A stretch of DNA of 61,110 nt, taken from assembly GCA_009773155.1 (NCBI GenBank), contig WOVA01000012.1, positions 1 through 61,110 of the forward strand, in the 5' to 3' direction. This stretch comes from Elusimicrobiota bacterium. Its GTDB lineage: Bacteria > Elusimicrobiota > Elusimicrobia > Elusimicrobiales > UBA9959. Below are positions 1 through 61,110 of this stretch, in pieces. A model generated the notes under the pieces. It had not been told where the DNA came from. It was given only the letters and a program-made list of their open reading frames with translations, and did not search any database. Numbering within the stretch: the first letter of the stretch is position 1; each line of letters opens with the position of its first letter. Made by a program: the position numbers and the translations under genes.

Positions 1-123
1 TTTGCCGCCGGCTTCCTTCGGATTCCGCCTCGCGGCGGACACCCTTGCCTTTGGCTAACGGTTGGCTCTATCAGCCTCCGTAGGGGACTTTCACCCCCAA
101 GCGTGCGCGCATGCCGCGCGCAC
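1..123. repeat. Tandem-hairpin GC-rich element at window edge
   Basis: No gene is evident here. Three hairpins follow one another: GGCT (64-67) with AGCC (73-76); GGGG (83-86) with CCCC (94-97); and GTGCGCGC (103-110) with GCGCGCAC (116-123) around a 5-nt loop. The stretch lies just downstream of the toxin-antitoxin pair, outside its terminator. From memory, similar sequence (CCTTTGGCTAACGGTT followed by GGGGACTTTCACCCCC) recurs in unrelated bacterial genomes as a non-coding repeat. I cannot verify this here and do not assign a family. The element may extend beyond the left edge. Confidence 0.4.
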
Positions 124-133
124 CCAAATAAAA

Positions 134-157
134 CCGCCGGGGAACCTTCCCCGGCGG
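134..157 (-). terminator. Intrinsic terminator of the toxin-antitoxin pair
   Basis: CCGCCGGGGAA (134-144) and TTCCCCGGCGG (147-157) form a perfect 11-bp stem. Read on the minus strand it is followed by TTTTATTT, as expected for Rho-independent termination just after the antitoxin gene. Confidence 0.75.
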
Positions 158-175
158 GTTAAGGCGCCTTTATCG

Positions 176-424
176 TCACCGCACATAATGATGAAGTATC
201 TCGGACACGAAGGTCTGGTACGGGACGCCCAGGCTGCGGGCCTTGCGCTTAAGCCGCTCCAGATCGCCGCTGTTGATGCGGATATGCAGCACCGCGTCTT
301 TGCGGCGTTCGGCTATGGCTTTAGCCACAACCGCAGCCTCCGCCGCCCCGGCCGGCGCGTACTCCCCGCGCATCAGCCCGCGCTCCACCCCCGCCTCCGC
401 CTTGGACAATTTTATCCTCTTCAT
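176..424 (-). CDS. CopG/BrnA-like ribbon-helix-helix antitoxin
   Basis: Small basic protein of about 82 residues. The C-terminal half (VLHIRINSGDLERLKRKA, then YQTFVSEILHH) has the beta-strand and two-helix pattern of CopG-type RHH DNA-binding antitoxins. The N-terminal half (LSKAEAGVERGLMRGEYAP) matches the linker and toxin-binding part of BrnA/CopG antitoxins paired with BrnT/DUF4258 toxins. The toxin gene lies directly upstream and its stop overlaps the antitoxin start region. In-frame starts exist at 433 (GTG), 430 (ATG) and 424 (ATG). I prefer 424, giving MKRIKLSK, because the AAGGGG at about 438-433 is then 8 nt away. The protein probably binds the palindrome at 697-712 and represses its own operon, as RHH antitoxins generally do. 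Confidence 0.8.
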   Translation of the reverse strand: MKRIKLSKAEAGVERGLMRGEYAPAGAAEAAVVAKAIAERRKDAVLHIRINSGDLERLKRKARSLGVPYQTFVSEILHHYVR

Positions 425-429
425 AACCA

Positions 430-672
430 TCACCCCTTCATGAACTTCTTTGTATATTTCCGGCTGGGAAACAGTGTCTTTAAGAAAATCCCGCCTTGGC
501 GATACACATACGGCACTACCCAGATATAACCTTCATGCCTGAAAAGCAGCAGTCTCTGGTTCCGGCGGCTCGCATGCTCAAGGACGGCCACCAGCTCCGC
601 CTGCGCTATCTCTTCGAACGACACCCCCCGCTCCTTCTTAAGCCTGGCGCTCTTATCCTTATCCCAGAGCAT
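430..672 (-). CDS. BrnT-like/DUF4258 toxin of type II TA pair
   Basis: 80 residues. It starts with a short charged segment (WDKDKSARLKKERGVSFEEI), continues with strands RLLLFRHEGYIWVVPYV and ends with IFLKTLFPSRKYTKKF. This is the layout of small BrnT/RelE-fold toxins of the DUF4258 kind, whose better-known relatives cleave RNA. It is first in the operon, and its TGA (432-430) overlaps the antitoxin start. The ATG at 672 follows GAGGGGAA, a good ribosome-binding site. Toxin-first order is typical of BrnT/BrnA. Family assignment rests on length, pattern and partner; the activity is inferred. Confidence 0.75.
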   Translation of the reverse strand: MLWDKDKSARLKKERGVSFEEIAQAELVAVLEHASRRNQRLLLFRHEGYIWVVPYVYRQGGIFLKTLFPSRKYTKKFMKG

Positions 673-696
673 TTCCCCTCCCCAATAGTGTAATAC

Positions 697-712
697 AAAT
701 GTATATACATTT
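697..712 (-). promoter_or_regulatory. Palindromic operator/promoter of the TA operon
   Basis: AAATGTATATACATTT is a perfect 16-bp palindrome centred about 32 bp upstream of the toxin ATG, and it contains -10-like TATA sequence. Its position and symmetry fit an operator for the RHH antitoxin dimer. Binding is inferred. Confidence 0.6.
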
Positions 713-750
713 CAAGCCCCTCCCCGGGCCTCAATATATTGTAGACACCG

Positions 751-777
751 CCCCCGACACCGTCGTGTCGCACCCCC
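751..777 (-). repeat. REP-like palindrome, family C copy 1
   Basis: On the minus strand this 27-nt unit begins GGGGGTGCGACAC and closes with GTGTCGGGGG, forming a CGACAC/GTGTCG hairpin. Its first 13 nt are identical to the copy at 37973-38000. It lies in the gene-free stretch 673-1175. That stretch otherwise holds the TA operator, an imperfect GC-rich hairpin near 785-812, the large inverted repeat at 930-1112 and the gpmI promoter region. Confidence 0.5.
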
Positions 778-929
778 GAATAAAACCGCCGGGAATTATT
801 ATCCCGCCGGGACTTCCGGCGAGCCGCATGATGGAGGCTTTTTTCCAAGCGGAGCTTAAATAAGGGAACAATCGGGCCGGCGGGGGCTCACTGACGAAAA
901 ACCGTCCGAAGCCGCGAGCTTACGGAGTA

Positions 930-1112
930 TGCGCCATAAGGAGACAGCCGGGGGAGGCGGCGTGCCAGCTAAGCAGGACCGCCTCGGAGCTCCGAGCATC
1001 GTAAGCGCGAGGAGCGAGAGCCGAGGACCGACGCGCTATGCGCGCGAGTCCGTGTCCTGCGTGCTGGCACGCCGACATGCCCCCGGAATGATTCTCCTTA
1101 CTCCCCCTATAT
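930..1112. repeat. Large imperfect inverted repeat upstream of gpmI
   Basis: The left arm (about 932-980: AAGGAGA, CCGGGGGAGGCGGCGTGCCAG, GCAGGAC) is complementary to the right arm (about 1050-1103), which read on the other strand gives AAGGAGAATCATTCCGGGGG, GTCGGCGTGCCAG and GCAGGAC. The roughly 60-nt centre is full of CGAG repeats and holds a 14-bp palindrome, CTCGGAGCTCCGAG, at about 983-996. No convincing reading frame is present. Thirty nt of the left arm (935-964) recur at 54809-54838 with 28 identities, so this is a repeat family and not only a local hairpin. Confidence 0.6.
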
Positions 1113-1175
1113 AAGCCCCGCCAGATATCCTAAAATATAGGGGCGGGACACCTCTTTCGGGGACAAGGATCACAT

Positions 1176-2729
1176 ATGGCCAAGAAAGTACTCCTCATAA
1201 TCAGGGACGGCTGGGGCATGTATAAGCCCGACAAGTACAACGCCGTGGTCAACGCCCGGACCCCCAACATGGACGCCTACCTCAAGACCTGGCCCAACAC
1301 CGTCCTGGAACCCGCCGGCGAGGCCGTCGGCCTCCCGAAAGGCTACATGGGCTCCTCCGAAGTCGGCCACCTCAACATAGGCGCCGGCCGCATAGTCGTA
1401 CAGGAACTCAAGCGCATCAAGGACATGATAGAGGACGGCACCTTCTTCAAGACCAAAGCGCTGGCCGCCGCCCTCGACAACTGCGTCGCTAAAGGCAGCG
1501 CGCTGCACCTCCTGGGCCTCGTCCAGGACGAAGGCGTCCACGCCCACCAGGACCACATGTACTCCATCATGCGCGAGGCCAAAAAGCGCGGCATAAAGCA
1601 GGTCTGGATACACTTCTTCGCCGACGGCCGCGACACGCCGCCCCGCTCGGCGCTCTCCTTCGTCAAAATGCTCGACGAAGTCATAGCCGAGACCGGCAAC
1701 TCCGCCGTCGCCACCCTCATGGGCCGCTATTACGCCATGGACCGCGGCGAGAAGTGGTCGCTCGTCGACCAGACCTACAACACCATAACCAAAGCGGAAG
1801 GCCCCAGGGCGAAAAGCGCCGCCGGAGCCCTCGAGACCGCCTATGCCTCGCTGAAGAACCCCAACGGCCAACCCATAGTCGACGAGTATATCCCCCCGAC
1901 CGTCATCGGCGATTACCAGGGCATGAAGGACGGCGACTCCGTCGTGCACTTCAACTTCCGCCAGGACCGCGCCATACAGCTGACCAAGTGCTTCGTCGAG
2001 GACGAATACCCCGGCAAGCGCTGGAAGAAGATGGACATAGTCTATTGCGGCCTCACCCGCTACTACGACGCCTTCAGGTTCAACGCCCTCTCCGCCATGG
2101 ACGAAGGCGGCGGCATGGACAACCTGCTGGGGCAGGTCATCTCGGAGAAGGGACTCAAACAACTGCGCCTGGCCGAGACCCAGAAGTTCAAGCACGTCAC
2201 CTCTTTCTTCAACGGCAAGCGCACCGCGCCCTACCCGGGCGAGGACCAGGTCGAGATAAAGGGCTCCTGGGACCCGTCCAGCTTCGGCGAGCACCCCGAG
2301 ATGGACGCCCCGCGCGTGCGCGAGCGCGCCGTCGCCGAGATAAATTCCGGCAAGTACGACTTCATAGTGGTCAACTTCGCCAACTGCGACATGGTCGGCC
2401 ATACCGGCATCTACGAATCCACCGTGAAGGCCGTCGAAACGGTGGACGAGAGCGTAAAGATGCTGGTGGACGCGGCGCTGGCCAAGGATTACATCGTCAT
2501 GATCAGCTCCGACCACGGCAACGCCGAGGAGATGTGGGACTACAGGATAGACATGCCCAAGACCGCCCACACCACCAACCCGGTCGAGTTCATCTACCTC
2601 GACAAGGACAAGCCCGCCGCTAAACTGCGCCCGCACGGCATACTCTCCGACATAGCGCCGACCGTGCTGGCGGTCATGGACCTGGACCAGCCGGGGGACA
2701 TGACCTCGGAGTCCCTGCTGGCGGACTGA
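1176..2729 (+). CDS. gpmI: 2,3-bisphosphoglycerate-independent phosphoglycerate mutase
   Basis: 517 residues, the usual length for the family. It interconverts 3- and 2-phosphoglycerate in glycolysis and gluconeogenesis in the cytoplasm, using two metal ions and a phosphoserine. The N-terminal IIRDGWG supplies a metal ligand. GSSEVGH around residue 61 holds the catalytic serine, with Ser in place of the usual Asn before it. The C-terminal SDHGNAEEM gives further metal ligands. The ATG at 1176 has AAGGA about 8 nt upstream. It heads a run of genes with overlapping stop/start codons (gpmI/DUF167 share TGATG at 2727-2731). The long open frame on the opposite strand is a GC-rich shadow. Confidence 0.97.
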   Translation: MAKKVLLIIRDGWGMYKPDKYNAVVNARTPNMDAYLKTWPNTVLEPAGEAVGLPKGYMGSSEVGHLNIGAGRIVVQELKRIKDMIEDGTFFKTKALAAALDNCVAKGSALHLLGLVQDEGVHAHQDHMYSIMREAKKRGIKQVWIHFFADGRDTPPRSALSFVKMLDEVIAETGNSAVATLMGRYYAMDRGEKWSLVDQTYNTITKAEGPRAKSAAGALETAYASLKNPNGQPIVDEYIPPTVIGDYQGMKDGDSVVHFNFRQDRAIQLTKCFVEDEYPGKRWKKMDIVYCGLTRYYDAFRFNALSAMDEGGGMDNLLGQVISEKGLKQLRLAETQKFKHVTSFFNGKRTAPYPGEDQVEIKGSWDPSSFGEHPEMDAPRVRERAVAEINSGKYDFIVVNFANCDMVGHTGIYESTVKAVETVDESVKMLVDAALAKDYIVMISSDHGNAEEMWDYRIDMPKTAHTTNPVEFIYLDKDKPAAKLRPHGILSDIAPTVLAVMDLDQPGDMTSESLLAD

Positions 2730-2947
2730 TGTTCATTAAATTGCGGGTGCATCCGGGCGAGCGGCGCGACAAGATAATGAAGAAAGCCGCCGACTCCTAT
2801 GAGGTCTGGACCAAGGCTAAGCCGGAGCGGGGCCTGGCCAACGCCTCGGCAATACGGCAGCTCTCGCTGGAGCTCAAAGTGGACGCCAGAAAGATAATGC
2901 TGGTAAAAGGGGCGCAAAGTTCGTCCAAAATAGTTAAAATCATCTGA
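2729..2947 (+). CDS. DUF167/YggU family protein
   Basis: 72 residues. It contains the family pattern IKLRVHPGERRDKI, then NASAIRQLSLEL and the closing GAQSSSKIVKI (usually G.....K...I). DUF167/YggU is a small conserved fold without an assigned biochemical role. The start overlaps the gpmI stop and the stop overlaps the next ATG (TGATG at 2945-2949), so it is probably translated by coupling in the gpmI operon. Function in this context is unknown. Confidence 0.85.
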   Translation: MFIKLRVHPGERRDKIMKKAADSYEVWTKAKPERGLANASAIRQLSLELKVDARKIMLVKGAQSSSKIVKII

Positions 2948-3594
2948 TGATGAAGATACCGGAGATAAAGGACAGACGGACCCTGTACCGCAAACTGGCG
3001 GCCGCCGCCGCGCTGGTCTTCCTGGCCACGCTGGGCACGCTGCTGGCGCGGCATCTCAATCTCGGCCCGGAACGGCCGGCTCCAGAATATCGCGACTTCG
3101 GACCGGCCGACGCCCCGATAGTCATAGAGGAATTCACCGATTTCGCCTGCCCTGCCTGCCGCCACTCCCATTCCGGCCTCGCGGAAATAGAGAAGACCTA
3201 CCCGGACAAGGTGCGCGTCATATTCAAGCATTACCCGCTGACCAATATACACCCCTGGTCGGTGGAGGCCGCCGTGCGCGCGGACTGCGCCGGCCGCCAG
3301 GGCAAGTTCAAGGAATACGCCGGGCTGCTCTTCGAGAAGCAGAGCGAGTGGGTCAGGTCCAGGGAGCCGCAGATCAAGTTCGACGAGTTCGCGGATAAGG
3401 CCGGCCTGGACAGGGCGGTACTGGCCGCCTGCATGGACGATCCCGAGATGGCCCGCCAGGTCACCGGCGACATGGCCGAGGGCGATATGCGGGGCATCAA
3501 CGCCACGCCGACCTTCTTCGTCAACGGAAAGCGCGCCGTAGGCTTCGGCCAGCTGGTGGACCAGGTCCGGCCGCTGATAATATCACTGAAATGA
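2947..3594 (+). CDS. DsbA-family thiol oxidoreductase, membrane-anchored
   Basis: 215 residues. A basic N-terminus and one hydrophobic helix (about residues 18-36) anchor or export it. A thioredoxin-fold domain of the DsbA/DSBA-like (thioredoxin_4) type follows. The redox motif CPAC is at residues 68-71 (FTDFACPACRHSH), and the cis-proline loop TPTFFVNGKRAVGF lies near the end. Such proteins form or exchange disulfides in exported proteins. The next gene encodes a MauE/DoxX-like membrane protein, a frequent redox partner of thioredoxin-fold proteins. Two overlapping starts, ATG 2947 and ATG 2950, are both possible. Confidence 0.9.
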   Translation: MMKIPEIKDRRTLYRKLAAAAALVFLATLGTLLARHLNLGPERPAPEYRDFGPADAPIVIEEFTDFACPACRHSHSGLAEIEKTYPDKVRVIFKHYPLTNIHPWSVEAAVRADCAGRQGKFKEYAGLLFEKQSEWVRSREPQIKFDEFADKAGLDRAVLAACMDDPEMARQVTGDMAEGDMRGINATPTFFVNGKRAVGFGQLVDQVRPLIISLK

Positions 3595-4088
3595 CCGAAA
3601 TAAAGAACACCCCCTTCACCCAGTGGACCGGCCTGGCCGGCCGCGTCGCGTTGGGCTTCATCTTCGCCTGGGCCGGCTTCCTCAAGGCCGTAGCGCCCGC
3701 CGAGGAATTCGCCTACGCCATAGAGACCTACAAAGTCTTCCCGGCCTGGATGGTCACGCTGTCCGCGCTGACCGTGCCGTGGGCCGAGATATACCTGGGC
3801 CTGCTGCTGGCCGCCGGCCTTTTCACCCTCCCCGCGGCGGCACTGACAGGCGCCATGATAGTCTTCTTCCAGGTGCTGCTGGCCCAGGCCATGGTCCGCG
3901 GCCTGCCCATCACCAGCTGCGGCTGCTTCGGCACCGGCAAGGGCAATCCCATAGGCGTGGAGCTGGCGCTCAACTTCATACTGCTGGCGCTGGCCGTACT
4001 GGCCTGGCTCTACGGCCGCGACCGCTTCTCTCTGGACGGGGCCATAGAGTCCCTGCCCTCGCCCGCGCCTCGCAAGGAGAAGCCGTGA
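3591..4088 (+). CDS. MauE/DoxX-like redox membrane protein
   Basis: 165 residues with four predicted membrane helices (roughly 16-34, 50-75, 78-105, 120-142) and the loop motif SCGCFG (about residue 108). This is characteristic of the MauE/DoxX branch that hands electrons to or from thioredoxin-like partners. The start (ATG 3591) overlaps the stop of the DsbA-like gene, so the two are coupled. A thiol relay with the upstream protein is inferred from the CGC motif and gene order. Confidence 0.8.
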   Translation: MTEIKNTPFTQWTGLAGRVALGFIFAWAGFLKAVAPAEEFAYAIETYKVFPAWMVTLSALTVPWAEIYLGLLLAAGLFTLPAAALTGAMIVFFQVLLAQAMVRGLPITSCGCFGTGKGNPIGVELALNFILLALAVLAWLYGRDRFSLDGAIESLPSPAPRKEKP

Positions 4089-4957
4089 AAAAAGCCGCCC
4101 TGGCCCTCCTGGTCCTGGCCGCCGCCGGCGCCGCCTGGGCCTCTTCCCGGCACGGGGCCTTCAAGGCCGTCGAGGAAGCCGCCTGGATGAACACAGTCTC
4201 CCAGAAGAAGGGCTTCGTCGATTACTATTTCGAGATAGGCCAGGACGGCTCGGTCATCCTGCGCGACGAATCCAAGGACGGTCTCACCATCAGGCGCGGC
4301 CGCATCAAGGCGATGTACGCCAAGGACTTCTTCCGCGAAATAAAGAGCTCCGACATACTCAACGCCCAGACCGGGACCGGCAGCAAGATGGTCTTCTACA
4401 AAGGCGACCAGCTGCAGATCTCGGCCTATATCAACGGCGAGCTGCGGCGTTTCGAGGCGCCGCTCAACAAGTTCGGCGAGGCTTTCTCCTACGCCATGAC
4501 CGAGGCCCGTAAGGCCGCCGAGAAGCTGCCCGTCGACGAGAAGGTCGCCGGTTTCCTAAGCGCCCAGCCGCTCGTCGGACCCATGCGCGACGCTTTCATC
4601 GTCCGCGTCGGCCAGGATTACGATTTCAAGCTGGTGGAGACCTACGACCTGCAGAAGAACAAGCACCTGATGGCGGCCGTGAAACAGCCGCACCGCCTCA
4701 TCCCACTGGAGAGCGCCAGGGACATAAAGACGATCTCCGATTTTATAACCAGTCACAAGATCTACGGCCTGCGCGACCTGTTCTATGTAAAGACCACGCG
4801 CGGAGAATTCCGCTTCCGCATACAGTACAGCCTCAAAGAGGCGGAGAAGCCCACGCAAGGCGAGGACGGATCAGGGCGGCGTTCGCCGCAGTCGGTGCCG
4901 GAAACACTGCGGCCGGCCAAGCCCGCCGGCAAGAGCGCCGCCGGCTCCGGCAAATAG
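4085..4957 (+). CDS. Secreted protein of unknown function
   Basis: 290 residues from GTG 4085, whose GTGA overlaps the stop of the MauE-like gene. The N-terminus VKKAALALLVLAAAGAAWAS is a clean signal peptide. The mature part is mixed alpha/beta with many Lys/Asp residues, and the Ala/Pro/Gly-rich tail looks disordered. No family is recognised. The frame stays open upstream to 3623, but that part is an alternate reading of the MauE gene. Its place after DsbA-like and MauE-like genes suggests an envelope role, possibly as a client or partner of the disulfide pair; this is speculation from order alone. Confidence 0.75.
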   Translation: MKKAALALLVLAAAGAAWASSRHGAFKAVEEAAWMNTVSQKKGFVDYYFEIGQDGSVILRDESKDGLTIRRGRIKAMYAKDFFREIKSSDILNAQTGTGSKMVFYKGDQLQISAYINGELRRFEAPLNKFGEAFSYAMTEARKAAEKLPVDEKVAGFLSAQPLVGPMRDAFIVRVGQDYDFKLVETYDLQKNKHLMAAVKQPHRLIPLESARDIKTISDFITSHKIYGLRDLFYVKTTRGEFRFRIQYSLKEAEKPTQGEDGSGRRSPQSVPETLRPAKPAGKSAAGSGK

Positions 4958-4967
4958 GAAACCCGAT

Positions 4968-5372
4968 ATGGACAACCCCAGGATAAAGATAGTCGCGATA
5001 GACGACGACGAGGCGATACTCGACATCTACGAGACCGGCCTCGACGCCGGCAGGTACGAGGTCAAGACCTTCGCCGATCCGCGCGCGGCGCGCAAGCACG
5101 TCTCCGATGGCAATATCCCCGACGTCATTATCACCGACATCATGATGCCCTCCGTGGACGGCATCAGCCTGATGAACGAGTTCCACTCCGACCCGGCCAG
5201 CGCGCACGTGCCGATAATAGCCGTCAGCGGCCTCAACGACGCCGCCACGCTCAACGACGCGCTCCTCTTCGGCGCCATGGACTATGTGGTCAAGCCCTTC
5301 GAGCTCCCGGCCATAGAGGCCAAGGTGCAGAAGGCCTACGAACTCTCCCTAAAGCGCAGGCAGAACAGGTAA
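4968..5372 (+). CDS. Single-domain response regulator (CheY-like receiver)
   Basis: 134 residues, almost entirely a receiver domain. The acidic pocket is DDD (12-14), the phosphoacceptor is D57 in ITDIMMP, the switch Ser is S87 and the conserved Lys is K109 in VVKPFE. There is no output domain, so it would act by protein-protein contact or in a phosphorelay. AGGAAA precedes ATG 4968. It follows the secreted unknown gene by 10 nt and is probably the last gene of the gpmI operon. No kinase is adjacent; the nearest in the window is at 30175. Confidence 0.92.
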   Translation: MDNPRIKIVAIDDDEAILDIYETGLDAGRYEVKTFADPRAARKHVSDGNIPDVIITDIMMPSVDGISLMNEFHSDPASAHVPIIAVSGLNDAATLNDALLFGAMDYVVKPFELPAIEAKVQKAYELSLKRRQNR

Positions 5373-5426
5373 ATGGGCCGCGGACCGCTGCCTCTACCTG
5401 CCGCTGAAATCCGCCGGAGATTTATA

Positions 5427-5432
5427 TATAAT
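5427..5432 (+). promoter_or_regulatory. Candidate -10 box (TATAAT)
   Basis: TATAAT lies within an AT-rich patch 36 nt before the ATG at 5468. The short leader carries AAGGGG as a ribosome-binding site. No good -35 is visible. Confidence 0.5.
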
Positions 5433-5467
5433 AAAAATATAGCTGCCAGTTAAGGGGACCAAAAGAG

Positions 5468-6640
5468 ATGATAAAAACGCTCAAGACCGTACTCACCCAA
5501 AGAACCCACGAAGGCACGACCGAAAGGCTGCTGCAGCTGGCCTTGGGCTACTTCCTCACCTACATAGCCACCGGCATAGCCCCCAAGTACTTCCTCAACA
5601 CAACCCCGGGCTTCCCGGCGATGAATAATGTCTACTTCATGGTCTATTCCACGGCCTTCTCCGCCGCGCTCTGCATATCGCTGGTCATCTACTGGAAGTG
5701 GTACAAGTTCAAGTCCCAGGAAAGCACCACCATGCTGGGCCTGACCTTCCCCAAGGAATTCCTCTACATCATCCCTTCCGGCGTCTGCACGGCCGTCATC
5801 ATCCCCACGACCACGCTGATGTATCTGCTGCCCATCTCGGTCATGGTCGCCATGATCATCATGCGGGCCAGCGTGGTGGTGCTCAGCCGCATCGTGGACG
5901 AGATACAGATACGGCAGGGCATACTGAACAAGCGGGTCTATTGGGAAGAGAACGTCGGCGTGGGCCTCGCCCTGGCCGCGGTAGGCCTTAAGCTCTACTA
6001 CGTGCGCCCCGGCGATTTCGACTTCGTCCAGAACGCCGCCGCGATGACCATCCTGACCAGCTATATCATCGCCTACGGCGTGCGCATCTACATAATGAAC
6101 TACTTCAAGAACACCCGCGCCAAAGGCGTGCCCTACGACAACAAAGGCTTCTTCGCCGTCGAGCAGATCTCGGCCAGCAGCACGATGCTGCTCGCGACTA
6201 TAGCCGTACTGTTCTTCATGACCGGCAACCCGGACAATCCCAAGGACTTCGTCATGAACTTCCAGAACGCCTTCAAGGTCCCGCACGAGCAGTGGTTCCA
6301 GGCCGGGGTGGCGGGCTTCTCATACGGCGTCGGGGCCTTCTTCTCGGTGTTCCTGTTCATGTTCCAGGGCCGCACGGCCACTTTCGCCGGCCTGGTCAAC
6401 CGGCTGACTTCGCTGGTGTCCGGCACGGTGGCCACGCTGATAGTCTTCCTCATGCTGAAGATGAAGCCGCCGAAGCCCGAGGACTGGGCGGCGCTGATCA
6501 TCATCTTCATCGCCTTCTGGTTCCTGGGCCGCTCCGAGAAGAAGCGCGCCTGCGAACTGGCCAGGGCCAAAGAGATAGCGCCGGAGCCGGACACCGAAGT
6601 GACCTGCGACCCCTCCAACGGGGCCGCGCCGGCGAAGTAA
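5468..6640 (+). CDS. Polytopic membrane protein, DMT/EamA-like
   Basis: 390 residues with about ten hydrophobic segments. Near residues 120-180 the pattern VMVAMIIMRASVVVLSRIVDE followed by a second hydrophobic stretch ending LALAAVGLKL resembles the fourth and fifth helices of drug/metabolite transporter (DMT) proteins, a superfamily that includes nucleotide-sugar carriers. The charged C-terminal tail (about 355-390) is cytoplasmic-looking. It sits 10 bp upstream of UDP-glucose dehydrogenase and UDP-xylose synthase genes, so a link to sugar-nucleotide or polysaccharide traffic is plausible. Resemblance to DMT is by pattern only. Confidence 0.7.
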   Translation: MIKTLKTVLTQRTHEGTTERLLQLALGYFLTYIATGIAPKYFLNTTPGFPAMNNVYFMVYSTAFSAALCISLVIYWKWYKFKSQESTTMLGLTFPKEFLYIIPSGVCTAVIIPTTTLMYLLPISVMVAMIIMRASVVVLSRIVDEIQIRQGILNKRVYWEENVGVGLALAAVGLKLYYVRPGDFDFVQNAAAMTILTSYIIAYGVRIYIMNYFKNTRAKGVPYDNKGFFAVEQISASSTMLLATIAVLFFMTGNPDNPKDFVMNFQNAFKVPHEQWFQAGVAGFSYGVGAFFSVFLFMFQGRTATFAGLVNRLTSLVSGTVATLIVFLMLKMKPPKPEDWAALIIIFIAFWFLGRSEKKRACELARAKEIAPEPDTEVTCDPSNGAAPAK

Positions 6641-6650
6641 CCCGGAAGCG

Positions 6651-7982
6651 ATGAAAAAAACCAGTAATGAAAAAGTGAATATCTGCATGGTCGGGGCCGG
6701 CTACGTGGGCCTGGTCAGCGGCGCCTGCCTGGCCGAAATCGGCCACCGCGTGGTCTGCGTGGATAATGACCCGCGCAAGATAAAGATGCTCGAAAAGAGC
6801 GTCATGCCCATCTACGAGGACGACCTGGAGAGGGTCGTTAAAAAGAACGTGAAGGCCGGCCGCCTGCACTTCGCTTCCTCCGTCAAGGAGGGCATGCTGC
6901 ACAAGGGCCACCGCGCCGAGGCCGTGTTCATCGCGGTCGGCACGCCGCCGCGCGAGGACGGCTCCGCGGACCTCAGCGCCATAGAGAAGGTCTCCGAGCA
7001 GGTGGCGCTCAACATGACCGACTATACGGTCATCGTGGAGAAATCCACCGTGCCGGTCTCCACCTGCGACTGGATAGAGAAGACGGTCAACCGCCACAAT
7101 AAGCGGCGCATCCCGTTCGATGTGGCGTCCAACCCCGAGTTCCTGCGCGAGGGCACAGCGGTCTGGGACTTCCTGGAGCCCGACCGCGTTGTGGTCGGAG
7201 TCAGCTCCAAGAGGGCCGAGGAAGTGATGCGCCGGGTCTACAGGCCGCTGAAGAAGGCCCCGATAGTGGTCACCAGCGTCAAGAGCGCCGAGCTCATCAA
7301 GCACGCATCCAATTCGTTCCTCTCCACCAAGATCTCGTTCATCAACGCCGTGGCCAATGTCTGCGAGCGCACCGGCGCCAACGTCGAAGACGTGGCGCGC
7401 GGCATGGGCCTGGACAAGCGCATCGGCGCCTCGTTCCTCAAGGCCGGCATCGGTTTCGGCGGCTTCTGCTTCCCCAAGGACCTAGAGGCCTTCTACTGGC
7501 TCAGCCGCCAGGTGGGCTACGACTTCGACCTGCTCAAGACCGTCAAGGACATAAACGAGGGCCAGAAGCTCTGGCTGGTCAAGAAAGTCGAGGACGAACT
7601 CTGGAACCTGGAGGGCAAGACCGTCGCGCTGCTGGGCCTGGCCTTCAAGCCGGAGACCGACGATATGCGCTTCGCCCCCTCCATAGACATCGCGACCGAA
7701 TTCATCAAGCACGGCGCTAAAGTCAGGGGCTACGACCCGGTCTCGCAGGAGAACGCGACCAGGGTAATGAAAGGCGTTTATTTCGCGAAAGACGAGTACG
7801 ACTGCGTGAAGGGAGCCGACTGCGTCTGCCTGGTCACCGAGTGGAAACAGTTCGCCGGGCTGGACCAGAAAAAGCTCATGACGGCGGTGAAGCATCCCAT
7901 TATGGTGGACGGCCGCAACCTCTACGATCCCGCCAAGATGCGCGCGCTTGGCTGGACCTACAAATCGGTGGGGAGGCCCTGA
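6651..7982 (+). CDS. ugd: UDP-glucose 6-dehydrogenase
   Basis: 443 residues, normal for the family. It makes UDP-glucuronate from UDP-glucose with two NAD+. The Rossmann motif [18 protein letters not shown] is near residue 16, and the catalytic cysteine is in [13 protein letters not shown] (about residue 275). The C-terminal UDP-binding domain follows ([17 protein letters not shown]). UDP-glucose is preferred over GDP-mannose as substrate because the next gene is a UDP-xylose synthase homologue. The stop overlaps the next start (TGATG), so the pair is coupled. Confidence 0.93.
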
Positions 7983-8914
7983 TGCGGATACTCGTCACCG
8001 GCGCCGCCGGCTTCCTGGCCAGCCACCTGTCCCGCTACCTGCTGGCCAAAGGTCACTCGGTCATCGGCCTGGACAACTTCATCACCGGCAATATCGAGAA
8101 CATAAAAGACCTCTTCGGCAATGAAAGGTTCTCGTTCACCAAGTACGACGTGACCAACTATCTCCACGTCCCCGGCAAGCTGGACGCCGTGATGCATTTC
8201 GCCAGCCCCGCGAGCCCCATAGATTACCTCAGGCACCCGATACCGACGCTCAAAGTCGGCGCGCTGGGCACGCATAAGGCGCTGGGCCTGGCCAAGGACA
8301 AGAAGGCCATCTTCATGATAGCCTCCACCTCCGAGGTCTACGGCGACCCGCTGATAAACCCGCAGCACGAGGGCTACTGGGGCAATGTGAACCCCATAGG
8401 CCCGCGCGGCGTCTACGACGAAGCCAAGCGCTTCGCCGAGGCCATGACCATGGCCTATCACCGCTACCACGGCGTGCAGGTGCGGCTGCTGAGGATCTTC
8501 AACACCTACGGCCCCAACATGCGGCTGGAGGACGGCCGCGCCGTGCCCAACTTCATGGTGCAGGCGCTCAAGAACAAGCCGATAACGGTTTACGGCGACG
8601 GCAGCCAGACGCGCAGCCTCTGCTATGTCTCGGACCTCATCGAGGGTATTTACCGGCTGCTGCGGAGCGGCCACAACGGGCCGATGAACCTCGGCAACCC
8701 GCACGAGATAACCCTGCTCGAACTGGCCCAGGCGGTCAAGAAAATAAGCGGCAGCAAGTCGAAGATAGTCTTCCGCCCGCTGCCCACGGACGACCCCAAG
8801 GTGCGCCGGCCCGACATCGCCAAGGCCCGCAAGCTGCTGAAATGGGAACCCAAGGTCGGCCTGGAAGAAGGCCTGAAGAAGACCGTCGCCTACTTCCGCT
8901 CGAAAGTGAAGTAA
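7982..8914 (+). CDS. UDP-glucuronate decarboxylase (UDP-xylose synthase)
   Basis: 310 residues from ATG 7982, which overlaps the ugd stop. It is an extended SDR epimerase/dehydratase: [10 protein letters not shown] is the NAD-binding loop, YDEAKRFAE holds the YxxxK catalytic pair, and [18 protein letters not shown] is characteristic of UXS-type enzymes. It would convert UDP-glucuronate from ugd to UDP-xylose for cell-surface glycans. A longer frame opens upstream at 7841, but that part is an alternate frame of ugd. A strong hairpin follows at 8928. Confidence 0.92.
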
Positions 8915-8927
8915 CCGCCGCAAAGAC

Positions 8928-8958
8928 GAAGGCCCCGGGTGCGGAACCCGGGGCCTTC
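8928..8958. terminator. Bidirectional terminator hairpin
   Basis: GAAGGCCCCGGGT (8928-8940) pairs perfectly with ACCCGGGGCCTTC (8946-8958). It separates the convergent UDP-xylose synthase gene and the clostripain-like gene. T-runs are short on both sides. Confidence 0.65.
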
Positions 8959-8978
8959 GTCGTCTCTGCCCGATCTGT

Positions 8979-10313
8979 TTACGGCTGGTTCATCCAGGTG
9001 ACGAACTCGTCCCAGCGCGAATCCCTGGCCCAGGCCAGCTCGCTGTAGCCGTTAGCGAGGCCGGAGTAGGGGAAGTAGGCCGCCATGCCCATCGAGAGCG
9101 TGTACTGCTGGGGGGGGCCCCAGAAACTCCCCTGGCTGTCGCGGGTGCGGTTGTGGATCATCAGCGAGCCGGTGATATAGTCCATAAGCGCCTGGCCCGC
9201 GGCCTTCACATTCTGGTCCTGCGAGCCCTCTACCACGCGGTGGGTGAAGTCGTACATATCGCGGTTCTCGCCTATCGCGTAGTTGATGGTCGCGTTGCGG
9301 GCGGTCTTGGCCAGCGCCTTCTCGCCCGAGGCCATCATAGCGTCGGCGAAGGAGTTGGTCGCGGTCAGCAGGCCCGCTACCGCGGAGGCCCTGGCCAGGC
9401 TCTGCGTATAGCCCTGGTTGAGCTTGTCGTACTGGTCGGCGTAGGCGTCCACCGTGAGGCGGCCCACCTCGATGGGGGTCATCTCGGGCCGGGCGGCTAT
9501 GGGGCCCATGAAAGTCTCGTAGTCGTAGCCGGCGCCGGGCTCGGTCTCCTCGGAGCCCACTATGAAGTCCGTGAGGTCCTTGATCTCGTAGACCACCTCG
9601 GCCATCTGCATCAGGCAGGCGTCGGTGCTGAACACGTCAACCTTGCCTATCTCGCGCATGGCCATCGCCAGCTCGGGCGTGGTGATGTGATTGCCGCTCT
9701 CCTCGTCGTAAGAGATGCCCTTGTTCTCCACGCGGCCCTCGGCGGCCTTGTTCTTAAGCCAGCCGTCGCCGTGGTTGGAGACTATCAGCATATACTTCCT
9801 GGCCGGGTACTTCTCCTTGGCCCATTTGCCGAAGGCGGCCAGGTTGCGCCAGTCGCCCTGGTCTATCATGCCCAGGTCCTGTATCATCTCGGACCCCATC
9901 TTGGTCATGTCGGAATCTTTCTGTATCAGGTAGCGGCGCACGCCGGTCCAGTTGCCGTCTGACGCGTCGTAGCCTTCCATGCGGCCGACCTCTACCACTA
10001 TGTTGACCTTGTCGGTGGAACCCACCAGCTCCATCTCGTTGATGTCGGCCAGCAGGAAGCGTTCAAGGTCGTTCTTGGCGCTGGAGAAGACCATGATGGT
10101 CCACTCCGCCTGCTTCTTCTTGCCGAAAAGCCAGTCAAATATGCCTTTATCCTGGTCCTGGGCGGCTATCGCCTCGGCGGGAATGGAGAGCTCCACTTGG
10201 GAGATCCGCTCCATTATGTCCCCGCCGCGGGAAGCGCCGTCGAAATCGACGGACCAGCCCGGGACCGGCATTAGAAGGGCCGCTATTGCGGTGATGGCGA
10301 GTTTGCGTATCAT
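8979..10313 (-). CDS. Secreted clostripain-like (C11) cysteine peptidase
   Basis: 444 residues. The signal peptide MIRKLAITAIAALLMPVPGWS is followed by a short spacer and then a C11 domain from about residue 68 (EWTIMVFSSAKNDLE). The catalytic His is in SNHGDGW (about residue 180) and the catalytic Cys in STDACLMQMAEV (about residue 232), followed by FIVGSEETEPGAGYDY, which is typical of clostripains. Clostripain cleaves after Arg; the specificity here is unknown. A paralogue lies at 26552-27982. The upstream region has a sigma70-like promoter (TTGACG, then TACACT) and a TTGAC-N4-GTCAA dyad at 10328-10341. Confidence 0.9.
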   Translation of the reverse strand: MIRKLAITAIAALLMPVPGWSVDFDGASRGGDIMERISQVELSIPAEAIAAQDQDKGIFDWLFGKKKQAEWTIMVFSSAKNDLERFLLADINEMELVGSTDKVNIVVEVGRMEGYDASDGNWTGVRRYLIQKDSDMTKMGSEMIQDLGMIDQGDWRNLAAFGKWAKEKYPARKYMLIVSNHGDGWLKNKAAEGRVENKGISYDEESGNHITTPELAMAMREIGKVDVFSTDACLMQMAEVVYEIKDLTDFIVGSEETEPGAGYDYETFMGPIAARPEMTPIEVGRLTVDAYADQYDKLNQGYTQSLARASAVAGLLTATNSFADAMMASGEKALAKTARNATINYAIGENRDMYDFTHRVVEGSQDQNVKAAGQALMDYITGSLMIHNRTRDSQGSFWGPPQQYTLSMGMAAYFPYSGLANGYSELAWARDSRWDEFVTWMNQP

Positions 10314-10327
10314 GGCTGCCTCTTGAC

Positions 10328-10341
10328 TTGACCGCTGTCAA
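10328..10341 (-). promoter_or_regulatory. TTGAC-N4-GTCAA dyad, candidate operator
   Basis: A perfect 5-bp inverted repeat with 4-bp spacer, 15 bp upstream of the clostripain-like ATG. The same dyad overlaps the -35 boxes of the two S1 protease genes (47310-47323 and 48532-48545). The architecture is like FNR/CRP-family sites (TTGAT-N4-ATCAA); the regulator is unknown. Confidence 0.45.
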
Positions 10342-10404
10342 CCTGCGTATATAGTGTAGCCCTCTCCCGGCCGCCGTCAAAGGGTCCGGGGACCCTGAGT
10401 TTAC

Positions 10405-10420
10405 TGGGCCAAAGGGCCCA
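10405..10420. repeat. TGGGCC-AAA-GGGCCCA hairpin repeat, copy 1
   Basis: A short hairpin unit. CCAAAGGGCCCAGAA recurs exactly at 13763-13777, and GGGCCAAAGGGCCCA recurs at 48494-48508. All copies are intergenic. Confidence 0.45.
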
Positions 10421-10449
10421 GAAGGGCCGGCCGGCTTTATTGCGTAACC

Positions 10450-10476
10450 GGGGACACCATGCGGAATGGCTTCCCC
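10450..10476. repeat. REP-like palindrome, family A copy 1 (degenerate)
   Basis: 27 nt starting GGGGACACCATGCGG and ending TTCCCC. It differs from the copy at 43379-43405 by three bases in the right arm. It lies upstream of the SWIB gene. Confidence 0.55.
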
Positions 10477-10542
10477 TTGTAGGCGCGCGGCGGCCGTTTT
10501 TTGGTACTATGTAGGCAAGACACCATTTTAAGGAGAATACTT

Positions 10543-10788
10543 ATGGCTAACCCCAAATTCATGAAGCCCATGCAGCCGGACGCCGATCTGGCGGCCGTAA
10601 TCGGAGCGGAACCGGTAGCCCGGCCCACCGCGGTCAAAAAGATATGGGATTACATCAAGGCTAACAACCTGCAGGACAAGGTCAACCGCCGCAATATCAA
10701 CGCGGACGATAAACTGCGCAAGATGTTCGGCAAGGACCAGGTCACGATGTTCGAACTGGCCGGCATACTGGGCAAGCACCTTAAGTAA
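10543..10788 (+). CDS. SWIB/MDM2 domain protein
   Basis: 81 residues from ATG 10543, with AAGGAG at 10530-10535. Most of the protein is a single SWIB domain: LAAVIGAEPVARPTAVKKIWDYIKANNLQD, then RNINADDKLRKMFGKDQVTMFEL. In eukaryotes SWIB domains occur in chromatin remodellers. In bacteria they occur as stand-alone small proteins or fused to topoisomerase I (chlamydiae), and the role is not established. TACTAT at 10505-10510 may be the -10. The gene stands alone between two copies of the same REP-like palindrome. Confidence 0.92.
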   Translation: MANPKFMKPMQPDADLAAVIGAEPVARPTAVKKIWDYIKANNLQDKVNRRNINADDKLRKMFGKDQVTMFELAGILGKHLK

Positions 10789-10799
10789 GGCTTTCCCCG

Positions 10800-10826
10800 G
10801 GGGACACCCTGCGGCATGGTGTCCCC
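10800..10826. repeat. REP-like palindrome, family A copy 2
   Basis: 27 nt: arm GGGGACACCCTG, centre CGG, arm CATGGTGTCCCC, with one mismatch between the arms. It lies directly after the SWIB stop and before the terminator. Confidence 0.6.
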
Positions 10827-10831
10827 ATGAG

Positions 10832-10860
10832 AAGGCCGGCTCGGCAGCCGGCCTTTTCTG
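10832..10860 (+). terminator. Intrinsic terminator after SWIB gene
   Basis: AAGGCCGGCT (10832-10841), loop CGGC, AGCCGGCCTT (10846-10855), followed by TTCTGTTT. Confidence 0.7.
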
Positions 10861-10891
10861 TTTATTTCCCCGCAGGTGGCGGGTCTTGTTA

Positions 10892-13645
10892 TTACTTGCC
10901 GGCGGGGGCCGCCGGGCCCGCGTCCTTTTTAGCCGCGGCGGCGAAATCGCCGGCCCGGAAGATGGATATTTTAGAAGGCGTTATATGCCGCCCGAAGGCT
11001 TTCTGTATCCCGGCGGGCTTTAGAGCCATCACCTTCTTTTCCATCTCCCCTTCCCATACCATCCGCCTGCCCAGGTACTCGTTGGTCCCGAGCCAGGCGG
11101 CCAGCCCGGGGTCGCTGCTGCGGGCCAGGACCTGCTTCTGCAGCCAGCCGCTCTTGGCGTCGGCCACTTCCTTATCCGTGAAACCGTCGGCTATTATGCG
11201 CTCCAGTTCCTCGCGGAAAGCCTTTTCGAGTTTTTCGGCGTCCTTGGGGCTGAATATGGCGTAACCGAAGAAAGTGCCGTACTCATCCTCTGAATTGGCC
11301 GAAAAGCTGGAGCCGACCCCGTAGCTCAAGCCTTCTTTCTGCCTTATGCGCACGGCCAGGCGGGAGCTGAGGAAGCCGCCGCCGGTCATGAAATTGGCCA
11401 GCACCAGCGCGGGGTAGTCGGGATGGTCGTCCCGCATCTTTATCGTCTGCCCCAGGTACATCTGCGCGTTGGCCTTGTCCGGCGTTTCGACGGGCATATT
11501 CACTGCGGGGATGTCTTTGTAGTTATAGACCAGCCGCTCGAACGGCTTCCTGGCGGTCCAGTCCCCGAATATTTCCCCGGCCAGCGCCGCGGCCTTGTCC
11601 GGGTCGAAGTCACCGACCAGGGTGAGCTCGCCCGAGGAGGATCCGTAATAGTCCCGGTGATAGGCCTTTACCTCGTCGAGTTTAACGGCCTTGACCATGG
11701 CTATCTGCTCCTCCAGCGTGGCCGCGTAGCGGGGGTCGTCCTGCGGGTAGGGCCGCATATGCCGCTGCCAGGCGTTCATGGCCTCGAAGTCCGGCTGCCC
11801 TCGGCGCTTCTCCAGCGCGGCGAGCTTCTCCTGCCTGAGCACGTCGAACTCCTTTTCGGGATACGCGGGCTCGCGCAGGATCTCAGCGGCAAGGCGCAGG
11901 GCCGCTTCCAGGTTCTCAGAGTCCGTCTCGATGGAGGAAGCGCCGCCGGTAATGCCGGCGCGCGTCTTTATGCGGTCCAGCTCGTCCTTTATCTGCTGGC
12001 GGCTGCGCTTAACGGTGCCGCGCATCAGCAAGTCGCTGGCGAAGGACGGGACCTCGCCGAGGCCGCGCAGGGTCTCCAGCGAACCCTTGCGCAGCGTCAG
12101 GTGGACATTGACCGAGGAGCCGCGCGTCTTCTTGGGCAGCATCACCAGCTTCATGCCGTTCTTCAGCGTGCGGCGCACTACGCGGGCGTCTATGTTCTCC
12201 GGCGACGGATCGAAAGCCTCGCCGGTCGATACGGCCTCGCCGCCCTTATAGTCCCCGGCCAGCGCGGCCACATCCGGCATCGGCGGGATCTCGGACCGGT
12301 CGGGCTTCTCCGTGGGAATGAAAAGCCCCAGCGTGCGGTTGCTGGGCTTGAGATAATGAGCGGCCACCCGTTTCACGTCTTCCGGAGTGACCCTCTTCAG
12401 CCGGTCGCGGTCTATGAAGAAGAGCCTCCAGTCGCCGGCCGCGATGGACTCGGAAAGATACATCGCTATGCGTTCGGAGGATTTCATCGCCATGTCTATG
12501 TTCTTAAGCATGGCGGTGCGGGCGCGCTCTATGTCCTCCGCGGCGAAATCCCCGGCGGCGGCCTCCTCGACGGTCTTGAGCAATATGTCCCGGGCCTCTT
12601 CCAGCGAGGACTCTTTGCGCACCGTGGAGAGGAACATCATGACGCCGCCCTCGCGCAGCGACCAGGCGAAGCCGGCGGCCGAAGCGGCCTTCTTGGTCTC
12701 GACCAGGGCCTTGTAGAGCCGGCCTGAAGGGGTGTCGCCCAGTATATAGCCCAGCACGTCCAGCGCCGCGCTGTCGGGATGGGAGCCGGCAGGGATATGA
12801 TAGGCGGCTATGACCTCCTGGGTGTCGCCGACGCGGCGCAGCGTGACCTGCCGCTCGCCGTCCTGCACCGGGTCCACCGTGTAAGTGGGCTGCATGGGTT
12901 CCTTCGGCGGCTTTATGCGGCCGAACTTCTTCTTTATCAGGGCGAGCGTCTTCTCCGGGGCGAAGTCGCCGGCCACTATCAGGACCGCGTTGTCGGGCCG
13001 GTAGTAGCGGCGGTAGAAGGCCTGCAGCCGGTCTATGCTGACGTTCTCTATGTCCGAACGGGCGCCGATTACGGATTTGCCGTAGTTGTGCCAGAGGAAC
13101 GCCGTGGAGAGCACCCTCTCCATAAGTATCCCCCGCGGATTATTCTCGCGGGACTCGAACTCGTTGCGGACCACGGTCATCTCCGAGTCCAGGTCTTTCT
13201 TGGCTATAAAACTGTTTACCATCCGGTCGGCTTCCAGGTCCAGCGCCCATTCCAGGTTCTCCGCCGTGGAGGCCAGCGTCTCGTAATAGTTGGTCCTGTC
13301 ATAGCTGGTGGAGGCGTTGTTCCTGGTGCCGCGGGCGGTGAATTCCTTGGTCATGTCGGGGTATTTCGGCGTGCCCTTGAACATCAAATGCTCCAGGAGA
13401 TGAGCCATGCCGGTCTCGCCGTAGTTCTCGTGGCGGGAGCCTACCAGGTAGGTGACATTGACCGTCACCGTCGGCTTGGTGGGGTCGGGGAAGAGCAGCA
13501 CCTTCAGCCCATTGGGCAGAGAGTATTCGTCTATTCCCTCTACCGAAGCGCCCCGGGTCACGCCGGAAGGCAGTTTTATGGAGGCGAGGGCGGCTTGCGG
13601 CAGCAATATGGCCGACATCAGCAGCGCTAGTATGATTTTTTTCAT
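10892..13645 (-). CDS. Secreted M16 (pitrilysin/insulinase) zinc peptidase, double-domain
   Basis: 917 residues. The signal peptide is MKKIILALLMSAILLPQAALA. The first M16 unit holds the inverted zinc motif HLLEH (about residues 80-84) and the third ligand region VVRNEFESRE. The second unit (from about 490) repeats the fold without HxxEH, as in two-domain single-chain M16 enzymes that form a clam-shell around peptides. Near the C-terminus LAVRIRQKEGLSYGVGSSFS is the conserved substrate-side R...Y motif. It would degrade peptides outside the cytoplasmic membrane. It is monocistronic with its own sigma70-type promoter. Confidence 0.95.
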   Translation of the reverse strand: MKKIILALLMSAILLPQAALASIKLPSGVTRGASVEGIDEYSLPNGLKVLLFPDPTKPTVTVNVTYLVGSRHENYGETGMAHLLEHLMFKGTPKYPDMTKEFTARGTRNNASTSYDRTNYYETLASTAENLEWALDLEADRMVNSFIAKKDLDSEMTVVRNEFESRENNPRGILMERVLSTAFLWHNYGKSVIGARSDIENVSIDRLQAFYRRYYRPDNAVLIVAGDFAPEKTLALIKKKFGRIKPPKEPMQPTYTVDPVQDGERQVTLRRVGDTQEVIAAYHIPAGSHPDSAALDVLGYILGDTPSGRLYKALVETKKAASAAGFAWSLREGGVMMFLSTVRKESSLEEARDILLKTVEEAAAGDFAAEDIERARTAMLKNIDMAMKSSERIAMYLSESIAAGDWRLFFIDRDRLKRVTPEDVKRVAAHYLKPSNRTLGLFIPTEKPDRSEIPPMPDVAALAGDYKGGEAVSTGEAFDPSPENIDARVVRRTLKNGMKLVMLPKKTRGSSVNVHLTLRKGSLETLRGLGEVPSFASDLLMRGTVKRSRQQIKDELDRIKTRAGITGGASSIETDSENLEAALRLAAEILREPAYPEKEFDVLRQEKLAALEKRRGQPDFEAMNAWQRHMRPYPQDDPRYAATLEEQIAMVKAVKLDEVKAYHRDYYGSSSGELTLVGDFDPDKAAALAGEIFGDWTARKPFERLVYNYKDIPAVNMPVETPDKANAQMYLGQTIKMRDDHPDYPALVLANFMTGGGFLSSRLAVRIRQKEGLSYGVGSSFSANSEDEYGTFFGYAIFSPKDAEKLEKAFREELERIIADGFTDKEVADAKSGWLQKQVLARSSDPGLAAWLGTNEYLGRRMVWEGEMEKKVMALKPAGIQKAFGRHITPSKISIFRAGDFAAAAKKDAGPAAPAGK

Positions 13646-13702
13646 TATAGGGGTCTCCTGGAGCGGCGGCCGCGCGGCCGCCCGGTCTTTTCCAATAGCA
13701 CT

Positions 13703-13731
13703 ATTATGTTATAAAAAGCGGCGACCGTCAA
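13703..13731 (-). promoter_or_regulatory. Sigma70-type promoter of the M16 peptidase
   Basis: On the minus strand TTGACG (13731-13726), a 17-nt spacer and CATAAT (13708-13703). A CGACCG/CGGTCG dyad overlaps the -35. GGAG lies about 10 nt before the ATG at 13645. Confidence 0.6.
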
Positions 13732-13762
13732 AGGCGGTCGGGGGAGGGCGGCAGGGCGGACC

Positions 13763-13777
13763 CCAAAGGGCCCAGAA
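13763..13777. repeat. CCAAAGGGCCCAGAA repeat, copy 2
   Basis: Exact 15-nt match to part of the unit at 10405-10423. It lies in the gap between the M16 gene and the small open frame at 13893. Confidence 0.4.
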
Positions 13778-13892
13778 CGGGGTAGGCTGATTTACAGGGC
13801 CGGGGAGGGCCTCCGGGGCCTTACGCGGGGAGACGGATTGTACTATCCTTTAATTGGGGGAGAAGCAGAGGAACTTGACTGGAGAATAGAGT

Positions 13893-14069
13893 ATGAACAC
13901 CGCGCAGGACAACCCGGACGACAAGCACAACAAGGAAAGAGCCTACCCCCATCTCATAAGGCTGACCGAGACGCGGCCCGGCGGCCACGGCTCATACCTC
14001 TGGGTGTTCGGCCCCAGCCGCAGGCCGGCACGGAAATGCTGGCGCGACGGCCGCAATACGGTCAACTGA
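13893..14069 (+). CDS. Small hypothetical protein (58 aa)
   Basis: ATG 13893 is preceded by GGAGA at 13881-13885 (7-nt spacing) and the frame closes at TGA 14067. The protein starts MNTAQDNPDDKHNKERAYPH and ends with a basic Trp/Cys-containing tail (RKCWRDGRNTVN). Third codon positions are C/G-rich as in neighbouring genes. TACTAT near 13841 could be a -10. It is followed 29 nt later by a methyltransferase gene. No family is recognised. Confidence 0.5.
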   Translation: MNTAQDNPDDKHNKERAYPHLIRLTETRPGGHGSYLWVFGPSRRPARKCWRDGRNTVN

Positions 14070-14098
14070 CTCCGCATTCCGTTCGTCAAACTATACCG

Positions 14099-15013
14099 AT
14101 GACCAAAAAAACCGACGCCCCCCGCATCATCAAGGCCGCCTCCTTCTACGGAGAGCTGGAAGAAGCCTCCTGCCCGGTATGCCCCGTTCCGCCCGGGCCC
14201 GAGCTGGTATTCAGGCGGCCGGACGGGGTGGGAATATGGCGCTGCCCCGGCTGCGACATAATGTACGCGTCCCCCCGCTTTACGGAAAAACACCTTCTGC
14301 GGATATATGAGAGCGAGGATTTTTCCGACCTCTCGTTCTATGACGGCTGGTCGTATGACAACTGGAAAGCGGGCGGGACCCGCTCGTATAACGTCACCGT
14401 CCTGAAAACCCGACTGCTGAAAAGATTCCTCTCCGAAGGAGACAGGGTCCTGGACGTGGGCTGCGCTACGGGTCTTTTCTGCCTTGAAGCCGCGAAGTCG
14501 GGATTTGCCGCCGAGGGGATAGACCCCAGCAAATTGCTGATAGACCTGGGCCGCAGGGCCCTGAAGATAGACCTGCATCATGGCCTGCTGGAGGAATTCA
14601 ACCCCGGCCATAAGTTCAAAGGGCTGGTAGCCTGGGACGTGCTGGAGCACGTATACGACCCCCTGGCCCTGGCAAGGCGATGCGCCGAGCTGCTGGAGCC
14701 GGGCGGGCACCTTTTCCTGCAGGTTCCCAACCACGAGGGCATTTCGAACAGGTTCAAGACGCTGATGAACAGGGCGGGCCTTAAAAGATCCGGGTTCAAG
14801 CATTTTGGCTTCCCACAGCACATTTACTTCTTCAACCGCAAAAGTCTTTCCGCTCTTCTCGTACGGGCCGGGTTCACTCCGCTGCTCCTGGAGTCCTGGC
14901 CCAGCCAGCTCAAGGACGGCCGCGCCGGTCCCGTCGCGCGCCTGACGACGGCATTCTTAAAAAAGAACTGCCTGTCCGATTATCTTACCTGCGCGGCGCG
15001 CCGCCAGGACTGA
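14099..15013 (+). CDS. Class I SAM methyltransferase with N-terminal Cys motif
   Basis: 304 residues from ATG 14099. The N-terminus has CPVC and CPGC pairs (about residues 22-50), which may form a zinc ribbon. It is followed by a methyltransferase_11/23-type domain: VLDVGCATGLFCLEA (SAM motif I), VAWDVLEHVYDPLALAR and EPGGHLFLQVPN. This arrangement is common in methyltransferases placed with glycan or secondary-metabolite genes; the substrate is unknown. The frame is open further upstream to 13838, but that part overlaps the 58-aa gene in another frame. Confidence 0.88.
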   Translation: MTKKTDAPRIIKAASFYGELEEASCPVCPVPPGPELVFRRPDGVGIWRCPGCDIMYASPRFTEKHLLRIYESEDFSDLSFYDGWSYDNWKAGGTRSYNVTVLKTRLLKRFLSEGDRVLDVGCATGLFCLEAAKSGFAAEGIDPSKLLIDLGRRALKIDLHHGLLEEFNPGHKFKGLVAWDVLEHVYDPLALARRCAELLEPGGHLFLQVPNHEGISNRFKTLMNRAGLKRSGFKHFGFPQHIYFFNRKSLSALLVRAGFTPLLLESWPSQLKDGRAGPVARLTTAFLKKNCLSDYLTCAARRQD

Positions 15014-15039
15014 GTTCCTCAGGAAAAGAACGGCGCGCG

Positions 15040-15066
15040 AAGCCGGCCTCAGGCCGGCTTTTTTAT
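15040..15066. terminator. Terminator hairpin between convergent genes
   Basis: AAGCCGGCCT (15040-15049) pairs with AGGCCGGCTT (15051-15060), followed by TTTTATTTTA. It serves the methyltransferase gene. The stop codon of the reverse-strand deacylase lies inside the stem. Confidence 0.75.
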
Positions 15067-16065
15067 TTTATGGAGGTCGAGAACGACCCTGATGGTGGCG
15101 GCGTGGAGCCTGGCGGTGTCGGCGGCCTTTTTCCGGTAGCCGCCGCCGAGGGTTACGGCGAGAGGGATCTTTCTTTCGCGGCAGAGACCGGCGACATAGG
15201 CGTCGCGGCGGCGCAGCTCTTCTGATGACAGCGCGAGGCCGCCGAGCAGGTCGCCCCGGCAGACATCGGCCCCGGCGAGATAGATGACGAGGCCCGGCTT
15301 AAAACGGTCCAGGGCGGATGGCAGAGACCGGCGCAGCGCGCGCAGGTACGCGGCGCCGCCGGTCCCGCGCGGCAGGTCCATATCCAGCGAGCTCACTTCC
15401 TTCTTCGCCGGGTATATGTCGGACTGATGCATGGAAAAAGTGAAGACCGGCTGGACTCCCTTAAAGACAGCGGCGGTGCCGTCGCCCTGGTGGACGTCGA
15501 GGTCGACGATCATGACTTTTTTTACGCCCCGCTCTTTTTGCGCCTTGCGCGCGGCCAGCGCCAGGTCGTTTACCAGGCAGAACCCCGCGCCGCCCTCCGC
15601 GCGCGCGTGATGCGAGCCCCCGCCGCAGTTTATCCCGAGTCCCCCCTCCAGCGCCAGTTCCACGGCTTTTACGGTCCCGCCGGCGTGAAGCAGATGCGAC
15701 TTTATCACGGCCCGCGTTATTTTCATCTCGGCGCGGGCCGAGTCGGCCGCCGTGAACCGGCCGGACAGGCATTTGCGCGTCCAGGCGGGGGTGTGGACCA
15801 GGAGCAGGTCGCGCTTGGATATCTTCGACGGGGCGGCGACGTCTCCGCGCGACACGACCCCTTTTTTCAGCAGGATATCGAAAGCCAGCCGGAACTTGTC
15901 CGGCCGGAATACATGGCCCGTCGCAGAGCTCGGAACAACGAGCCTCCGGCTCCACAGGTGCCGGGCGCTATGTCGCCCGGCCCGTGCACCGACTGCGGAC
16001 AATGCCGCCCTGTTCCGGCCGGGCAGCGGCGCCGAGTAGCCGGGCGAAAAGACTAGGACAGCCAT
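15049..16065 (-). CDS. Histone deacetylase/AcuC-like deacylase
   Basis: 338 residues, zinc hydrolase of the arginase/deacetylase fold. The tandem His is in GGGSHHARAEGGAGFCLVND, the metal Asp in IVDLDVHQGDGTA, and the second metal Asp region in LAGADVCRGDLLGG. It would remove acetyl groups from lysines or small amines; the substrate is unknown. ATG 16065 overlaps the stop of the CPBP gene by 13 nt. The N-terminus looks odd: a family-like opening (LVFSPGYSAPLPG) is separated from GHVFRPDKFRL by about 30 extra Arg/Ala-rich residues. Confidence 0.88.
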   Translation of the reverse strand: MAVLVFSPGYSAPLPGRNRAALSAVGARAGRHSARHLWSRRLVVPSSATGHVFRPDKFRLAFDILLKKGVVSRGDVAAPSKISKRDLLLVHTPAWTRKCLSGRFTAADSARAEMKITRAVIKSHLLHAGGTVKAVELALEGGLGINCGGGSHHARAEGGAGFCLVNDLALAARKAQKERGVKKVMIVDLDVHQGDGTAAVFKGVQPVFTFSMHQSDIYPAKKEVSSLDMDLPRGTGGAAYLRALRRSLPSALDRFKPGLVIYLAGADVCRGDLLGGLALSSEELRRRDAYVAGLCRERKIPLAVTLGGGYRKKAADTARLHAATIRVVLDLHKIKKPA

Positions 16066-16787
16066 AGGTCGAAATCCATTATCACCGCCGCCCTGAGTAT
16101 GAGGTTATGCAGGCCGTGCAGGAGGCAGGGTACGGCCAGGCTGTCCGTGCGGCGGTAAGCCAGGGCGTATAGCGCGCCGTTGGAGAATATAAGAAGCATG
16201 CTTATCCAGTTGCGGCCGGCGTGAAAGATCATGAACAGGAAGGAGGTCCAGAGCATGGCCTTCAGGAAGCCGGCTCTTTTCATGATGTAATTCAGCGCCA
16301 GTCCGCGCAGCATTATCTCCTCGCAGGCCGAAATGAACATCGTGCTGACGGCGACGAAGAACCAGTTGCCCGGCATGGTCCAGAGCTTTTCGATCGCAGC
16401 CGGGGCTTCGGTATCGGGGTAATAGGCGGCGATCAGGCGCAGGCTCGTCCAGGTCACGATCAGGTCCGCCGCCAGGAAGAGCAGCAGGAAGCCGGCGCTG
16501 CGGCCGAAAGGCCGCAGGGAGAATATGGAACGGATATCCAGGCCGATATTTTCTTTCTCGTTATAGACCTTGAAGGTCAGGATGGTCAGGAACAGCGCCG
16601 CCGAGGCGGCCAGGAATTCCGCCATGTGCGCGGAGAGGGACGGGTATCCTTCCGAAAGTATCTCATTTAAGCCGAAATAGGTGAGCGACGGCACGGCCAG
16701 CGTCAGGCCGGCCAGCGTGGTGGAGCGCCAGAGCCAGGGCTCTTTCTTCGCCGGCGGGGAGCCCGTGACCGTTCCGGCGCCGTTCAC
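16053..16787 (-). CDS. CPBP-family intramembrane metalloprotease (CAAX protease-like)
   Basis: 244 residues from GTG 16787, whose GTGA overlaps the lnt stop. It has about seven hydrophobic segments. The first active-site motif is ACEEIMLRGLALNY (EExxxR), followed by FMIFHAGRNW and LLHGLHN, giving the expected Glu/His set of Abi/CPBP proteases. Family members process prenylated proteins or act in bacteriocin immunity; the role here is unknown. An ATG at 16820 gives a longer form but overlaps lnt by 37 nt. Confidence 0.85.
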   Translation of the reverse strand: MNGAGTVTGSPPAKKEPWLWRSTTLAGLTLAVPSLTYFGLNEILSEGYPSLSAHMAEFLAASAALFLTILTFKVYNEKENIGLDIRSIFSLRPFGRSAGFLLLFLAADLIVTWTSLRLIAAYYPDTEAPAAIEKLWTMPGNWFFVAVSTMFISACEEIMLRGLALNYIMKRAGFLKAMLWTSFLFMIFHAGRNWISMLLIFSNGALYALAYRRTDSLAVPCLLHGLHNLILRAAVIMDFDLWLS

Positions 16788-18070
16788 AGGAAGAGCACCG
16801 CCAGCAGGAAAGCCGCGCATATGGTCAGGCAGAGCCAGCCGAACCAGTCGCCGTTGTGCGCGTAGAACGAGGGCGGCAGGTCCGGCACGCCTATCTCGGC
16901 GGACAGGGCGCCGCGCTCGTCCAGGTCCAGCCGGTGAGTCACGCGGCCCCAGGGGTCTATGAAGACGGAGATGCCGTTATTGGCCGCGCGCAGCATCGGG
17001 CGGCGGTTCTCGGCCGCGCGGAAGACATTGACGGCGAAATGCTGATGCGGGCCGGCGGTATCGAGGTACCAGCCGTCATTGGTCATGTTGACCAGCAGGT
17101 CCGCGCCCTTAAGGACGTCCCGCCGGGAAAGATACGGAAAGACCGATTCATAGCAGATGCCGGCCGAGATCTTCAGGCCGTCATATTCCATGAGCCCCTG
17201 GAAGCGCGTGCCGGCGGAGAACTCGCCCAGCGCGCCCAGCGTGCGCAGCACGCCGCCGAAAATACCGGAGAGCGGGATGTATTCACCGAAAGGGACAAGT
17301 TTGCGCTTGTTGTAGAATGATTCCTGCCGCCCGTCGGGCCCTATCAGGAAAGCCGAGACATAGCGGCCGTCCCCTTTGGAAACCGAACCCACCAGCGAAT
17401 AAGTCCCGCTGGAGACCGAGGCCAGCCAGGAATAGGTCTCCTCGTCATCTATCCAGCCGGGCAGCGCGTTCTCGGGCCAGACGACCAGCTCCGCCCCGCC
17501 TGCCCGGGCTTCCGCGGCCAGGCCGCCCAGCCGGCGCTTTATCTCGCCGGCGTAGGATTCGTCCCATTTGCGGTAGAAATCTATGCAGGGCTGCAGGGCC
17601 GCCGCTTTGACGGTCCTGCCGGCGGGAAGCGCGTCGGCCTTCTTAAGTTCGCCGTTGCCGAAAAGCCACAGGAATCCCGTCATACCTAGAACCCAGCCAA
17701 GGCGGCGGACCTTGCGGGCGGGCGTCACTTCCCTCAGGAAGGCGGAGCCGATAAGCGTGCCGGAGAAGGCCAGCGCGAAACTCAGGCCCCACGGTCCCGT
17801 AAGCGAGACTATCTGTATCAGGCGCTCATTGGGCCACTGCGTATAGGCCAGCAGGAACCACGGGAACCAGAGACCGCCGTCGGTAAGGAGGACTTTCCCC
17901 CATTCGATCAGCGTCCAGAGCGCGGCCAGCGCGAAAGGGAAGGCGGATATCCCGGCTCGCCTGAAACTGCGGCCCAGCAGGCCGAACAGGCCGAACTCCA
18001 GCGCCAGAAGGGCCGCCAGCAGCGCCAGTCCGCCCGCCGCGAGTCCCGGGCCCAGCCCGCCGGCGCGCAT
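16784..18070 (-). CDS. lnt: Apolipoprotein N-acyltransferase (start probably further upstream)
   Basis: The span given starts at the first canonical ATG (428 residues), but the true protein is longer. The same frame is open from the secA stop (18401) and encodes a typical Lnt N-terminus with membrane helices (ILLIFSAPGIGSPFFAWIAL, GFFYGWLAGFLFYCGLLYWL) joined directly to this part. No ATG, GTG or TTG occurs in that extension. CTG at 18373, 18310 or 18289 are the only near-cognate options I see. The nitrilase domain has VVWPENALPGW (Glu), NKRKLVPFGEYIP (Lys) and SAGICYESVFPY (Cys). It adds the third acyl chain to lipoproteins in the cytoplasmic membrane. Confidence 0.9.
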   Translation of the reverse strand: MRAGGLGPGLAAGGLALLAALLALEFGLFGLLGRSFRRAGISAFPFALAALWTLIEWGKVLLTDGGLWFPWFLLAYTQWPNERLIQIVSLTGPWGLSFALAFSGTLIGSAFLREVTPARKVRRLGWVLGMTGFLWLFGNGELKKADALPAGRTVKAAALQPCIDFYRKWDESYAGEIKRRLGGLAAEARAGGAELVVWPENALPGWIDDEETYSWLASVSSGTYSLVGSVSKGDGRYVSAFLIGPDGRQESFYNKRKLVPFGEYIPLSGIFGGVLRTLGALGEFSAGTRFQGLMEYDGLKISAGICYESVFPYLSRRDVLKGADLLVNMTNDGWYLDTAGPHQHFAVNVFRAAENRRPMLRAANNGISVFIDPWGRVTHRLDLDERGALSAEIGVPDLPPSFYAHNGDWFGWLCLTICAAFLLAVLFL

Positions 18071-18400
18071 GGTGGGCAGGAGCCAGTAGAGCAGGCCGCA
18101 ATAGAACAGGAAGCCGGCGAGCCAGCCGTAGAAGAAGCCGGCGCGCCGCGAGCCGGAAAACCACAGGGCGGCGGTCAGCGGGGCAAGGGCGATCCAGGCG
18201 AAGAATGGGGAGCCTATGCCGGGCGCGGAGAAGATGAGAAGGATGGCGGAAAAGACGGAGAGGACGAGCGGCGAGCGCGCGAACTTCAGCGCCGGCCGGA
18301 GGCCGGCCAGGCGGGAGCGGAGCGACGCCGCCGCTCCGGCGGCTTTATCGTTGTCAGGCCCGTTCTTGGTCAGAAAACGCCCCCGCCGCGGGGCCGGCCG

Positions 18401-21034
<2,634 letters not shown>

Positions 21035-21057
21035 ATAGAGTCATTAAACAAAATTCC

Positions 21058-21081
21058 GGGGGACGTTGTTTAGTTCTTTAG
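21058..21081. repeat. REP-like element, family B copy 1
   Basis: 24 nt beginning GGGGGACGTTGTTTAG and ending TTCTTTAG, identical to 35063-35086. It lies between secA and the next gene. Confidence 0.6.
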
Positions 21082-21174
21082 CCGTCCTGCCGCTCCGGCC
21101 CGGAGTCTCAGGGCTCGGCTACGACGCGCGCGGGAACACGCTGAAGATGACCTGGAAGCGTTAAAAGCCCGGCC

Positions 21175-21819
21175 TCAGGAGAGGTTCAGCGCCAGCTTCT
21201 TCGCCTCGGCCATGAAATCCCGGTATTCGCCCGGGCTCACCAGCGAGCAGTCTTTATAGACCAGCAGCCACTTGCCCGCGCCCTGGGCGCTCCAGCCGGG
21301 ATGCTCCTTCACTGAATAAGCTATGTCGCGCGTGAAGAAACCTTTCAGCGCGGCCTTATCCCGGCCGTAAAGTTTTATTCCTTCGGGCATATCGCCGAAC
21401 TCGGCAATATCCACCGCCTCCAGGCCCAGCGCCTCGTCGGGGGCTTCGCCGCCGGCCGAGAGGTGGAACTCCGGGAAGCCGGCCCTGGGCGAGCAGAACA
21501 GGGCCACGGTGCAGGCCCGCTGGCGGGCGGCGCCCCCGGAGCCGAGCGTGGCATGATGGTCGAAATAGAAGGCCTGCATCCCGTCCTCCGGCGGCATCCT
21601 GAAGAGCAGCCTGCCCACGCCGCTGCGGCCCTCCATGAAAAAAGGCAGGCCGCTCTCCTTAAGTATGCCGGCCCCGGGACCGTATTCCTCCAGGTCGACC
21701 AGGGTCTCTTCCGAGACCCTGGACATCGCCCGCCGCCGGGCGCCCTTTATACGCGACGAGAGCAGGAAAAATACCGCGACGGCGGCGACGGCCGCCCCTA
21801 TCAGCAGATAAGCGCTCAT
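21175..21819 (-). CDS. Membrane-anchored hypothetical protein
   Basis: 214 residues. An N-terminal membrane helix (LIGAAVAAVAVFFLLSS, residues 5-22) is followed by Arg/Lys residues and a soluble alpha/beta domain. No catalytic motif stands out and I do not recognise the family. Its ATG overlaps the trmL stop (ATGA, 21816-21819), so the two genes are translationally coupled. Confidence 0.75.
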   Translation of the reverse strand: MSAYLLIGAAVAAVAVFFLLSSRIKGARRRAMSRVSEETLVDLEEYGPGAGILKESGLPFFMEGRSGVGRLLFRMPPEDGMQAFYFDHHATLGSGGAARQRACTVALFCSPRAGFPEFHLSAGGEAPDEALGLEAVDIAEFGDMPEGIKLYGRDKAALKGFFTRDIAYSVKEHPGWSAQGAGKWLLVYKDCSLVSPGEYRDFMAEAKKLALNLS

Positions 21820-22298
21820 GGAACCCCCTTAACCCCGCTATTTATACCAAATCGTCCCCTCCTTAGTCCCTCGTACAGGGCTATGCCCGCCGCGGTGGAG
21901 AGGTTGATGGAGCGCATGCGCGGCGCGCTCATGGGGATGCGGTACATCCTGTCGGCGTACCTTTCGTAATAGTCCGGCGGAAGCCCGGCGGTCTCGCTGC
22001 CGAAGACCAGGCAGGAATCGTGGCGGTACGGCGCCTCCCAAAGCGTCCGCTTGCCGCGCGTGGAGAAGAACAGCAGCGAAGGGTCCGCCCCGAGCGTATC
22101 CAGGAACGATTCGAAGGTCGGGAAGACCGAGTATTTAAGGTCCGGCCAGTAATCGAGGCCGGAGCGGCGTATCTCTTTCGAATCAATTTTGAAGCCCAGC
22201 TTGCCGGCGAAGACCAGCTCGGTGCCGGTGGCCACGCAGGTGCGGCCGATATTGCCGGCGTTCCAGGGAATGTCGGGATTGACCAGGACTATCTTCAT
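21816..22298 (-). CDS. trmL: tRNA (cytidine/uridine-34-2'-O)-methyltransferase TrmL-like
   Basis: 160 residues, the minimal SPOUT fold. The motifs are IVLVNPDIPWNAGNIGRTC at the N-terminus, LVFGSETAGLPP in the middle and RIPMSAPRMRSINLSTAAGI forming the knotted SAM site. It methylates the ribose of the wobble base in certain leucine tRNAs in the characterised enzymes. Length and all three SPOUT motifs fit TrmL, not the longer TrmH/RlmB group. Confidence 0.93.
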   Translation of the reverse strand: MKIVLVNPDIPWNAGNIGRTCVATGTELVFAGKLGFKIDSKEIRRSGLDYWPDLKYSVFPTFESFLDTLGADPSLLFFSTRGKRTLWEAPYRHDSCLVFGSETAGLPPDYYERYADRMYRIPMSAPRMRSINLSTAAGIALYEGLRRGRFGINSGVKGVP

Positions 22299-22302
22299 CG
22301 CT

Positions 22303-24222
22303 TCAACCCAGCCTGAAAGAGTCGGCGAACTCCCGGTGCCAGAGCTCCAGCATCATGACGGCCCAGAGCCGGTAGCCGTTGTCGCGCCGGCCGGTCTGAT
22401 GATCGTCCCAGAGCCGGAAGAGCTCCTCTTTTTTAAAATAACCCCGGCCCAGCGCCTTCTCCGACAGGCAATTCTCCGCCCAGAATCCCTTGAGGTCGCC
22501 GCGGAACCACTGGCCCAGCGGTATACCGAAACCCATCTTGCCGCGGCCGTATATCTCCGGCGGCAGCATATCGCGGAAAGCCTCGCGCAGGATCCACTTG
22601 GTGCCGCGGAATCCTTTTATTTTGAGCCGGCCGGACAGCCGGAAGGCCAGTTCGACCACCTTATGGTCGAGGAAAGGAGAACGCGCCTCGAGCGAATTGG
22701 CCATCGAGGCTATGTCCATCTTGGTCATCAGGCATTCCGGCAGGTAGGAATGGTAATCGGCGTAGATGATGCGGTTGAGCAGGTCCTCGCCTTCGGTCTT
22801 TTCGAAGAGCCCGGCCATGTAGCGCTCCGCGTAATCCAGGCCGCGGCCGCAGGAGTTGCGGAAGGCGTCGGAGAGCAGCGCGTTCTTCTCCGGCGTCTTG
22901 AAGAAGGACACCGTGGCCAGGTAGGTCGAAGGCAGCGTGCCGCCCAGCGTGGCCTGCAGGAACTTGCGCGCGCGCCAGATGGTGTTGTACGGCGCGCCGC
23001 CGCCGCGGTCGGGCAGCAGGTCGGCCAGCGCCAGGCCGGCCCGCTTGAGCGGCGCGGGCAGCCGGCTGAAGGGCCAGGCGGCCTTCATCGCGGAGTAGCG
23101 CATGTAGCCGCCGAAAGCCTCGTCGCCGCCGTCGCCGTTGAGCGCCACCGTGACGGCCCTGCGCGTCTCGCGCGAGACGAAGTAGGACGGCAGCGCGCTG
23201 GAATCGGCGTAGGGCTCGCCGTAATGGCGCACCAGCGTGGGCAGCACGGAGGCCATGTCCGCCTCCACGGTGAACTCGGTGTGCTGCGTGCCGTACATTT
23301 TGGCGACGCGCGCGGCGTAGCCCAGTTCCGAGAAAGCCTCTTCCTTGAAGCCGATGGCGAAGGTCTTGACCGGACCCGCCGAGGCGCGCGCCATAAGCGC
23401 GACGATAATGGACGAGTCTATGCCGCCCGACAGAAAAGCTCCCAGCGGCACTTCCGAGATAAGGCGCAGCCGGGTGGCCTCGGACAGCTCCTGGCGGACC
23501 ATGTCCTTTATCTCTCCGAGCGGCAGGTAGTCCAGCTTCTCCTTGCCCAGCGGCAGGTCCCAGTATTTCGAAATTTCGGTTTTGCCGTCCTGCAGCGTCA
23601 TGACCGAGGCGGGCTCCAGCTTGCGCGCGCCCTTGTAGACGGTCATCGGGCTCGGCACATACTGCAGCGTCAGGAAGGCGTCCACGGCCAGCGGCTCCAC
23701 TTCGCGGGAGACGCCGCGCGCCGCGGCCAGCGGCGCCAGCTCGGAGGCGAAGGCGATGAAATCGCGGCCCTGCGCGTAGAACAGCGGCTTCTTGCCCATC
23801 CGGTCGCGGGCCAGGACCAGCCGCTTGCGCCGGGCGTCCCAGATCGCTATGGCGAACATGCCGCGCAGGTATCTGGGGAAATCGGTCCCCTTCTCCTCGT
23901 AGAGGTGTATTATCGTCTCGGTGTCGGAGCGGGTGCGGAACTTATGTCCCCGCGCCAGCAGGTCCGCGCGCAGTTCCTCGAAATTATAGATTTCGCCGTT
24001 GAAGACTATCCAGGCCGAACCGTCCTCGTTGGAGATGGGCTGATGGCCGGTCGAGAGGTCGATGATGGAGAGCCGGCGCATCGCCAGCCCGATATTGTCC
24101 TGCGCGAAATAGCCCTCGTCGTCGGGGCCGCGGTGGACCAGGCCGTCGTTCATGGCCTTGAGCTCTTCCCGCGTCACCGGCTCCGTGGAGCCGAAATTAT
24201 ATCTGCCGCATATTCCGCACAT
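22303..24222 (-). CDS. asnB: Asparagine synthase-like glutamine amidotransferase
   Basis: 639 residues. Cys2 of MCGICG is the glutaminase nucleophile, followed by a class II amidotransferase domain (to about 190) with FNGEIYNF. The synthetase domain has the PP-loop LSGGIDSS (about 262) and ALNGDGGDEAFGGY. This form makes asparagine from aspartate, ATP and glutamine, but close homologues in surface-glycan clusters amidate sugars or peptides. Here it is followed, 1 bp later on the same strand, by a gene order of GT4 glycosyltransferase and flippase-like protein further upstream, so a glycan role is possible. Confidence 0.9.
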   Translation of the reverse strand: MCGICGRYNFGSTEPVTREELKAMNDGLVHRGPDDEGYFAQDNIGLAMRRLSIIDLSTGHQPISNEDGSAWIVFNGEIYNFEELRADLLARGHKFRTRSDTETIIHLYEEKGTDFPRYLRGMFAIAIWDARRKRLVLARDRMGKKPLFYAQGRDFIAFASELAPLAAARGVSREVEPLAVDAFLTLQYVPSPMTVYKGARKLEPASVMTLQDGKTEISKYWDLPLGKEKLDYLPLGEIKDMVRQELSEATRLRLISEVPLGAFLSGGIDSSIIVALMARASAGPVKTFAIGFKEEAFSELGYAARVAKMYGTQHTEFTVEADMASVLPTLVRHYGEPYADSSALPSYFVSRETRRAVTVALNGDGGDEAFGGYMRYSAMKAAWPFSRLPAPLKRAGLALADLLPDRGGGAPYNTIWRARKFLQATLGGTLPSTYLATVSFFKTPEKNALLSDAFRNSCGRGLDYAERYMAGLFEKTEGEDLLNRIIYADYHSYLPECLMTKMDIASMANSLEARSPFLDHKVVELAFRLSGRLKIKGFRGTKWILREAFRDMLPPEIYGRGKMGFGIPLGQWFRGDLKGFWAENCLSEKALGRGYFKKEELFRLWDDHQTGRRDNGYRLWAVMMLELWHREFADSFRLG

Positions 24223-24223
24223 A

Positions 24224-25420
24224 TCAGGTCCTCAGGCCGGGGTCGCCGCCGGCGTAGATCTGCACCAGGTCCTCGGTCACCCTGGCCATGGAGTAGCGCG
24301 AGACCGCCACCTCCCGCGACTTCTCCCCCATCTTAACCGCCAGTGAAGGCTCGGCCAGGAAGCGCAGCATACGCTCTTTCAGTTCCTGCCTGCTGAAAGG
24401 GTCGAAGAGGAAGCCGTTCTCGCCCTCGGCCACGGCCTCGCGCGCGCCGCCGACGCGGCTGGCCAGGATGGCCAGGCCGCAGGACATGGCCTCCAGCATG
24501 GAATTGGAGAGCCCCTCGGCTATGGAGGGCAGCATGAAGACGTCGGCGCCCATGTAATACGGCCTCGGGTCCTCCCTCATGCCGGCCAGGACGACGCTGC
24601 CGGAAAGACCGAGCGCCCCGACCGCGCTCCGGACGGCGGCCTCCTCCCCCCCGCTCCCGACTATGACCAGCCGGGCGTTAACCTCCGTCTTTTTTTCGGA
24701 AACTATCTCCGCCCAAAGCTCCACCAGTTCCCTGACCCGCTTCTTCGGGTCCAGCCTGCCCACGAAAAGGAAGACCTGGGAGTTCCCCAACCCCAGCAGC
24801 GACTTGGAATTGAGCTTCTCCTGGTAAAGCGGCGGGGAATACCTGCCGGTATCCACCCCGTTCCGGAAAAGGATAAGCCGAAGGCCCTCAAAACCCGGCT
24901 GCTTCCGCAGCCAATCCAGCACCTCCGCGTTCAGGACCAGGAAGACGGGGTCAGACATCCTGAAAAAGGCCAGCTTCAGGCGTCCCGGAAAGGTCTTCCG
25001 GGAGAGCGTTATTTCGTTCTGCGCTTTTCCGTCCGCCAGCTTGATAAACGTCCTCTTGCCGGTGAAACGGGCAGCCAAAAGGGCGGATACGGCGTGGGAT
25101 GAAGCCATGTGGACATGGACCGCGTCGTATAAAGAGCGCCGCCTTAAAAGATGAAAAAAAGCGCCGATCATGAAAAAAAAGGTGCTGAGCCGTACCGGAC
25201 CCGGGCAGGCCAGCCTGAGGACCCTGACGCCGGCGATGTCCTCCTCGGAGGGCGTTCCGGGCAGCCGCCTGGTGATCACCGTCACCGCGATACCCCTGGC
25301 GGCCAGGGAACGGGAAAGTTCCAGCGCCTGTCTCTCCGCCCCGCCCACGGCGGGGAAGAAGTTCTGGATCAGCATCGCTACCGACCGCGGAGCCCCTGAG
25401 TTCATGCTACTGTTTGCCAT
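24224..25420 (-). CDS. Family 4 glycosyltransferase
   Basis: 398 residues with two Rossmann domains (GT-B). The N-terminal part has FFPAVGGAERQALELSRSLAARG, typical of GT4 enzymes. The C-terminal part has FVGRLDPKKRVREL, then the EX7E donor-binding motif in PSIAEGLSNSMLEAMSCGLAI. It would transfer a sugar from a nucleotide donor to a surface glycan or lipid. It overlaps the flippase-like gene by 14 nt and abuts asnB, forming a three-gene unit. Confidence 0.92.
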   Translation of the reverse strand: MANSSMNSGAPRSVAMLIQNFFPAVGGAERQALELSRSLAARGIAVTVITRRLPGTPSEEDIAGVRVLRLACPGPVRLSTFFFMIGAFFHLLRRRSLYDAVHVHMASSHAVSALLAARFTGKRTFIKLADGKAQNEITLSRKTFPGRLKLAFFRMSDPVFLVLNAEVLDWLRKQPGFEGLRLILFRNGVDTGRYSPPLYQEKLNSKSLLGLGNSQVFLFVGRLDPKKRVRELVELWAEIVSEKKTEVNARLVIVGSGGEEAAVRSAVGALGLSGSVVLAGMREDPRPYYMGADVFMLPSIAEGLSNSMLEAMSCGLAILASRVGGAREAVAEGENGFLFDPFSRQELKERMLRFLAEPSLAVKMGEKSREVAVSRYSMARVTEDLVQIYAGGDPGLRT

Positions 25421-26393
25421 ATCCGGAAAGATCGCGCCAGACCCGGCCCAGAGACTGCCCCATCCAGTATAGGAAAAACAAGCCGGCGACGGTCTGTACG
25501 GCGTAGACGCCGATATGCATCCAGCCCGCCATCGCCACTCCGATGTTCATGTCCAGGCCCCAGCCGGCCATGACGCCGGCGATAGCGTACTCCAGATTCC
25601 CGAAATAGCCCGGCACGCCGGGGACGGAGACGGCCATCACGCTGGCGAAGAGAAGCGTGACGCCACGGGTGAAGGTCAGCATCCCCTCTATGCCAAAAGC
25701 AGTGGCCGCGAAATACAGGCTCAGTATACTGAGGGACCACTGGAAAAAACCGAGCAGGATGACGATGATGGCGGCGCGGGGCCTGTGCAGCGCTTTCGCT
25801 CCCTGCGCGGCCTGGCGGAGGGCCTTTTCCAGGGCCGGCAGACGCCGGAAGAACCGGCGCAGCAGGCGGCTGTCGGCGACCTCTTCGGCGAAGACCAGCG
25901 CGCCGACGGCCAGCAGCACGCCGCCGAGGCCCGCCCAGAAGAAATGCGCGTACTGGGCGACCGTATCGCCCATGCCGCCGAGCGCGGCCGCGGCAAGGAA
26001 AAGCCCCACTATGACCAGCAGGTCCAGCACCCTTTCGACCACTATGGTCGAAATGACGGTCAGGACCGGCAGACGGAACAGATTGGCGGCGAAAGCGGCC
26101 CGGGCTAGTTCCCCCAGCCTGAAAGGGAGCACGTTGTTCAGGGCCAGGCCTATGGACTGCAGGCGGAAGCAGTCGTAAAATCCGGCCCGGGTCAGCGGGG
26201 CCAGCAGGATCTTCCATTTCAACCCCCTTATAAGGAGGTCGGCTATCACCAGTAAGGCCAGCGGGAAGAACCAGCGCCAGTCGGCGCCGGAAAAGCTGCG
26301 CAGGAAGATCTCCCTGTCTACGTTCCTGAACGCCAGGTAGAGGAACCCCAGGGATACCGCCGCGCCCAAAGCTATGGATATGCGTTTTTTCAT
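25407..26393 (-). CDS. Flippase-like membrane protein (LPG_synthase_TM/UPF0104)
   Basis: 328 residues with about eight membrane helices. The pattern LLIRGLKWKILLAP, LALNNVLPFRLGELARA and VVERVLDLLVIVGLF is characteristic of the lysylphosphatidylglycerol synthase-type membrane domain without its synthase part. Such proteins often accompany glycosyltransferases and are thought to move lipids or lipid-linked sugars. Transcription appears to begin from TATAAT near 26412-26420 (minus), with a GCCCG/CGGGC hairpin in the short leader. Confidence 0.88.
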   Translation of the reverse strand: MKKRISIALGAAVSLGFLYLAFRNVDREIFLRSFSGADWRWFFPLALLVIADLLIRGLKWKILLAPLTRAGFYDCFRLQSIGLALNNVLPFRLGELARAAFAANLFRLPVLTVISTIVVERVLDLLVIVGLFLAAAALGGMGDTVAQYAHFFWAGLGGVLLAVGALVFAEEVADSRLLRRFFRRLPALEKALRQAAQGAKALHRPRAAIIVILLGFFQWSLSILSLYFAATAFGIEGMLTFTRGVTLLFASVMAVSVPGVPGYFGNLEYAIAGVMAGWGLDMNIGVAMAGWMHIGVYAVQTVAGLFFLYWMGQSLGRVWRDLSGYGKQ

Positions 26394-26551
26394 TTCCCGC
26401 CCGTTACGGGCATACCTATTATATATAAAGACTACAGGGCCTATCCCGGCCTGGGCCTTAAAACGGGCGGGGCTTGGGCCCTGCGCCTCTTATTGCGCCC
26501 CGCTTTTAACGCTAAACTATATCCATCAAACCAGCAGGAGGAAGTGACAAG

Positions 26552-27982
26552 ATGAACAAAAAAGCCCTTTCGATAATACCGGCCGCCCTTCTCATGTGCG
26601 GCTCTTTCGGCCTGAACGCGCAGGAGTTCAACCTGGACTCCCTGACCCTCTCCGGTGTGACCGCCATAGAAGTGCCCGAGGCGCTCGAGGATGTTCTTCC
26701 GCAAGGCGAGGACAAGTCCCGCGCGAAACCCGGCCCGCTCGCCCGGAAAGAGTGGACCGTCCTGGTCTTCATGAACGCCAAGAACGACCTCAGCGAAAGC
26801 AGCCTGCTGGGCCTGGTCGGCAAGTGGGCCGAGCGCGACATCAAGGAGATGAAGCAGGTCGGCACCACGGACAAGGTGAACATAGTGGTGGAGCACGGCA
26901 AGGCGGGCGAGGGCTCGCGCCGGCTGCTCATCAACAAGAAGGGCGGCTTCTTCTCCAGCGGCGAGACCAGGTACTCCGAGGATAAGAATTCCGACATGGG
27001 CGACTACCGCCGCGTCATCGACTTCGTCAAATGGGGCAAGCGGACCTTCCCCGCCAAAAAGTACATGCTGGTACTCTGGAACCACGGCCTGGGCTGGATA
27101 GACCCCAACCTGCAGCAGCACGCGGCCGGCACCGGCACCGACAACAAGGGGATACTCTTTGACGACGACACCAAGAACTACGTCCGCACGCACCAGCTGG
27201 GCGAAATCCTGCGCCAGGCCGGCTACGTGGACATCCTGATGCAGAACGCCTGCCTGCAGCAGATGGCCGAAGTCCTCTACGAGATGAAGGACGGCGCGGG
27301 CCTCTTCGTCGGCTCCGAGGAGACCATGCTGGCCCAGGGCTTCGATTACGAGCAGTTGCTTAAATTCATGAACGCCGACACCGGCTTCACCGACGAGAAG
27401 TTCAGCGACTTCCTGATGCAGTGGTACCGCGACTTCTACGCCGGCGGCATGAGCATAGGCCCGCTGACGATGCCGCTGGACTCGATACCCGCCCAGCTCT
27501 CCACCGTCCGCTCCGGCCCTCTCTCCGAACTGCCGTCCCGGCTCGACGCCTTCACGGCGGCCGTGATGGCCAATAACGAGACCGGGGCCGTACGCAAGGC
27601 CGTGGCCGACGTCCTCCGTTTCACCAGCGTCGACCCCTCCGACAAGAAGAAGCTCTTCGCCTACTACGCCGACCTCTACGACTTCGCCGGCATAGTCGGC
27701 CGCAACGCCAGGTCGCAGGAGGCCCGCCAGGCCGCCGGGGACCTGCAGGGCTTCATCAAGGAACGGCTGGTCATGCGCAATGTCGGCATCAACGCCGACG
27801 CCGAGAACGGCTACGCCTACTCCCGGACCGGCGGCATCGCCATCAACATGACGCTGAAGGCGAAGACCGTCCCCCCGCAGCTGGCGCAGATACACGAGAC
27901 GGACTATTCCACGCTGTCGCTGTCGCGCGACTCGCAGTGGGACGAGTTCCTCGCCTGGACCGACGGCGTCTGGCGCAACTGA
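26552..27982 (+). CDS. Secreted clostripain-like (C11) cysteine peptidase, second copy
   Basis: 476 residues. Signal peptide MNKKALSIIPAALLMCGSFGLNA, acidic propeptide-like region to about residue 65, then the C11 domain (EWTVLVFMNAKNDL). The catalytic His is in LWNHGLGW (about residue 178), the Cys in NACLQQMAEVLYE (about residue 234), and GSEETMLAQGFDYE follows. It is a diverged paralogue of 8979-10313 with the same layout. GGAGGAAG precedes the ATG. It ends at a strong terminator and stands alone. Confidence 0.9.
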   Translation: MNKKALSIIPAALLMCGSFGLNAQEFNLDSLTLSGVTAIEVPEALEDVLPQGEDKSRAKPGPLARKEWTVLVFMNAKNDLSESSLLGLVGKWAERDIKEMKQVGTTDKVNIVVEHGKAGEGSRRLLINKKGGFFSSGETRYSEDKNSDMGDYRRVIDFVKWGKRTFPAKKYMLVLWNHGLGWIDPNLQQHAAGTGTDNKGILFDDDTKNYVRTHQLGEILRQAGYVDILMQNACLQQMAEVLYEMKDGAGLFVGSEETMLAQGFDYEQLLKFMNADTGFTDEKFSDFLMQWYRDFYAGGMSIGPLTMPLDSIPAQLSTVRSGPLSELPSRLDAFTAAVMANNETGAVRKAVADVLRFTSVDPSDKKKLFAYYADLYDFAGIVGRNARSQEARQAAGDLQGFIKERLVMRNVGINADAENGYAYSRTGGIAINMTLKAKTVPPQLAQIHETDYSTLSLSRDSQWDEFLAWTDGVWRN

Positions 27983-28006
27983 CGGCCGCCTGAGAAGAAC
28001 TACCCA

Positions 28007-28037
28007 AAAGCCCCGCCACCTCCCGGGCGGGGCTTTT
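28007..28037 (+). terminator. Intrinsic terminator
   Basis: AAAAGCCCCGCC pairs with GGCGGGGCTTTT (28026-28037) just after the second clostripain-like gene. Confidence 0.75.
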
Positions 28038-28058
28038 CATTGCCCGGACGATAATGTC

Positions 28059-28064
28059 TATAAT
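28059..28064 (+). promoter_or_regulatory. -10 box 8 nt before the start codon (leaderless candidate)
   Basis: TATAAT ends 8 nt before ATG 28073, so transcription should start at or within 2-3 nt of the ATG. No Shine-Dalgarno can fit. Confidence 0.55.
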
Positions 28065-28072
28065 ATCCTCTC

Positions 28073-28897
28073 ATGAAAGCCACTTTTTCGTTCGGCCGCA
28101 ACTGGCGCGACTACGTTGAGAAAGCGGCGGACCCGGCCGCCCTGGCCGAGGCCGAAGCCTCGCTGCGCTCTTTCGGCGTGGACCTGGCCGGCAAAAAATT
28201 GCTGGACATCGGCTGCGGCAGCGGCCTGTTCTCGCTGGCGGCGCTGAGACTGCGAGCGGCCGAAGTCAGAAGCTTCGACGCCGACCCGTACAGCGTGGAA
28301 GCCGCCAGGGCCCTGCGCGCAAAACTGGGCGTGGGCGAGAAGAACTGGGAGATAGGCCCCGGCAGCGTACTCGACCCCGCGTTCATGGCCCCGCTGAAAG
28401 GCAGGTACGACGTCGTCTACAGTTGGGGCGTCCTGCATCACACAGGCGACATGCGCTCGGCCATAATTAACGCCGCCGGGACCGTGACTCCCGGCGGAAC
28501 GCTGATCATCGCCATCTACAACCGCGCCCCGGGCTCGCCTTTCTGGAAGCGGGTAAAGGAACTCTATAACCGCCGCCCGGGCCTGCAGCCTTTCATCACC
28601 GCGGCGCACCTGGCCTCCTTCGGCCTCTACAGCCTCCTGCTGGGCATGGCCGGACGAAAGAAAAATTCGTCAGACCGCGGAATGAACATCTACCACGACG
28701 CCGTCGACTGGCTCGGCGGCTGGCCGTACGAATACGCCTCCCATGAGGAGATAGTGGCGATGGTGGAGCCGCTGGGCTTCCGGCTGGAGCGCGCCCCGGT
28801 CAAGCTGCCCTCCGCTGACGCCGGCGGCTTTCTCTCCTCCCTACGCCTCTCCAACACCGGCTGCAATGAGTTCGTTTTCAGGAAGACGCCCGCATAA
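28073..28897 (+). CDS. Class I SAM-dependent methyltransferase
   Basis: 274 residues. After a short N-terminal region (FGRNWRDYV) comes a methyltransferase fold with motif I LLDIGCGSGLFSLAA, an acidic residue in SFDADPYSV, VVYSWGVLHHTGD as motif II-like, and TPGGTLIIAIYN. The C-terminal part (GRKKNSSDRGMNIYHDAVDWLGG) resembles methyltransferases of the UbiE/small-molecule type acting on lipids or sugars; the substrate is unknown. It lies 27 nt before the thiolase gene but that gene has its own Shine-Dalgarno. Confidence 0.87.
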   Translation: MKATFSFGRNWRDYVEKAADPAALAEAEASLRSFGVDLAGKKLLDIGCGSGLFSLAALRLRAAEVRSFDADPYSVEAARALRAKLGVGEKNWEIGPGSVLDPAFMAPLKGRYDVVYSWGVLHHTGDMRSAIINAAGTVTPGGTLIIAIYNRAPGSPFWKRVKELYNRRPGLQPFITAAHLASFGLYSLLLGMAGRKKNSSDRGMNIYHDAVDWLGGWPYEYASHEEIVAMVEPLGFRLERAPVKLPSADAGGFLSSLRLSNTGCNEFVFRKTPA

Positions 28898-28923
28898 TTT
28901 ACAATCCCATCCCGGAGGAAAAA

Positions 28924-30099
28924 ATGAAAGAAGTCTTTATAGTTGACGGTGTCCGGACGGCGATAGGTAGTTTCGGGGGTTCGCTGGCCGATTTCAGTTC
29001 TGTGGAACTGGGCAAGGTGGCCGCTAAGGCGGTCATGGAGCGGGCCAAGGTCAATCCCGCCGACATAGACGAAGTACTGATGGGCACCATCTACCAGGCC
29101 GGCCTGGGCCAGGGCGTGGCCCGCCAGATAGCCATGGGCTCCGGCATACCGGCGGAGAAGACCGCCGTGACGCTCAACATGCTCTGCGGCTCGGGGATGC
29201 GCACCGTGGCGATGGCGGCCCAGCAGATCCTCTGCGGCGACGCCGAAATGATAATAGCCGGCGGCACCGAGAGCATGACCAACGCTCCGTACCTCCTTAA
29301 GAAAGCCCGCTACGGCTACAAGATGGGCCACGGCGAACTGACCGACAGCCTTATCGGAGACGGCCTCTGGGACGTCTTCAATAATTACCACATGGGCATG
29401 ACCGCCGAGAACCTGGCGGCGAAATTCGGCCTGACCCGCGAAGAGCAGGACAAGTTCGCCGCCGAGTCGCAGAACAAGGCCGAGGCGGCGCTCAAGGAAA
29501 ACCGCTTCGCCGACGAGATAGCGCCGGTCATGATACCGCAGCGCGGCGACCCGGTAGCCTTCGCTAAGGATGAATATCCCAAAGCCGGCGTGACCGCCGG
29601 GGGCCTGGCCAAACTCCGCCCGGCGTTCAAGAAGGACGGCTCGGTGACCGCGGGCAACGCCTCGGGCATCAACGACGGCGCAGCCGCGCTGCTGATAGCC
29701 TCCGGCGAGGCCGTAAAAAAACACGGCCTCAAGCCGATGGCGAAGCTGGTCTCCTACGGCTGGGCCGGCGTCGACCCGGCCATCATGGGCATCGGCCCCG
29801 TCGAGGCGGTACGCAAGGCGCTCAAGAAAGCCGGCTGGAAGATGGAGGACGTCGAGCTTATCGAGGCCAACGAGGCCTTCGCCGCCCAGGCCCTCTCCGT
29901 GGCCAAAGAGCTCGGCTTCAATAAGGATATAGTCAACGTCAACGGCGGCGCCATAGCGCTGGGCCACCCGGTCGGCGCCTCAGGCGCGCGCATCATCGTC
30001 ACGCTGCTGCACGAGATGAAAAAGCGCGGTGTAAAGAAGGGCCTGGCGACCCTCTGTATAGGCGGCGGCATGGGCATCGCCGTCTGCGTCGAGCGCTGA
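28924..30099 (+). CDS. Acetyl-CoA C-acetyltransferase (thiolase)
   Basis: 391 residues, typical for biosynthetic/degradative thiolases. The acyl-accepting Cys is in MLCGSGMRTVAMAAQ (about residue 88). The C-terminal active-site motifs are NVNGGAIALGHPVGASGARI (His) and TLCIGGGMGIAVCVER (Cys). It condenses two acetyl-CoA or cleaves acetoacetyl-CoA. No other fatty-acid or ketone-body gene is adjacent except a possible thioesterase 10 kb away, so direction cannot be inferred. GGAGG precedes the ATG. Confidence 0.95.
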   Translation: MKEVFIVDGVRTAIGSFGGSLADFSSVELGKVAAKAVMERAKVNPADIDEVLMGTIYQAGLGQGVARQIAMGSGIPAEKTAVTLNMLCGSGMRTVAMAAQQILCGDAEMIIAGGTESMTNAPYLLKKARYGYKMGHGELTDSLIGDGLWDVFNNYHMGMTAENLAAKFGLTREEQDKFAAESQNKAEAALKENRFADEIAPVMIPQRGDPVAFAKDEYPKAGVTAGGLAKLRPAFKKDGSVTAGNASGINDGAAALLIASGEAVKKHGLKPMAKLVSYGWAGVDPAIMGIGPVEAVRKALKKAGWKMEDVELIEANEAFAAQALSVAKELGFNKDIVNVNGGAIALGHPVGASGARIIVTLLHEMKKRGVKKGLATLCIGGGMGIAVCVER

Positions 30100-30126
30100 A
30101 CGGCGCGCCCGCGCCGGGGACAGGAA

Positions 30127-30157
30127 AGCCCCGGGATAAAACCCGGGGCTTTTTTTG
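30127..30157 (+). terminator. Intrinsic terminator after thiolase
   Basis: AGCCCCGGG and CCCGGGGCT around a 6-nt loop, followed by seven T residues. Confidence 0.8.
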
Positions 30158-30174
30158 TTATTATTACCTTTAAT

Positions 30175-32406
30175 ATGGGAGAAACGGCGGGGCTGGTACT
30201 GGTAGTGACCATGGGGAAGGAGCTTCCTGAGGAGCTCAGGCCCTCCATGTCCGGCAGAGGCCTGGAGCTCGCCATCGTCCCCACCCTTAATTACGCCGCC
30301 GATCGCCTGGCCAAGGGCGACTGCCTGGCCATAGTGGTGGATTACGCCAAAGTATCCCTTGTCGAGCGCGAGGCCTTCCTGGCCCTTCACAAGCAGTACC
30401 CAACCGTCCATTTCTTCTCGCTGGAGACGATGGCCAGCAATTCCCCGGAACACCCGGCCCCCCTGCGCAGGCTGGGTTGGCCCATACCCAACGGCTTCGC
30501 CGACCAGATGCGCGCCATAGACCGTCAAATAGTGCTTCTGGCCGAGCAGGTGCTGTTCGTGACGGGTGCGGTGCAGACCGCGCTCCAGAGCGCGGGCGTC
30601 AAGCCGGTCTCGCTGGAATCCACCAACGACCTGGCCTCTTTCATCGCCGAGCAGAACGAGGCGCGCATCGCCTCCTCGCAGCGCAAGAAACCCAAGAGCC
30701 TCTGGTCCAAGCTCAGCGGCGGCGCGGAAGAGACTCCCGCCGCCTCCCAGTTCCTGGGCAACGTGGTGGTGGCGCAGTTCAACGGCACGCAGGAAGACGC
30801 CGAAGCGCTGGACGCGGAGATACGCGGGGCCGCGCCCGAGGCGGTCTGCTACCTGGTCTCCGGCACCGACACCGCGCGCTACGCCCTGCAGTTCCTCCGC
30901 GAGGGCAGGCCAGTCTCGCTGATGCGCGAGCACGCCGGGCGCATCGCCGGCGTCCTGGCCGAGCTCACCGGCGGCGGGGCCGATACGCGCCTGAAAGAGC
31001 GCGAGAAAGAGCGCATACTCCTCCTGGACAATTTCAAGCCGGCGCTGACCATGCTGGGCCAGGCCCTGCTGGGAGCCGGCTACGAGGTGACGGCCTCCAT
31101 GGACGGCGGCGAGGCGCTCAACCTCTGCAAGAAAGGGAGCTTCCACCTCGCCGTGATCGGGACCGCGATAAGTTTCGCCGAGCACTCGGGCGCCGAGCTG
31201 GCGCAGAAGCTGCGCGAGCGCGACCCAGACCTGCGCATCATCTTCATGGTGGACCAGTACCCGCTCAAGGCCGCCCTGCAGGGCGTCAGCCAGGTCGTAG
31301 AACTGGGCCTCGACGACGCGCTGCTGAAACCCGTGGAGCCCTCGCGCCTCATCTTCTCCGTTCAGAAAGCGCTCGAAGCGCGCTTCCTGAAACTCGAGAA
31401 CGCGCGGCTGCTCAAGGAGACCCAGGCGCAGAAGGAACAGCTCGAACTGGTCAACGGCTTCCAGAAGAAATTCTTCGCCACGGTGGCGCACGACGTGAAG
31501 AGCCCGCTGACCGCGATACTCGGCTACTCCGAGGTGCTGACCGGCAAGCTCAAGGCCCTGCCCGGCGAGCAGCGCTACGCCGCCAATATCCAGACCTCCG
31601 CCAGGACGCTCAATGTCCTTATTTCCGACCTGGTGGACCTGGCCGCGATGGAATCCGGAAAACTGCGCGTGGAGATAGGCACCCTGAACCTCCTTAACGT
31701 CATTAACGACGTGTACGCGCGCGTCGAGATAGCCGCCCAGAAGCGCCAGCTGAAAATGATCAAGGAAGTGCCGGCCTCGCTGCCGCCGCTGGCCGGCGAC
31801 GACGCGCGCGTAGGTCAGGTGGTGCAGAACCTCTGCACCAACGCCATACAGTACACCAAGGAAGGCGGCCAGATAACCATAAGGGCGGAACTTAAATCCG
31901 ACCGCGTCGAAGTCAGCGTCATAGACACCGGCATCGGCATCTCGAAAGAGGACCTGCCTCGCGTCTGGGAGCGGTTCTTCCAGACCAAGGAAGCGCAGGG
32001 CATGCGCAAGGCCGGCTTCGGTCTCGGCCTCAAGATCGCGCGCGAGATAGTCCAGCGTCACGGCGGCGAGATGGGCATAGAGTCGGAGTTGGGCGTAGGC
32101 TCGCGCTTCTTCTTCCACATCCCGGTCAAGGAAGGCGGCGCGCCTCCGCCGGCGCCCGCGGCCGCGCAGAAAACCCCGGAGCCCGCGCTCAGGCCGGAGC
32201 AGGCTCCAGCTCCAGTTCCAGCGGCCCCCGTTCCGCCGCCGACCATACTGCCTACGCACATAGCGCCGGCGCCGCTGCCGCCGGAAATCCCGTCCTCGGC
32301 GCCGCTGAGCCCGGTGCCGCCTCCGGCCCCCGCGCCTGAACCCGCGCCGGCGCCTCCGCCCGGCGGCATGCCTCTGCCTCCCGTGCCGCGCAAGAGAAAG
32401 CCCTGA
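30175..32406 (+). CDS. Histidine kinase with two receiver-like domains and Pro-rich tail
   Basis: 743 residues, no membrane helix, so cytoplasmic. Residues about 5-115 and 280-400 look like receiver folds. The second (RILLLDNFKPALTMLG ... LLKPVEPSRL) lacks the phosphoacceptor Asp, having VIGT at that place, so it is likely a pseudo-receiver. The kinase core has the H-box FFATVAHDVKSPLTAILGYS (His about 439), N-box QNLCTNAIQYT and G boxes VIDTGIGI and GFGLGLKIAREIVQRHGG. Residues about 650-743 are an Ala/Pro-rich low-complexity tail. TATTAT ends only 10 nt before the ATG. The orphan receiver at 4968 could be a partner; this is not shown. Confidence 0.9.
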   Translation: MGETAGLVLVVTMGKELPEELRPSMSGRGLELAIVPTLNYAADRLAKGDCLAIVVDYAKVSLVEREAFLALHKQYPTVHFFSLETMASNSPEHPAPLRRLGWPIPNGFADQMRAIDRQIVLLAEQVLFVTGAVQTALQSAGVKPVSLESTNDLASFIAEQNEARIASSQRKKPKSLWSKLSGGAEETPAASQFLGNVVVAQFNGTQEDAEALDAEIRGAAPEAVCYLVSGTDTARYALQFLREGRPVSLMREHAGRIAGVLAELTGGGADTRLKEREKERILLLDNFKPALTMLGQALLGAGYEVTASMDGGEALNLCKKGSFHLAVIGTAISFAEHSGAELAQKLRERDPDLRIIFMVDQYPLKAALQGVSQVVELGLDDALLKPVEPSRLIFSVQKALEARFLKLENARLLKETQAQKEQLELVNGFQKKFFATVAHDVKSPLTAILGYSEVLTGKLKALPGEQRYAANIQTSARTLNVLISDLVDLAAMESGKLRVEIGTLNLLNVINDVYARVEIAAQKRQLKMIKEVPASLPPLAGDDARVGQVVQNLCTNAIQYTKEGGQITIRAELKSDRVEVSVIDTGIGISKEDLPRVWERFFQTKEAQGMRKAGFGLGLKIAREIVQRHGGEMGIESELGVGSRFFFHIPVKEGGAPPPAPAAAQKTPEPALRPEQAPAPVPAAPVPPPTILPTHIAPAPLPPEIPSSAPLSPVPPPAPAPEPAPAPPPGGMPLPPVPRKRKP

Positions 32407-32425
32407 TCCTCCGCTGCGGTAAAAG

Positions 32426-32460
32426 AAAGACCCCGGCCTGCGCCGGGGTCTTTCTTTTTG
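32426..32460 (+). terminator. Intrinsic terminator
   Basis: AAAGACCCCGGC (32426-32437) and GCCGGGGTCTTT (32442-32453) with loop CTGC, followed by CTTTTTG. Confidence 0.8.
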
Positions 32461-32478
32461 TCGGCTGAACAGCGGACT

Positions 32479-34539
32479 TCAGACCGTCAGCAGGCCGTTA
32501 TGGCGCAGCAGCGCCTTGGGGCTGGGCTCGCGGCCGCGGAAGGCCTTGAACACTTCGGACGGGTGGCGGCTGCCGCCCAGCGCCAGCACGGTGTCGCGGA
32601 ACCTGGCGCCGGTCTGCGAGAGCGCTTCCGCGTCCTCCAGCCCGGCCTCCTCGAAGGCGGAGAAAGCGTCGGCGCTGAGCACCTCGGCCCACTTGTAGCT
32701 GTAATAGCCCGCCGCGTAGCCGCCGGCGAAGATATGCGAGAACGAGCAGAGGAACCTGTTCTCCGGCAGCGGCGGGATCAGCGCGGTGCGCTCCGCCACG
32801 GCTTTCTCTATCGCTTTAATGTCGGGCTTGTCTGACGTGTGCAGCGACATGTCGGTCATGGCGAAGCTGATCTGGCGCAGCATCATCATGCCGGCGTGAT
32901 AGGAGCGGGCCGCGTACATCTTTTCGTAGGTCTCGACCGGCAGCGTCTCGCCGGTCTTATAATGCTTCGCCATGCCGAGCAGCGTAGCCTTGTGATAGCA
33001 CCAGTTCTCCATGAACTGGCTGGCCAGCTCGACCGCGTCCCATTCTACGCCGCCTATACCGGCGACGTCGGAATAACCGATCTTCGTCAGCATATGCTGG
33101 AGTCCGTGGCCGAACTCATGGAACATGGTGGTGACCTCGCCGAAGGTCAGCAGCGACGGCTTCTCCCCCACCGGCGGGGTAAAATTGCAGACCAGCGTGG
33201 CCACGGGCAGGCGCTCGCCGCCCTTCCAGACCCGGCGGCCGCGTATGCCGTTCATCCAGGCGCCGCCGCGCTTGTTCTCGGGGCGCGAGTAGGCGTCGAG
33301 GAAGAACGAGGCTATGTGTTTACCCGACCCGTCGGATATTTTAAAGAAGCGCACATCCTTGTTCCAGGTCCTGGCCTCGCCGTCGGCCGCCCTGACCGTC
33401 ACGCCGAACAGGCGCTCCGTCACCGAGAACAGCCCGTCCAGAACCTTCTCCAGCGAGAAATAGGGACGCAGCTCGTCGTCGGTATAGCCGAACTTTTTCT
33501 CCTCCAGCCGCTTGGACCAGTAGGAGACGTCCCAGTGCGCCAGCGGGCCGGCGTGGCCGCCGGCATTGGCGAAGGCGGCCACCTCGGCCAGTTCTTTTTT
33601 GGCCGGCTCATAGGAGGCCGTGAGCAGCTCCTCCAGCAGCGCGTTGACCTCGCCCGGGTCGCGGGCCATCTTTGTGGCCAGCGAGACCTCGGCGTAGCTG
33701 TTATAGCCCAGCAACCCCGCTTTTTCCTTGCGCAGGTTCAGTATGGACTCCATCAGCGGCGTATTATCCTTGTCGCCGGAGGAAGCGCGCGAGACGAAGG
33801 CGCGGTAAAGCTTTTCCCGCAGGCCGCGGTGCGCGCCGAACTGCATGAACGCGAGGTATACCGGCGCGTCGAGCGTCAGCAGCCAGGGGCCGTTGGCCGG
33901 GTCGGGTTTGGCCGGCGCGTTCTCGCGGGCGTAGGAATGGGCCAGCATTTCCTTTATCGAATCGGTCAGTCCCTCGACTTCCGCCTTGTCCTTGAGCACC
34001 AGTTTGAACTCCTTGGTCGCGTCGAGGACATTATTGTTGAACTTAGTAGCGAGCTGCGAGAGGTCCTCGGAAAGTTTATTGAACCGCTCGCGCTTCTCCC
34101 CCTCCAGCGCTATGCCGGAGAGCTCGGCGCCGAGCTTGCGCTGCTCCAGCGCGCGTTTCTGTCCTTCATCTAGGACGGTCCATTCCGGTCCCCGCATGAT
34201 CGCCATACCCTTCTCATAGATCTTTTTTGATTGCCCCATTTTTAGCGATAGCGCCACTATCTTTGGCTGCGCGGCCAGGTAGGCCTCGCGCAGGGCCGGC
34301 TCATTGCGCACGGCGTTGAGGTGGCCGACGGGCGACCAGACCTGGTCGAAGCGGTCCTCCATCGTATTAAGCTCTTCGATGACGGCGTCCCAGGAGGGGG
34401 CGCGCAGGTCCTTCTCTATGCGGGAGAGGTCCGACTCCACTTCGGCGACCATCGTATCGACCGCGGGAATAACGTGTTCGGGGAGTATCTCGTCGTATTT
34501 CGGAAGGCCTCCGGCTGAGAGCAGCGGGTTGTCGTTCAT
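32479..34539 (-). CDS. prlC: M3-family oligopeptidase (oligopeptidase A-like)
   Basis: 686 residues, the usual size of oligopeptidase A/PrlC. The zinc motif HEFGH (about residue 472, in TTMFHEFGHGLQHML) is followed by the third ligand region EWDAVELASQFMENW. Lack of a signal peptide places it in the cytoplasm, where it would trim short peptides such as degraded signal peptides. ATG 34539 overlaps the coaD stop (ATGA), so it is co-translated downstream of coaD. Confidence 0.95.
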   Translation of the reverse strand: MNDNPLLSAGGLPKYDEILPEHVIPAVDTMVAEVESDLSRIEKDLRAPSWDAVIEELNTMEDRFDQVWSPVGHLNAVRNEPALREAYLAAQPKIVALSLKMGQSKKIYEKGMAIMRGPEWTVLDEGQKRALEQRKLGAELSGIALEGEKRERFNKLSEDLSQLATKFNNNVLDATKEFKLVLKDKAEVEGLTDSIKEMLAHSYARENAPAKPDPANGPWLLTLDAPVYLAFMQFGAHRGLREKLYRAFVSRASSGDKDNTPLMESILNLRKEKAGLLGYNSYAEVSLATKMARDPGEVNALLEELLTASYEPAKKELAEVAAFANAGGHAGPLAHWDVSYWSKRLEEKKFGYTDDELRPYFSLEKVLDGLFSVTERLFGVTVRAADGEARTWNKDVRFFKISDGSGKHIASFFLDAYSRPENKRGGAWMNGIRGRRVWKGGERLPVATLVCNFTPPVGEKPSLLTFGEVTTMFHEFGHGLQHMLTKIGYSDVAGIGGVEWDAVELASQFMENWCYHKATLLGMAKHYKTGETLPVETYEKMYAARSYHAGMMMLRQISFAMTDMSLHTSDKPDIKAIEKAVAERTALIPPLPENRFLCSFSHIFAGGYAAGYYSYKWAEVLSADAFSAFEEAGLEDAEALSQTGARFRDTVLALGGSRHPSEVFKAFRGREPSPKALLRHNGLLTV

Positions 34540-35021
34540 TTCTTCCTCCTGTTCTTTATGAGCCGGGCGACATGCGGCGGCACCAGCTTCTTCACGTCCC
34601 CGCCGAAATGCGCGATGTCGCGCACTACGCTGGACGAAAGATAGGTGTAGCGCTGGCGCGGCATGAAGAAAACGGTCTCTATGTCGCGGTAGAGCGTGCG
34701 GTTGATGGCCGCTATCTGGAACTCGTACTCCAGGTCCGAGATGGCGCGCAGGCCGCGGATGACCACGTCGGTCTTCTTGCGGCGCACATAGTCCACCAGC
34801 AGGCCCTCGAAGCAGTCCACCTCGATGTTCCTGCGGCCCTTAAGCACGGTCTTGAGCATCTCCACTCGCTCGGCCACGCTGAACATGTTCTTCTTGGCGC
34901 TGTGGACGAAGACGCTCACTATTATCTTGTCGAAGATCTTGCCCGCCCGGTCGATGATGTCCAGGTGGCCGAAGGTCACCGGGTCGAAACTGCCGGGATA
35001 AACAGCTATTTTCTTTGGCAT
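34536..35021 (-). CDS. coaD: Pantetheine-phosphate adenylyltransferase
   Basis: 161 residues. PGSFDPVTFGHLDIIDRA holds the (T/H)xGH nucleotidyltransferase motif, with IRGLRAISDLEYEFQ and YTYLSSSVVRDIAHFGG as the other conserved blocks. It makes dephospho-CoA from 4'-phosphopantetheine and ATP, the penultimate step of CoA synthesis. TATAAT (35051-35046 on the minus strand) and GGGAGG give a short conventional leader. Confidence 0.97.
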   Translation of the reverse strand: MPKKIAVYPGSFDPVTFGHLDIIDRAGKIFDKIIVSVFVHSAKKNMFSVAERVEMLKTVLKGRRNIEVDCFEGLLVDYVRRKKTDVVIRGLRAISDLEYEFQIAAINRTLYRDIETVFFMPRQRYTYLSSSVVRDIAHFGGDVKKLVPPHVARLIKNRRKK

Positions 35022-35062
35022 ACGCCTCCCGCTGGTCTTTCCTTAATTATAGCAAGGGTGAC

Positions 35063-35086
35063 GGGGGACGTTGTTTAGTTCTTTAG
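35063..35086. repeat. REP-like element, family B copy 2
   Basis: 24-nt exact repeat of 21058-21081, in the gap between the divergent coaD and 35267 genes. Downstream (35087-35173) an open frame ending REAPVAAVFLSGG...RRR-stop resembles a gene tail. Confidence 0.6.
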
Positions 35087-35204
35087 TTGTTTATCCCGGT
35101 AAGCGCGCGGGAGGCGCCGGTCGCGGCCGTCTTCCTCTCCGGCGGGCTGGCTAAGCTCGCGCGCCGCCGCTGACATAACCCGGGCTGGGAGGGCCGGGAG
35201 GCCC

Positions 35205-35233
35205 TTGACACCCGGGTGTTCTTCTGTTAAATC
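35205..35233 (+). promoter_or_regulatory. Promoter with ACACCCGGGTGT palindrome
   Basis: TTGACA (35205-35210) is spaced 17 nt from TAAATC (35228-35233). A perfect 12-bp palindrome ACACCCGGGTGT (35208-35219) overlaps the -35 edge and may be an operator. Confidence 0.45.
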
Positions 35234-35266
35234 CAATATAGGGGTAAGAGCGCCCCTGGACCGCAT

Positions 35267-36478
35267 ATGGGACATCGATACGCCGTAATATTATTCCTGG
35301 GCCTGTTCACAGCCCTCTCTTCTTTTGCCGGAGGAGAGGAACCGGAGCGGTCTTCCCGGCTTTTCGACGGGGCCGGCACTTACGCCGGCGCGACCGCCTC
35401 CCCCTCCGCCGGGGCGATGGACGCGGAAACCCTGAAAGCGGAACTGAAAAAACGCATCACTTTCGACGATCATGGCAGCGCCAGGGAGCGCGCCGGGTAT
35501 GAGGCTCTTCTCTCCAGGCTGCTGGAAAGCCCCACCGCCCGGGCCGAGGCGGAAAAGTTCATACAGGCCGACCTCCGCATAGCTTTCGCTTTCGAGGAGA
35601 TGGACGGCACAACCATAGCCACGGTCGAAGGGCGCAAGACGGTCTGGGGCCCCCGCGGCGTCACGTATACAAGCAGAGTGCCGCCCGGGGTGGCGTTGAA
35701 TAAAGCCTTCCTGGACCACGAGCAGGACGTGGGCGTGGGGACTTTCGCCCACGAGACCTTCGGCCATGCCGTTTCCGCCAGCTCCCTTTCAGGCGACGAC
35801 GCCGCGGCAAACCGCTATATAGTCACGGAAGAGGAGAACGCCAGGCTTATCGGCTGGCTGGTGCGCACGGAACTCTCCGTGCCGCCGGAGGATGAGACCT
35901 GGAACTACGTGGCAAACCCGGAAGGATCCATGCGCGGTCTCGCCATGGCCCACCCTTATTATTCCCTGCAGCTCACCACCGACGAACTGCGGGACCCCCT
36001 TTCGGTTTACAGGGAGCGGCTGGTCCAGGCGGAGGAGCTGCTGGCCTCTATCCCGGGCAGGGAAAGGAACATCGAGAAATGGGGCCGCATAGTGGACCAT
36101 TTCATAAACGCCCATAAAATGGACCAGTCCTCCTTCCGTAATATCAGGGACAGCCTGGAAAATTCCCGCAAGGCGCTGCCCAATACCAGGAAGACCTACA
36201 CCGACATCAGGGATATCCTCGCGCAGCGCATAGCTTATTTTTCTTCCGAAAAAGGCAGGGCCGCGCTGGAGCTGCTCAGGAAGAGCGCGGACGCTCCTTT
36301 CGTGGCCGAGCGGGACGCCGCCATACTGGCGAACCGGCAGAAACTGAAAGATCTGCTGGCCGGCAAGACCCCCGAGTCCACCAGGCCGCCGCCGATGGCG
36401 GGGCAGGTGACCTGGGACCAGCTGCGGGAGCTGCTGCAGGCGGACCAGAAACACTGCGAGTTCGGGGGCGTGAAATGA
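35267..36478 (+). CDS. Secreted protein with HExxxH putative metal site
   Basis: 403 residues with a signal peptide (MGHRYAVILFLGLFTALSSFAGG). About residue 160 the sequence GTFAHETFGHAVSAS gives His-Glu-x3-His, and about 22 residues later EEENARLIGWLV could offer a third Glu ligand, as in zincin-like putative metallopeptidases. The spacing HExxxH differs from canonical HExxH, so activity is uncertain. The C-terminal half is charged and helical (about 240-380). It overlaps the next gene by ATGA and probably forms a two-gene operon. Confidence 0.75.
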   Translation: MGHRYAVILFLGLFTALSSFAGGEEPERSSRLFDGAGTYAGATASPSAGAMDAETLKAELKKRITFDDHGSARERAGYEALLSRLLESPTARAEAEKFIQADLRIAFAFEEMDGTTIATVEGRKTVWGPRGVTYTSRVPPGVALNKAFLDHEQDVGVGTFAHETFGHAVSASSLSGDDAAANRYIVTEEENARLIGWLVRTELSVPPEDETWNYVANPEGSMRGLAMAHPYYSLQLTTDELRDPLSVYRERLVQAEELLASIPGRERNIEKWGRIVDHFINAHKMDQSSFRNIRDSLENSRKALPNTRKTYTDIRDILAQRIAYFSSEKGRAALELLRKSADAPFVAERDAAILANRQKLKDLLAGKTPESTRPPPMAGQVTWDQLRELLQADQKHCEFGGVK

Positions 36479-37020
36479 AAAAACTCCTGCTCATCCCCGC
36501 TCTCCTGCTGGCGGCGACGGCAGCTCGGACCGCGGAGAAAACGACCATGACGCCCAAAGAAACCGTCGGCGCGGCCGCCGCCTACGCGGTGCCGCAGGAC
36601 TGGAAAGAGACCTTCTCCCTCAACCAGGGGGATCCGCAGGCCGCGCTCACTTACGGCCTTCACAGGATCAAGGTGCGCCTGGCCGGCGGCGAGAAGTCGC
36701 GCTACAAAAAAGCGCCGGACTATCTGGTGGGACTGGAAGCCCGCTCGGCCAAGGGAAAAGCCCCGGAGAAGGTCGGCTCGATCAGAGTGGCCGGGCAGAA
36801 GGTGATGCTCCATAAACGCAAGGTGCCGGTGACCATGCCGCTGCCGGACACGGGCGGCCCTTCCACCTACGCCGACGAAGAGTTCTGCGTTGTGCCCGCC
36901 GGGAAAAGCTTTTTCGTGCTGAGCTATATGTACGAGGACGGCCTGCCGGACTCTTCCTATAACGGCCAGAAGGCCTGGCGCGATTTCCTGAAGTCTTTCC
37001 GTCTCAAAAAAAAGCCCTGA
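36475..37020 (+). CDS. Secreted hypothetical protein
   Basis: 181 residues. The signal peptide is MKKLLLIPALLLAATAARTA. The mature domain (about 35-178: YAVPQDWKETFSLNQGD ... FFVLSYMYEDG ... WRDFLKSFRL) is beta-rich and looks like a small periplasmic lipid- or protein-binding fold. No family recognised. The ATG overlaps the stop of the HExxxH gene, so the two may act together. Confidence 0.7.
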   Translation: MKKLLLIPALLLAATAARTAEKTTMTPKETVGAAAAYAVPQDWKETFSLNQGDPQAALTYGLHRIKVRLAGGEKSRYKKAPDYLVGLEARSAKGKAPEKVGSIRVAGQKVMLHKRKVPVTMPLPDTGGPSTYADEEFCVVPAGKSFFVLSYMYEDGLPDSSYNGQKAWRDFLKSFRLKKKP

Positions 37021-37083
37021 CTTCCCGCCCGGGACCCCCGGGGGCGCGATCCTCCGCCGCCGCGGAGCGCGACGGGGCCATGA

Positions 37084-37665
37084 TTATTTTCGCGGCCAGG
37101 GACCGGGGCCAGGGCTTTCGTCGTACTCCTTCTTCGCCGCGCACGACTCCAGGCAGAATTCGCGCTGCAGAGATTCGGAGAGCTTCCCGCAAAAACCGGC
37201 GTCGTTCTTCTCACGGGCAAGGTCGAAGTAACACTCGTCCCTCATCCCGGAATCGCCTCCGGTGACCCGTTCGCAGAGGCCCGCGTCCCCGGTGGACACT
37301 GCCAGGGTAATGTAGCACTGCTCCTCGCCTATATATTCCATTATCTCCTCCTCCCGGCAGATAGCGGGGTCCGCCACGGCTGTCACGACCTCCCTGTAAC
37401 AGTTCACCCTGGGGAAAGTTGAACGGATATAGCGGGCCGAGACCTCCCGGCAAAGGCGGAGGTCTTTTTCGGACACGGCCCGGGCCGTATAAAGAGCGTC
37501 CTCCTCGGGGGTGTTCTCGAAAAGCTTCACATAGACAGCGTCGTAGGCGAGAACCGCGGACATCATAACCCCGGCCGGGGAATATTTCAGGCACAAGCCG
37601 CCGACCACGGCGGCCAGCAGGCCAGCCGCGGCCAACAAAGAATAGACGAGTTTTTTTGATCTCAT
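37084..37665 (-). CDS. Membrane-anchored cysteine-rich repeat protein
   Basis: 193 residues from ATG 37665 (AGGA just upstream). The N-terminal helix is LVYSLLAAAGLLAAVVGGLCL. The rest contains regularly spaced Cys in repeats of the form D..LC.....(17-24 residues)..C, e.g. DLRLCREV, DPAICREE, DAGLCERV, DAGFCGKL, each followed by an (E/R)xC such as RDECYFDLA. This pattern suggests stacked helical hairpins tied by disulfides outside the membrane. No enzymatic motif. A longer start at 37737 adds 24 residues with no export signal. Confidence 0.7.
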   Translation of the reverse strand: MRSKKLVYSLLAAAGLLAAVVGGLCLKYSPAGVMMSAVLAYDAVYVKLFENTPEEDALYTARAVSEKDLRLCREVSARYIRSTFPRVNCYREVVTAVADPAICREEEIMEYIGEEQCYITLAVSTGDAGLCERVTGGDSGMRDECYFDLAREKNDAGFCGKLSESLQREFCLESCAAKKEYDESPGPGPWPRK

Positions 37666-37899
37666 TCCTGACCTGCCCCCGAAAACTAGGCCACAAAGCG
37701 TTTGAAAATTGCCCCTGTTTTCGGGCCTTCCCGGCACTTCACCGCATACTCGGTCGGCGGCATTCCGTCGACAGCTGTGTGCGATCGAAAATTGTTACCT
37801 GTAGGAAACATAAGAGCAGTTATCGCCAGTTCCCCCGCTTTTTTCCCCTACCGGCGGCGCGTTTTTTGAAAATTCCGCGTGAGAACCGCCCGTTTTGTT

Positions 37900-37926
37900 T
37901 ATAATATCAAAAACCTGGTGGTTTTT
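37900..37926 (+). promoter_or_regulatory. Orphan -10 box with adjacent dyad
   Basis: TATAAT (37900-37905) is followed by AAAAACC (37909-37915), TGGT and GGTTTTT (37920-37926), a perfect 7-bp dyad around the expected transcription start. No gene starts nearby except at 38020. The stretch 37666-38019 has no convincing gene. Confidence 0.35.
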
Positions 37927-37972
37927 CGCTGATTTGGACAGAGCTCTTCCGCCCGGCGGGCGCCGGGCCGGA

Positions 37973-38000
37973 GGGGGTGCGACACTACGCTGTCGCCCCC
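37973..38000 (+). repeat. REP-like palindrome, family C copy 2
   Basis: 28 nt: GGGGGTGCGACA, then CTACGC, then TGTCGCCCCC. It forms a GCGACA/TGTCGC hairpin and lies directly upstream of the -10 at 38008. Confidence 0.55.
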
Positions 38001-38007
38001 CCTTTTC

Positions 38008-38013
38008 TATAAT
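38008..38013 (+). promoter_or_regulatory. -10 box 6 nt before the start codon (leaderless candidate)
   Basis: TATAAT is separated from ATG 38020 by only GTAGGG. Transcription is expected to begin at the ATG. Confidence 0.55.
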
Positions 38014-38019
38014 GTAGGG

Positions 38020-39798
38020 ATGGACCTGCGGCGCAAGATAGAGACACTCACGGCCGGCGCCAAATATGACGCCTCGTGCGCTTCGTCGGGCTCGACGCGT
38101 CCCGGCGCGGGCGGGCGGGAGCAGCGCGTGCCCGGCTGCTGCCACAGCTGGTCGGCCGACGGCAGGTGCGTCTCGCTGTTAAAGATCCTGCTGACCAACC
38201 TCTGCGTCTACGACTGCGCCTACTGCGTCAACCGCCGCTCCTCCGACACGCCGCGCGCGCTGCTGACGCCGGACGAGGTAGCGGGCCTGACGATGGATTT
38301 CTACCGCCGCAATTATATCGAGGGGCTGTTTCTGAGTTCAGGCGTGGCCCGCAGCCCCGACTATACGATGGAACTGATGATAGCCGCCGCGCGCAAGCTG
38401 CGCGTGGAACATAAGTTCCCCGGCTATATACACCTTAAGATCATACCCGGCTGCGACCGGCGGCTGGTGGATCTGGCCGCGCTGTACGCCGACCGGGTCA
38501 GCGTTAACATAGAACTGCCCAGCGCCGCTTCGCTGGAACGGCTGGCGCCGGAGAAGAGCCGCGACGGGGTACTGAAGCCGATGGCACAACTCGCCGATTC
38601 CATAGAGGCCGGCAGGGAAGAGCGGCGCCGGAGCCCCAAGGCCCCGCCCTGCGCGCCCGGCGGCCAGAGCACGCAGCTCATAGTCGGCGCCAGCCCCGAG
38701 ACCGACCTGCAGATAATGCGGCTGAGCCAGTCGCTCTACGGCAAGCTGGGCCTCAAGCGCGTCTACTACTCCGCCTTCGTGCCCGCGACCGCCGACAGCC
38801 GGCTGCCGGCCGTGAAAGAGCCGCCGCTGCGGCGCGAGCACCGGCTCTACCAGGCAGACTGGCTGCTGCGCTTCTACGGCTTCAGCACGGACGAACTGCT
38901 CGACGAGAAATGCCCGTGCCTGGACCTGACTTTCGATCCCAAGACGGTCTGGGCGCTGCGCAACCTCGACCGCTTCCCGGTGGAGGTGAACACGGCCCCC
39001 TACGAGGAGCTGCTGCGCGTGCCTGGCTTCGGCGTACTTACGGCCAAGCGGATAGTCCGCGCGCGGCGGGCCGGGGGGCTGCGGCTGGAAGACCTGTCCC
39101 GCCTGGGCGCGGTGATGAAGCGGGCGGTTTACTTCGTGACGGCGGGCGGGATATACGGCGGCCTGCGGCGCGACGACCCAGCGGCGATACGCGCCAAACT
39201 GCTGGAGGGCCCGTCTGGAAAGCCGGCGCAGCCGGAACTTTTCGAGCCGGCCCCGGAGACCGTAGACAATGTAAAGCTCTGCTTCCTATCCAAGGAAAAA
39301 GACCGCTGCGCGCTGCTGCTGGCCTACGCCCGCCGCGCCTTCGCCGCCGGCAAAGGGCTCAATGAGCGGCTGGCCGACCCGGTGGTGAACCGCGCCCAGA
39401 AGACGGCGCTGGCCGTGCTGCGCGAGGCTCACCGTTTCAAGGGTCTCGTGCGGTTCCGCGAGCTGGAGGACGGCACGCTGTATTCCGAAATAGAGCCCGA
39501 CCACAATATACTGCCGCTGATAACCAATCACTTCCGGCGCCGCATGGCGGGCTCCTCGTGGATACTGCACGACAAACGCAGGGGTCTGGCCGCCATGCAC
39601 GCCGGCGGACGGCTCCGCCTGGCTTCGGCGCTCGAGGCGTCCGTTCCGCCGCCTTCCGAAAAAGAAAAGCGCACAGCCTCGCTCTGGCGCGCCTTCTTCG
39701 ATTCCGTCTCGATAAAGGAAAGGCTTAACCCCGGCCTGCAGCGGCAGTTCGTGCCGCTCAAATACAGGAAGAATATAACCGAGTTCGGCGAAGATTGA
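38020..39798 (+). CDS. Radical SAM (TIGR03916-like) fused to DUF4130 putative DNA-repair protein
   Basis: 592 residues, two normally separate proteins in one chain. Residues about 1-400 are the rSAM protein usually encoded beside a uracil-DNA-glycosylase-like partner: the cluster motif is C62xxxC66xxC69 (CVYDCAYC), with IKIIPGCDRRLVDLAALYADRVSVN following, and a helix-hairpin-helix (EELLRVPGFGVLTAKRIVRAR, split here by description at about 330-350). Residues about 405-592 match the DUF4130/TIGR03915 partner (REAHRFKGLVRFRELEDG, IEPDHNILPLI, ERLNPGLQRQFVPLKYRKN). Both are annotated in databases as putative DNA modification/repair proteins of unknown chemistry. The fusion supports a physical complex. 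Confidence 0.9.
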   Translation: MDLRRKIETLTAGAKYDASCASSGSTRPGAGGREQRVPGCCHSWSADGRCVSLLKILLTNLCVYDCAYCVNRRSSDTPRALLTPDEVAGLTMDFYRRNYIEGLFLSSGVARSPDYTMELMIAAARKLRVEHKFPGYIHLKIIPGCDRRLVDLAALYADRVSVNIELPSAASLERLAPEKSRDGVLKPMAQLADSIEAGREERRRSPKAPPCAPGGQSTQLIVGASPETDLQIMRLSQSLYGKLGLKRVYYSAFVPATADSRLPAVKEPPLRREHRLYQADWLLRFYGFSTDELLDEKCPCLDLTFDPKTVWALRNLDRFPVEVNTAPYEELLRVPGFGVLTAKRIVRARRAGGLRLEDLSRLGAVMKRAVYFVTAGGIYGGLRRDDPAAIRAKLLEGPSGKPAQPELFEPAPETVDNVKLCFLSKEKDRCALLLAYARRAFAAGKGLNERLADPVVNRAQKTALAVLREAHRFKGLVRFRELEDGTLYSEIEPDHNILPLITNHFRRRMAGSSWILHDKRRGLAAMHAGGRLRLASALEASVPPPSEKEKRTASLWRAFFDSVSIKERLNPGLQRQFVPLKYRKNITEFGED

Positions 39799-39809
39799 CC
39801 GTCTCTTGC

Positions 39810-39815
39810 TAAAAT
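39810..39815 (+). promoter_or_regulatory. -10 box 6 nt before the start codon (leaderless candidate)
   Basis: TAAAAT is followed by AACGGC and then ATG 39822. There is no Shine-Dalgarno and no good -35. Confidence 0.45.
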
Positions 39816-39821
39816 AACGGC

Positions 39822-40784
39822 ATGATACACATCTCACTGTCCCTTCTTTTCGTTCTGCCCGCGGCCGCTGGCGCGCAGGACCTCATTCCGTACCGCTCAG
39901 GCGCAAAATGGGGCTACGCCGCCCAGGGCGGGAAACTCAAAGTCCCGGCGCGCTATGATATGGCCCGGCCTTTTTCCGAAGGAATGGCGCTGGTCATGAG
40001 GAAAGGACGCTACGGCTTCATCGACGCGAAGGGACGCGAGAAGGTAAAACCGGTCTACCAGTCGGCCGGGCCTTTCTCGGAGGGCCTGGCGCCGGTAAAG
40101 CTGCGCGGCCGCTGGGGATACATAAGGCCGGACGGCGGAGAGGCCCATCCTTTCACGCTGGACGAGGCCGGGGTTTTTTCGGGGGGCCTGGCCGCGGCGA
40201 AGAAGGACGGCGTGACCGGCCTTCTGGATAAAGAGATGAAATTCATCCCCTGCGCCTACGAGGAGATACAGCCCTTCAGCGAGGGCCTGGCCCGGGTCCG
40301 GCGCAACGGCCTTTACGGTTTCGTGGACGGGCAATGCCGCGAAGCGACCCCCGCCGTCTACGACGACGCCTTCCCTTTCTCGGGAGGCTTCGCCTCCGCC
40401 AGGCTGCGCGGCAAGTACGGCTTCATACTGCGCGAGAGCATGGCTTTCAAGGAAAAAGATTTTATAGACATCGGCCCCTATGCCGAAAGGCTGGCGTCGG
40501 CCAAGGACCGCGGCGGCGCGGACGAGCGCTGCGGCTACATAGACGCCGAGGGCAATGAGAAAATAATATTCAGGTTCTTCATGTGCGCCTCTTTCAGCGA
40601 AGGACTGGCCCCGGTGCTGCGGGAACTCTCCGGCAAATGGGGCTACATCGACGCCGGCGGCAAGGAGGCCATAAAACCCCTCTACGACTCGGTCACCGGC
40701 TTCAAAGGCGGCGTAGCCAATGTGTCCCGGGACGGCGTATCCTTCTATATAGACAAGACCGGCCGCGAATACCTGAAAAAATAG
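39822..40784 (+). CDS. Secreted WG-repeat protein
   Basis: 320 residues. A signal peptide (MIHISLSLLFVLPAAAGA) precedes about eight WG beta-repeats of the form F.EGLA.V...G.WGYI...G, for example FSEGMALVMRKGRYGFIDAKG, FSEGLAPVKLRGRWGYI and FSEGLARVRRNGLYGFV (each about 45 residues apart). Repeats of this kind make extended or propeller-like surfaces and are thought to bind other proteins or glycans. The role is unknown. It appears to be monocistronic. Confidence 0.9.
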   Translation: MIHISLSLLFVLPAAAGAQDLIPYRSGAKWGYAAQGGKLKVPARYDMARPFSEGMALVMRKGRYGFIDAKGREKVKPVYQSAGPFSEGLAPVKLRGRWGYIRPDGGEAHPFTLDEAGVFSGGLAAAKKDGVTGLLDKEMKFIPCAYEEIQPFSEGLARVRRNGLYGFVDGQCREATPAVYDDAFPFSGGFASARLRGKYGFILRESMAFKEKDFIDIGPYAERLASAKDRGGADERCGYIDAEGNEKIIFRFFMCASFSEGLAPVLRELSGKWGYIDAGGKEAIKPLYDSVTGFKGGVANVSRDGVSFYIDKTGREYLKK

Positions 40785-40802
40785 CGCCTCACGGCGCCAA
40801 AA

Positions 40803-40848
40803 GTGAGAACCCGCGAGAATCCCCGTTAATATGGGGCCGCGGGCTCAC
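40803..40848. terminator. Structured hairpin between convergent genes
   Basis: GTGAG (40803-40807) pairs with CTCAC (40844-40848), CCCGC (40810-40814) with GCGGG (40839-40843), CCCC with GGGG inside. No T-run. A second perfect palindrome GGCTTGACC/GGTCAAGCC lies at 40890-40907 over the stop of the thioesterase gene. Confidence 0.4.
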
Positions 40849-40900
40849 GAATAGTATAGCAGACGGTCTCAGTTTGTCAAGGGGGCCCGGGCTTGACCGG

Positions 40901-41323
40901 TCAAGCCTTATCCGGAACGGGGAAACCGTAACTCTCCACGAGCGCGGCGGGGATACGGCAGGGGCGGCCGGTCTTATAATTGATCCAGACCCAGACGGTG
41001 GAGCCGCGCGCGCAGGCGCGCCCGTCGGACTTGCGGACCAGCTCGTAGCGGCGCACCGAGGACACCTTTTCGACCGACTCTATCCAGGTGCGCAGCGTCA
41101 GCTCCTCCCCCTCAAGGACCTGGGCCAGGTACTCTATCTCGTGCTTGCGCACCACCCAACCCTCACCGCTCTCCAGCATCCTCGGCAGGTCCCAGCCGGT
41201 CGAAGAGCCGTGCGCGGTGGCGATATCCAGGAACCATTCGAGGTAGACCATGTTGTTCACATGGCCGAGCTCGTCTATGGCCTCCGGCCCCACCTTTATC
41301 TCTTTCTCGAAGACTTTCGCCAT
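40901..41323 (-). CDS. Acyl-CoA thioesterase, hot-dog fold (YbgC/FadM-like)
   Basis: 140 residues. The signature DELGHVNNMVYLEWFLDIA places the catalytic Asp region of 4-hydroxybenzoyl-CoA thioesterase-type enzymes (D..GHVNN..Y). EIEYLAQVLEGEELTLRTWI and GSTVWVWINYKTGRPCRIP follow. It hydrolyses acyl-CoA or acyl-ACP; the substrate is unknown. It is 5 bp downstream of a small membrane-protein gene and the metH gene on the same strand. Confidence 0.9.
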   Translation of the reverse strand: MAKVFEKEIKVGPEAIDELGHVNNMVYLEWFLDIATAHGSSTGWDLPRMLESGEGWVVRKHEIEYLAQVLEGEELTLRTWIESVEKVSSVRRYELVRKSDGRACARGSTVWVWINYKTGRPCRIPAALVESYGFPVPDKA

Positions 41324-41328
41324 ACCGT

Positions 41329-41874
41329 TCAGGCGGCCGGCAGGCAGCGCCTGACCTCCTCTATGAAAAACTCAGGCTCGTCCGGGGTCAGGAAGTATTT
41401 TTTACCGTCTTCGACAAGGACGAGGCGGTCGGAGCGGGTGGCGTAAAGCAGGTAACTCCCCACCCCCTTCTTCCAGAACCGGCCGTAATAGCCGAAAAGA
41501 CCGCCGTTGCCCATCGTGCGGAGCGAGCCGTCGAGCAGGCCGGGGCCCGCGGCCTCGACCACGGTACCCGGCCGCAACGGTATCCTGACCGGCATCAGCG
41601 GCCTGTCGACCGTGACCAGCCCCGGCTCCACTATGTAGCCCTTCGGGGCCAGCGCCCAGCAGGACCAGAGCAGGGCCGCCGCGACGATCAGTATCGCCCA
41701 GCCGCCGAAATTGAACGCGGCCGCGGAGCACACATCCGGATAGTCCCCCTTCATGGCCGTCATCGGCAGGGCGGCCGCCAGCGAGGCGCCGACGACCACC
41801 GCGGAAAAGAGCCAGGTAAGGGACCTCAGCCTGGAATCCATGGAAGCTTTGAAATAACGGCCGGTCTCAGACAT
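41329..41874 (-). CDS. Small membrane protein with PH-like domain
   Basis: 181 residues. Two membrane helices (about 19-40 and 54-75) are followed by a beta-rich segment (GYIVEPGLVTVDRPLMPVRI ... YATRSDRLVLVEDGKKYFL ... PDEPEFFIEEVRRCL) that resembles bacterial PH (bPH) domains. Its start overlaps the metH stop by 8 nt. Function unknown. Confidence 0.7.
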   Translation of the reverse strand: MSETGRYFKASMDSRLRSLTWLFSAVVVGASLAAALPMTAMKGDYPDVCSAAAFNFGGWAILIVAAALLWSCWALAPKGYIVEPGLVTVDRPLMPVRIPLRPGTVVEAAGPGLLDGSLRTMGNGGLFGYYGRFWKKGVGSYLLYATRSDRLVLVEDGKKYFLTPDEPEFFIEEVRRCLPAA

Positions 41875-44800
41875 TGAAATACTCCGCCTTTGGATTGTGC
41901 AGCACTATCGCCGAGACCGAAGCCTCGGGGTCCATCATTAACCCGTCCGTCAGGCTGATACCGGCGTCGTGCTCCGGGCGCAGCAGGCGGAACAGCCTCT
42001 CCTGGTTCTCCAGAGCCGGGCATACCGGGTAGCCGAAAGAATAGCGCCGGCCGCGATACTTGCTGCGCAGCAGCGGCACCGCGGGGTCAGCCTCGGCTAT
42101 CCCCCATTCTTTGCGTATCGAGTAATGTATTACGTCGGCGAAAGCCTCGGCCAGCGTCAGCGCCAGCGCCTCTATCATATACGAACGCACATACTCTCCC
42201 GCCGCGCGCTCGCGGCGGGCCAGTTCCATCACGCCTTCGCCGCAGGTCACAACGAAGAGCGCGGCGTAGTCGGTCTTGCCGCCGGAGTCAGGCGCCACGT
42301 AGTCGGCCAGACAGAGGCGGCGCCCCGCAGCCTGCCGCGGGAAACGGAACACCCCGGTCTCCTCGCCGCCGCGGAAACGCAGCTCGTCGCCGTGGCTGTT
42401 GACCCTGAAAAAGCGGTATACGCCGCGCGGTTTTATCAGGCCGCCGCGCAGTATCTCCGTCCTGAGGGCTTCGAAGAGCTCCTTCGCTTTTTCGCTCTTC
42501 TCCCCGTCGCCTTTCCTGAGTTTCAGAAAGCGCAGATTGAAGAGGTCCATATCCAGATTATCGAACAGCTCTGACAGCGGCTGGTCGCCGATGAAATGGC
42601 GGTCCAGGTCGCGCGGGGCGGGGATATAGCCGGGATAATACAGAGGAGAAGGCCGGAATTCCGAGGGGGCGGGCCGCGGCGCGGGGGCGGCGGATTCGGC
42701 GGCGGCCGGCGCGGTTTTCCGCGGAGCGCCGGCCAGCGCCAGGGCGTAATTGAGGCCCTCCATGGCGTCGGCGGCGTAGAAGACGGGGCCGCCGTAGGCG
42801 GGGGCGATGCCGGTCTCGGTAAACCTGGGCGTCAGCGCGGCGCCGCCCACCAGCAGCGGGGCCTTCACTCCGGCCGCGGCCAGCTCGCGCGCCGTGGCCG
42901 TCATCTGCTCGCACGAGCGCACCAGCAGGCCGGAGAGGCCGATGAAGTCCGGCGGGTTCTTAACGGCGGCCGCCGCTATCTCCTCGGGCGGGACCTTGAC
43001 TCCCAGGTCCTCCACCTCGAAGCCGTTGCTCTCGAAAATTATTCCGACGAGGTTCTTGCCTATGTCGTGCACGTCGCCGCGCACGGTGGCCAGCAGGAGC
43101 CGGCCGCGCCGCGGGGCCTTGCCGGCTTTCAGCGCCGGACCCAGCGCCACCACGGCGGCGCGGGCGGCCTCGGCGCTCTGCAGCACCTCGGTGACTATCA
43201 GGTCGCCCGCCGCGAACTGCCTGCCGACCTCTTTCATGGCCTCCATCAGCGGGCCGTTGATTATCTCGAGCGGCCCCAGCGAGGCCAGCAACTCGGCGAC
43301 GGTCTCCGGCACGCCGGCGCGCGAGCCGCCCAGCACGGCGGCCTTGAGCCTCTCGTCCGGCGGCAGCGCGAGCGGAACGGGGACACCATGCGGCATGGTG
43401 TCCCCCGCTGATGCGGCCTTCTTCTTCGCGTCGCGGTAGAGGGCCGCGAAGGCCTGCGCCGCGTCGGGGCGGCGGGCGAAGACCAGGTCTTCGGCCGCGG
43501 TCCTTTCGTTCTCCGGTATGGAGGCGAATCGCCTGAGCTTCTCTATATTGACTATCGCCAGGTCCAGCCCGGCCCTGACCGCGTGATGCAGGAAGACGGA
43601 ATTGAGCACCTCGCGCGAGGCCGGCGGCAGGCCGAAAGAAACATTACTGACGCCCAGTATCGTCTTAACGCCTGGGAATTCTTTTTTTATCGCCTCTATG
43701 GCCTTTATCGTCTCGTGAGCGCTGGAGGCGTGCTCGCCGCCTACGCCGACTGGAAATACCAGCGCGTCGAAAATAAGGTCGGCGGGCTTCAGCCCGCATT
43801 CGCCGGTCAGGAAAGCGTGGGCGCGCCGGGCTATCTCCAGCTTGCGGCCGGCCTCCAGCGGCAGGCCCTTCTCTTTGTCCTCGTCTATGCAGCCGACCAC
43901 GAGCCTGGCGCCGTAGGTCTTCACCAGCTCCGCGGCCGCGCGCGGCTTCTCCGGCCCGAACTCGAAATTGACGGAGTTTATCACCGATTTCCCGGCGGCG
44001 CTCTTGAGCGCCTCCTCCATGACGGCGGGGTCGGTGGTGTCTATCATCAGCGGCAGGCGCACGGCCCGCGCCAGCGCGGGAAAAAGGTCCTTCACGTCGG
44101 CGAGCTCGTCGCGCTCGGGATTGGCCAGGCAGACGTCGAGCAGGTGCGCCCCGGCGGCCGCCTGCGCCCGGGCCAGGGCCAGCGCGCCGTCCCAGTCGCC
44201 GGCGGCCACCATGTCGCGGAACTTCTTGGAGCCGATGGAGTTGTTGCGCTCGCCGGCCAGGGCCGGCGGCTCTATCTCGTCGTAGAAAAGCGCCTCGGTA
44301 CCCGAGATGACCCAGGGCTCCTCCGCCGCGGGCGTGCGCGGCTTCACGCCTTTCACGGCGGCGGCCAGCGCCTTTATGTGCGCCGGGCCGGTGCCGCAGC
44401 AGCCGCCGGCCAGGTTCAGCAGCCCGCCGGAGGCGAAGCCTCCCATCAGCGCGGCGAAAGTTTCCGGCGTCTGCGAATAGCGGCCGTTCTCGTCGGGCAG
44501 GCCGGCGTTGGGCATGACCAGCGTGGGGAAGTGCGCGCGGCCGGCGAGCCGCTCCAGACGGGGGCGCATGCCCTCGGGTCCGGACGAGCAGTTGAAGCCG
44601 ATGGCCGCCAGCGGATAATGGCCGACGGCGGCGTAGAACGAATCGGGGTCGTGGCCGGAGAGCATCTTGCTTCGCCCGTCCATGGTGGCGGAAGCGATGA
44701 CCGGGATCTCGCGGCCGGCTTTTTTGAAGGCCAGCCTGGCGGCCGCCAGCGCCGCGCGGAGGTTGACCGCGTCATGCGCGGTCTCTATCGCGAGGAGGTC

Positions 44801-45253
44801 GACGCCGCCCTCTATGAGCGCCAGCATCTGGTCCAGGTAGAGCGAGCGCATGTCGTCGAAAGACATGCCGCCGGTCACGAACAGCGCCTTATTGGTGGGG
44901 CCGACGGAGCCGGCGACGAACCGCGGTTTAGCCGCCGAGAATTTATCCGCTGCCTCCCGGGCCAGCCGCGCGGCGGCCAGGTTGAACTCGGCGGCGCGCC
45001 CCGCAAGGCCGTACTCGGCCAGGACGGCCGCGTTGGCGCCGAAGGTATTGGTCTCCACTATGTCGGCTCCGGCCTCCAGGTAGTCGCAATGCACTTTTTT
45101 GATAATATCGGGCCGCGACACGGACAATATCTCGTTGAGCCCCTCATGTCCGTCGAAATCTTCCGGCTTCAGCCCGAAGCCCTGCAGATAAGTGCCCATC
45201 GCCCCGTCGAAGACGAGGACGCGCTCTTTCATAGCCGATGTGAAGCCGCTCAT
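41867..45253 (-). CDS. metH: Cobalamin-dependent methionine synthase
   Basis: 1128 residues with all four modules. The homocysteine module (1 to about 300) has VETNTFGAN, GFNCSSGPEGM and the zinc-binding GGCCGTGPAHI. The pterin module (about 330-600) has ITEV-like blocks such as NSVNFEFG. The cap and B12 modules (about 630-860) have DVHDIGKNLVGIIFESNGFEV with the His that ligates cobalt (about 727). The activation module (about 890-1120) has RFRGGEETGVFRFPRQ and SFGYPVCPALENQ. It methylates homocysteine from methyltetrahydrofolate. A 27-nt REP-like palindrome lies in frame in the linker at about residues 616-625. Confidence 0.95.
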   Translation of the reverse strand: MSGFTSAMKERVLVFDGAMGTYLQGFGLKPEDFDGHEGLNEILSVSRPDIIKKVHCDYLEAGADIVETNTFGANAAVLAEYGLAGRAAEFNLAAARLAREAADKFSAAKPRFVAGSVGPTNKALFVTGGMSFDDMRSLYLDQMLALIEGGVDLLAIETAHDAVNLRAALAAARLAFKKAGREIPVIASATMDGRSKMLSGHDPDSFYAAVGHYPLAAIGFNCSSGPEGMRPRLERLAGRAHFPTLVMPNAGLPDENGRYSQTPETFAALMGGFASGGLLNLAGGCCGTGPAHIKALAAAVKGVKPRTPAAEEPWVISGTEALFYDEIEPPALAGERNNSIGSKKFRDMVAAGDWDGALALARAQAAAGAHLLDVCLANPERDELADVKDLFPALARAVRLPLMIDTTDPAVMEEALKSAAGKSVINSVNFEFGPEKPRAAAELVKTYGARLVVGCIDEDKEKGLPLEAGRKLEIARRAHAFLTGECGLKPADLIFDALVFPVGVGGEHASSAHETIKAIEAIKKEFPGVKTILGVSNVSFGLPPASREVLNSVFLHHAVRAGLDLAIVNIEKLRRFASIPENERTAAEDLVFARRPDAAQAFAALYRDAKKKAASAGDTMPHGVPVPLALPPDERLKAAVLGGSRAGVPETVAELLASLGPLEIINGPLMEAMKEVGRQFAAGDLIVTEVLQSAEAARAAVVALGPALKAGKAPRRGRLLLATVRGDVHDIGKNLVGIIFESNGFEVEDLGVKVPPEEIAAAAVKNPPDFIGLSGLLVRSCEQMTATARELAAAGVKAPLLVGGAALTPRFTETGIAPAYGGPVFYAADAMEGLNYALALAGAPRKTAPAAAESAAPAPRPAPSEFRPSPLYYPGYIPAPRDLDRHFIGDQPLSELFDNLDMDLFNLRFLKLRKGDGEKSEKAKELFEALRTEILRGGLIKPRGVYRFFRVNSHGDELRFRGGEETGVFRFPRQAAGRRLCLADYVAPDSGGKTDYAALFVVTCGEGVMELARRERAAGEYVRSYMIEALALTLAEAFADVIHYSIRKEWGIAEADPAVPLLRSKYRGRRYSFGYPVCPALENQERLFRLLRPEHDAGISLTDGLMMDPEASVSAIVLHNPKAEYFNV
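43379..43405. repeat. REP-like palindrome, family A copy 3, inside metH
   Basis: Perfect: arm GGGGACACCATG, centre CGG, arm CATGGTGTCCCC. It is in frame within metH and encodes GDTMPHGVPV in the linker between the pterin and cap/B12 modules. Confidence 0.75.
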
Positions 45254-45257
45254 TTCT

Positions 45258-46067
45258 TTACCCCTGTAAACCGAAAAGTTCCACCGCGTTGCCGCTGGTC
45301 TTTTCCGCGACCAGGGCTGCGCTAAGACCCAGCCCGTCGCCGACGGCCAGCGCTATCTCGGGGATGAAGGAAGGATCGTTGCGCCTGCCGCGCGCGGACT
45401 GCGGCGGCAGATACGGGCAGTCAGTCTCCAGCACCACCGACCCCAGCCCGATCTTCTTCACCGTCTCGCGCAGGTCGCCGTTGCGGGGATAGGTATAGCT
45501 GCCGTTGACGCCTATGACCAGGCCCAGGTCCACCGCGGCCCGGGCGTCGTCGCAGGAACCGGAGAAGCAGTGCAGCACGCCGCGATGGCGGCGGCCCGGG
45601 GGAAAATAGGACCAGTTTTTTTTCAGCGAATCGAAAAGGGCGGCGTAGGCGTCCTGGCCGGGCTCTTTGCCGTTCCTGGCGTGGAAGACGACGGGCTTGC
45701 GATACTTTACCGATAGCGGCAGCTGCGCCTCCAGCAGCGCTCTCTGTTCCTCCGCGCGGGCCGGCTCCCACCAGTAGTCCAGCCCTATCTCGCCCAGCGC
45801 GGCGGCCGTCGGGTCGGCCAGGAATTTCTCAAGCTCCGGCAGCTGCTCCGGCCGGTAGTCCTTGACGTATTCGGGGTGCAGGCCGTAGGCGCAGGCGAAC
45901 TTGCCGGGCCAGGCGGCGCAGAGCGACCGGGCCGGTTCCCATTCGGGGGCGGCGCAGGCTATCTCCACGAACTTCTCCACGCCGGCGGCCAGGGCGCGGC
46001 CTATCACGGCGCCGCGGTCCTCCGCGAAAGCCCTGTCGTTGAGATGGCAGTGGGTCTCTATCAGCAC
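45258..46067 (-). CDS. TatD-family metal-dependent hydrolase
   Basis: 269 residues from GTG 46067. The metal motif is IETHCHLND (HxH) at the start, with GEIGLDYWW, VVFHARNG (His), LHCFSGS and ETDCPYLPP following. TatD enzymes are nucleases or deoxyribonucleases in the characterised cases. GTG 46067 is preferred because it directly follows the prfB stop; ATG 46100 would overlap prfB by 32 nt and add a Lys/Arg-rich stretch. It is coupled with prfB and metH on the same strand. Confidence 0.9.
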   Translation of the reverse strand: MLIETHCHLNDRAFAEDRGAVIGRALAAGVEKFVEIACAAPEWEPARSLCAAWPGKFACAYGLHPEYVKDYRPEQLPELEKFLADPTAAALGEIGLDYWWEPARAEEQRALLEAQLPLSVKYRKPVVFHARNGKEPGQDAYAALFDSLKKNWSYFPPGRRHRGVLHCFSGSCDDARAAVDLGLVIGVNGSYTYPRNGDLRETVKKIGLGSVVLETDCPYLPPQSARGRRNDPSFIPEIALAVGDGLGLSAALVAEKTSGNAVELFGLQG

Positions 46068-46068
46068 G

Positions 46069-47208
46069 CTATTTTTTTTCCGCTTCTTTCCTGGCCTCAT
46101 CGGCTTTCCAGGAGAGGTAGGAGCGCATGAAGGGCTCCAGCGCGCCGTCCATGACGGCGTCTATCTGGGAGGTCTCGTAGTCCGTGCGCATATCCTTGAC
46201 CAGCTGGTAGGGCATGAAAACGTAGGAGCGGATCTGGTGGCCCCAGCCGATGTCGCCCTTGGCGTCGTAGTGCTTCTCCTGCTCGGCGCGCTTCTTGTCC
46301 ATCTCTATCTCGTAGAGGCGGGCCTTGAGCATCTTCATCGCGCGCTCGCGGTTCTTGAGCTGGCTGCGCTCCACCTGGCAGGCCACGACCACGCCGGACG
46401 GGAGGTGGGTGAGGCGGACGGCCGTCTCCACTTTGTTGACGTTTTGGCCGCCGGCGCCGCCGGAGCGGAAGGTGTCGAGCTTGACGTCCTTATCCTCTAT
46501 CCTGATCTCCACTTCCTCCTCGATGTCGGCCAGCACGTCGAGGGAGGCGAAGGAGGTGTGGCGCCGCTTGTTGGCGTCGAAAGGCGAGATGCGCACCAGG
46601 CGGTGCACGCCCATCTCGCCCTTGAGGAAGCCGTAGGCGTACTTGCCGCTGACGAAGGCCGTCGCGTTGCGCACGCCGGCCTCTTCGCCCTGCAGCATGT
46701 CGGTTATCTTGAAATCGTAGCCGCGCGCCTGCGCCCAGCGCGTGTACATGCGCAGCAGCATCTGCGCCCAGTCGCAGGCCTCGGTGCCGCCAGCGCCCGC
46801 GTGAATGCTGAGGATGGCGTCGTTCTTGTCGTAGGGCCCCGATAGCTTGATCTCGAAATCCATGTCGGCCAGCCTGTTCTCGGCTGCCTCGAGCGCGGCC
46901 ATTATCGCGGGCAGCTCGCCGGCGTCGTCCATTTCTTTGGCCAGCTCGTAATGAGCGCGCGCGTCGCCCAGCTCGCGGGCCACGGCGCCCACGCCGTCCA
47001 CCCAGTGCTTCAGGTCGTTGAGGCCCTTCAGGTGGGTCTGCGCCTTATTGGCGTCGTCCCAGAAGCCCGGCGTGGCGGAAAAGGCCTCCTTCTGCAGGAG
47101 CTGTTCCTTTTTCGCGTCCAGGTCCACCAGTTTGGAAAAATCGGCCAGCGCGGCCTCCAGCCTCTCCAGCCTGTTGACTATATCCTTGAATTCTATATTG
47201 CCGGCCAT
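46069..47208 (-). CDS. prfB: Peptide chain release factor 2 (no programmed frameshift)
   Basis: 379 residues, full length in one open frame. The stop-codon recognition region is within [21 protein letters not shown], and the catalytic GGQ is in [20 protein letters not shown]. It releases peptides at UGA and UAA. Many RF2 genes have an in-frame UGA near codon 25 read by +1 frameshifting. Here the corresponding region ([14 protein letters not shown]) is uninterrupted, so that autoregulation is absent. RF2-type rather than RF1 is judged from overall sequence blocks such as [20 protein letters not shown]. Confidence 0.95.
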
Positions 47209-47309
47209 TTATATACTGATTCTACAACTTTATCACCGCGCCGTCATAGGCGGGCGCCGGATCAAGGTATGGGCCGAAAGACCCATCCCCGGAGCGGGAC
47301 TATGGGGGA

Positions 47310-47340
47310 TTGACACCCGTCAATGATTCCGCTACGATAT
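47310..47340 (+). promoter_or_regulatory. Sigma70 promoter with TTGAC-N4-GTCAA dyad (S1 protease 1)
   Basis: TTGACA (47310-47315), 17-nt spacer, TACGAT (47333-47338). The -35 is part of TTGAC-ACCC-GTCAA. The 31-bp region matches 48532-48562 at 28 positions. Confidence 0.7.
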
Positions 47341-47373
47341 TCCGGGAAAACATCGGGTTACGGAGGGTAAGTT

Positions 47374-48429
47374 ATGAAAAGGATGATAAGTTCCGCCGCG
47401 GTTGCGCTGGCCATGCTCGCGCTGCCCGCGGGGCTCTTAGCCCAGGAAAACAAGATAATCAGCGGCGACGACAACCGGCTCGACTACTTCCAGGCCCCCG
47501 CCGCCAGGAAGGCCCTGGCCGATTCCGTGGTCTCGCTCTGGCAGGAGTCGGACGTGAAAGCCTCGGGGTCCAGGTTCAAGCTCACCACCGTAAAATTCAC
47601 CGACCAGATAAAAGCCGCGGCCGGAGTCCCCCTCTGCGCCGGCGAACCTTTCCGCGAACAGCCGGTCGGAGCTTTCTGCTCCGGCTCGCTGATAGGCGAG
47701 GACCTGGTCATGACGGCCGGCCACTGCATACCCAATGAGGACCGGTGCGCGGACACCAGGTTCGTCTTCGGCTTCGCGGTAAAGGCCCGCGGCGGCGCGG
47801 CGGTCACCGAGGTCGGCGCCAACGACGTCTACTCCTGCAAAAAGGTGGAGGTAACCAAATGGCAGTCCAGCGTCCGCCCGGAACTCACCCCCCGGCAGGC
47901 CACGGCCCTGCGCGTGTTGCTGGACCGCGATTACGCAGTGGTCCGGCTGGACAGGAAAGTGACCGGGCGCAGGCCGCTGGCGGTGAACGGGGCGGGAGAC
48001 CTTAAGACCGGCTCTCCCCTCTTCGTCATCGGCCATCCCGTGGGCCTCCCGCTGAAGGTAGCAGACGACGCCAGCGTGATGAATATCAAGGAAGGGGAGC
48101 TCTACTTCCTGGCCAACCTCGACACCTACGCCGGCAATTCGGGCTCGGCCGTGTTCAACGCCCGGACCAATAAGGTAGAGGGTATACTCGTGCGCGGCGA
48201 CCGGGACTTCCGCCCGGGAGAGGACGGGTTCTGGCTCTGGAAGAAGGACTGCGTAGAGTCCAACCGGGTCCCCCAGACCCAGGGCAACGAAGCCGTGTCC
48301 AAGATCAACGACGCGATACTCTCGCTCATAAATCCCCCCGCCCCCAAGGCGGAGGTCGCGCCGGCGGTCCCCGTAGACGACGCCAGGTCCGAAGAGATAA
48401 TCGAAAGGTTCAACGTGCACTTCCAGTAG
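47374..48429 (+). CDS. Secreted trypsin-like (S1/V8-type) serine protease 1
   Basis: 351 residues. Signal peptide MKRMISSAAVALAMLALPAGLLA. The triad is visible: His117 in MTAGHC, Asp186 in DYAVVRL, Ser256 in YAGNSGSAV. The GNSGS form and spacing resemble V8-type glutamyl endopeptidases and bacterial S1B members. Paired cysteines (FCSGS...AGHC; Cys-rich loop after residue 118) suggest disulfides. GGAGGGTA precedes the ATG. It is followed by a terminator and then by a paralogue with the same promoter. Confidence 0.93.
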   Translation: MKRMISSAAVALAMLALPAGLLAQENKIISGDDNRLDYFQAPAARKALADSVVSLWQESDVKASGSRFKLTTVKFTDQIKAAAGVPLCAGEPFREQPVGAFCSGSLIGEDLVMTAGHCIPNEDRCADTRFVFGFAVKARGGAAVTEVGANDVYSCKKVEVTKWQSSVRPELTPRQATALRVLLDRDYAVVRLDRKVTGRRPLAVNGAGDLKTGSPLFVIGHPVGLPLKVADDASVMNIKEGELYFLANLDTYAGNSGSAVFNARTNKVEGILVRGDRDFRPGEDGFWLWKKDCVESNRVPQTQGNEAVSKINDAILSLINPPAPKAEVAPAVPVDDARSEEIIERFNVHFQ

Positions 48430-48454
48430 TCCCGGAGCCCGCGTGTCCGGACGC

Positions 48455-48486
48455 AAGCCCCCGCCTTACGGCGGGGGCTTTTTTTG
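48455..48486 (+). terminator. Intrinsic terminator
   Basis: AAGCCCCCGCC (48455-48465), loop TTAC, GGCGGGGGCTT (48470-48480), then a T-run. Confidence 0.8.
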
Positions 48487-48493
48487 TCCTGCC

Positions 48494-48508
48494 GGGCCAA
48501 AGGGCCCA
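48494..48508. repeat. GGGCC-AAA-GGGCCC hairpin repeat, copy 3
   Basis: GGGCCAAAGGGCCCA matches 10406-10420 and overlaps the unit at 13763. It lies between the two S1 protease genes. Confidence 0.4.
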
Positions 48509-48531
48509 CCGGCACATGGGACCATGGGGAG

Positions 48532-48562
48532 TTGACATCCGTCAATCGTTCCGCTACGATAT
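48532..48562 (+). promoter_or_regulatory. Sigma70 promoter with TTGAC-N4-GTCAA dyad (S1 protease 2)
   Basis: TTGACA (48532-48537), 17-nt spacer, TACGAT (48555-48560), with TTGAC-ATCC-GTCAA over the -35. It is a near-copy of the promoter at 47310. Confidence 0.7.
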
Positions 48563-48593
48563 GGCGTAGGAAAACGACGTTTCCGGAGGAAAT

Positions 48594-49646
48594 ATGAAAA
48601 GGCTCATAGACGCGACCCTGACTGCGGTACTCGCGGCGCTCCTGCTGCCCGCCGGCGTTTTCGGGGAAAACAAGATAATTTACGGGGAGGACAACCGTCT
48701 CGATCAGTTCGAGGCCCCCGCCGCCAGGAAGACCCTGGCCGCCTCGGTGGTCTCGCTCTGGAAAGCCGGCGATGTCGAGGCCAGCGGCTCCAAGTTCAAG
48801 CTCAAGACCGTGAAATTCACCGACATGATACAGGAGCAGGCCGGCGCCCCGCTCTGCGCCACCGAGCCCTTCCGCGAACAGCCCGTGGGAGCGTTCTGCT
48901 CCGGCTCGCTGGTGGGAGAGGACCTGGTCATGACGGCCGGCCACTGCATAACCAGCGAGGACAAGTGCAAGGACACGAAATTAGTGTTCGGCTTCGCGGT
49001 AAAGGCCCGCGGAGGCAAAGCCCCCGCCGAAGTATCCGCTTCGGACGTATACTCCTGCGCTAAGATAGAGACCCAGCGCCTGCAGGCCAGCGACACCACC
49101 GGGAACCCCTACCTGGACCAACTGCTGGGCAAGATAAGCGACCAGGACTTCGCGATAATACGCCTCGACAGGAAAGTGACCGGCCGCAAGGCGCTGGCGG
49201 TCAATCCCGAAAGCACCCTCAAGAACGGCGACGCCCTGTTCGTCATCGGCCATCCCGTCGGGCTGCCGCTCAAAGTGGCCGACGACGCCAGCGTGCGGGA
49301 CATAGGCGACGGCAAGACCTACTTCCTCGCCAACCTCGACACCTACGGCGGCAACTCCGGCTCGGCGGTCTTCAACGCCAGGACCAACAAGGTGGAGGGC
49401 ATACTCGTGCGCGGCGACCAGGACTTCCGCGCCGGCGGCACCGAAGAGACTCCCTGCGTAGAGTCCAACCGCGTCGCGCAGGACGGCGGCGGCGGCGAAG
49501 GCGTCACCAAGATAAACCAGGACATCCTGGCGGTGCTTACGATAAAGAGCGGCGGCGCCGCGGCGACCGGGGCCGTTCCGGTCGAGGAAGCCCCCGTCCG
49601 CGACACCGCTCCCATCCTGGACCGCTTCGGTCTCGAATTCGAATAA
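48594..49646 (+). CDS. Secreted trypsin-like (S1/V8-type) serine protease 2
   Basis: 350 residues, a close tandem paralogue of 47374-48429. A signal peptide (MKRLIDATLTAVLAALLLPA...) is followed by the same N-terminal block (ENKIIYGEDNRLDQFEAPAA). The triad is His117 (MTAGHC), Asp185 (QDFAII) and Ser255 (GGNSGSAV). The regions between 150 and 180 and the C-terminal 60 residues differ most, so specificity may differ. GGAGGAAAT precedes the ATG. Confidence 0.93.
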   Translation: MKRLIDATLTAVLAALLLPAGVFGENKIIYGEDNRLDQFEAPAARKTLAASVVSLWKAGDVEASGSKFKLKTVKFTDMIQEQAGAPLCATEPFREQPVGAFCSGSLVGEDLVMTAGHCITSEDKCKDTKLVFGFAVKARGGKAPAEVSASDVYSCAKIETQRLQASDTTGNPYLDQLLGKISDQDFAIIRLDRKVTGRKALAVNPESTLKNGDALFVIGHPVGLPLKVADDASVRDIGDGKTYFLANLDTYGGNSGSAVFNARTNKVEGILVRGDQDFRAGGTEETPCVESNRVAQDGGGGEGVTKINQDILAVLTIKSGGAAATGAVPVEEAPVRDTAPILDRFGLEFE

Positions 49647-49670
49647 GCGGGACGTATCCCGCGTAATTCC

Positions 49671-49702
49671 AGCCCCCCTCCGCCCGGAGGGGGGCTTTTT
49701 TT
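49671..49702 (+). terminator. Intrinsic terminator
   Basis: AGCCCCCCTCCG (49671-49682) and CGGAGGGGGGCT (49685-49696), followed by a T-run. Confidence 0.8.
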
Positions 49703-49727
49703 CGGCCCGGCCGCGGGATAAATTTAA

Positions 49728-49733
49728 TAGAAT
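49728..49733 (+). promoter_or_regulatory. -10 box 7 nt before the aro operon start (leaderless candidate)
   Basis: TAGAAT then TAAGGCC and ATG 49741. The predicted transcription start is at or next to the ATG of the chorismate mutase gene. Confidence 0.45.
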
Positions 49734-49740
49734 TAAGGCC

Positions 49741-49992
49741 ATGGAAGCACGGCTGGATAAGGCCAGGAAAAAGATAGACGCGCTGGACCGGGCTATGGCG
49801 CGGCTGCTGGACCGGCGCTTCGCCCTGGCCGCGGGACTGGCGCCGCTCAAGAAAAAGATACGCGACACGCGGCGCGAGGCCCGGGTCCTGGCCAATATCG
49901 CGAGGCTGGCGCGGCCCGCCTTCCGCAGGGCGGCCCGCGCCGCCTACGCGGAAATAATCCGGCAGTCCCGCCTTCTGCAGGGCCGCCGATGA
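49741..49992 (+). CDS. Chorismate mutase, AroQ type
   Basis: 83 residues, all helical. LDKARKKIDALDRAMARLLDRRFALA is the N-terminal helix with the family's Arg and the D..L..L...R pattern, followed by LKKKIRDTRREARVLANI with the active-site Lys/Arg. It converts chorismate to prephenate. It overlaps the DAHP synthase gene (ATGA, 49989-49992). In several bacteria these two are fused, so the proteins may bind each other for feedback control. First gene of the shikimate operon. Confidence 0.85.
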   Translation: MEARLDKARKKIDALDRAMARLLDRRFALAAGLAPLKKKIRDTRREARVLANIARLARPAFRRAARAAYAEIIRQSRLLQGRR

Positions 49993-50951
49993 AGATCCTG
50001 CTGGAAAAGAAACTCTCCACCTCCGGCGCCCGCAACCTGGCGGCGGCGCTGGCGCGGCTGCTGCCGGGCGCCGCGCAGAGGACCGCCGGCCGGTCAATCC
50101 TGGTGACCTCCCCCAGGCCTGAAATATTTTCCGAAAAGCTCGCCCTGATAGAGAACCTCCCGGGCGCGGCCGCCGTCCTGCTCTCCGACGCCGAGGCCTG
50201 CCCCCTGGCGGCCAAGGCCCCGCCGCCGGAACTGCCGTTCAAAGACGGTTTCATTATCATAGCCGGACCTTGCGCCGTGGAGGACGCGGCCTCCTACGCG
50301 CGGACCGCCCGGGCGCTGGCCCGCGCCGGCGCCACCGGCCTGCGCGCCGCGCTGTTCAAGCCGCGCAGCTCTCCCTACGCCTTCCAGGGCCTGGGCCTGG
50401 CCGCCCTGCCCGCCGTGCGCCGCGCGGCGCGGGCGGCGGGACTGCCGCCGGTGACCGAAATAGTAGACTGCCCTCAGGCCGCCCGCCTGGCCTCCGCGGG
50501 ATTCGTACTGCAGATAGGAGCGCGCAATATGCGCAACTACGAGCTGCTCAAGGCCGCGGGGCGGACCGGCGCGCCGGTCATCCTCAAGCGCGCGCCGGGC
50601 GCCTCGCTGCGGGAATGGCTGCTGTCGGCCGAATACCTGCTCAAATACGGCGAGTCCCGGGTCATACTCTGCGAGCGCGGCGATTCCTTCGGCGACGGAC
50701 GGCTTAACCTCAAAACAATGGAACTCGCGATGAAGGCCACGGCCCTGCCGGTCATCGCCGACCCCAGCCACGCCTGCGGCCGCAGGGAACTGGTGGCGGA
50801 GCAGGCGCTGGCGGCCGCGCGCGCGGGCGCCGACGGCCTCATGATCGAAGCCGCGCCGGACCCGGCCTCCGTGCTGGTGGACGGCAGGCAGACGCTGGAC
50901 CTGCCCTGCTTCCTGGCGCTGTCCCGTAAGATCAGGGCCCTCAGGAAATAA
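49989..50951 (+). CDS. aroF: 3-deoxy-7-phosphoheptulonate (DAHP) synthase
   Basis: 320 residues, type I-beta. An N-terminal region of about 85 residues resembles the ferredoxin/ACT-like regulatory domain. The barrel follows with IIAGPCAVED, LRAALFKPRSSPYAFQG, PPVTEIVDCPQ, QIGARNMRNYELL, LKRAPGASL and VIADPSHACGRR, which contain the metal Cys, Lys and His sites. It condenses phosphoenolpyruvate and erythrose 4-phosphate, the entry step of the pathway. Confidence 0.96.
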   Translation: MKILLEKKLSTSGARNLAAALARLLPGAAQRTAGRSILVTSPRPEIFSEKLALIENLPGAAAVLLSDAEACPLAAKAPPPELPFKDGFIIIAGPCAVEDAASYARTARALARAGATGLRAALFKPRSSPYAFQGLGLAALPAVRRAARAAGLPPVTEIVDCPQAARLASAGFVLQIGARNMRNYELLKAAGRTGAPVILKRAPGASLREWLLSAEYLLKYGESRVILCERGDSFGDGRLNLKTMELAMKATALPVIADPSHACGRRELVAEQALAAARAGADGLMIEAAPDPASVLVDGRQTLDLPCFLALSRKIRALRK

Positions 50952-50954
50952 TCC

Positions 50955-51791
50955 ATGCCCCCGATAAAAGCCGGCCTCATCGGCCTCCCTCTCGGCAAAT
51001 CCCTTTCCCCCCGGCTCTTTTCCATACTCGCCGGTCTCTGCGGCCGCGAGATAGAGTATTCACTATGGGAATGCGGCACCGCGAAGTTCCATGAGGCCGT
51101 TGCGAAAGCCCGCGCCGAAGGCTGGTCCGGCTTCAACGTGACGCTGCCCGACAAACAGCTGCTGGCCGGCGCGCTGGCCGACAAGCGGGACAGGGCCGCC
51201 GGGATAGCCGGCTCGGCGAATTGCGCTCGCTTCACCCCCGAAGGCCTGGAGGCGCGCAACACCGACGCCGCCGCCATGGCCGCCGCGATGCTCGACAGGG
51301 GTATGGACCTTACCGGGAAAAAAGCGGCCGTCTACGGCTCCGGCGGTTCCGCCGCCACCTCGGCCTATGTGCTGGCTTCCGCCGGCGCGGCGGAAGTCAT
51401 TTTCTACGCGCGCGACCCGCTGAGAGCGGGCGCGGCCATAGGCCGCCTTTCGGCCGCCTTTCCCGCCGCCGTTTTTTCCGTCGCCCCGTTCGGCCCCCCA
51501 GACGGCGCGGCCGCCGTGGTCAACGCCACGCCGATAGGCATGTACGAGGAAGGGCACCTGCCGGTGGAACCCGCGAACGACCAGATCTGCGTGGACTGGC
51601 CTTACAGCCCCGGCGGCACCTTCTTCACCCGCAGGGCGAAAGAACTGGGCGCGCACGTCATAGACGGCATGGAACTGCTGGTGCGCCAGGCCGTACTCTC
51701 CCTTTTCCTCTGGGGCGGCTGCCGGGAAAGCGAGATAGGCGATCTCATACGCGAGGGGCGCAAGCTCCTGCGCGAAAAAACGGGAGGCTGA
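50955..51791 (+). CDS. aroE: Shikimate dehydrogenase
   Basis: 278 residues. Substrate domain: GLPLGKSLSPRLF and FNVTLPDKQLL with the catalytic Lys; the usual His of PHK is Asp here. NTD is in ARNTDAAAM. NADP-binding domain: AVYGSGGSAATSA, then VVNATPIGMYEEGHLP and DGMELLVRQAVLSLFLW. It reduces 3-dehydroshikimate to shikimate. It starts 3 nt after the aroF stop. Confidence 0.94.
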   Translation: MPPIKAGLIGLPLGKSLSPRLFSILAGLCGREIEYSLWECGTAKFHEAVAKARAEGWSGFNVTLPDKQLLAGALADKRDRAAGIAGSANCARFTPEGLEARNTDAAAMAAAMLDRGMDLTGKKAAVYGSGGSAATSAYVLASAGAAEVIFYARDPLRAGAAIGRLSAAFPAAVFSVAPFGPPDGAAAVVNATPIGMYEEGHLPVEPANDQICVDWPYSPGGTFFTRRAKELGAHVIDGMELLVRQAVLSLFLWGGCRESEIGDLIREGRKLLREKTGG

Positions 51792-51795
51792 GAAC

Positions 51796-52812
51796 ATGCT
51801 CCGATACCTGACCGCCGGCGAATCGCACGGCGAAAGCCTGGCCTGCATACTCGAAGGCCTGCCCGCCGGGCTGGCCGTCTCCCCGATCGACATAAGGCGG
51901 GAACTCTCGCGCCGCCGCGCCGCGCCGGGCAGGAGCGCGCGGCAGAAAAAAGAGACCGACTCTTTCAAAGTGCTCTCCGGCATGAACCGCGGCGTCACCA
52001 CCGGCGCGCCGGTAGCGATACTGATACCCAACGCGGCCGCCGGGAAGATCTCTCCTTCCTACGTGCCCCGGCCGGGCCACGCCGACCTGCCCGGCATGCT
52101 CAAGTACGGCCTCGACGCCGCGCTGGTGCGCGAGCGCGCCAGCGCCCGCCACACCGCCTGCGTCTCGGCGCTGGGAGCCTTCGCGCTGCGGCTGCTGGCG
52201 GAGACCGGCGCCCGTTTCGCCTCGCGCGTGGTCCGGCTGAGCATGACGGAAAACCCGTCGCCGGAAGAGGCCCGGGAACTGATAGCGCGGGCCGCCGCCG
52301 ACGGCGATACGCTCGGCGGCGTATTCGAACTGATCTGCTCCGGCCTGCCGGCCGGGCTGGGCTCCCATGTCCACCACGACAGGCGGCTCGGCGCGCGCCT
52401 GGGCGCGGCCCTGCTGGGCATAAACGGCATCAAGGGTTTAGAGATAGGCGGCGGCTTCGATCTCGCTTCATGGAAAGGCACGCTGGCCGCGCGCGACCGC
52501 CGGGTCTCCGGCGGCCTCGACGGCGGCATGACCAACGGCGGCGACCTGGTGCTGCGCTGCGCCATGAAGCCGGTGCCCGGCGTGGAGGCCGGCGCCCCCT
52601 CTTTCGACGCGCGCAGCGGCAAGCCGGCCATATCGCGCTCCGCCACCTCCGACGTCACCGCCGTCTACGCCGCCGCCGTGGTGGCCGAGCACGCCGCCGC
52701 GCTGGAGCTGGCCGGCGCCATGGTGGAAAAATTCGGCGGCGACACAATGTCCGAGATAAAGGAACGGGTCCGGCTTTGGCGAAAAAAGACCGAGAAATTA
52801 ATAGGCCGTTGA
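51796..52812 (+). CDS. aroC: Chorismate synthase
   Basis: 338 residues. MLRYLTAGESHGESLACILEG is the N-terminal signature, followed by RRRAAPGRSARQKKE, RPGHADLPGMLKYG (FMN/EPSP site), RASARHTACVSALGA and later DARSGKPAISRSATSDVTAV and VEKFGGDTMSEIKER. It makes chorismate from EPSP using reduced FMN. Slightly shorter than the usual 350-390 residues but all blocks are present. Its stop overlaps the TTG start of aroK. Confidence 0.96.
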   Translation: MLRYLTAGESHGESLACILEGLPAGLAVSPIDIRRELSRRRAAPGRSARQKKETDSFKVLSGMNRGVTTGAPVAILIPNAAAGKISPSYVPRPGHADLPGMLKYGLDAALVRERASARHTACVSALGAFALRLLAETGARFASRVVRLSMTENPSPEEARELIARAAADGDTLGGVFELICSGLPAGLGSHVHHDRRLGARLGAALLGINGIKGLEIGGGFDLASWKGTLAARDRRVSGGLDGGMTNGGDLVLRCAMKPVPGVEAGAPSFDARSGKPAISRSATSDVTAVYAAAVVAEHAAALELAGAMVEKFGGDTMSEIKERVRLWRKKTEKLIGR

Positions 52813-53324
52813 GGATCTTCCTCGCGGGCTTCATGGGCGCGGGCAAGACCTCGGCCGGCCGGGAACTGGCCCGGCTGCTGCGCCTGCCTTTCAGGGACAC
52901 CGACGAGGAAGTGCGCCGGTCCTCGGGGCTCTCCGCCGGCGAATTCATACTGCGGCGCGGGCTGGCGGCGTTCAGGAAGGCCGAGGACGCGGCCCTGCGC
53001 GGCCTCGCGGCCGGCGGGCCGGCGGTAGTGGCGCTCGGCGGCGGCGTTTACCCCTCGCCCCGCAGGCGGGGGCTGTTCAGGAAGGCCGGCGTCACGGTCT
53101 GGGTCAGGCGCCCGCTGGCGGAGATGCTCAAGCTCGCTTCGACGGCGGGCGGGCGGCCGCTGCTGGCCCGCGGCAGCGCCGGGGCGCTCAGGCGTCTCTT
53201 CGCCCGCCGGAAAAAGTTCTACGAGATGTGCGACCTGCGCGTGAACGCCGCCGGACTCAAGCCCGCCGCGGCCGCGCTGAAGATACGGAGGCAACTTGAA
53301 AAGAACGGCGTTATCGCTGCTTAA
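52809..53324 (+). CDS. aroK: Shikimate kinase
   Basis: 171 residues from TTG 52809, whose TTGA overlaps the aroC stop. The P-loop is FMGAGKTSAG, the shikimate-binding Asp-Thr-Asp is RDTDEEV, ALGGGV is the conserved glycine loop, and GRPLLAR is the lid Arg region. It phosphorylates shikimate at O3. The frame is open far upstream but that is aroC in another frame, and no ATG fits the family start. Confidence 0.93.
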   Translation: MRIFLAGFMGAGKTSAGRELARLLRLPFRDTDEEVRRSSGLSAGEFILRRGLAAFRKAEDAALRGLAAGGPAVVALGGGVYPSPRRRGLFRKAGVTVWVRRPLAEMLKLASTAGGRPLLARGSAGALRRLFARRKKFYEMCDLRVNAAGLKPAAAALKIRRQLEKNGVIAA

Positions 53325-54384
53325 CCGCGAAGTCATGCGCAGACCTTCGTTCCGGCTGGCCTGCGGCCGGAACATCGGCGGCATCCGCGGCCTGCTGCCG
53401 GAAACTTTCGACCGGGCCGACCGCATAGCGCTCGTCGCCGACCCGGCCGCGGCGAAGTCCCCCGTCCTCAAAAAGCTGCTCGGCCCGGAACTGGCAGCGA
53501 AAACCTCCAGGTTCCCGCTGCCCGCCGGCCGCGAGAAGACGCTCGCCGCCGTCACCGCTCTCTGCTCGGCGCTTTTCAAAGCCGGCTTCAGCCGGCAATC
53601 GGTCATAATAGCCGCCGGCGGCGGGTCCGTCACCGACGCGGCCGGCTTCGCCGCCGCGGTCTATATGCGCGGCATAAACTGGATCAGCGTTCCCACCACC
53701 TTCCTGGGGCAGATAGACGCGGGCATAGGCGGCAAGACCGCCGTGGACTTCCTGGGGACCAAGAACATCATAGGCTCGTTCCACCAGCCCGCGCTGACCG
53801 TATGCGACACCGCCTTCCTCTCCACTCTCAAACCCTCCGTCAGGCGGGCCGCCGCCGGCGAGCTGATAAAATACGCCCTGATCGCTCCCGGCGACCTGCG
53901 CCTCTCTATAATGCGTTCCTTCGACGGCGCCATGGCCGGCCGGCCGGATGACCTGCTCGCCTGCGTACGGGCCTGCGCCGAGTATAAAGCGAAGATCTGC
54001 GCCGCCGACGAGCGCGAGGAGACCGGCCTGCGCGAGACCCTCAATTTCGGCCACACCGCCGGCCACGCCTTCGAAGTCCTCTCGCGCGGCCGCCTGCCGC
54101 ACGGCGAGGCCGTGCTCTGGGGCCTGCGCTACGCGCTGGAGGTTTCGGAAAAGATGAAAGTCCTGGACAATACGCCAGGGGCCTGGAAGGTCACCGGGAT
54201 GATAGAGCCCCTCCCGCTGCCCGCCGCCTGCCGACGGGAAAATGATTTTCTCCGGCTGGTCCGGGCGGACAAGAAGCGCGGCGGCCGCGACAACCGTTTC
54301 CTGCTCCTGCGCAGCCCGGGCGACGTCGAACCCGCCGACAATATCCCGGAGAAGGTTCTGCTGGCCGCGCTGGAGGAAATATGA
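53296..54384 (+). CDS. aroB: 3-dehydroquinate synthase
   Basis: 362 residues from TTG 53296 (GGAGG at 53287), overlapping aroK by 29 nt. AAGGGSVTDAAGFAAAVYMRG binds NAD, VPTTFLGQIDAGIGGKTAVDF and GELIKYALI follow, and LNFGHTAGHAFE gives the zinc His residues. It makes 3-dehydroquinate from DAHP. An alternative start at ATG 53335 (MRRPSFRLACG) would remove the overlap and fits the family N-terminus equally well. Confidence 0.93.
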   Translation: MKRTALSLLNREVMRRPSFRLACGRNIGGIRGLLPETFDRADRIALVADPAAAKSPVLKKLLGPELAAKTSRFPLPAGREKTLAAVTALCSALFKAGFSRQSVIIAAGGGSVTDAAGFAAAVYMRGINWISVPTTFLGQIDAGIGGKTAVDFLGTKNIIGSFHQPALTVCDTAFLSTLKPSVRRAAAGELIKYALIAPGDLRLSIMRSFDGAMAGRPDDLLACVRACAEYKAKICAADEREETGLRETLNFGHTAGHAFEVLSRGRLPHGEAVLWGLRYALEVSEKMKVLDNTPGAWKVTGMIEPLPLPAACRRENDFLRLVRADKKRGGRDNRFLLLRSPGDVEPADNIPEKVLLAALEEI

Positions 54385-54839
54385 AAAAGACCGTTCTGGT
54401 CATGCACGGACCCAATCTCGGCCTTCTCGGCCGGCGCAGGCCGGAGATATACGGCACCCTGACGCTGACGCGGCTGGACGCTCTCGTACAGAAACGCGCC
54501 GCGGAACTGGGCCTGCGCGCGAAATTCTTCCAGTCCAACGGCGAAGGCGAACTCATAGACTGGCTCGAGAAGAACGCCCCCGCCGCGCACGGGCTGCTGA
54601 TAAACCCCGCCGCCTACACCCATTATTCCTACGCCCTGCGCGACGCCGTAGAAGCCTGCGGCCTGCCCGCCGCCGAGGTGCACCTGACCGATATAGCGAA
54701 ACGCGAACCCTTCCGCCGCATCTCCGTGATAAAGCCCGTCTGCCTGCGCCAGTTCAAAGGCGGGGGCGTTAAATCCTACCTGGAAGCCCTCGATTTTCTG
54801 GCGAAGCACATAAGGAGACAGCAGGGGGAGACGGCGTGA
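54381..54839 (+). CDS. aroQ: 3-dehydroquinate dehydratase, type II
   Basis: 152 residues. VMHGPNLGLLGRRRPEIYGT has the active-site Asn/Tyr pattern, FFQSNGEGELIDWL and INPAAYTHYSYALRDA follow, and EVHLTDIAKREPFRRISVI contains the His. It dehydrates 3-dehydroquinate to 3-dehydroshikimate. The C-terminal residues HIRRQQGETA are encoded by a 30-nt repeat also found at 935-964. The ATG overlaps the aroB stop. Confidence 0.95.
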   Translation: MKKTVLVMHGPNLGLLGRRRPEIYGTLTLTRLDALVQKRAAELGLRAKFFQSNGEGELIDWLEKNAPAAHGLLINPAAYTHYSYALRDAVEACGLPAAEVHLTDIAKREPFRRISVIKPVCLRQFKGGGVKSYLEALDFLAKHIRRQQGETA

Positions 54840-54849
54840 TTCTCCTGTT
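54809..54849. repeat. Repeat related to the 930-1112 element, across aroQ end/aroA start
   Basis: 54809-54838 matches 935-964 at 28 of 30 positions, and TGATTCTCCT right after it matches the right-arm end near 1089-1098. AAGGAGA and TCTCCT make it self-complementary. It spans the aroQ stop and the aroA GTG start. Confidence 0.55.
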
Positions 54850-56098
54850 AAATATGAAAATCTACACGCCGCCGCCGGACAAATCCATAACGATACGGGC
54901 GCTGCTCCTCGGCGCCGCCGCCATTGGCCGCACCGTCGTACGCAACCCCCTGCGCTCCCGCGACACCGAAGCGGCGATGTCTTGCCTGAAAAAACTGGGC
55001 GTAAAAACGAAAGTCTTTAAAGACCGGATAGAGATAAGCGGCGCCGGCCCGGCCGGGTTCGGTCCCGGCCCGTTCCGCCTCGACGCCGGCGAATCCGGCA
55101 CCCTGGCGCGGCTGCTCGCGGGCCTGCTCGCGGGCTCCGGCGCGCGCGCCGTCATAACCGGCCGCGGCACGCTGCGGCGCAGGCCGATGGAGCCGCTCGC
55201 CGCCGCGCTGCGGGCCGCGGGCGCGGATGTCCGCTCCGCGCGCGGCCGCCTGCCCCTGAAGGTAAACCCCGTCCGCCCGCGCGGCGGGACGCTGAAGTTA
55301 TCCACGGCCAGCGCGCAGATAAAGTCGGCGCTGCTCCTGGCCGGCCTCGGCGCGGCGGCGCCGCTCTCGTTCGGAGAGTCCGCCCCGTCGCGCGACCACA
55401 CCGAGCGCCTGCTGGGACGCATGGGCGCGCGGCTGCGGGTCTCTGGCCGACGGTCGACCGTATATCCCGGCGCGCTGAAAGGCCGGACGATAAATATCCC
55501 CGGCGACCTCTCCTCGGCGGCCTTCTTCATCGCCGCGGCGCTGCTCTCCGGCCTTGCGCTCAAGATAAAGGGAGTCGGCCTCAACCCGGGCCGTCTCGGT
55601 TTCGTGAGAACTTTAAGGAAAATGGGCGCGCGGATAACCGTAGCGCAAAGAATTTACGCGCCGGAGCCCGCCGGCGACATCACGGTGCGTCCCTCGGCGC
55701 TGCGCGCCGCAAGGGTCCCGGCCCGCGACATACCCTCGATGATAGACGAAGCGCCGCTGCTGGCCCTGCTGGCCGCGCGGGCGCGCGGCGCCACCGTGAT
55801 CCGCGGGGCGGAGGAACTGCGAAAAAAGGAAAGCGACAGGGTACAGTCCACGCTGGCGCTGCTCGCCTCGCTGGGAGCCAAGGCCTCGTACCGGAACGGG
55901 ACGCTCACCATACCCGGGGGCCAGGAATTCAAACCGCTGAAAACCGTCGAAACTTTTAAAGATCACCGCGTCGCCATGGCCGCCGCCGCCGCTTCCGTAG
56001 TCTGCCCCGGCCTTAAAATAAAAAACCCGGGCTGCGTGGACAAGTCCTACCCGGGTTTCTTCCGCGACTTCCGCCGGACCTTCGCCGGCGGGCGCTGA
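54836..56098 (+). CDS. aroA: 5-enolpyruvylshikimate-3-phosphate synthase
   Basis: 420 residues from GTG 54836 (GTGA overlap with aroQ); ATG 54854 (MKIYTPPPDKS) is an alternative. DKSITIRALLLG is the N-terminal motif, then DAGESGTLARLLAGLLA (usual GNSGT replaced by GESGT), ASAQIKSALLLAGL and DHRVAMAAAAAS. It joins shikimate 3-phosphate with PEP. The Ser/Ala differences around the PEP loop may matter for glyphosate sensitivity but I cannot predict it. Last gene of the operon. Confidence 0.95.
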   Translation: MILLLNMKIYTPPPDKSITIRALLLGAAAIGRTVVRNPLRSRDTEAAMSCLKKLGVKTKVFKDRIEISGAGPAGFGPGPFRLDAGESGTLARLLAGLLAGSGARAVITGRGTLRRRPMEPLAAALRAAGADVRSARGRLPLKVNPVRPRGGTLKLSTASAQIKSALLLAGLGAAAPLSFGESAPSRDHTERLLGRMGARLRVSGRRSTVYPGALKGRTINIPGDLSSAAFFIAAALLSGLALKIKGVGLNPGRLGFVRTLRKMGARITVAQRIYAPEPAGDITVRPSALRAARVPARDIPSMIDEAPLLALLAARARGATVIRGAEELRKKESDRVQSTLALLASLGAKASYRNGTLTIPGGQEFKPLKTVETFKDHRVAMAAAAASVVCPGLKIKNPGCVDKSYPGFFRDFRRTFAGGR

Positions 56099-56125
56099 AA
56101 CCGTCCCGCCGCCTTAGTCTCCCGG

Positions 56126-56512
56126 CTAACCCAGAAGCTCCAGCGCCCAGGCGCGGTAACGCTCCAGATGTTTCCACAGTTTTTCGGTGTCGGCGCGCGT
56201 ATACACGTCGCCGCTATAGGAAACCAAATTCTTCTCTTCGATGATCCTTGCCAGGTGCCGGACGGCCTCGTTCCCGCGCTCGTCCCGGCTTACGGTCTCC
56301 CGCAGGAGATCGACCGCGGCCATATGATCCTCTCCGCTGCTCTTGAACCCGCCGAACCTTATCGTCGCGGCGTCGGTGAACGCTATGGCGGCGTGCGCGG
56401 CCAGCAGGCCGGCCGCGTTCCAGTATTCGAACTCCCTGGCCAGACCGGCGCCGTCGTAAAAATTTTCGCTTCCGTATATATCTAATACACCAGACAGTTG
56501 TCTAAAATTCAA
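56126..56512 (-). CDS. HEPN-like hypothetical protein
   Basis: 128 residues, helical. EYWNAAGLLAAHAAIAFTDAA, GEDHMAAVDLLRETV and EKNLVSYSGDVYTRADTEKLW resemble HEPN-type proteins, which often have a conserved YSGxxY near the C-terminus. No canonical Rx4-6H RNase motif is certain. There is no adjacent nucleotidyltransferase, so it is an orphan. Function unknown. Confidence 0.65.
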   Translation of the reverse strand: MNFRQLSGVLDIYGSENFYDGAGLAREFEYWNAAGLLAAHAAIAFTDAATIRFGGFKSSGEDHMAAVDLLRETVSRDERGNEAVRHLARIIEEKNLVSYSGDVYTRADTEKLWKHLERYRAWALELLG

Positions 56513-56523
56513 GACAATGTCGT

Positions 56524-57168
56524 CTATTTTTTGCTCTTCTTTTTTTTCCGCTTTTCGGCGCGCTCCAGCCGCTCCCGCTCCAGTGCCTCTTTCTTCTTCT
56601 CCGCGCGGACCTTGGGGTTATTTATGTACTTCTCCGGGTCTTTGGCGAACAGCGGCGGACCGGCCGGGCAGCACATGAAATAGCGCCCGCCCTTGTAAAG
56701 AACGACCGGGGTCTTGGCTTCCACCACGAAGCTGTGCTCCATCACTGGACAGAACTTCTCCAGCCCGAGTTCGCTTTCGTCGGGGACCGTTACCACGGGC
56801 TTTTCGGCCTCGTCTTTCGCCTCCGGCGGCGCCAGGACTCCGACCTTTGGATAGCGCTTAAGTATTTCGCCTTTCTTGTGTATGGCTTCGGGCGCGCGGT
56901 TCTTTATATCGTCCGAGAGGTCCTCGCCGGCCTCGTGCATGTTCATGTGCGAGCCGCCCTTCCAGTACTTCACCCCCGAAAGGTCGTATACCACGCCGTC
57001 CACTGCGACATAGACCGGCTGGCCTTTCTTCCCGTCGAACTTCTTGAGCTCCTCCGCGGTAAAAACCTTCTCTTTCCAGTCCTCCGCTTTCGTTTCCGCG
57101 GGCTTGTCCGCGGCCGAAACGCCGCCGGCCAGCAGGGCCAGTACCGCCATCGCTAATATTTTTTTCAT
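56524..57168 (-). CDS. Secreted cytochrome b5-like / YHS-like two-domain protein
   Basis: 214 residues. Signal peptide MKKILAMAVLALLAGGVSAA. Residues about 35-110 (FTAEELKKFDGKKGQPVYVA, VVYDLSGVKYWKGGSHMNMH) match the cytochrome b5-like heme/steroid-binding domain. Residues about 140-185 (KFCPVMEHSFVV, VVLYKGGRYFMCCPAGPPLF) look like a YHS metal-binding domain with Cys residues. The last 30 residues are Lys/Arg/Glu-rich. The pairing suggests a periplasmic heme- or metal-handling role; this is inference. Confidence 0.85.
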   Translation of the reverse strand: MKKILAMAVLALLAGGVSAADKPAETKAEDWKEKVFTAEELKKFDGKKGQPVYVAVDGVVYDLSGVKYWKGGSHMNMHEAGEDLSDDIKNRAPEAIHKKGEILKRYPKVGVLAPPEAKDEAEKPVVTVPDESELGLEKFCPVMEHSFVVEAKTPVVLYKGGRYFMCCPAGPPLFAKDPEKYINNPKVRAEKKKEALERERLERAEKRKKKKSKK

Positions 57169-57178
57169 TTCTTTCTCC

Positions 57179-57688
57179 TTACTTCAGCGCCTCGACCAGC
57201 GCCTGGCCGTATTTTTTCGCCGGCACCGGGCCGCTGGCCGTTATCAGCCGCCCGTCTATCTCCAGCTCCGAGCCGGTGAATTTCGCCCCGGCCTTCTCTA
57301 CCTCCGGCGCGCCGTCGGGCCAGCAGGTCACGGCCCTGCCCTTGAGCAGCCCCGCGTGGGCCAGCACCACCGGCGAGATGCATATCGCGCCGACCACCTT
57401 GTCGGCCGCCATCGCCTCGCGGAAAAGTCCGTGGACCTTCGGGTTGTCCAGATGCTCGAGCGCGCCCGGCCCGCCCACCAGCGCCAGCGCGTCGTAGTCC
57501 TCCACCCTGACCTCGTCCACCGCCTTGTCCACCTGCGCCGTCAGCCGGAATTTTCCCTGGGCCTGACCTCGGGCGGTGGAAACGGTATCCACCTTAACGC
57601 CGGCGGCTTCGAGAGCCTTCTTCGGCTCTATGTATTCCTCGTCGCGGAAACCCTGGAAAGCAATGAACATCGCTATTTTTTTTGGCAT
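57179..57688 (-). CDS. DJ-1/PfpI family protein
   Basis: 169 residues, one class I glutamine amidotransferase-like fold. The nucleophile elbow is GAICISPVVLA (Cys about 103), with Glu in FRDEEYIEP near the N-terminus and VGGPGALEHL in the middle. Members are deglycases, proteases or chaperones; no specific activity can be assigned. The 10-nt gap to the b5-like gene suggests co-transcription. Confidence 0.9.
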   Translation of the reverse strand: MPKKIAMFIAFQGFRDEEYIEPKKALEAAGVKVDTVSTARGQAQGKFRLTAQVDKAVDEVRVEDYDALALVGGPGALEHLDNPKVHGLFREAMAADKVVGAICISPVVLAHAGLLKGRAVTCWPDGAPEVEKAGAKFTGSELEIDGRLITASGPVPAKKYGQALVEALK

Positions 57689-57737
57689 AGTCGCCTCCCC
57701 GGGCTATTCTATCAAAATGGCGCGGAACCGGGGGCCC

Positions 57738-57766
57738 TTGAAAAAGTCCGGCCGCGCCTCTATACT
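57738..57766 (+). promoter_or_regulatory. Complete sigma70 promoter 6 nt before ATG (leaderless)
   Basis: TTGAAA (57738-57743), 17-nt spacer, TATACT (57761-57766), then ATAACT and ATG 57773. The expected transcription start is the A of the start codon. Confidence 0.7.
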
Positions 57767-57772
57767 ATAACT

Positions 57773-58669
57773 ATGAAAATACCCCTTTTCCTTTTTTCGC
57801 TGACCATCCCCTGCGCCGCCCTGGCCGCGGGCGCGCTGGAACAGCTGGGCGGCGCGGCTCACGTACCGCCGGCGCCGACCGCGGTAGCCTCCGCCGTCTC
57901 CGAAAGCCCGGACCCTAATTCGGCGGTCGCCATAGCCGGGCGCTGCCCCCCGCCGGCCGCCGGCGAGGAGAAGATCTGGCAGTCCGACTTCCACTGGAAC
58001 TATTCGCTGCCGGAGATGAAGGCCCGTTTCGCCGAGATGTACGCATCCCCCAAGCGGCTCGACCGCCGCGCCTACTGGGACGCGGCAAAGAGCAGGCTTA
58101 TGCTCCCTCACGACGCGGGCCGGGGCGGGGACTTCGAGATAGGACCCGGTCTCGTGAAGGCGGTCGCGCGGCATATCGAGCGGGCCTTCGAACTGGATTA
58201 TATCGACGCGGTCTTCTTTCCGGACATGGGTCATTCGCACATACTGGTACCGGACGGGCTCTGGGCGGAGAAATATTCCGGCTACCCCGTGGACCGTATG
58301 TCGGACCTCTACCGCGACATGCTCGCCGACCCGCGGCTCAAGATCTTCTACCACACAGCGGAACAGCTTAAAATGCTGGAAGACGGACAGCTGGTCGCCG
58401 ACGAACGCGTGCGCTTCCGCCATAAGACCCGCAACATCTCGGGGCCTATAACCGCGGACGCCGAGCTGACGGTACATCAGAACCCGGCGAGCGCCGCCAA
58501 TACTGTGCACGGAGCGCCGGGCCATCACTGGTGGGGCGCCGGGTTCAACTTCAGCGCGCAGAAAGACGGCTGCTTCGTCTACAGGAACGGCGGGAAGGAA
58601 TACCGTTTCGACATAAGCCTCTACGACCTGCCTTACGACCCGGGCGGGGGCGGCGCCGGGAACTACTGA
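57773..58669 (+). CDS. Secreted hypothetical protein, His/Trp-rich
   Basis: 298 residues. Signal peptide MKIPLFLFSLTIPCAALAAG. The mature part has a conserved-looking histidine set: DFHWNY, FFPDMGHSHILVP, HQNPASAANTVHGAPGHHWW. This might bind a metal. No family recognised. The frame is open upstream to 57044 on the same strand, but that part is antisense to other genes. The ATG chosen is supported by the promoter just before it and by the signal peptide. Confidence 0.8.
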   Translation: MKIPLFLFSLTIPCAALAAGALEQLGGAAHVPPAPTAVASAVSESPDPNSAVAIAGRCPPPAAGEEKIWQSDFHWNYSLPEMKARFAEMYASPKRLDRRAYWDAAKSRLMLPHDAGRGGDFEIGPGLVKAVARHIERAFELDYIDAVFFPDMGHSHILVPDGLWAEKYSGYPVDRMSDLYRDMLADPRLKIFYHTAEQLKMLEDGQLVADERVRFRHKTRNISGPITADAELTVHQNPASAANTVHGAPGHHWWGAGFNFSAQKDGCFVYRNGGKEYRFDISLYDLPYDPGGGGAGNY

Positions 58670-58702
58670 ACCGGGCCGCGCGGCCTTCCTCCACGGGGAC
58701 TC

Positions 58703-59470
58703 ATGGTGAAACACGCGAGATATATCCTCCTGGCGGCCGCCCTGCCGGCCTCCTGCCTTTCCGCATGCCGTCCCGTCGGAGCGGCGGAAGGCTTCGTGCC
58801 CTACGCCGAGGAACGGGCCGCCATGGTCAGGGAGCAGATAGCGGCCCGCGGCGTGAAGGACAAGCGGGTGCTGGCCGCCATGCGCGAGGTCCAGCGCCAC
58901 GAGTTCGTCCCGGAGGAATACCGGGGGGACGCGCACGGCGATCACCCGCTGCCCATAGGCCATCGCCAGACCATCAGCCAGCCCTATATCGTCGCCTATA
59001 TGACCGAGGCTCTCGGGTTGAAGAAGGGAGACAAGGTACTGGAGATAGGCACGGGCTCGGGCTACCAGGCCGCGGTACTGACCAAATTGACGCCGAAAGT
59101 ATTCTCGATAGAGATAATCTGCCCGTTGGAGAAGACCGCCCGCGCCGTGCTGGACCGGCTGGGCTTTAAAACCGTGCGCACCCGCTGCGCGGACGGCTAC
59201 AAGGGCTGGCCGGAGGAAGCGCCGTTCGACGCCATCATGCTGACGGCCGCCCCGCCGGAGATCCCCCGGCCGCTGCTGGACCAGCTGGCCGAAGGCGGGC
59301 GGCTCGTCGCGCCCGTCGGCGGCCGTTCGCAGGACCTGGTAAGGATACGCAGGATCAAAGGTAAGCTGAAAGAGGAGAAACTGCTGCCGGTAAGATTCGT
59401 GCCGATGACCGGCGAGGCGCAGAAGAAAAAAGCGCCGCCTGGCGAGGTCAGCCCCGCGCGAACTCCCTGA
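58703..59470 (+). CDS. pcm: Exported protein-L-isoaspartate O-methyltransferase
   Basis: 255 residues. The N-terminus (ILLAAALPASCLSAC) is a signal peptide with LSAC as a possible lipobox, so the enzyme is probably exported or lipid-anchored. The methyltransferase core is typical PIMT: VREQIAARGVKDKRVLAAM, RQTISQPYIVAYMTEAL, VLEIGTGSGYQAAVL, DGYKGWPEEAPFDAIMLTAAPP. It repairs isoaspartyl damage in proteins using SAM. SAM supply outside the membrane is a problem that needs explanation. Confidence 0.93.
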   Translation: MVKHARYILLAAALPASCLSACRPVGAAEGFVPYAEERAAMVREQIAARGVKDKRVLAAMREVQRHEFVPEEYRGDAHGDHPLPIGHRQTISQPYIVAYMTEALGLKKGDKVLEIGTGSGYQAAVLTKLTPKVFSIEIICPLEKTARAVLDRLGFKTVRTRCADGYKGWPEEAPFDAIMLTAAPPEIPRPLLDQLAEGGRLVAPVGGRSQDLVRIRRIKGKLKEEKLLPVRFVPMTGEAQKKKAPPGEVSPARTP

Positions 59471-60074
59471 GCCACTCCGTTATCTGGTCAAGGCCGGCCA
59501 CACCGAAGCGGTAGAACAGGTAGACCACCAGCGCGTAAACGGCCGTCGCCAGCACTCCCAGCACGGCCGCAAGCAGGCAGAAAAAGCCGTCCTCCTCGCT
59601 GAGGCCCACCCCGATAAGGAAGATCACGAAAGCCGGCGCCGTATTGGTCAGCGGGATAGGAAGTATCATGAGCCCCGCCATGATAAGCACCAGCAGGCCC
59701 AGGAAGACCAGCCCCCAGCGCGAGCCCACCCAGCGCAGCCGCGGCTTTATAAGGAACTCCACCTTGCCGAAGAACTTCTCCAGGAAAGCGATCATTCCCT
59801 CCACGAACCGGCCTTTTAGCCGGACGCCAGCGGCGCGGGCCGGCAGCCAGGGCGTGCGGCGGCCGTATATCATCTGCAGCGCCAGGATGAAAAGGAGTAT
59901 GCCGAAAGGCGTGCTGTAGCCCGGCGCCGGCAGCGGCAGCGCGCTGGGCAGCGAGAGCACCAGCAGCAGCAGGCCGAAGCCCCGGTCGCCGATGCGGCCG
60001 AATACCTCGCCCAGCGTCACTCCCCGCGCCGAGTTCTCCAGAGCCAGTATCTTCTTAAGGTCGTCGGTAAGCAT
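59448..60074 (-). CDS. ExoD-family membrane protein
   Basis: 208 residues with about five hydrophobic segments. GFGLLLLVLSLPSALPLPAPG and LPIPLTNTAPAFVIFLIGVGL are the ExoD signatures. ExoD is linked to exopolysaccharide synthesis in rhizobia, but the molecular role is unknown. It overlaps the 3' end of pcm on the opposite strand by 23 nt. Confidence 0.9.
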   Translation of the reverse strand: MLTDDLKKILALENSARGVTLGEVFGRIGDRGFGLLLLVLSLPSALPLPAPGYSTPFGILLFILALQMIYGRRTPWLPARAAGVRLKGRFVEGMIAFLEKFFGKVEFLIKPRLRWVGSRWGLVFLGLLVLIMAGLMILPIPLTNTAPAFVIFLIGVGLSEEDGFFCLLAAVLGVLATAVYALVVYLFYRFGVAGLDQITEWLREFARG

Positions 60075-60122
60075 AAGCGGACCCCTGCCCGGCTATATGA
60101 TACGAAAAAGCGGGCGAAAAAT

Positions 60123-60128
60123 TATAAT
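60123..60128 (+). promoter_or_regulatory. -10 box abutting the annotated start (leaderless candidate)
   Basis: TATAAT directly precedes ATG 60129 and lies 9 nt before ATG 60138. The second ATG is the more likely leaderless start. Confidence 0.55.
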
Positions 60129-60137
60129 ATGGAAGAG

Positions 60138-60716
60138 ATGAGCCGCCGCAACCTCAAGACCCTCGCCGCCGCCCTGCTGGGCTGCGCGGCCCTCGCCGCG
60201 GCGGCCTCCGCCGCCAAACCGCCCGACGTCGATTTCGTCCCCACCCCGCACAAGGTGGTCCGGGAGATGCTCAAACTCGCCCGCGTAACCGGTAAGGATA
60301 TAGTCTACGACCTGGGCTGCGGCGACGGCCGCATAGTCATAACCGCGGCCCGGACCGCCGGCGCGCGGGCCTGGGGCTTCGAGATCGACCCGGACCTGGT
60401 CGAAGAGGCCCGCCTCAACGCCGAGAAGGAGAAGGTCGGCCGCCTGGTGACCATAGAAGAGCGCGACATCTTCACCGTCGACCTATCCAGCGCTTCGGTG
60501 GTCATGCTCTACCTCCTGCCGGAGCTGAACGTAAAGCTCCTCCCCCAGCTCGCCAGGCTCAGGCCCGGCGCCCGCATAGTCTCGCACGACTTCGGCATAG
60601 AGGGCTACCCCCCGGACGTCACCACCACCGTGCACCAGTACGACGGAAAAGTGAGCGCCGTCCACCTCTGGACGGCGCCGCTCAGAAAAGCCACCGACTA
60701 CTTCGCCCTGGACTGA
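60138..60716 (+). CDS. Exported SAM-dependent methyltransferase
   Basis: 192 residues from ATG 60138 (195 from ATG 60129, which touches the -10). A signal peptide (MSRRNLKTLAAALLGCAALAAAASA) precedes a class I fold: YDLGCGDGRIVITAART (motif I), GFEIDPDLVEEARLNA, ASVVMLYLLPELNVKLLPQL and ARIVSHDFGIEGY. Relatives with DLGCGDGR and LLPE-type motifs are DOT1-like/small methyltransferases. With pcm this is the second exported methyltransferase within 2 kb. Confidence 0.88.
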   Translation: MSRRNLKTLAAALLGCAALAAAASAAKPPDVDFVPTPHKVVREMLKLARVTGKDIVYDLGCGDGRIVITAARTAGARAWGFEIDPDLVEEARLNAEKEKVGRLVTIEERDIFTVDLSSASVVMLYLLPELNVKLLPQLARLRPGARIVSHDFGIEGYPPDVTTTVHQYDGKVSAVHLWTAPLRKATDYFALD

Positions 60717-60770
60717 CGCCGGCCCTGGCGGCCGGCGACCCCAAAAAAGTTTTATAATAGCAGTGGTAAC

Positions 60771-60842
60771 GCCGGCGTAGCTCAACGGTAGAGCAACTGT
60801 TTTGTAAACAGTAGGTTGGAGGTTCGATTCCTCTCGCCGGCT
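60771..60842 (+). tRNA. tRNA-Thr (TGT)
   Basis: 72 nt cloverleaf: acceptor GCCGGCG/CGCCGGC, D-stem GCTC/GAGC, anticodon loop TTTGTAA with anticodon TGT, T-arm GGAGG-TTCGATT-CCTCT, discriminator T. CCA is not encoded. TATAAT at 60752-60757 is a good -10. Confidence 0.95.
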
Positions 60843-60868
60843 GCGAATTTAGTATAATTAGGACGTAC

Positions 60869-60945
60869 GGCCCCTTCGTCTAGCGGCCTAGGACGCTGCC
60901 CTCTCAAGGCAGAGATCACGGGTTCGAATCCCGTAGGGGCCGCCA
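60869..60945 (+). tRNA. tRNA-Glu (CTC)
   Basis: 77 nt including encoded CCA (60943-60945). Acceptor GGCCCCT/AGGGGCC, anticodon loop CTCTCAA with anticodon CTC, T-loop TTCGAAT. TATAAT at 60853-60858 is its own -10. The 3' half is overlapped on the other strand by the end of a recombinase-like gene. Confidence 0.95.
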
Positions 60946-61110
60946 AATTTCTTCTCGGAGACTTTTGGCGCTAGAAGTTTCCGCTAGCGCCTTAAATTCC
61001 CGCAGTTTCTCCGCCGGAAAAATAAATTTTAAATTTATTTTCTTCCCGCCAATAATTAAGTTCGAACCGATATTTTTCAATTTTTGCAGGTTATCGGCCG
61101 AACTTCCAGC
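60916..61110 (-). CDS. 3' end of a recombinase-like gene (partial), overlapping tRNA-Glu
   Basis: Open frame of 64 codons running in from the right edge to TGA at 60918-60916. Composition is clearly AT-richer than the rest of the window. The part before the tRNA reads NLQKLKNIGSNLIIGGKKIN, then LKFIFPAEKLREFKALAE. The last residues (IWRPLRDSNP) come from reading the tRNA backwards. This hydrophobic strand, L.F.F...L..F tail and ending inside a tRNA are typical of large serine recombinases of tRNA-integrated elements. A GGCGCTAG/CTAGCGCC hairpin lies at 60968-60992. Only the end is visible, so the family is tentative. Confidence 0.6.
   Translation of the reverse strand, partial: AGSSADNLQKLKNIGSNLIIGGKKINLKFIFPAEKLREFKALAETSSAKSLREEIWRPLRDSNP

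Follow-up and report, generated by a model that had tools for sequence, protein, structure and literature searches.

One end of a serine-recombinase genomic island at a tRNA-Glu gene in Elusimicrobiota

The window analysed here, a stretch of 61,110 nt, is the whole of contig C20 in a 2.76-Mb, 93-contig Elusimicrobiota genome (G000), and its right edge is one end of a mobile element located at a tRNA-Glu gene. In our estimation it is probable (roughly 80%) that this edge is the attL of a genomic island mobilized by a large serine recombinase whose targets are the 3' ends of tRNA genes, and that the copy in this genome joins a tRNA-Ser to a tRNA-Glu. The recombinase, its arms and cores, the tRNA junctions, the attR sites, the empty sites and the defence cargo of relatives can all be read from the sequences themselves, as described below.

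Results

A recombinase gene runs into tRNA-Glu at the end of the window

The contig ends at position 61110, inside the recombinase gene, leaving a minus-strand frame that is open from there to a stop codon at 60916-60918, inside tRNA-Glu; its 64 codons end in EEIWRPLRDSNP before the stop. The 165 bases 3' of the tRNA have a G+C content of 40%, as compared with a mean of 64% for the window and a minimum of 44.8% in any other sampled window stretch of this length. Both the abrupt AT-richness and the frame entering from the right had been noted in a preliminary description of this DNA, and both hold. The features of the window end are as follows.

60771..60842, plus strand: tRNA-Thr(tgt), upstream member of a tRNA pair that is conserved in relatives
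60869..60945, plus strand: tRNA-Glu(ctc), integration target and B half of the attachment site, with the same arrangement in loci L055, L058, L059 and L084; its minus strand gives the final codons and the stop of the recombinase gene
60916..61110, minus strand: C-terminal 64 codons of a large serine recombinase (residues 443-506 in the numbering of L055), cut by the contig end
60940..60950, plus strand: core CCGCCAAATTT, common to the tRNA 3' end and the element, with the same core at contigs C14 and C4 and in relatives; the inferred place of DNA exchange
60940..61077, plus strand: P' arm, the element end, inverted with respect to the arm beside tRNA-Ser on C14 and overlapping the region that codes for the recombinase C-terminus
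60967..60991, plus strand: hairpin GGCGCTAG-loop-CTAGCGCC

The 8-bp hairpin is perfect, as first described, and lies one base to the left of where it had been placed. A G+C-rich hairpin is often found near the same place in other P' arms; it is absent from some, and individually significant against shuffled sequences in about a third. An Rfam search of the last 1.1 kb returned nothing above threshold besides tRNA-Thr and tRNA-Glu.

By homology, we assign the window's frame to the C-terminus of a large serine recombinase of about 506 aa, because its 64 codons match the C-termini of complete recombinases: they are 73% identical over 64 aa to the protein at the same tRNA-Glu in another species (genome G017, residues 442-505; E 3e-30), and 48% identical to a complete paralogue on contig C4 of the window's own genome. 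In all the tRNA-Glu copies compared, the protein ends in WRPLRDSNP, which is the tRNA read on its antisense strand. With the last 411 bases of the window as query, related sequence was found in the genome beside tRNA-Ser (C14) and tRNA-His (C4). The C4 gene points at tRNA-His, terminates within it and encodes a 497-aa protein with Resolvase, Recombinase and zinc-ribbon domains, in which the catalytic serine and flanking motifs (YARKSTDE, DRLARN) are recognizable by inspection; the copy in the genus-mate G019 similarly has a Resolvase N-terminal domain, then a Recombinase domain and zinc ribbon. The earlier suggestion of a large serine recombinase is thus confirmed by the domains of complete relatives. 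By sequence, the nearest solved structure is the catalytic domain of a conjugative-transposon recombinase; the nearest curated models, Ccr and XisF, score far below cut-off, and the phage and plasmid relatives among the matches listed are less than 30% identical to the recombinase. A serine recombinase frame of 547 aa at G000:C34:94801-96282 (L013, L015) is more distantly related (23-27% identity).

The probable remainder of the gene on contig C14, beside tRNA-Ser

Contig C14, too, breaks off inside a recombinase gene, here beside tRNA-Ser(tga), and carries the codons for residues 1-380 (L008:5872-7011). This piece shows 94% identity to recombinases from tRNA-Glu(ctc) sites of other Elusimicrobia and groups in the tRNA-Glu(ctc) clade of the protein tree (99 SH-aLRT), so that the C14 half fits the half in the window. 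Apart from the complete C4 copy, the genome has only these two pieces, residues 1-380 and 443-506, which do not overlap; the roughly 62 codons between them are on no other contig of the assembly, the C4 paralogue excepted. When one of them is inverted, the C20 and C14 arms are identical at 113/138 positions, including an exact run of more than 50 nt. Furthermore, G019 (Ess09-09, L063) has one complete recombinase gene with the counterpart of the C14 flank (5.6 kb, 85%) on one side and that of the C20 flank (6 kb, aligned as three pieces, 78-82%) on the other. From the clade of the C14 piece, the missing codons, the arrangement in G019 and the matching inverted arms, we infer that C14 and C20 carry the halves of one copy, with tRNA-Ser(tga) at one end and tRNA-Glu(ctc) at the other. 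The preliminary description had expected cargo beyond the window; on this reading the far side is taken up instead by the other part of the gene, by an additional arm in inverted orientation and by tRNA-Ser, and cargo is found in sister elements and on contig C7.

Several observations stand against this reconstruction. The assembly does not join C14 to C20, and the recombinase at the joining in G019 comes from a different clade, with 73% amino-acid identity to that of C14. Since, in addition, inverted repeats are not clearly recognizable in the G019 arms and the tRNA-Glu there is of the (ttc) type, the G019 copy is not a simple orthologue of the one in the window.

The tRNA-Glu beside tRNA-Thr in G019 (L163:19045-19120) has the anticodon ttc, as compared with ctc in the window, possibly as the result of an exchange between tRNA-Glu genes. 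We also considered the adjacency of tRNA-Ser and tRNA-Glu as an old arrangement of the genus, and rejected this on finding that in G017 and G018 the tRNA-Ser is empty and the tRNA-Glu lies elsewhere.

Related elements in Elusimicrobiota and Patescibacteria

Relatives were found in 38/59 genomes of the family, and a scan of GTDB genomes yielded 80 loci, mainly in Elusimicrobia and Patescibacteria. In 67/80 loci the 3' end (CCA) of a tRNA faces the 3' end of the gene (33 Ser, 11 Glu, 11 Gln, 7 His and 5 Asp), and one of these, L063, has a second tRNA at the gene's 5' side. A tRNA at the 5' side only occurs in 1/80 (L104), and none was detected in 12/80. Judged from the protein tree, the recombinase clades follow tRNA type: the isotype changes 9 times along the tree, as compared with a minimum of 28 in 500 label shuffles, and copies at Glu(ctc) and Glu(ttc) are largely separate. 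Three loci are unusual. In L104 the recombinase is reversed at tRNA-Ser(gct), with a P arm (see below) on the gene's 3' side, an arrangement that suggests inversion or use of a second attP. L107, a tRNA-His copy in an Elusimicrobia bin, has a decayed recombinase broken into several frames. L117, on a contig labelled Actinobacteria, groups with Patescibacteria copies and represents either a binning error or a transfer.

In these loci the gene is bracketed by inverted arms of about 100-135 bp, with a median identity of 98.5% (56 loci) and an identity of at least 97% in 35/56. The outer arm starts at the CCA end of the tRNA and overlaps the region coding for the recombinase C-terminus, and in 40/43 testable loci a conserved P arm of about 60 nt directly precedes the core and inner arm. 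In several loci a second, inverted P arm occurs 2-10 kb further out and leads to a core and then to sequence other than P', which places the ends of the mobile unit at tRNA-core-P' and P-core-host. The P-core-P' sequence beside the gene is therefore apparently an internal attP, inverted and intact; judged from this layout, the outer arm forms attL and the inner arm is part of the inverted attP.

The arms are 97-100% identical in most loci (L045-L124), even though one arm is protein-coding and the encoded proteins diverge from each other by as much as half; this near-identity points to concerted evolution. In about half of the 80 loci (L045-L124) the contig ends 20-560 bp upstream of the recombinase start, reflecting either assembly failure at the inverted repeat or real heterogeneity at the internal attP.

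Empty sites and attR junctions

In G017 and G018, tRNA-Ser(tga) is unoccupied and is directly followed by CCAATATT and then a terminator. In the window's genome the downstream flank of tRNA-Ser(tga) sits instead on contig C7, from position 4194 onwards, where a P arm is followed by CCGCCAATATT and the flank, forming the matching attR. A corresponding junction for tRNA-Glu(ttc), P-GGCGCCAAATTT-terminator, is present on G019:C5 and matches the flank of an empty tRNA-Glu(ttc) on G000:C45. These empty sites and matching junctions bear out the proposal that the element inserts directly at the tRNA 3' end. The features of a tRNA island are accordingly present: an integrase gene at the tRNA 3' end (in the window and in 67/80 relatives), empty sites in relatives, and a far-side copy of the tRNA end with host flank (on C7 for tRNA-Ser and on G019:C5 for tRNA-Glu(ttc)).

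The C7 P arm adjoins DNA of lower G+C content with a Fic-family gene and is nearly identical to the P arm of a tRNA-Glu(ctc) element, which is consistent with a Glu-type recombinase having used tRNA-Ser; the tRNA-Ser end has CCGCCA in common with tRNA-Glu. The partner junction expected from the reconstruction, P-core-tRNA-Glu(ctc) flank, was not found in the window's genome, which has three P arms only (C4, C7 and C70); this is the chief weakness of the reconstruction. As to the direct repeat anticipated on the far side, the window's genome yielded one that belongs to tRNA-Ser but no repeat of the tRNA-Glu 3' end beside a tRNA-Glu flank. A search of 22 genomes for the empty site of a Patescibacteria copy (L095 flank) yielded nothing usable.

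Other remnants and copies were seen. In G018, tRNA-Glu(ctc) on C15 (L128) is followed by a truncated P' arm without recombinase, the scar of a lost element, and a P-core-P' remnant lies 9 kb from it (L192). The C4 element at tRNA-His (L007:10774-12776, G000:C4) has a complete recombinase, an internal attP and, beyond it, the frame of an XRE-type regulator; the P arm on C70 (L196) is identical to that of the C4 element and probably marks its other end.

Cargo and defence genes

The DNA between the P arms is AT-richer, with 36-47% G+C in complete copies. The cargo of relatives often comprises anti-phage defence systems. In L155, PADLOC models recognize Gabija GajA/GajB and a Pbe protein; in L157, a type I restriction system; in L159, a CBASS cyclase accompanied by a phospholipase; in L158, a type II methyltransferase together with TIR-like proteins; and in L093 and L117, restriction-modification genes. 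One protein each from L085, L095 and L124 was run against the models and gave no defence match. The systems in L155 and L157 are less than 20 kb from the recombinase and likely belong to the element; a distal P arm was not found in these two stretches. In L085 (1299-5222), from a Parcubacteria genome, one long frame of 1307 aa takes up the interval from the recombinase to the distal P arm.

Discussion

A model for integration and the explanations weighed against it

In the model we favour, the recombinase would bring about an exchange between the attP of the element, composed of arm P, core and arm P', and an attB consisting of the tRNA acceptor end, the CCA and the following AAATTT. Integration would leave the tRNA sequence unchanged, with P' directly behind it, and as the last codons of the recombinase gene lie within P', the gene would then run into the tRNA. 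The plan suggested by the roughly 80 relatives is tRNA - core - P' - recombinase - P' (inverted) - core - P (inverted) - cargo - P - core - host flank, so that an integrated element would retain, beside the recombinase promoter, an inverted attP that is apparently intact. For the window's genome, where tRNA-Ser adjoins one arm (C14), tRNA-Glu adjoins the other (C20) and a P arm with the tRNA-Ser flank lies on C7, the likeliest and simplest history would be an integration at tRNA-Ser via one attP, followed by an exchange of the other attP with tRNA-Glu, which would amount to a chromosome rearrangement. Reconstructed rather than read from the sequence are the join of C14 to C20, the order in which these steps took place and the working of the second attP. 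More tentatively, and at odds somewhat short of even, the gene may be a two-ended module, with two working, opposite attP sites kept identical by concerted evolution, either of which could be joined to a tRNA; after integration the enzyme could use the spare attP to dock onto more tRNAs, to exchange or flip defence cargo and to cause chromosome rearrangements between tRNA genes, and the tRNA-Ser - recombinase - tRNA-Glu arrangement would be a product of this activity.

The most serious competitor, which we nonetheless regard as unlikely, is that there are two ordinary single-tRNA islands, one at tRNA-Glu on C20 and one reversed at tRNA-Ser on C14, each with its own cargo, whose contigs broke at the arms. 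That no contig spans the join, that contigs of relatives often end near the recombinase and that L104 has its gene reversed at a tRNA-Ser would all agree with this. Against it, only two gene pieces, which do not overlap, exist besides the C4 copy, and the P arms are too few for two full islands; the tRNA-Glu(ctc) affinity of the C14 recombinase, the exact run common to the two arms and the joining of the same two flanks in G019 also argue for one copy.

The near-identical inverted arms that bracket the gene alone (1.6-1.9 kb) and recur in the genome led us at first to favour an IS-like transposon, with terminal inverted repeats of about 135 bp and only a serine recombinase, inserted behind tRNA genes. 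It was dropped once the outer P arms and the distal attR were found, and now seems very improbable: in 40/43 loci the inner arm is flanked on its outside by another conserved P arm, the second inverted P arm and core meet host or non-arm sequence kilobases away with AT-rich cargo between, the attR junctions have P and not P', and the protein is a full large serine recombinase of about 500 aa rather than an IS607-type one (the IS607 model scores far below cut-off). A spurious frame, in which tRNA antisense merely continues into chance open DNA of an AT-rich spacer, would account for the final WRPLRDSNP, which is expected beside any tRNA-Glu in that frame, but the 54 residues before it, outside the tRNA, match C-termini of large serine recombinases, and with 48-73% identity over the fragment homology refutes it, leaving it practically no weight. 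An integron-like cassette array was rejected as well: there is at most one distal inverted P arm per copy, with no repeated P/core array in the 12-20 kb upstream of several copies, and a serine recombinase in place of a tyrosine integrase IntI with an attC array.

Relation to known systems

Classical tRNA integrases are tyrosine recombinases, whereas the enzyme here is a serine recombinase. Otherwise the element resembles the tRNA genomic islands of Islander/TIGER (cited in PMC12884075), which likewise insert at the tRNA 3' end, leave the tRNA intact, have a core that corresponds to the tRNA end and carry defence cargo. With serine integrases of the TndX and Bxb1/phiC31 type (PMC10083194) it shares the Resolvase, Recombinase and zinc-ribbon domains in about 500 aa, the position of the gene near one element end and attP/attB-type arms around a short core; it differs in that the target is a tRNA 3' end, with clades according to isotype, that a second, inverted attP lies beside the gene, and that the last codons fall in attP and the target tRNA. 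The main text of that survey of large serine recombinases (PMC10083194) does not mention tRNA. A precedent for the last feature is provided by streptococcal serine-integrase ICEs in rumA, in which, according to the available text of PMC4701971, a direct repeat lies inside the integrase gene and integration swaps the 3' ends of target and integrase, the attachment site being within the integrase gene's own 3' end as it is here; as that text has it, those elements are conjugative and have a protein-coding target, and it describes no inverted second attP.

SCC elements (CcrA/CcrB/CcrC) are similarly islands driven by large serine recombinases; they carry restriction and defence genes and sit at a conserved gene's 3' end, and CcrB is the best-scoring curated NCBIfam model for the recombinase. 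The score is 81 against a cut-off of 900, however, no CcrA, CcrB or CcrC model is matched above its curated cut-off, and the element has one recombinase gene and a tRNA target rather than rlmH. Given the precedent of the rumA ICEs, the curated models below cut-off and the low identity of the listed phage and plasmid relatives, we place the element as a serine-integrase genomic island of a variant that is new with respect to the known ones; among the papers available to our literature search, none was found that describes these elements.

The recombinases represent serine integrases specialised for tRNA genes, with clades by isotype and even isoacceptor, in the Elusimicrobiota and Patescibacteria, two groups known mainly from metagenomes. 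Their cores and arms are well defined, and tRNA-specific serine integrases of this kind would be useful tools. For the organisms themselves, the paired inverted attP arms suggest a built-in means to rearrange cargo or chromosome, and the islands offer a possible route for defence systems into and out of Elusimicrobiota and Patescibacteria genomes.
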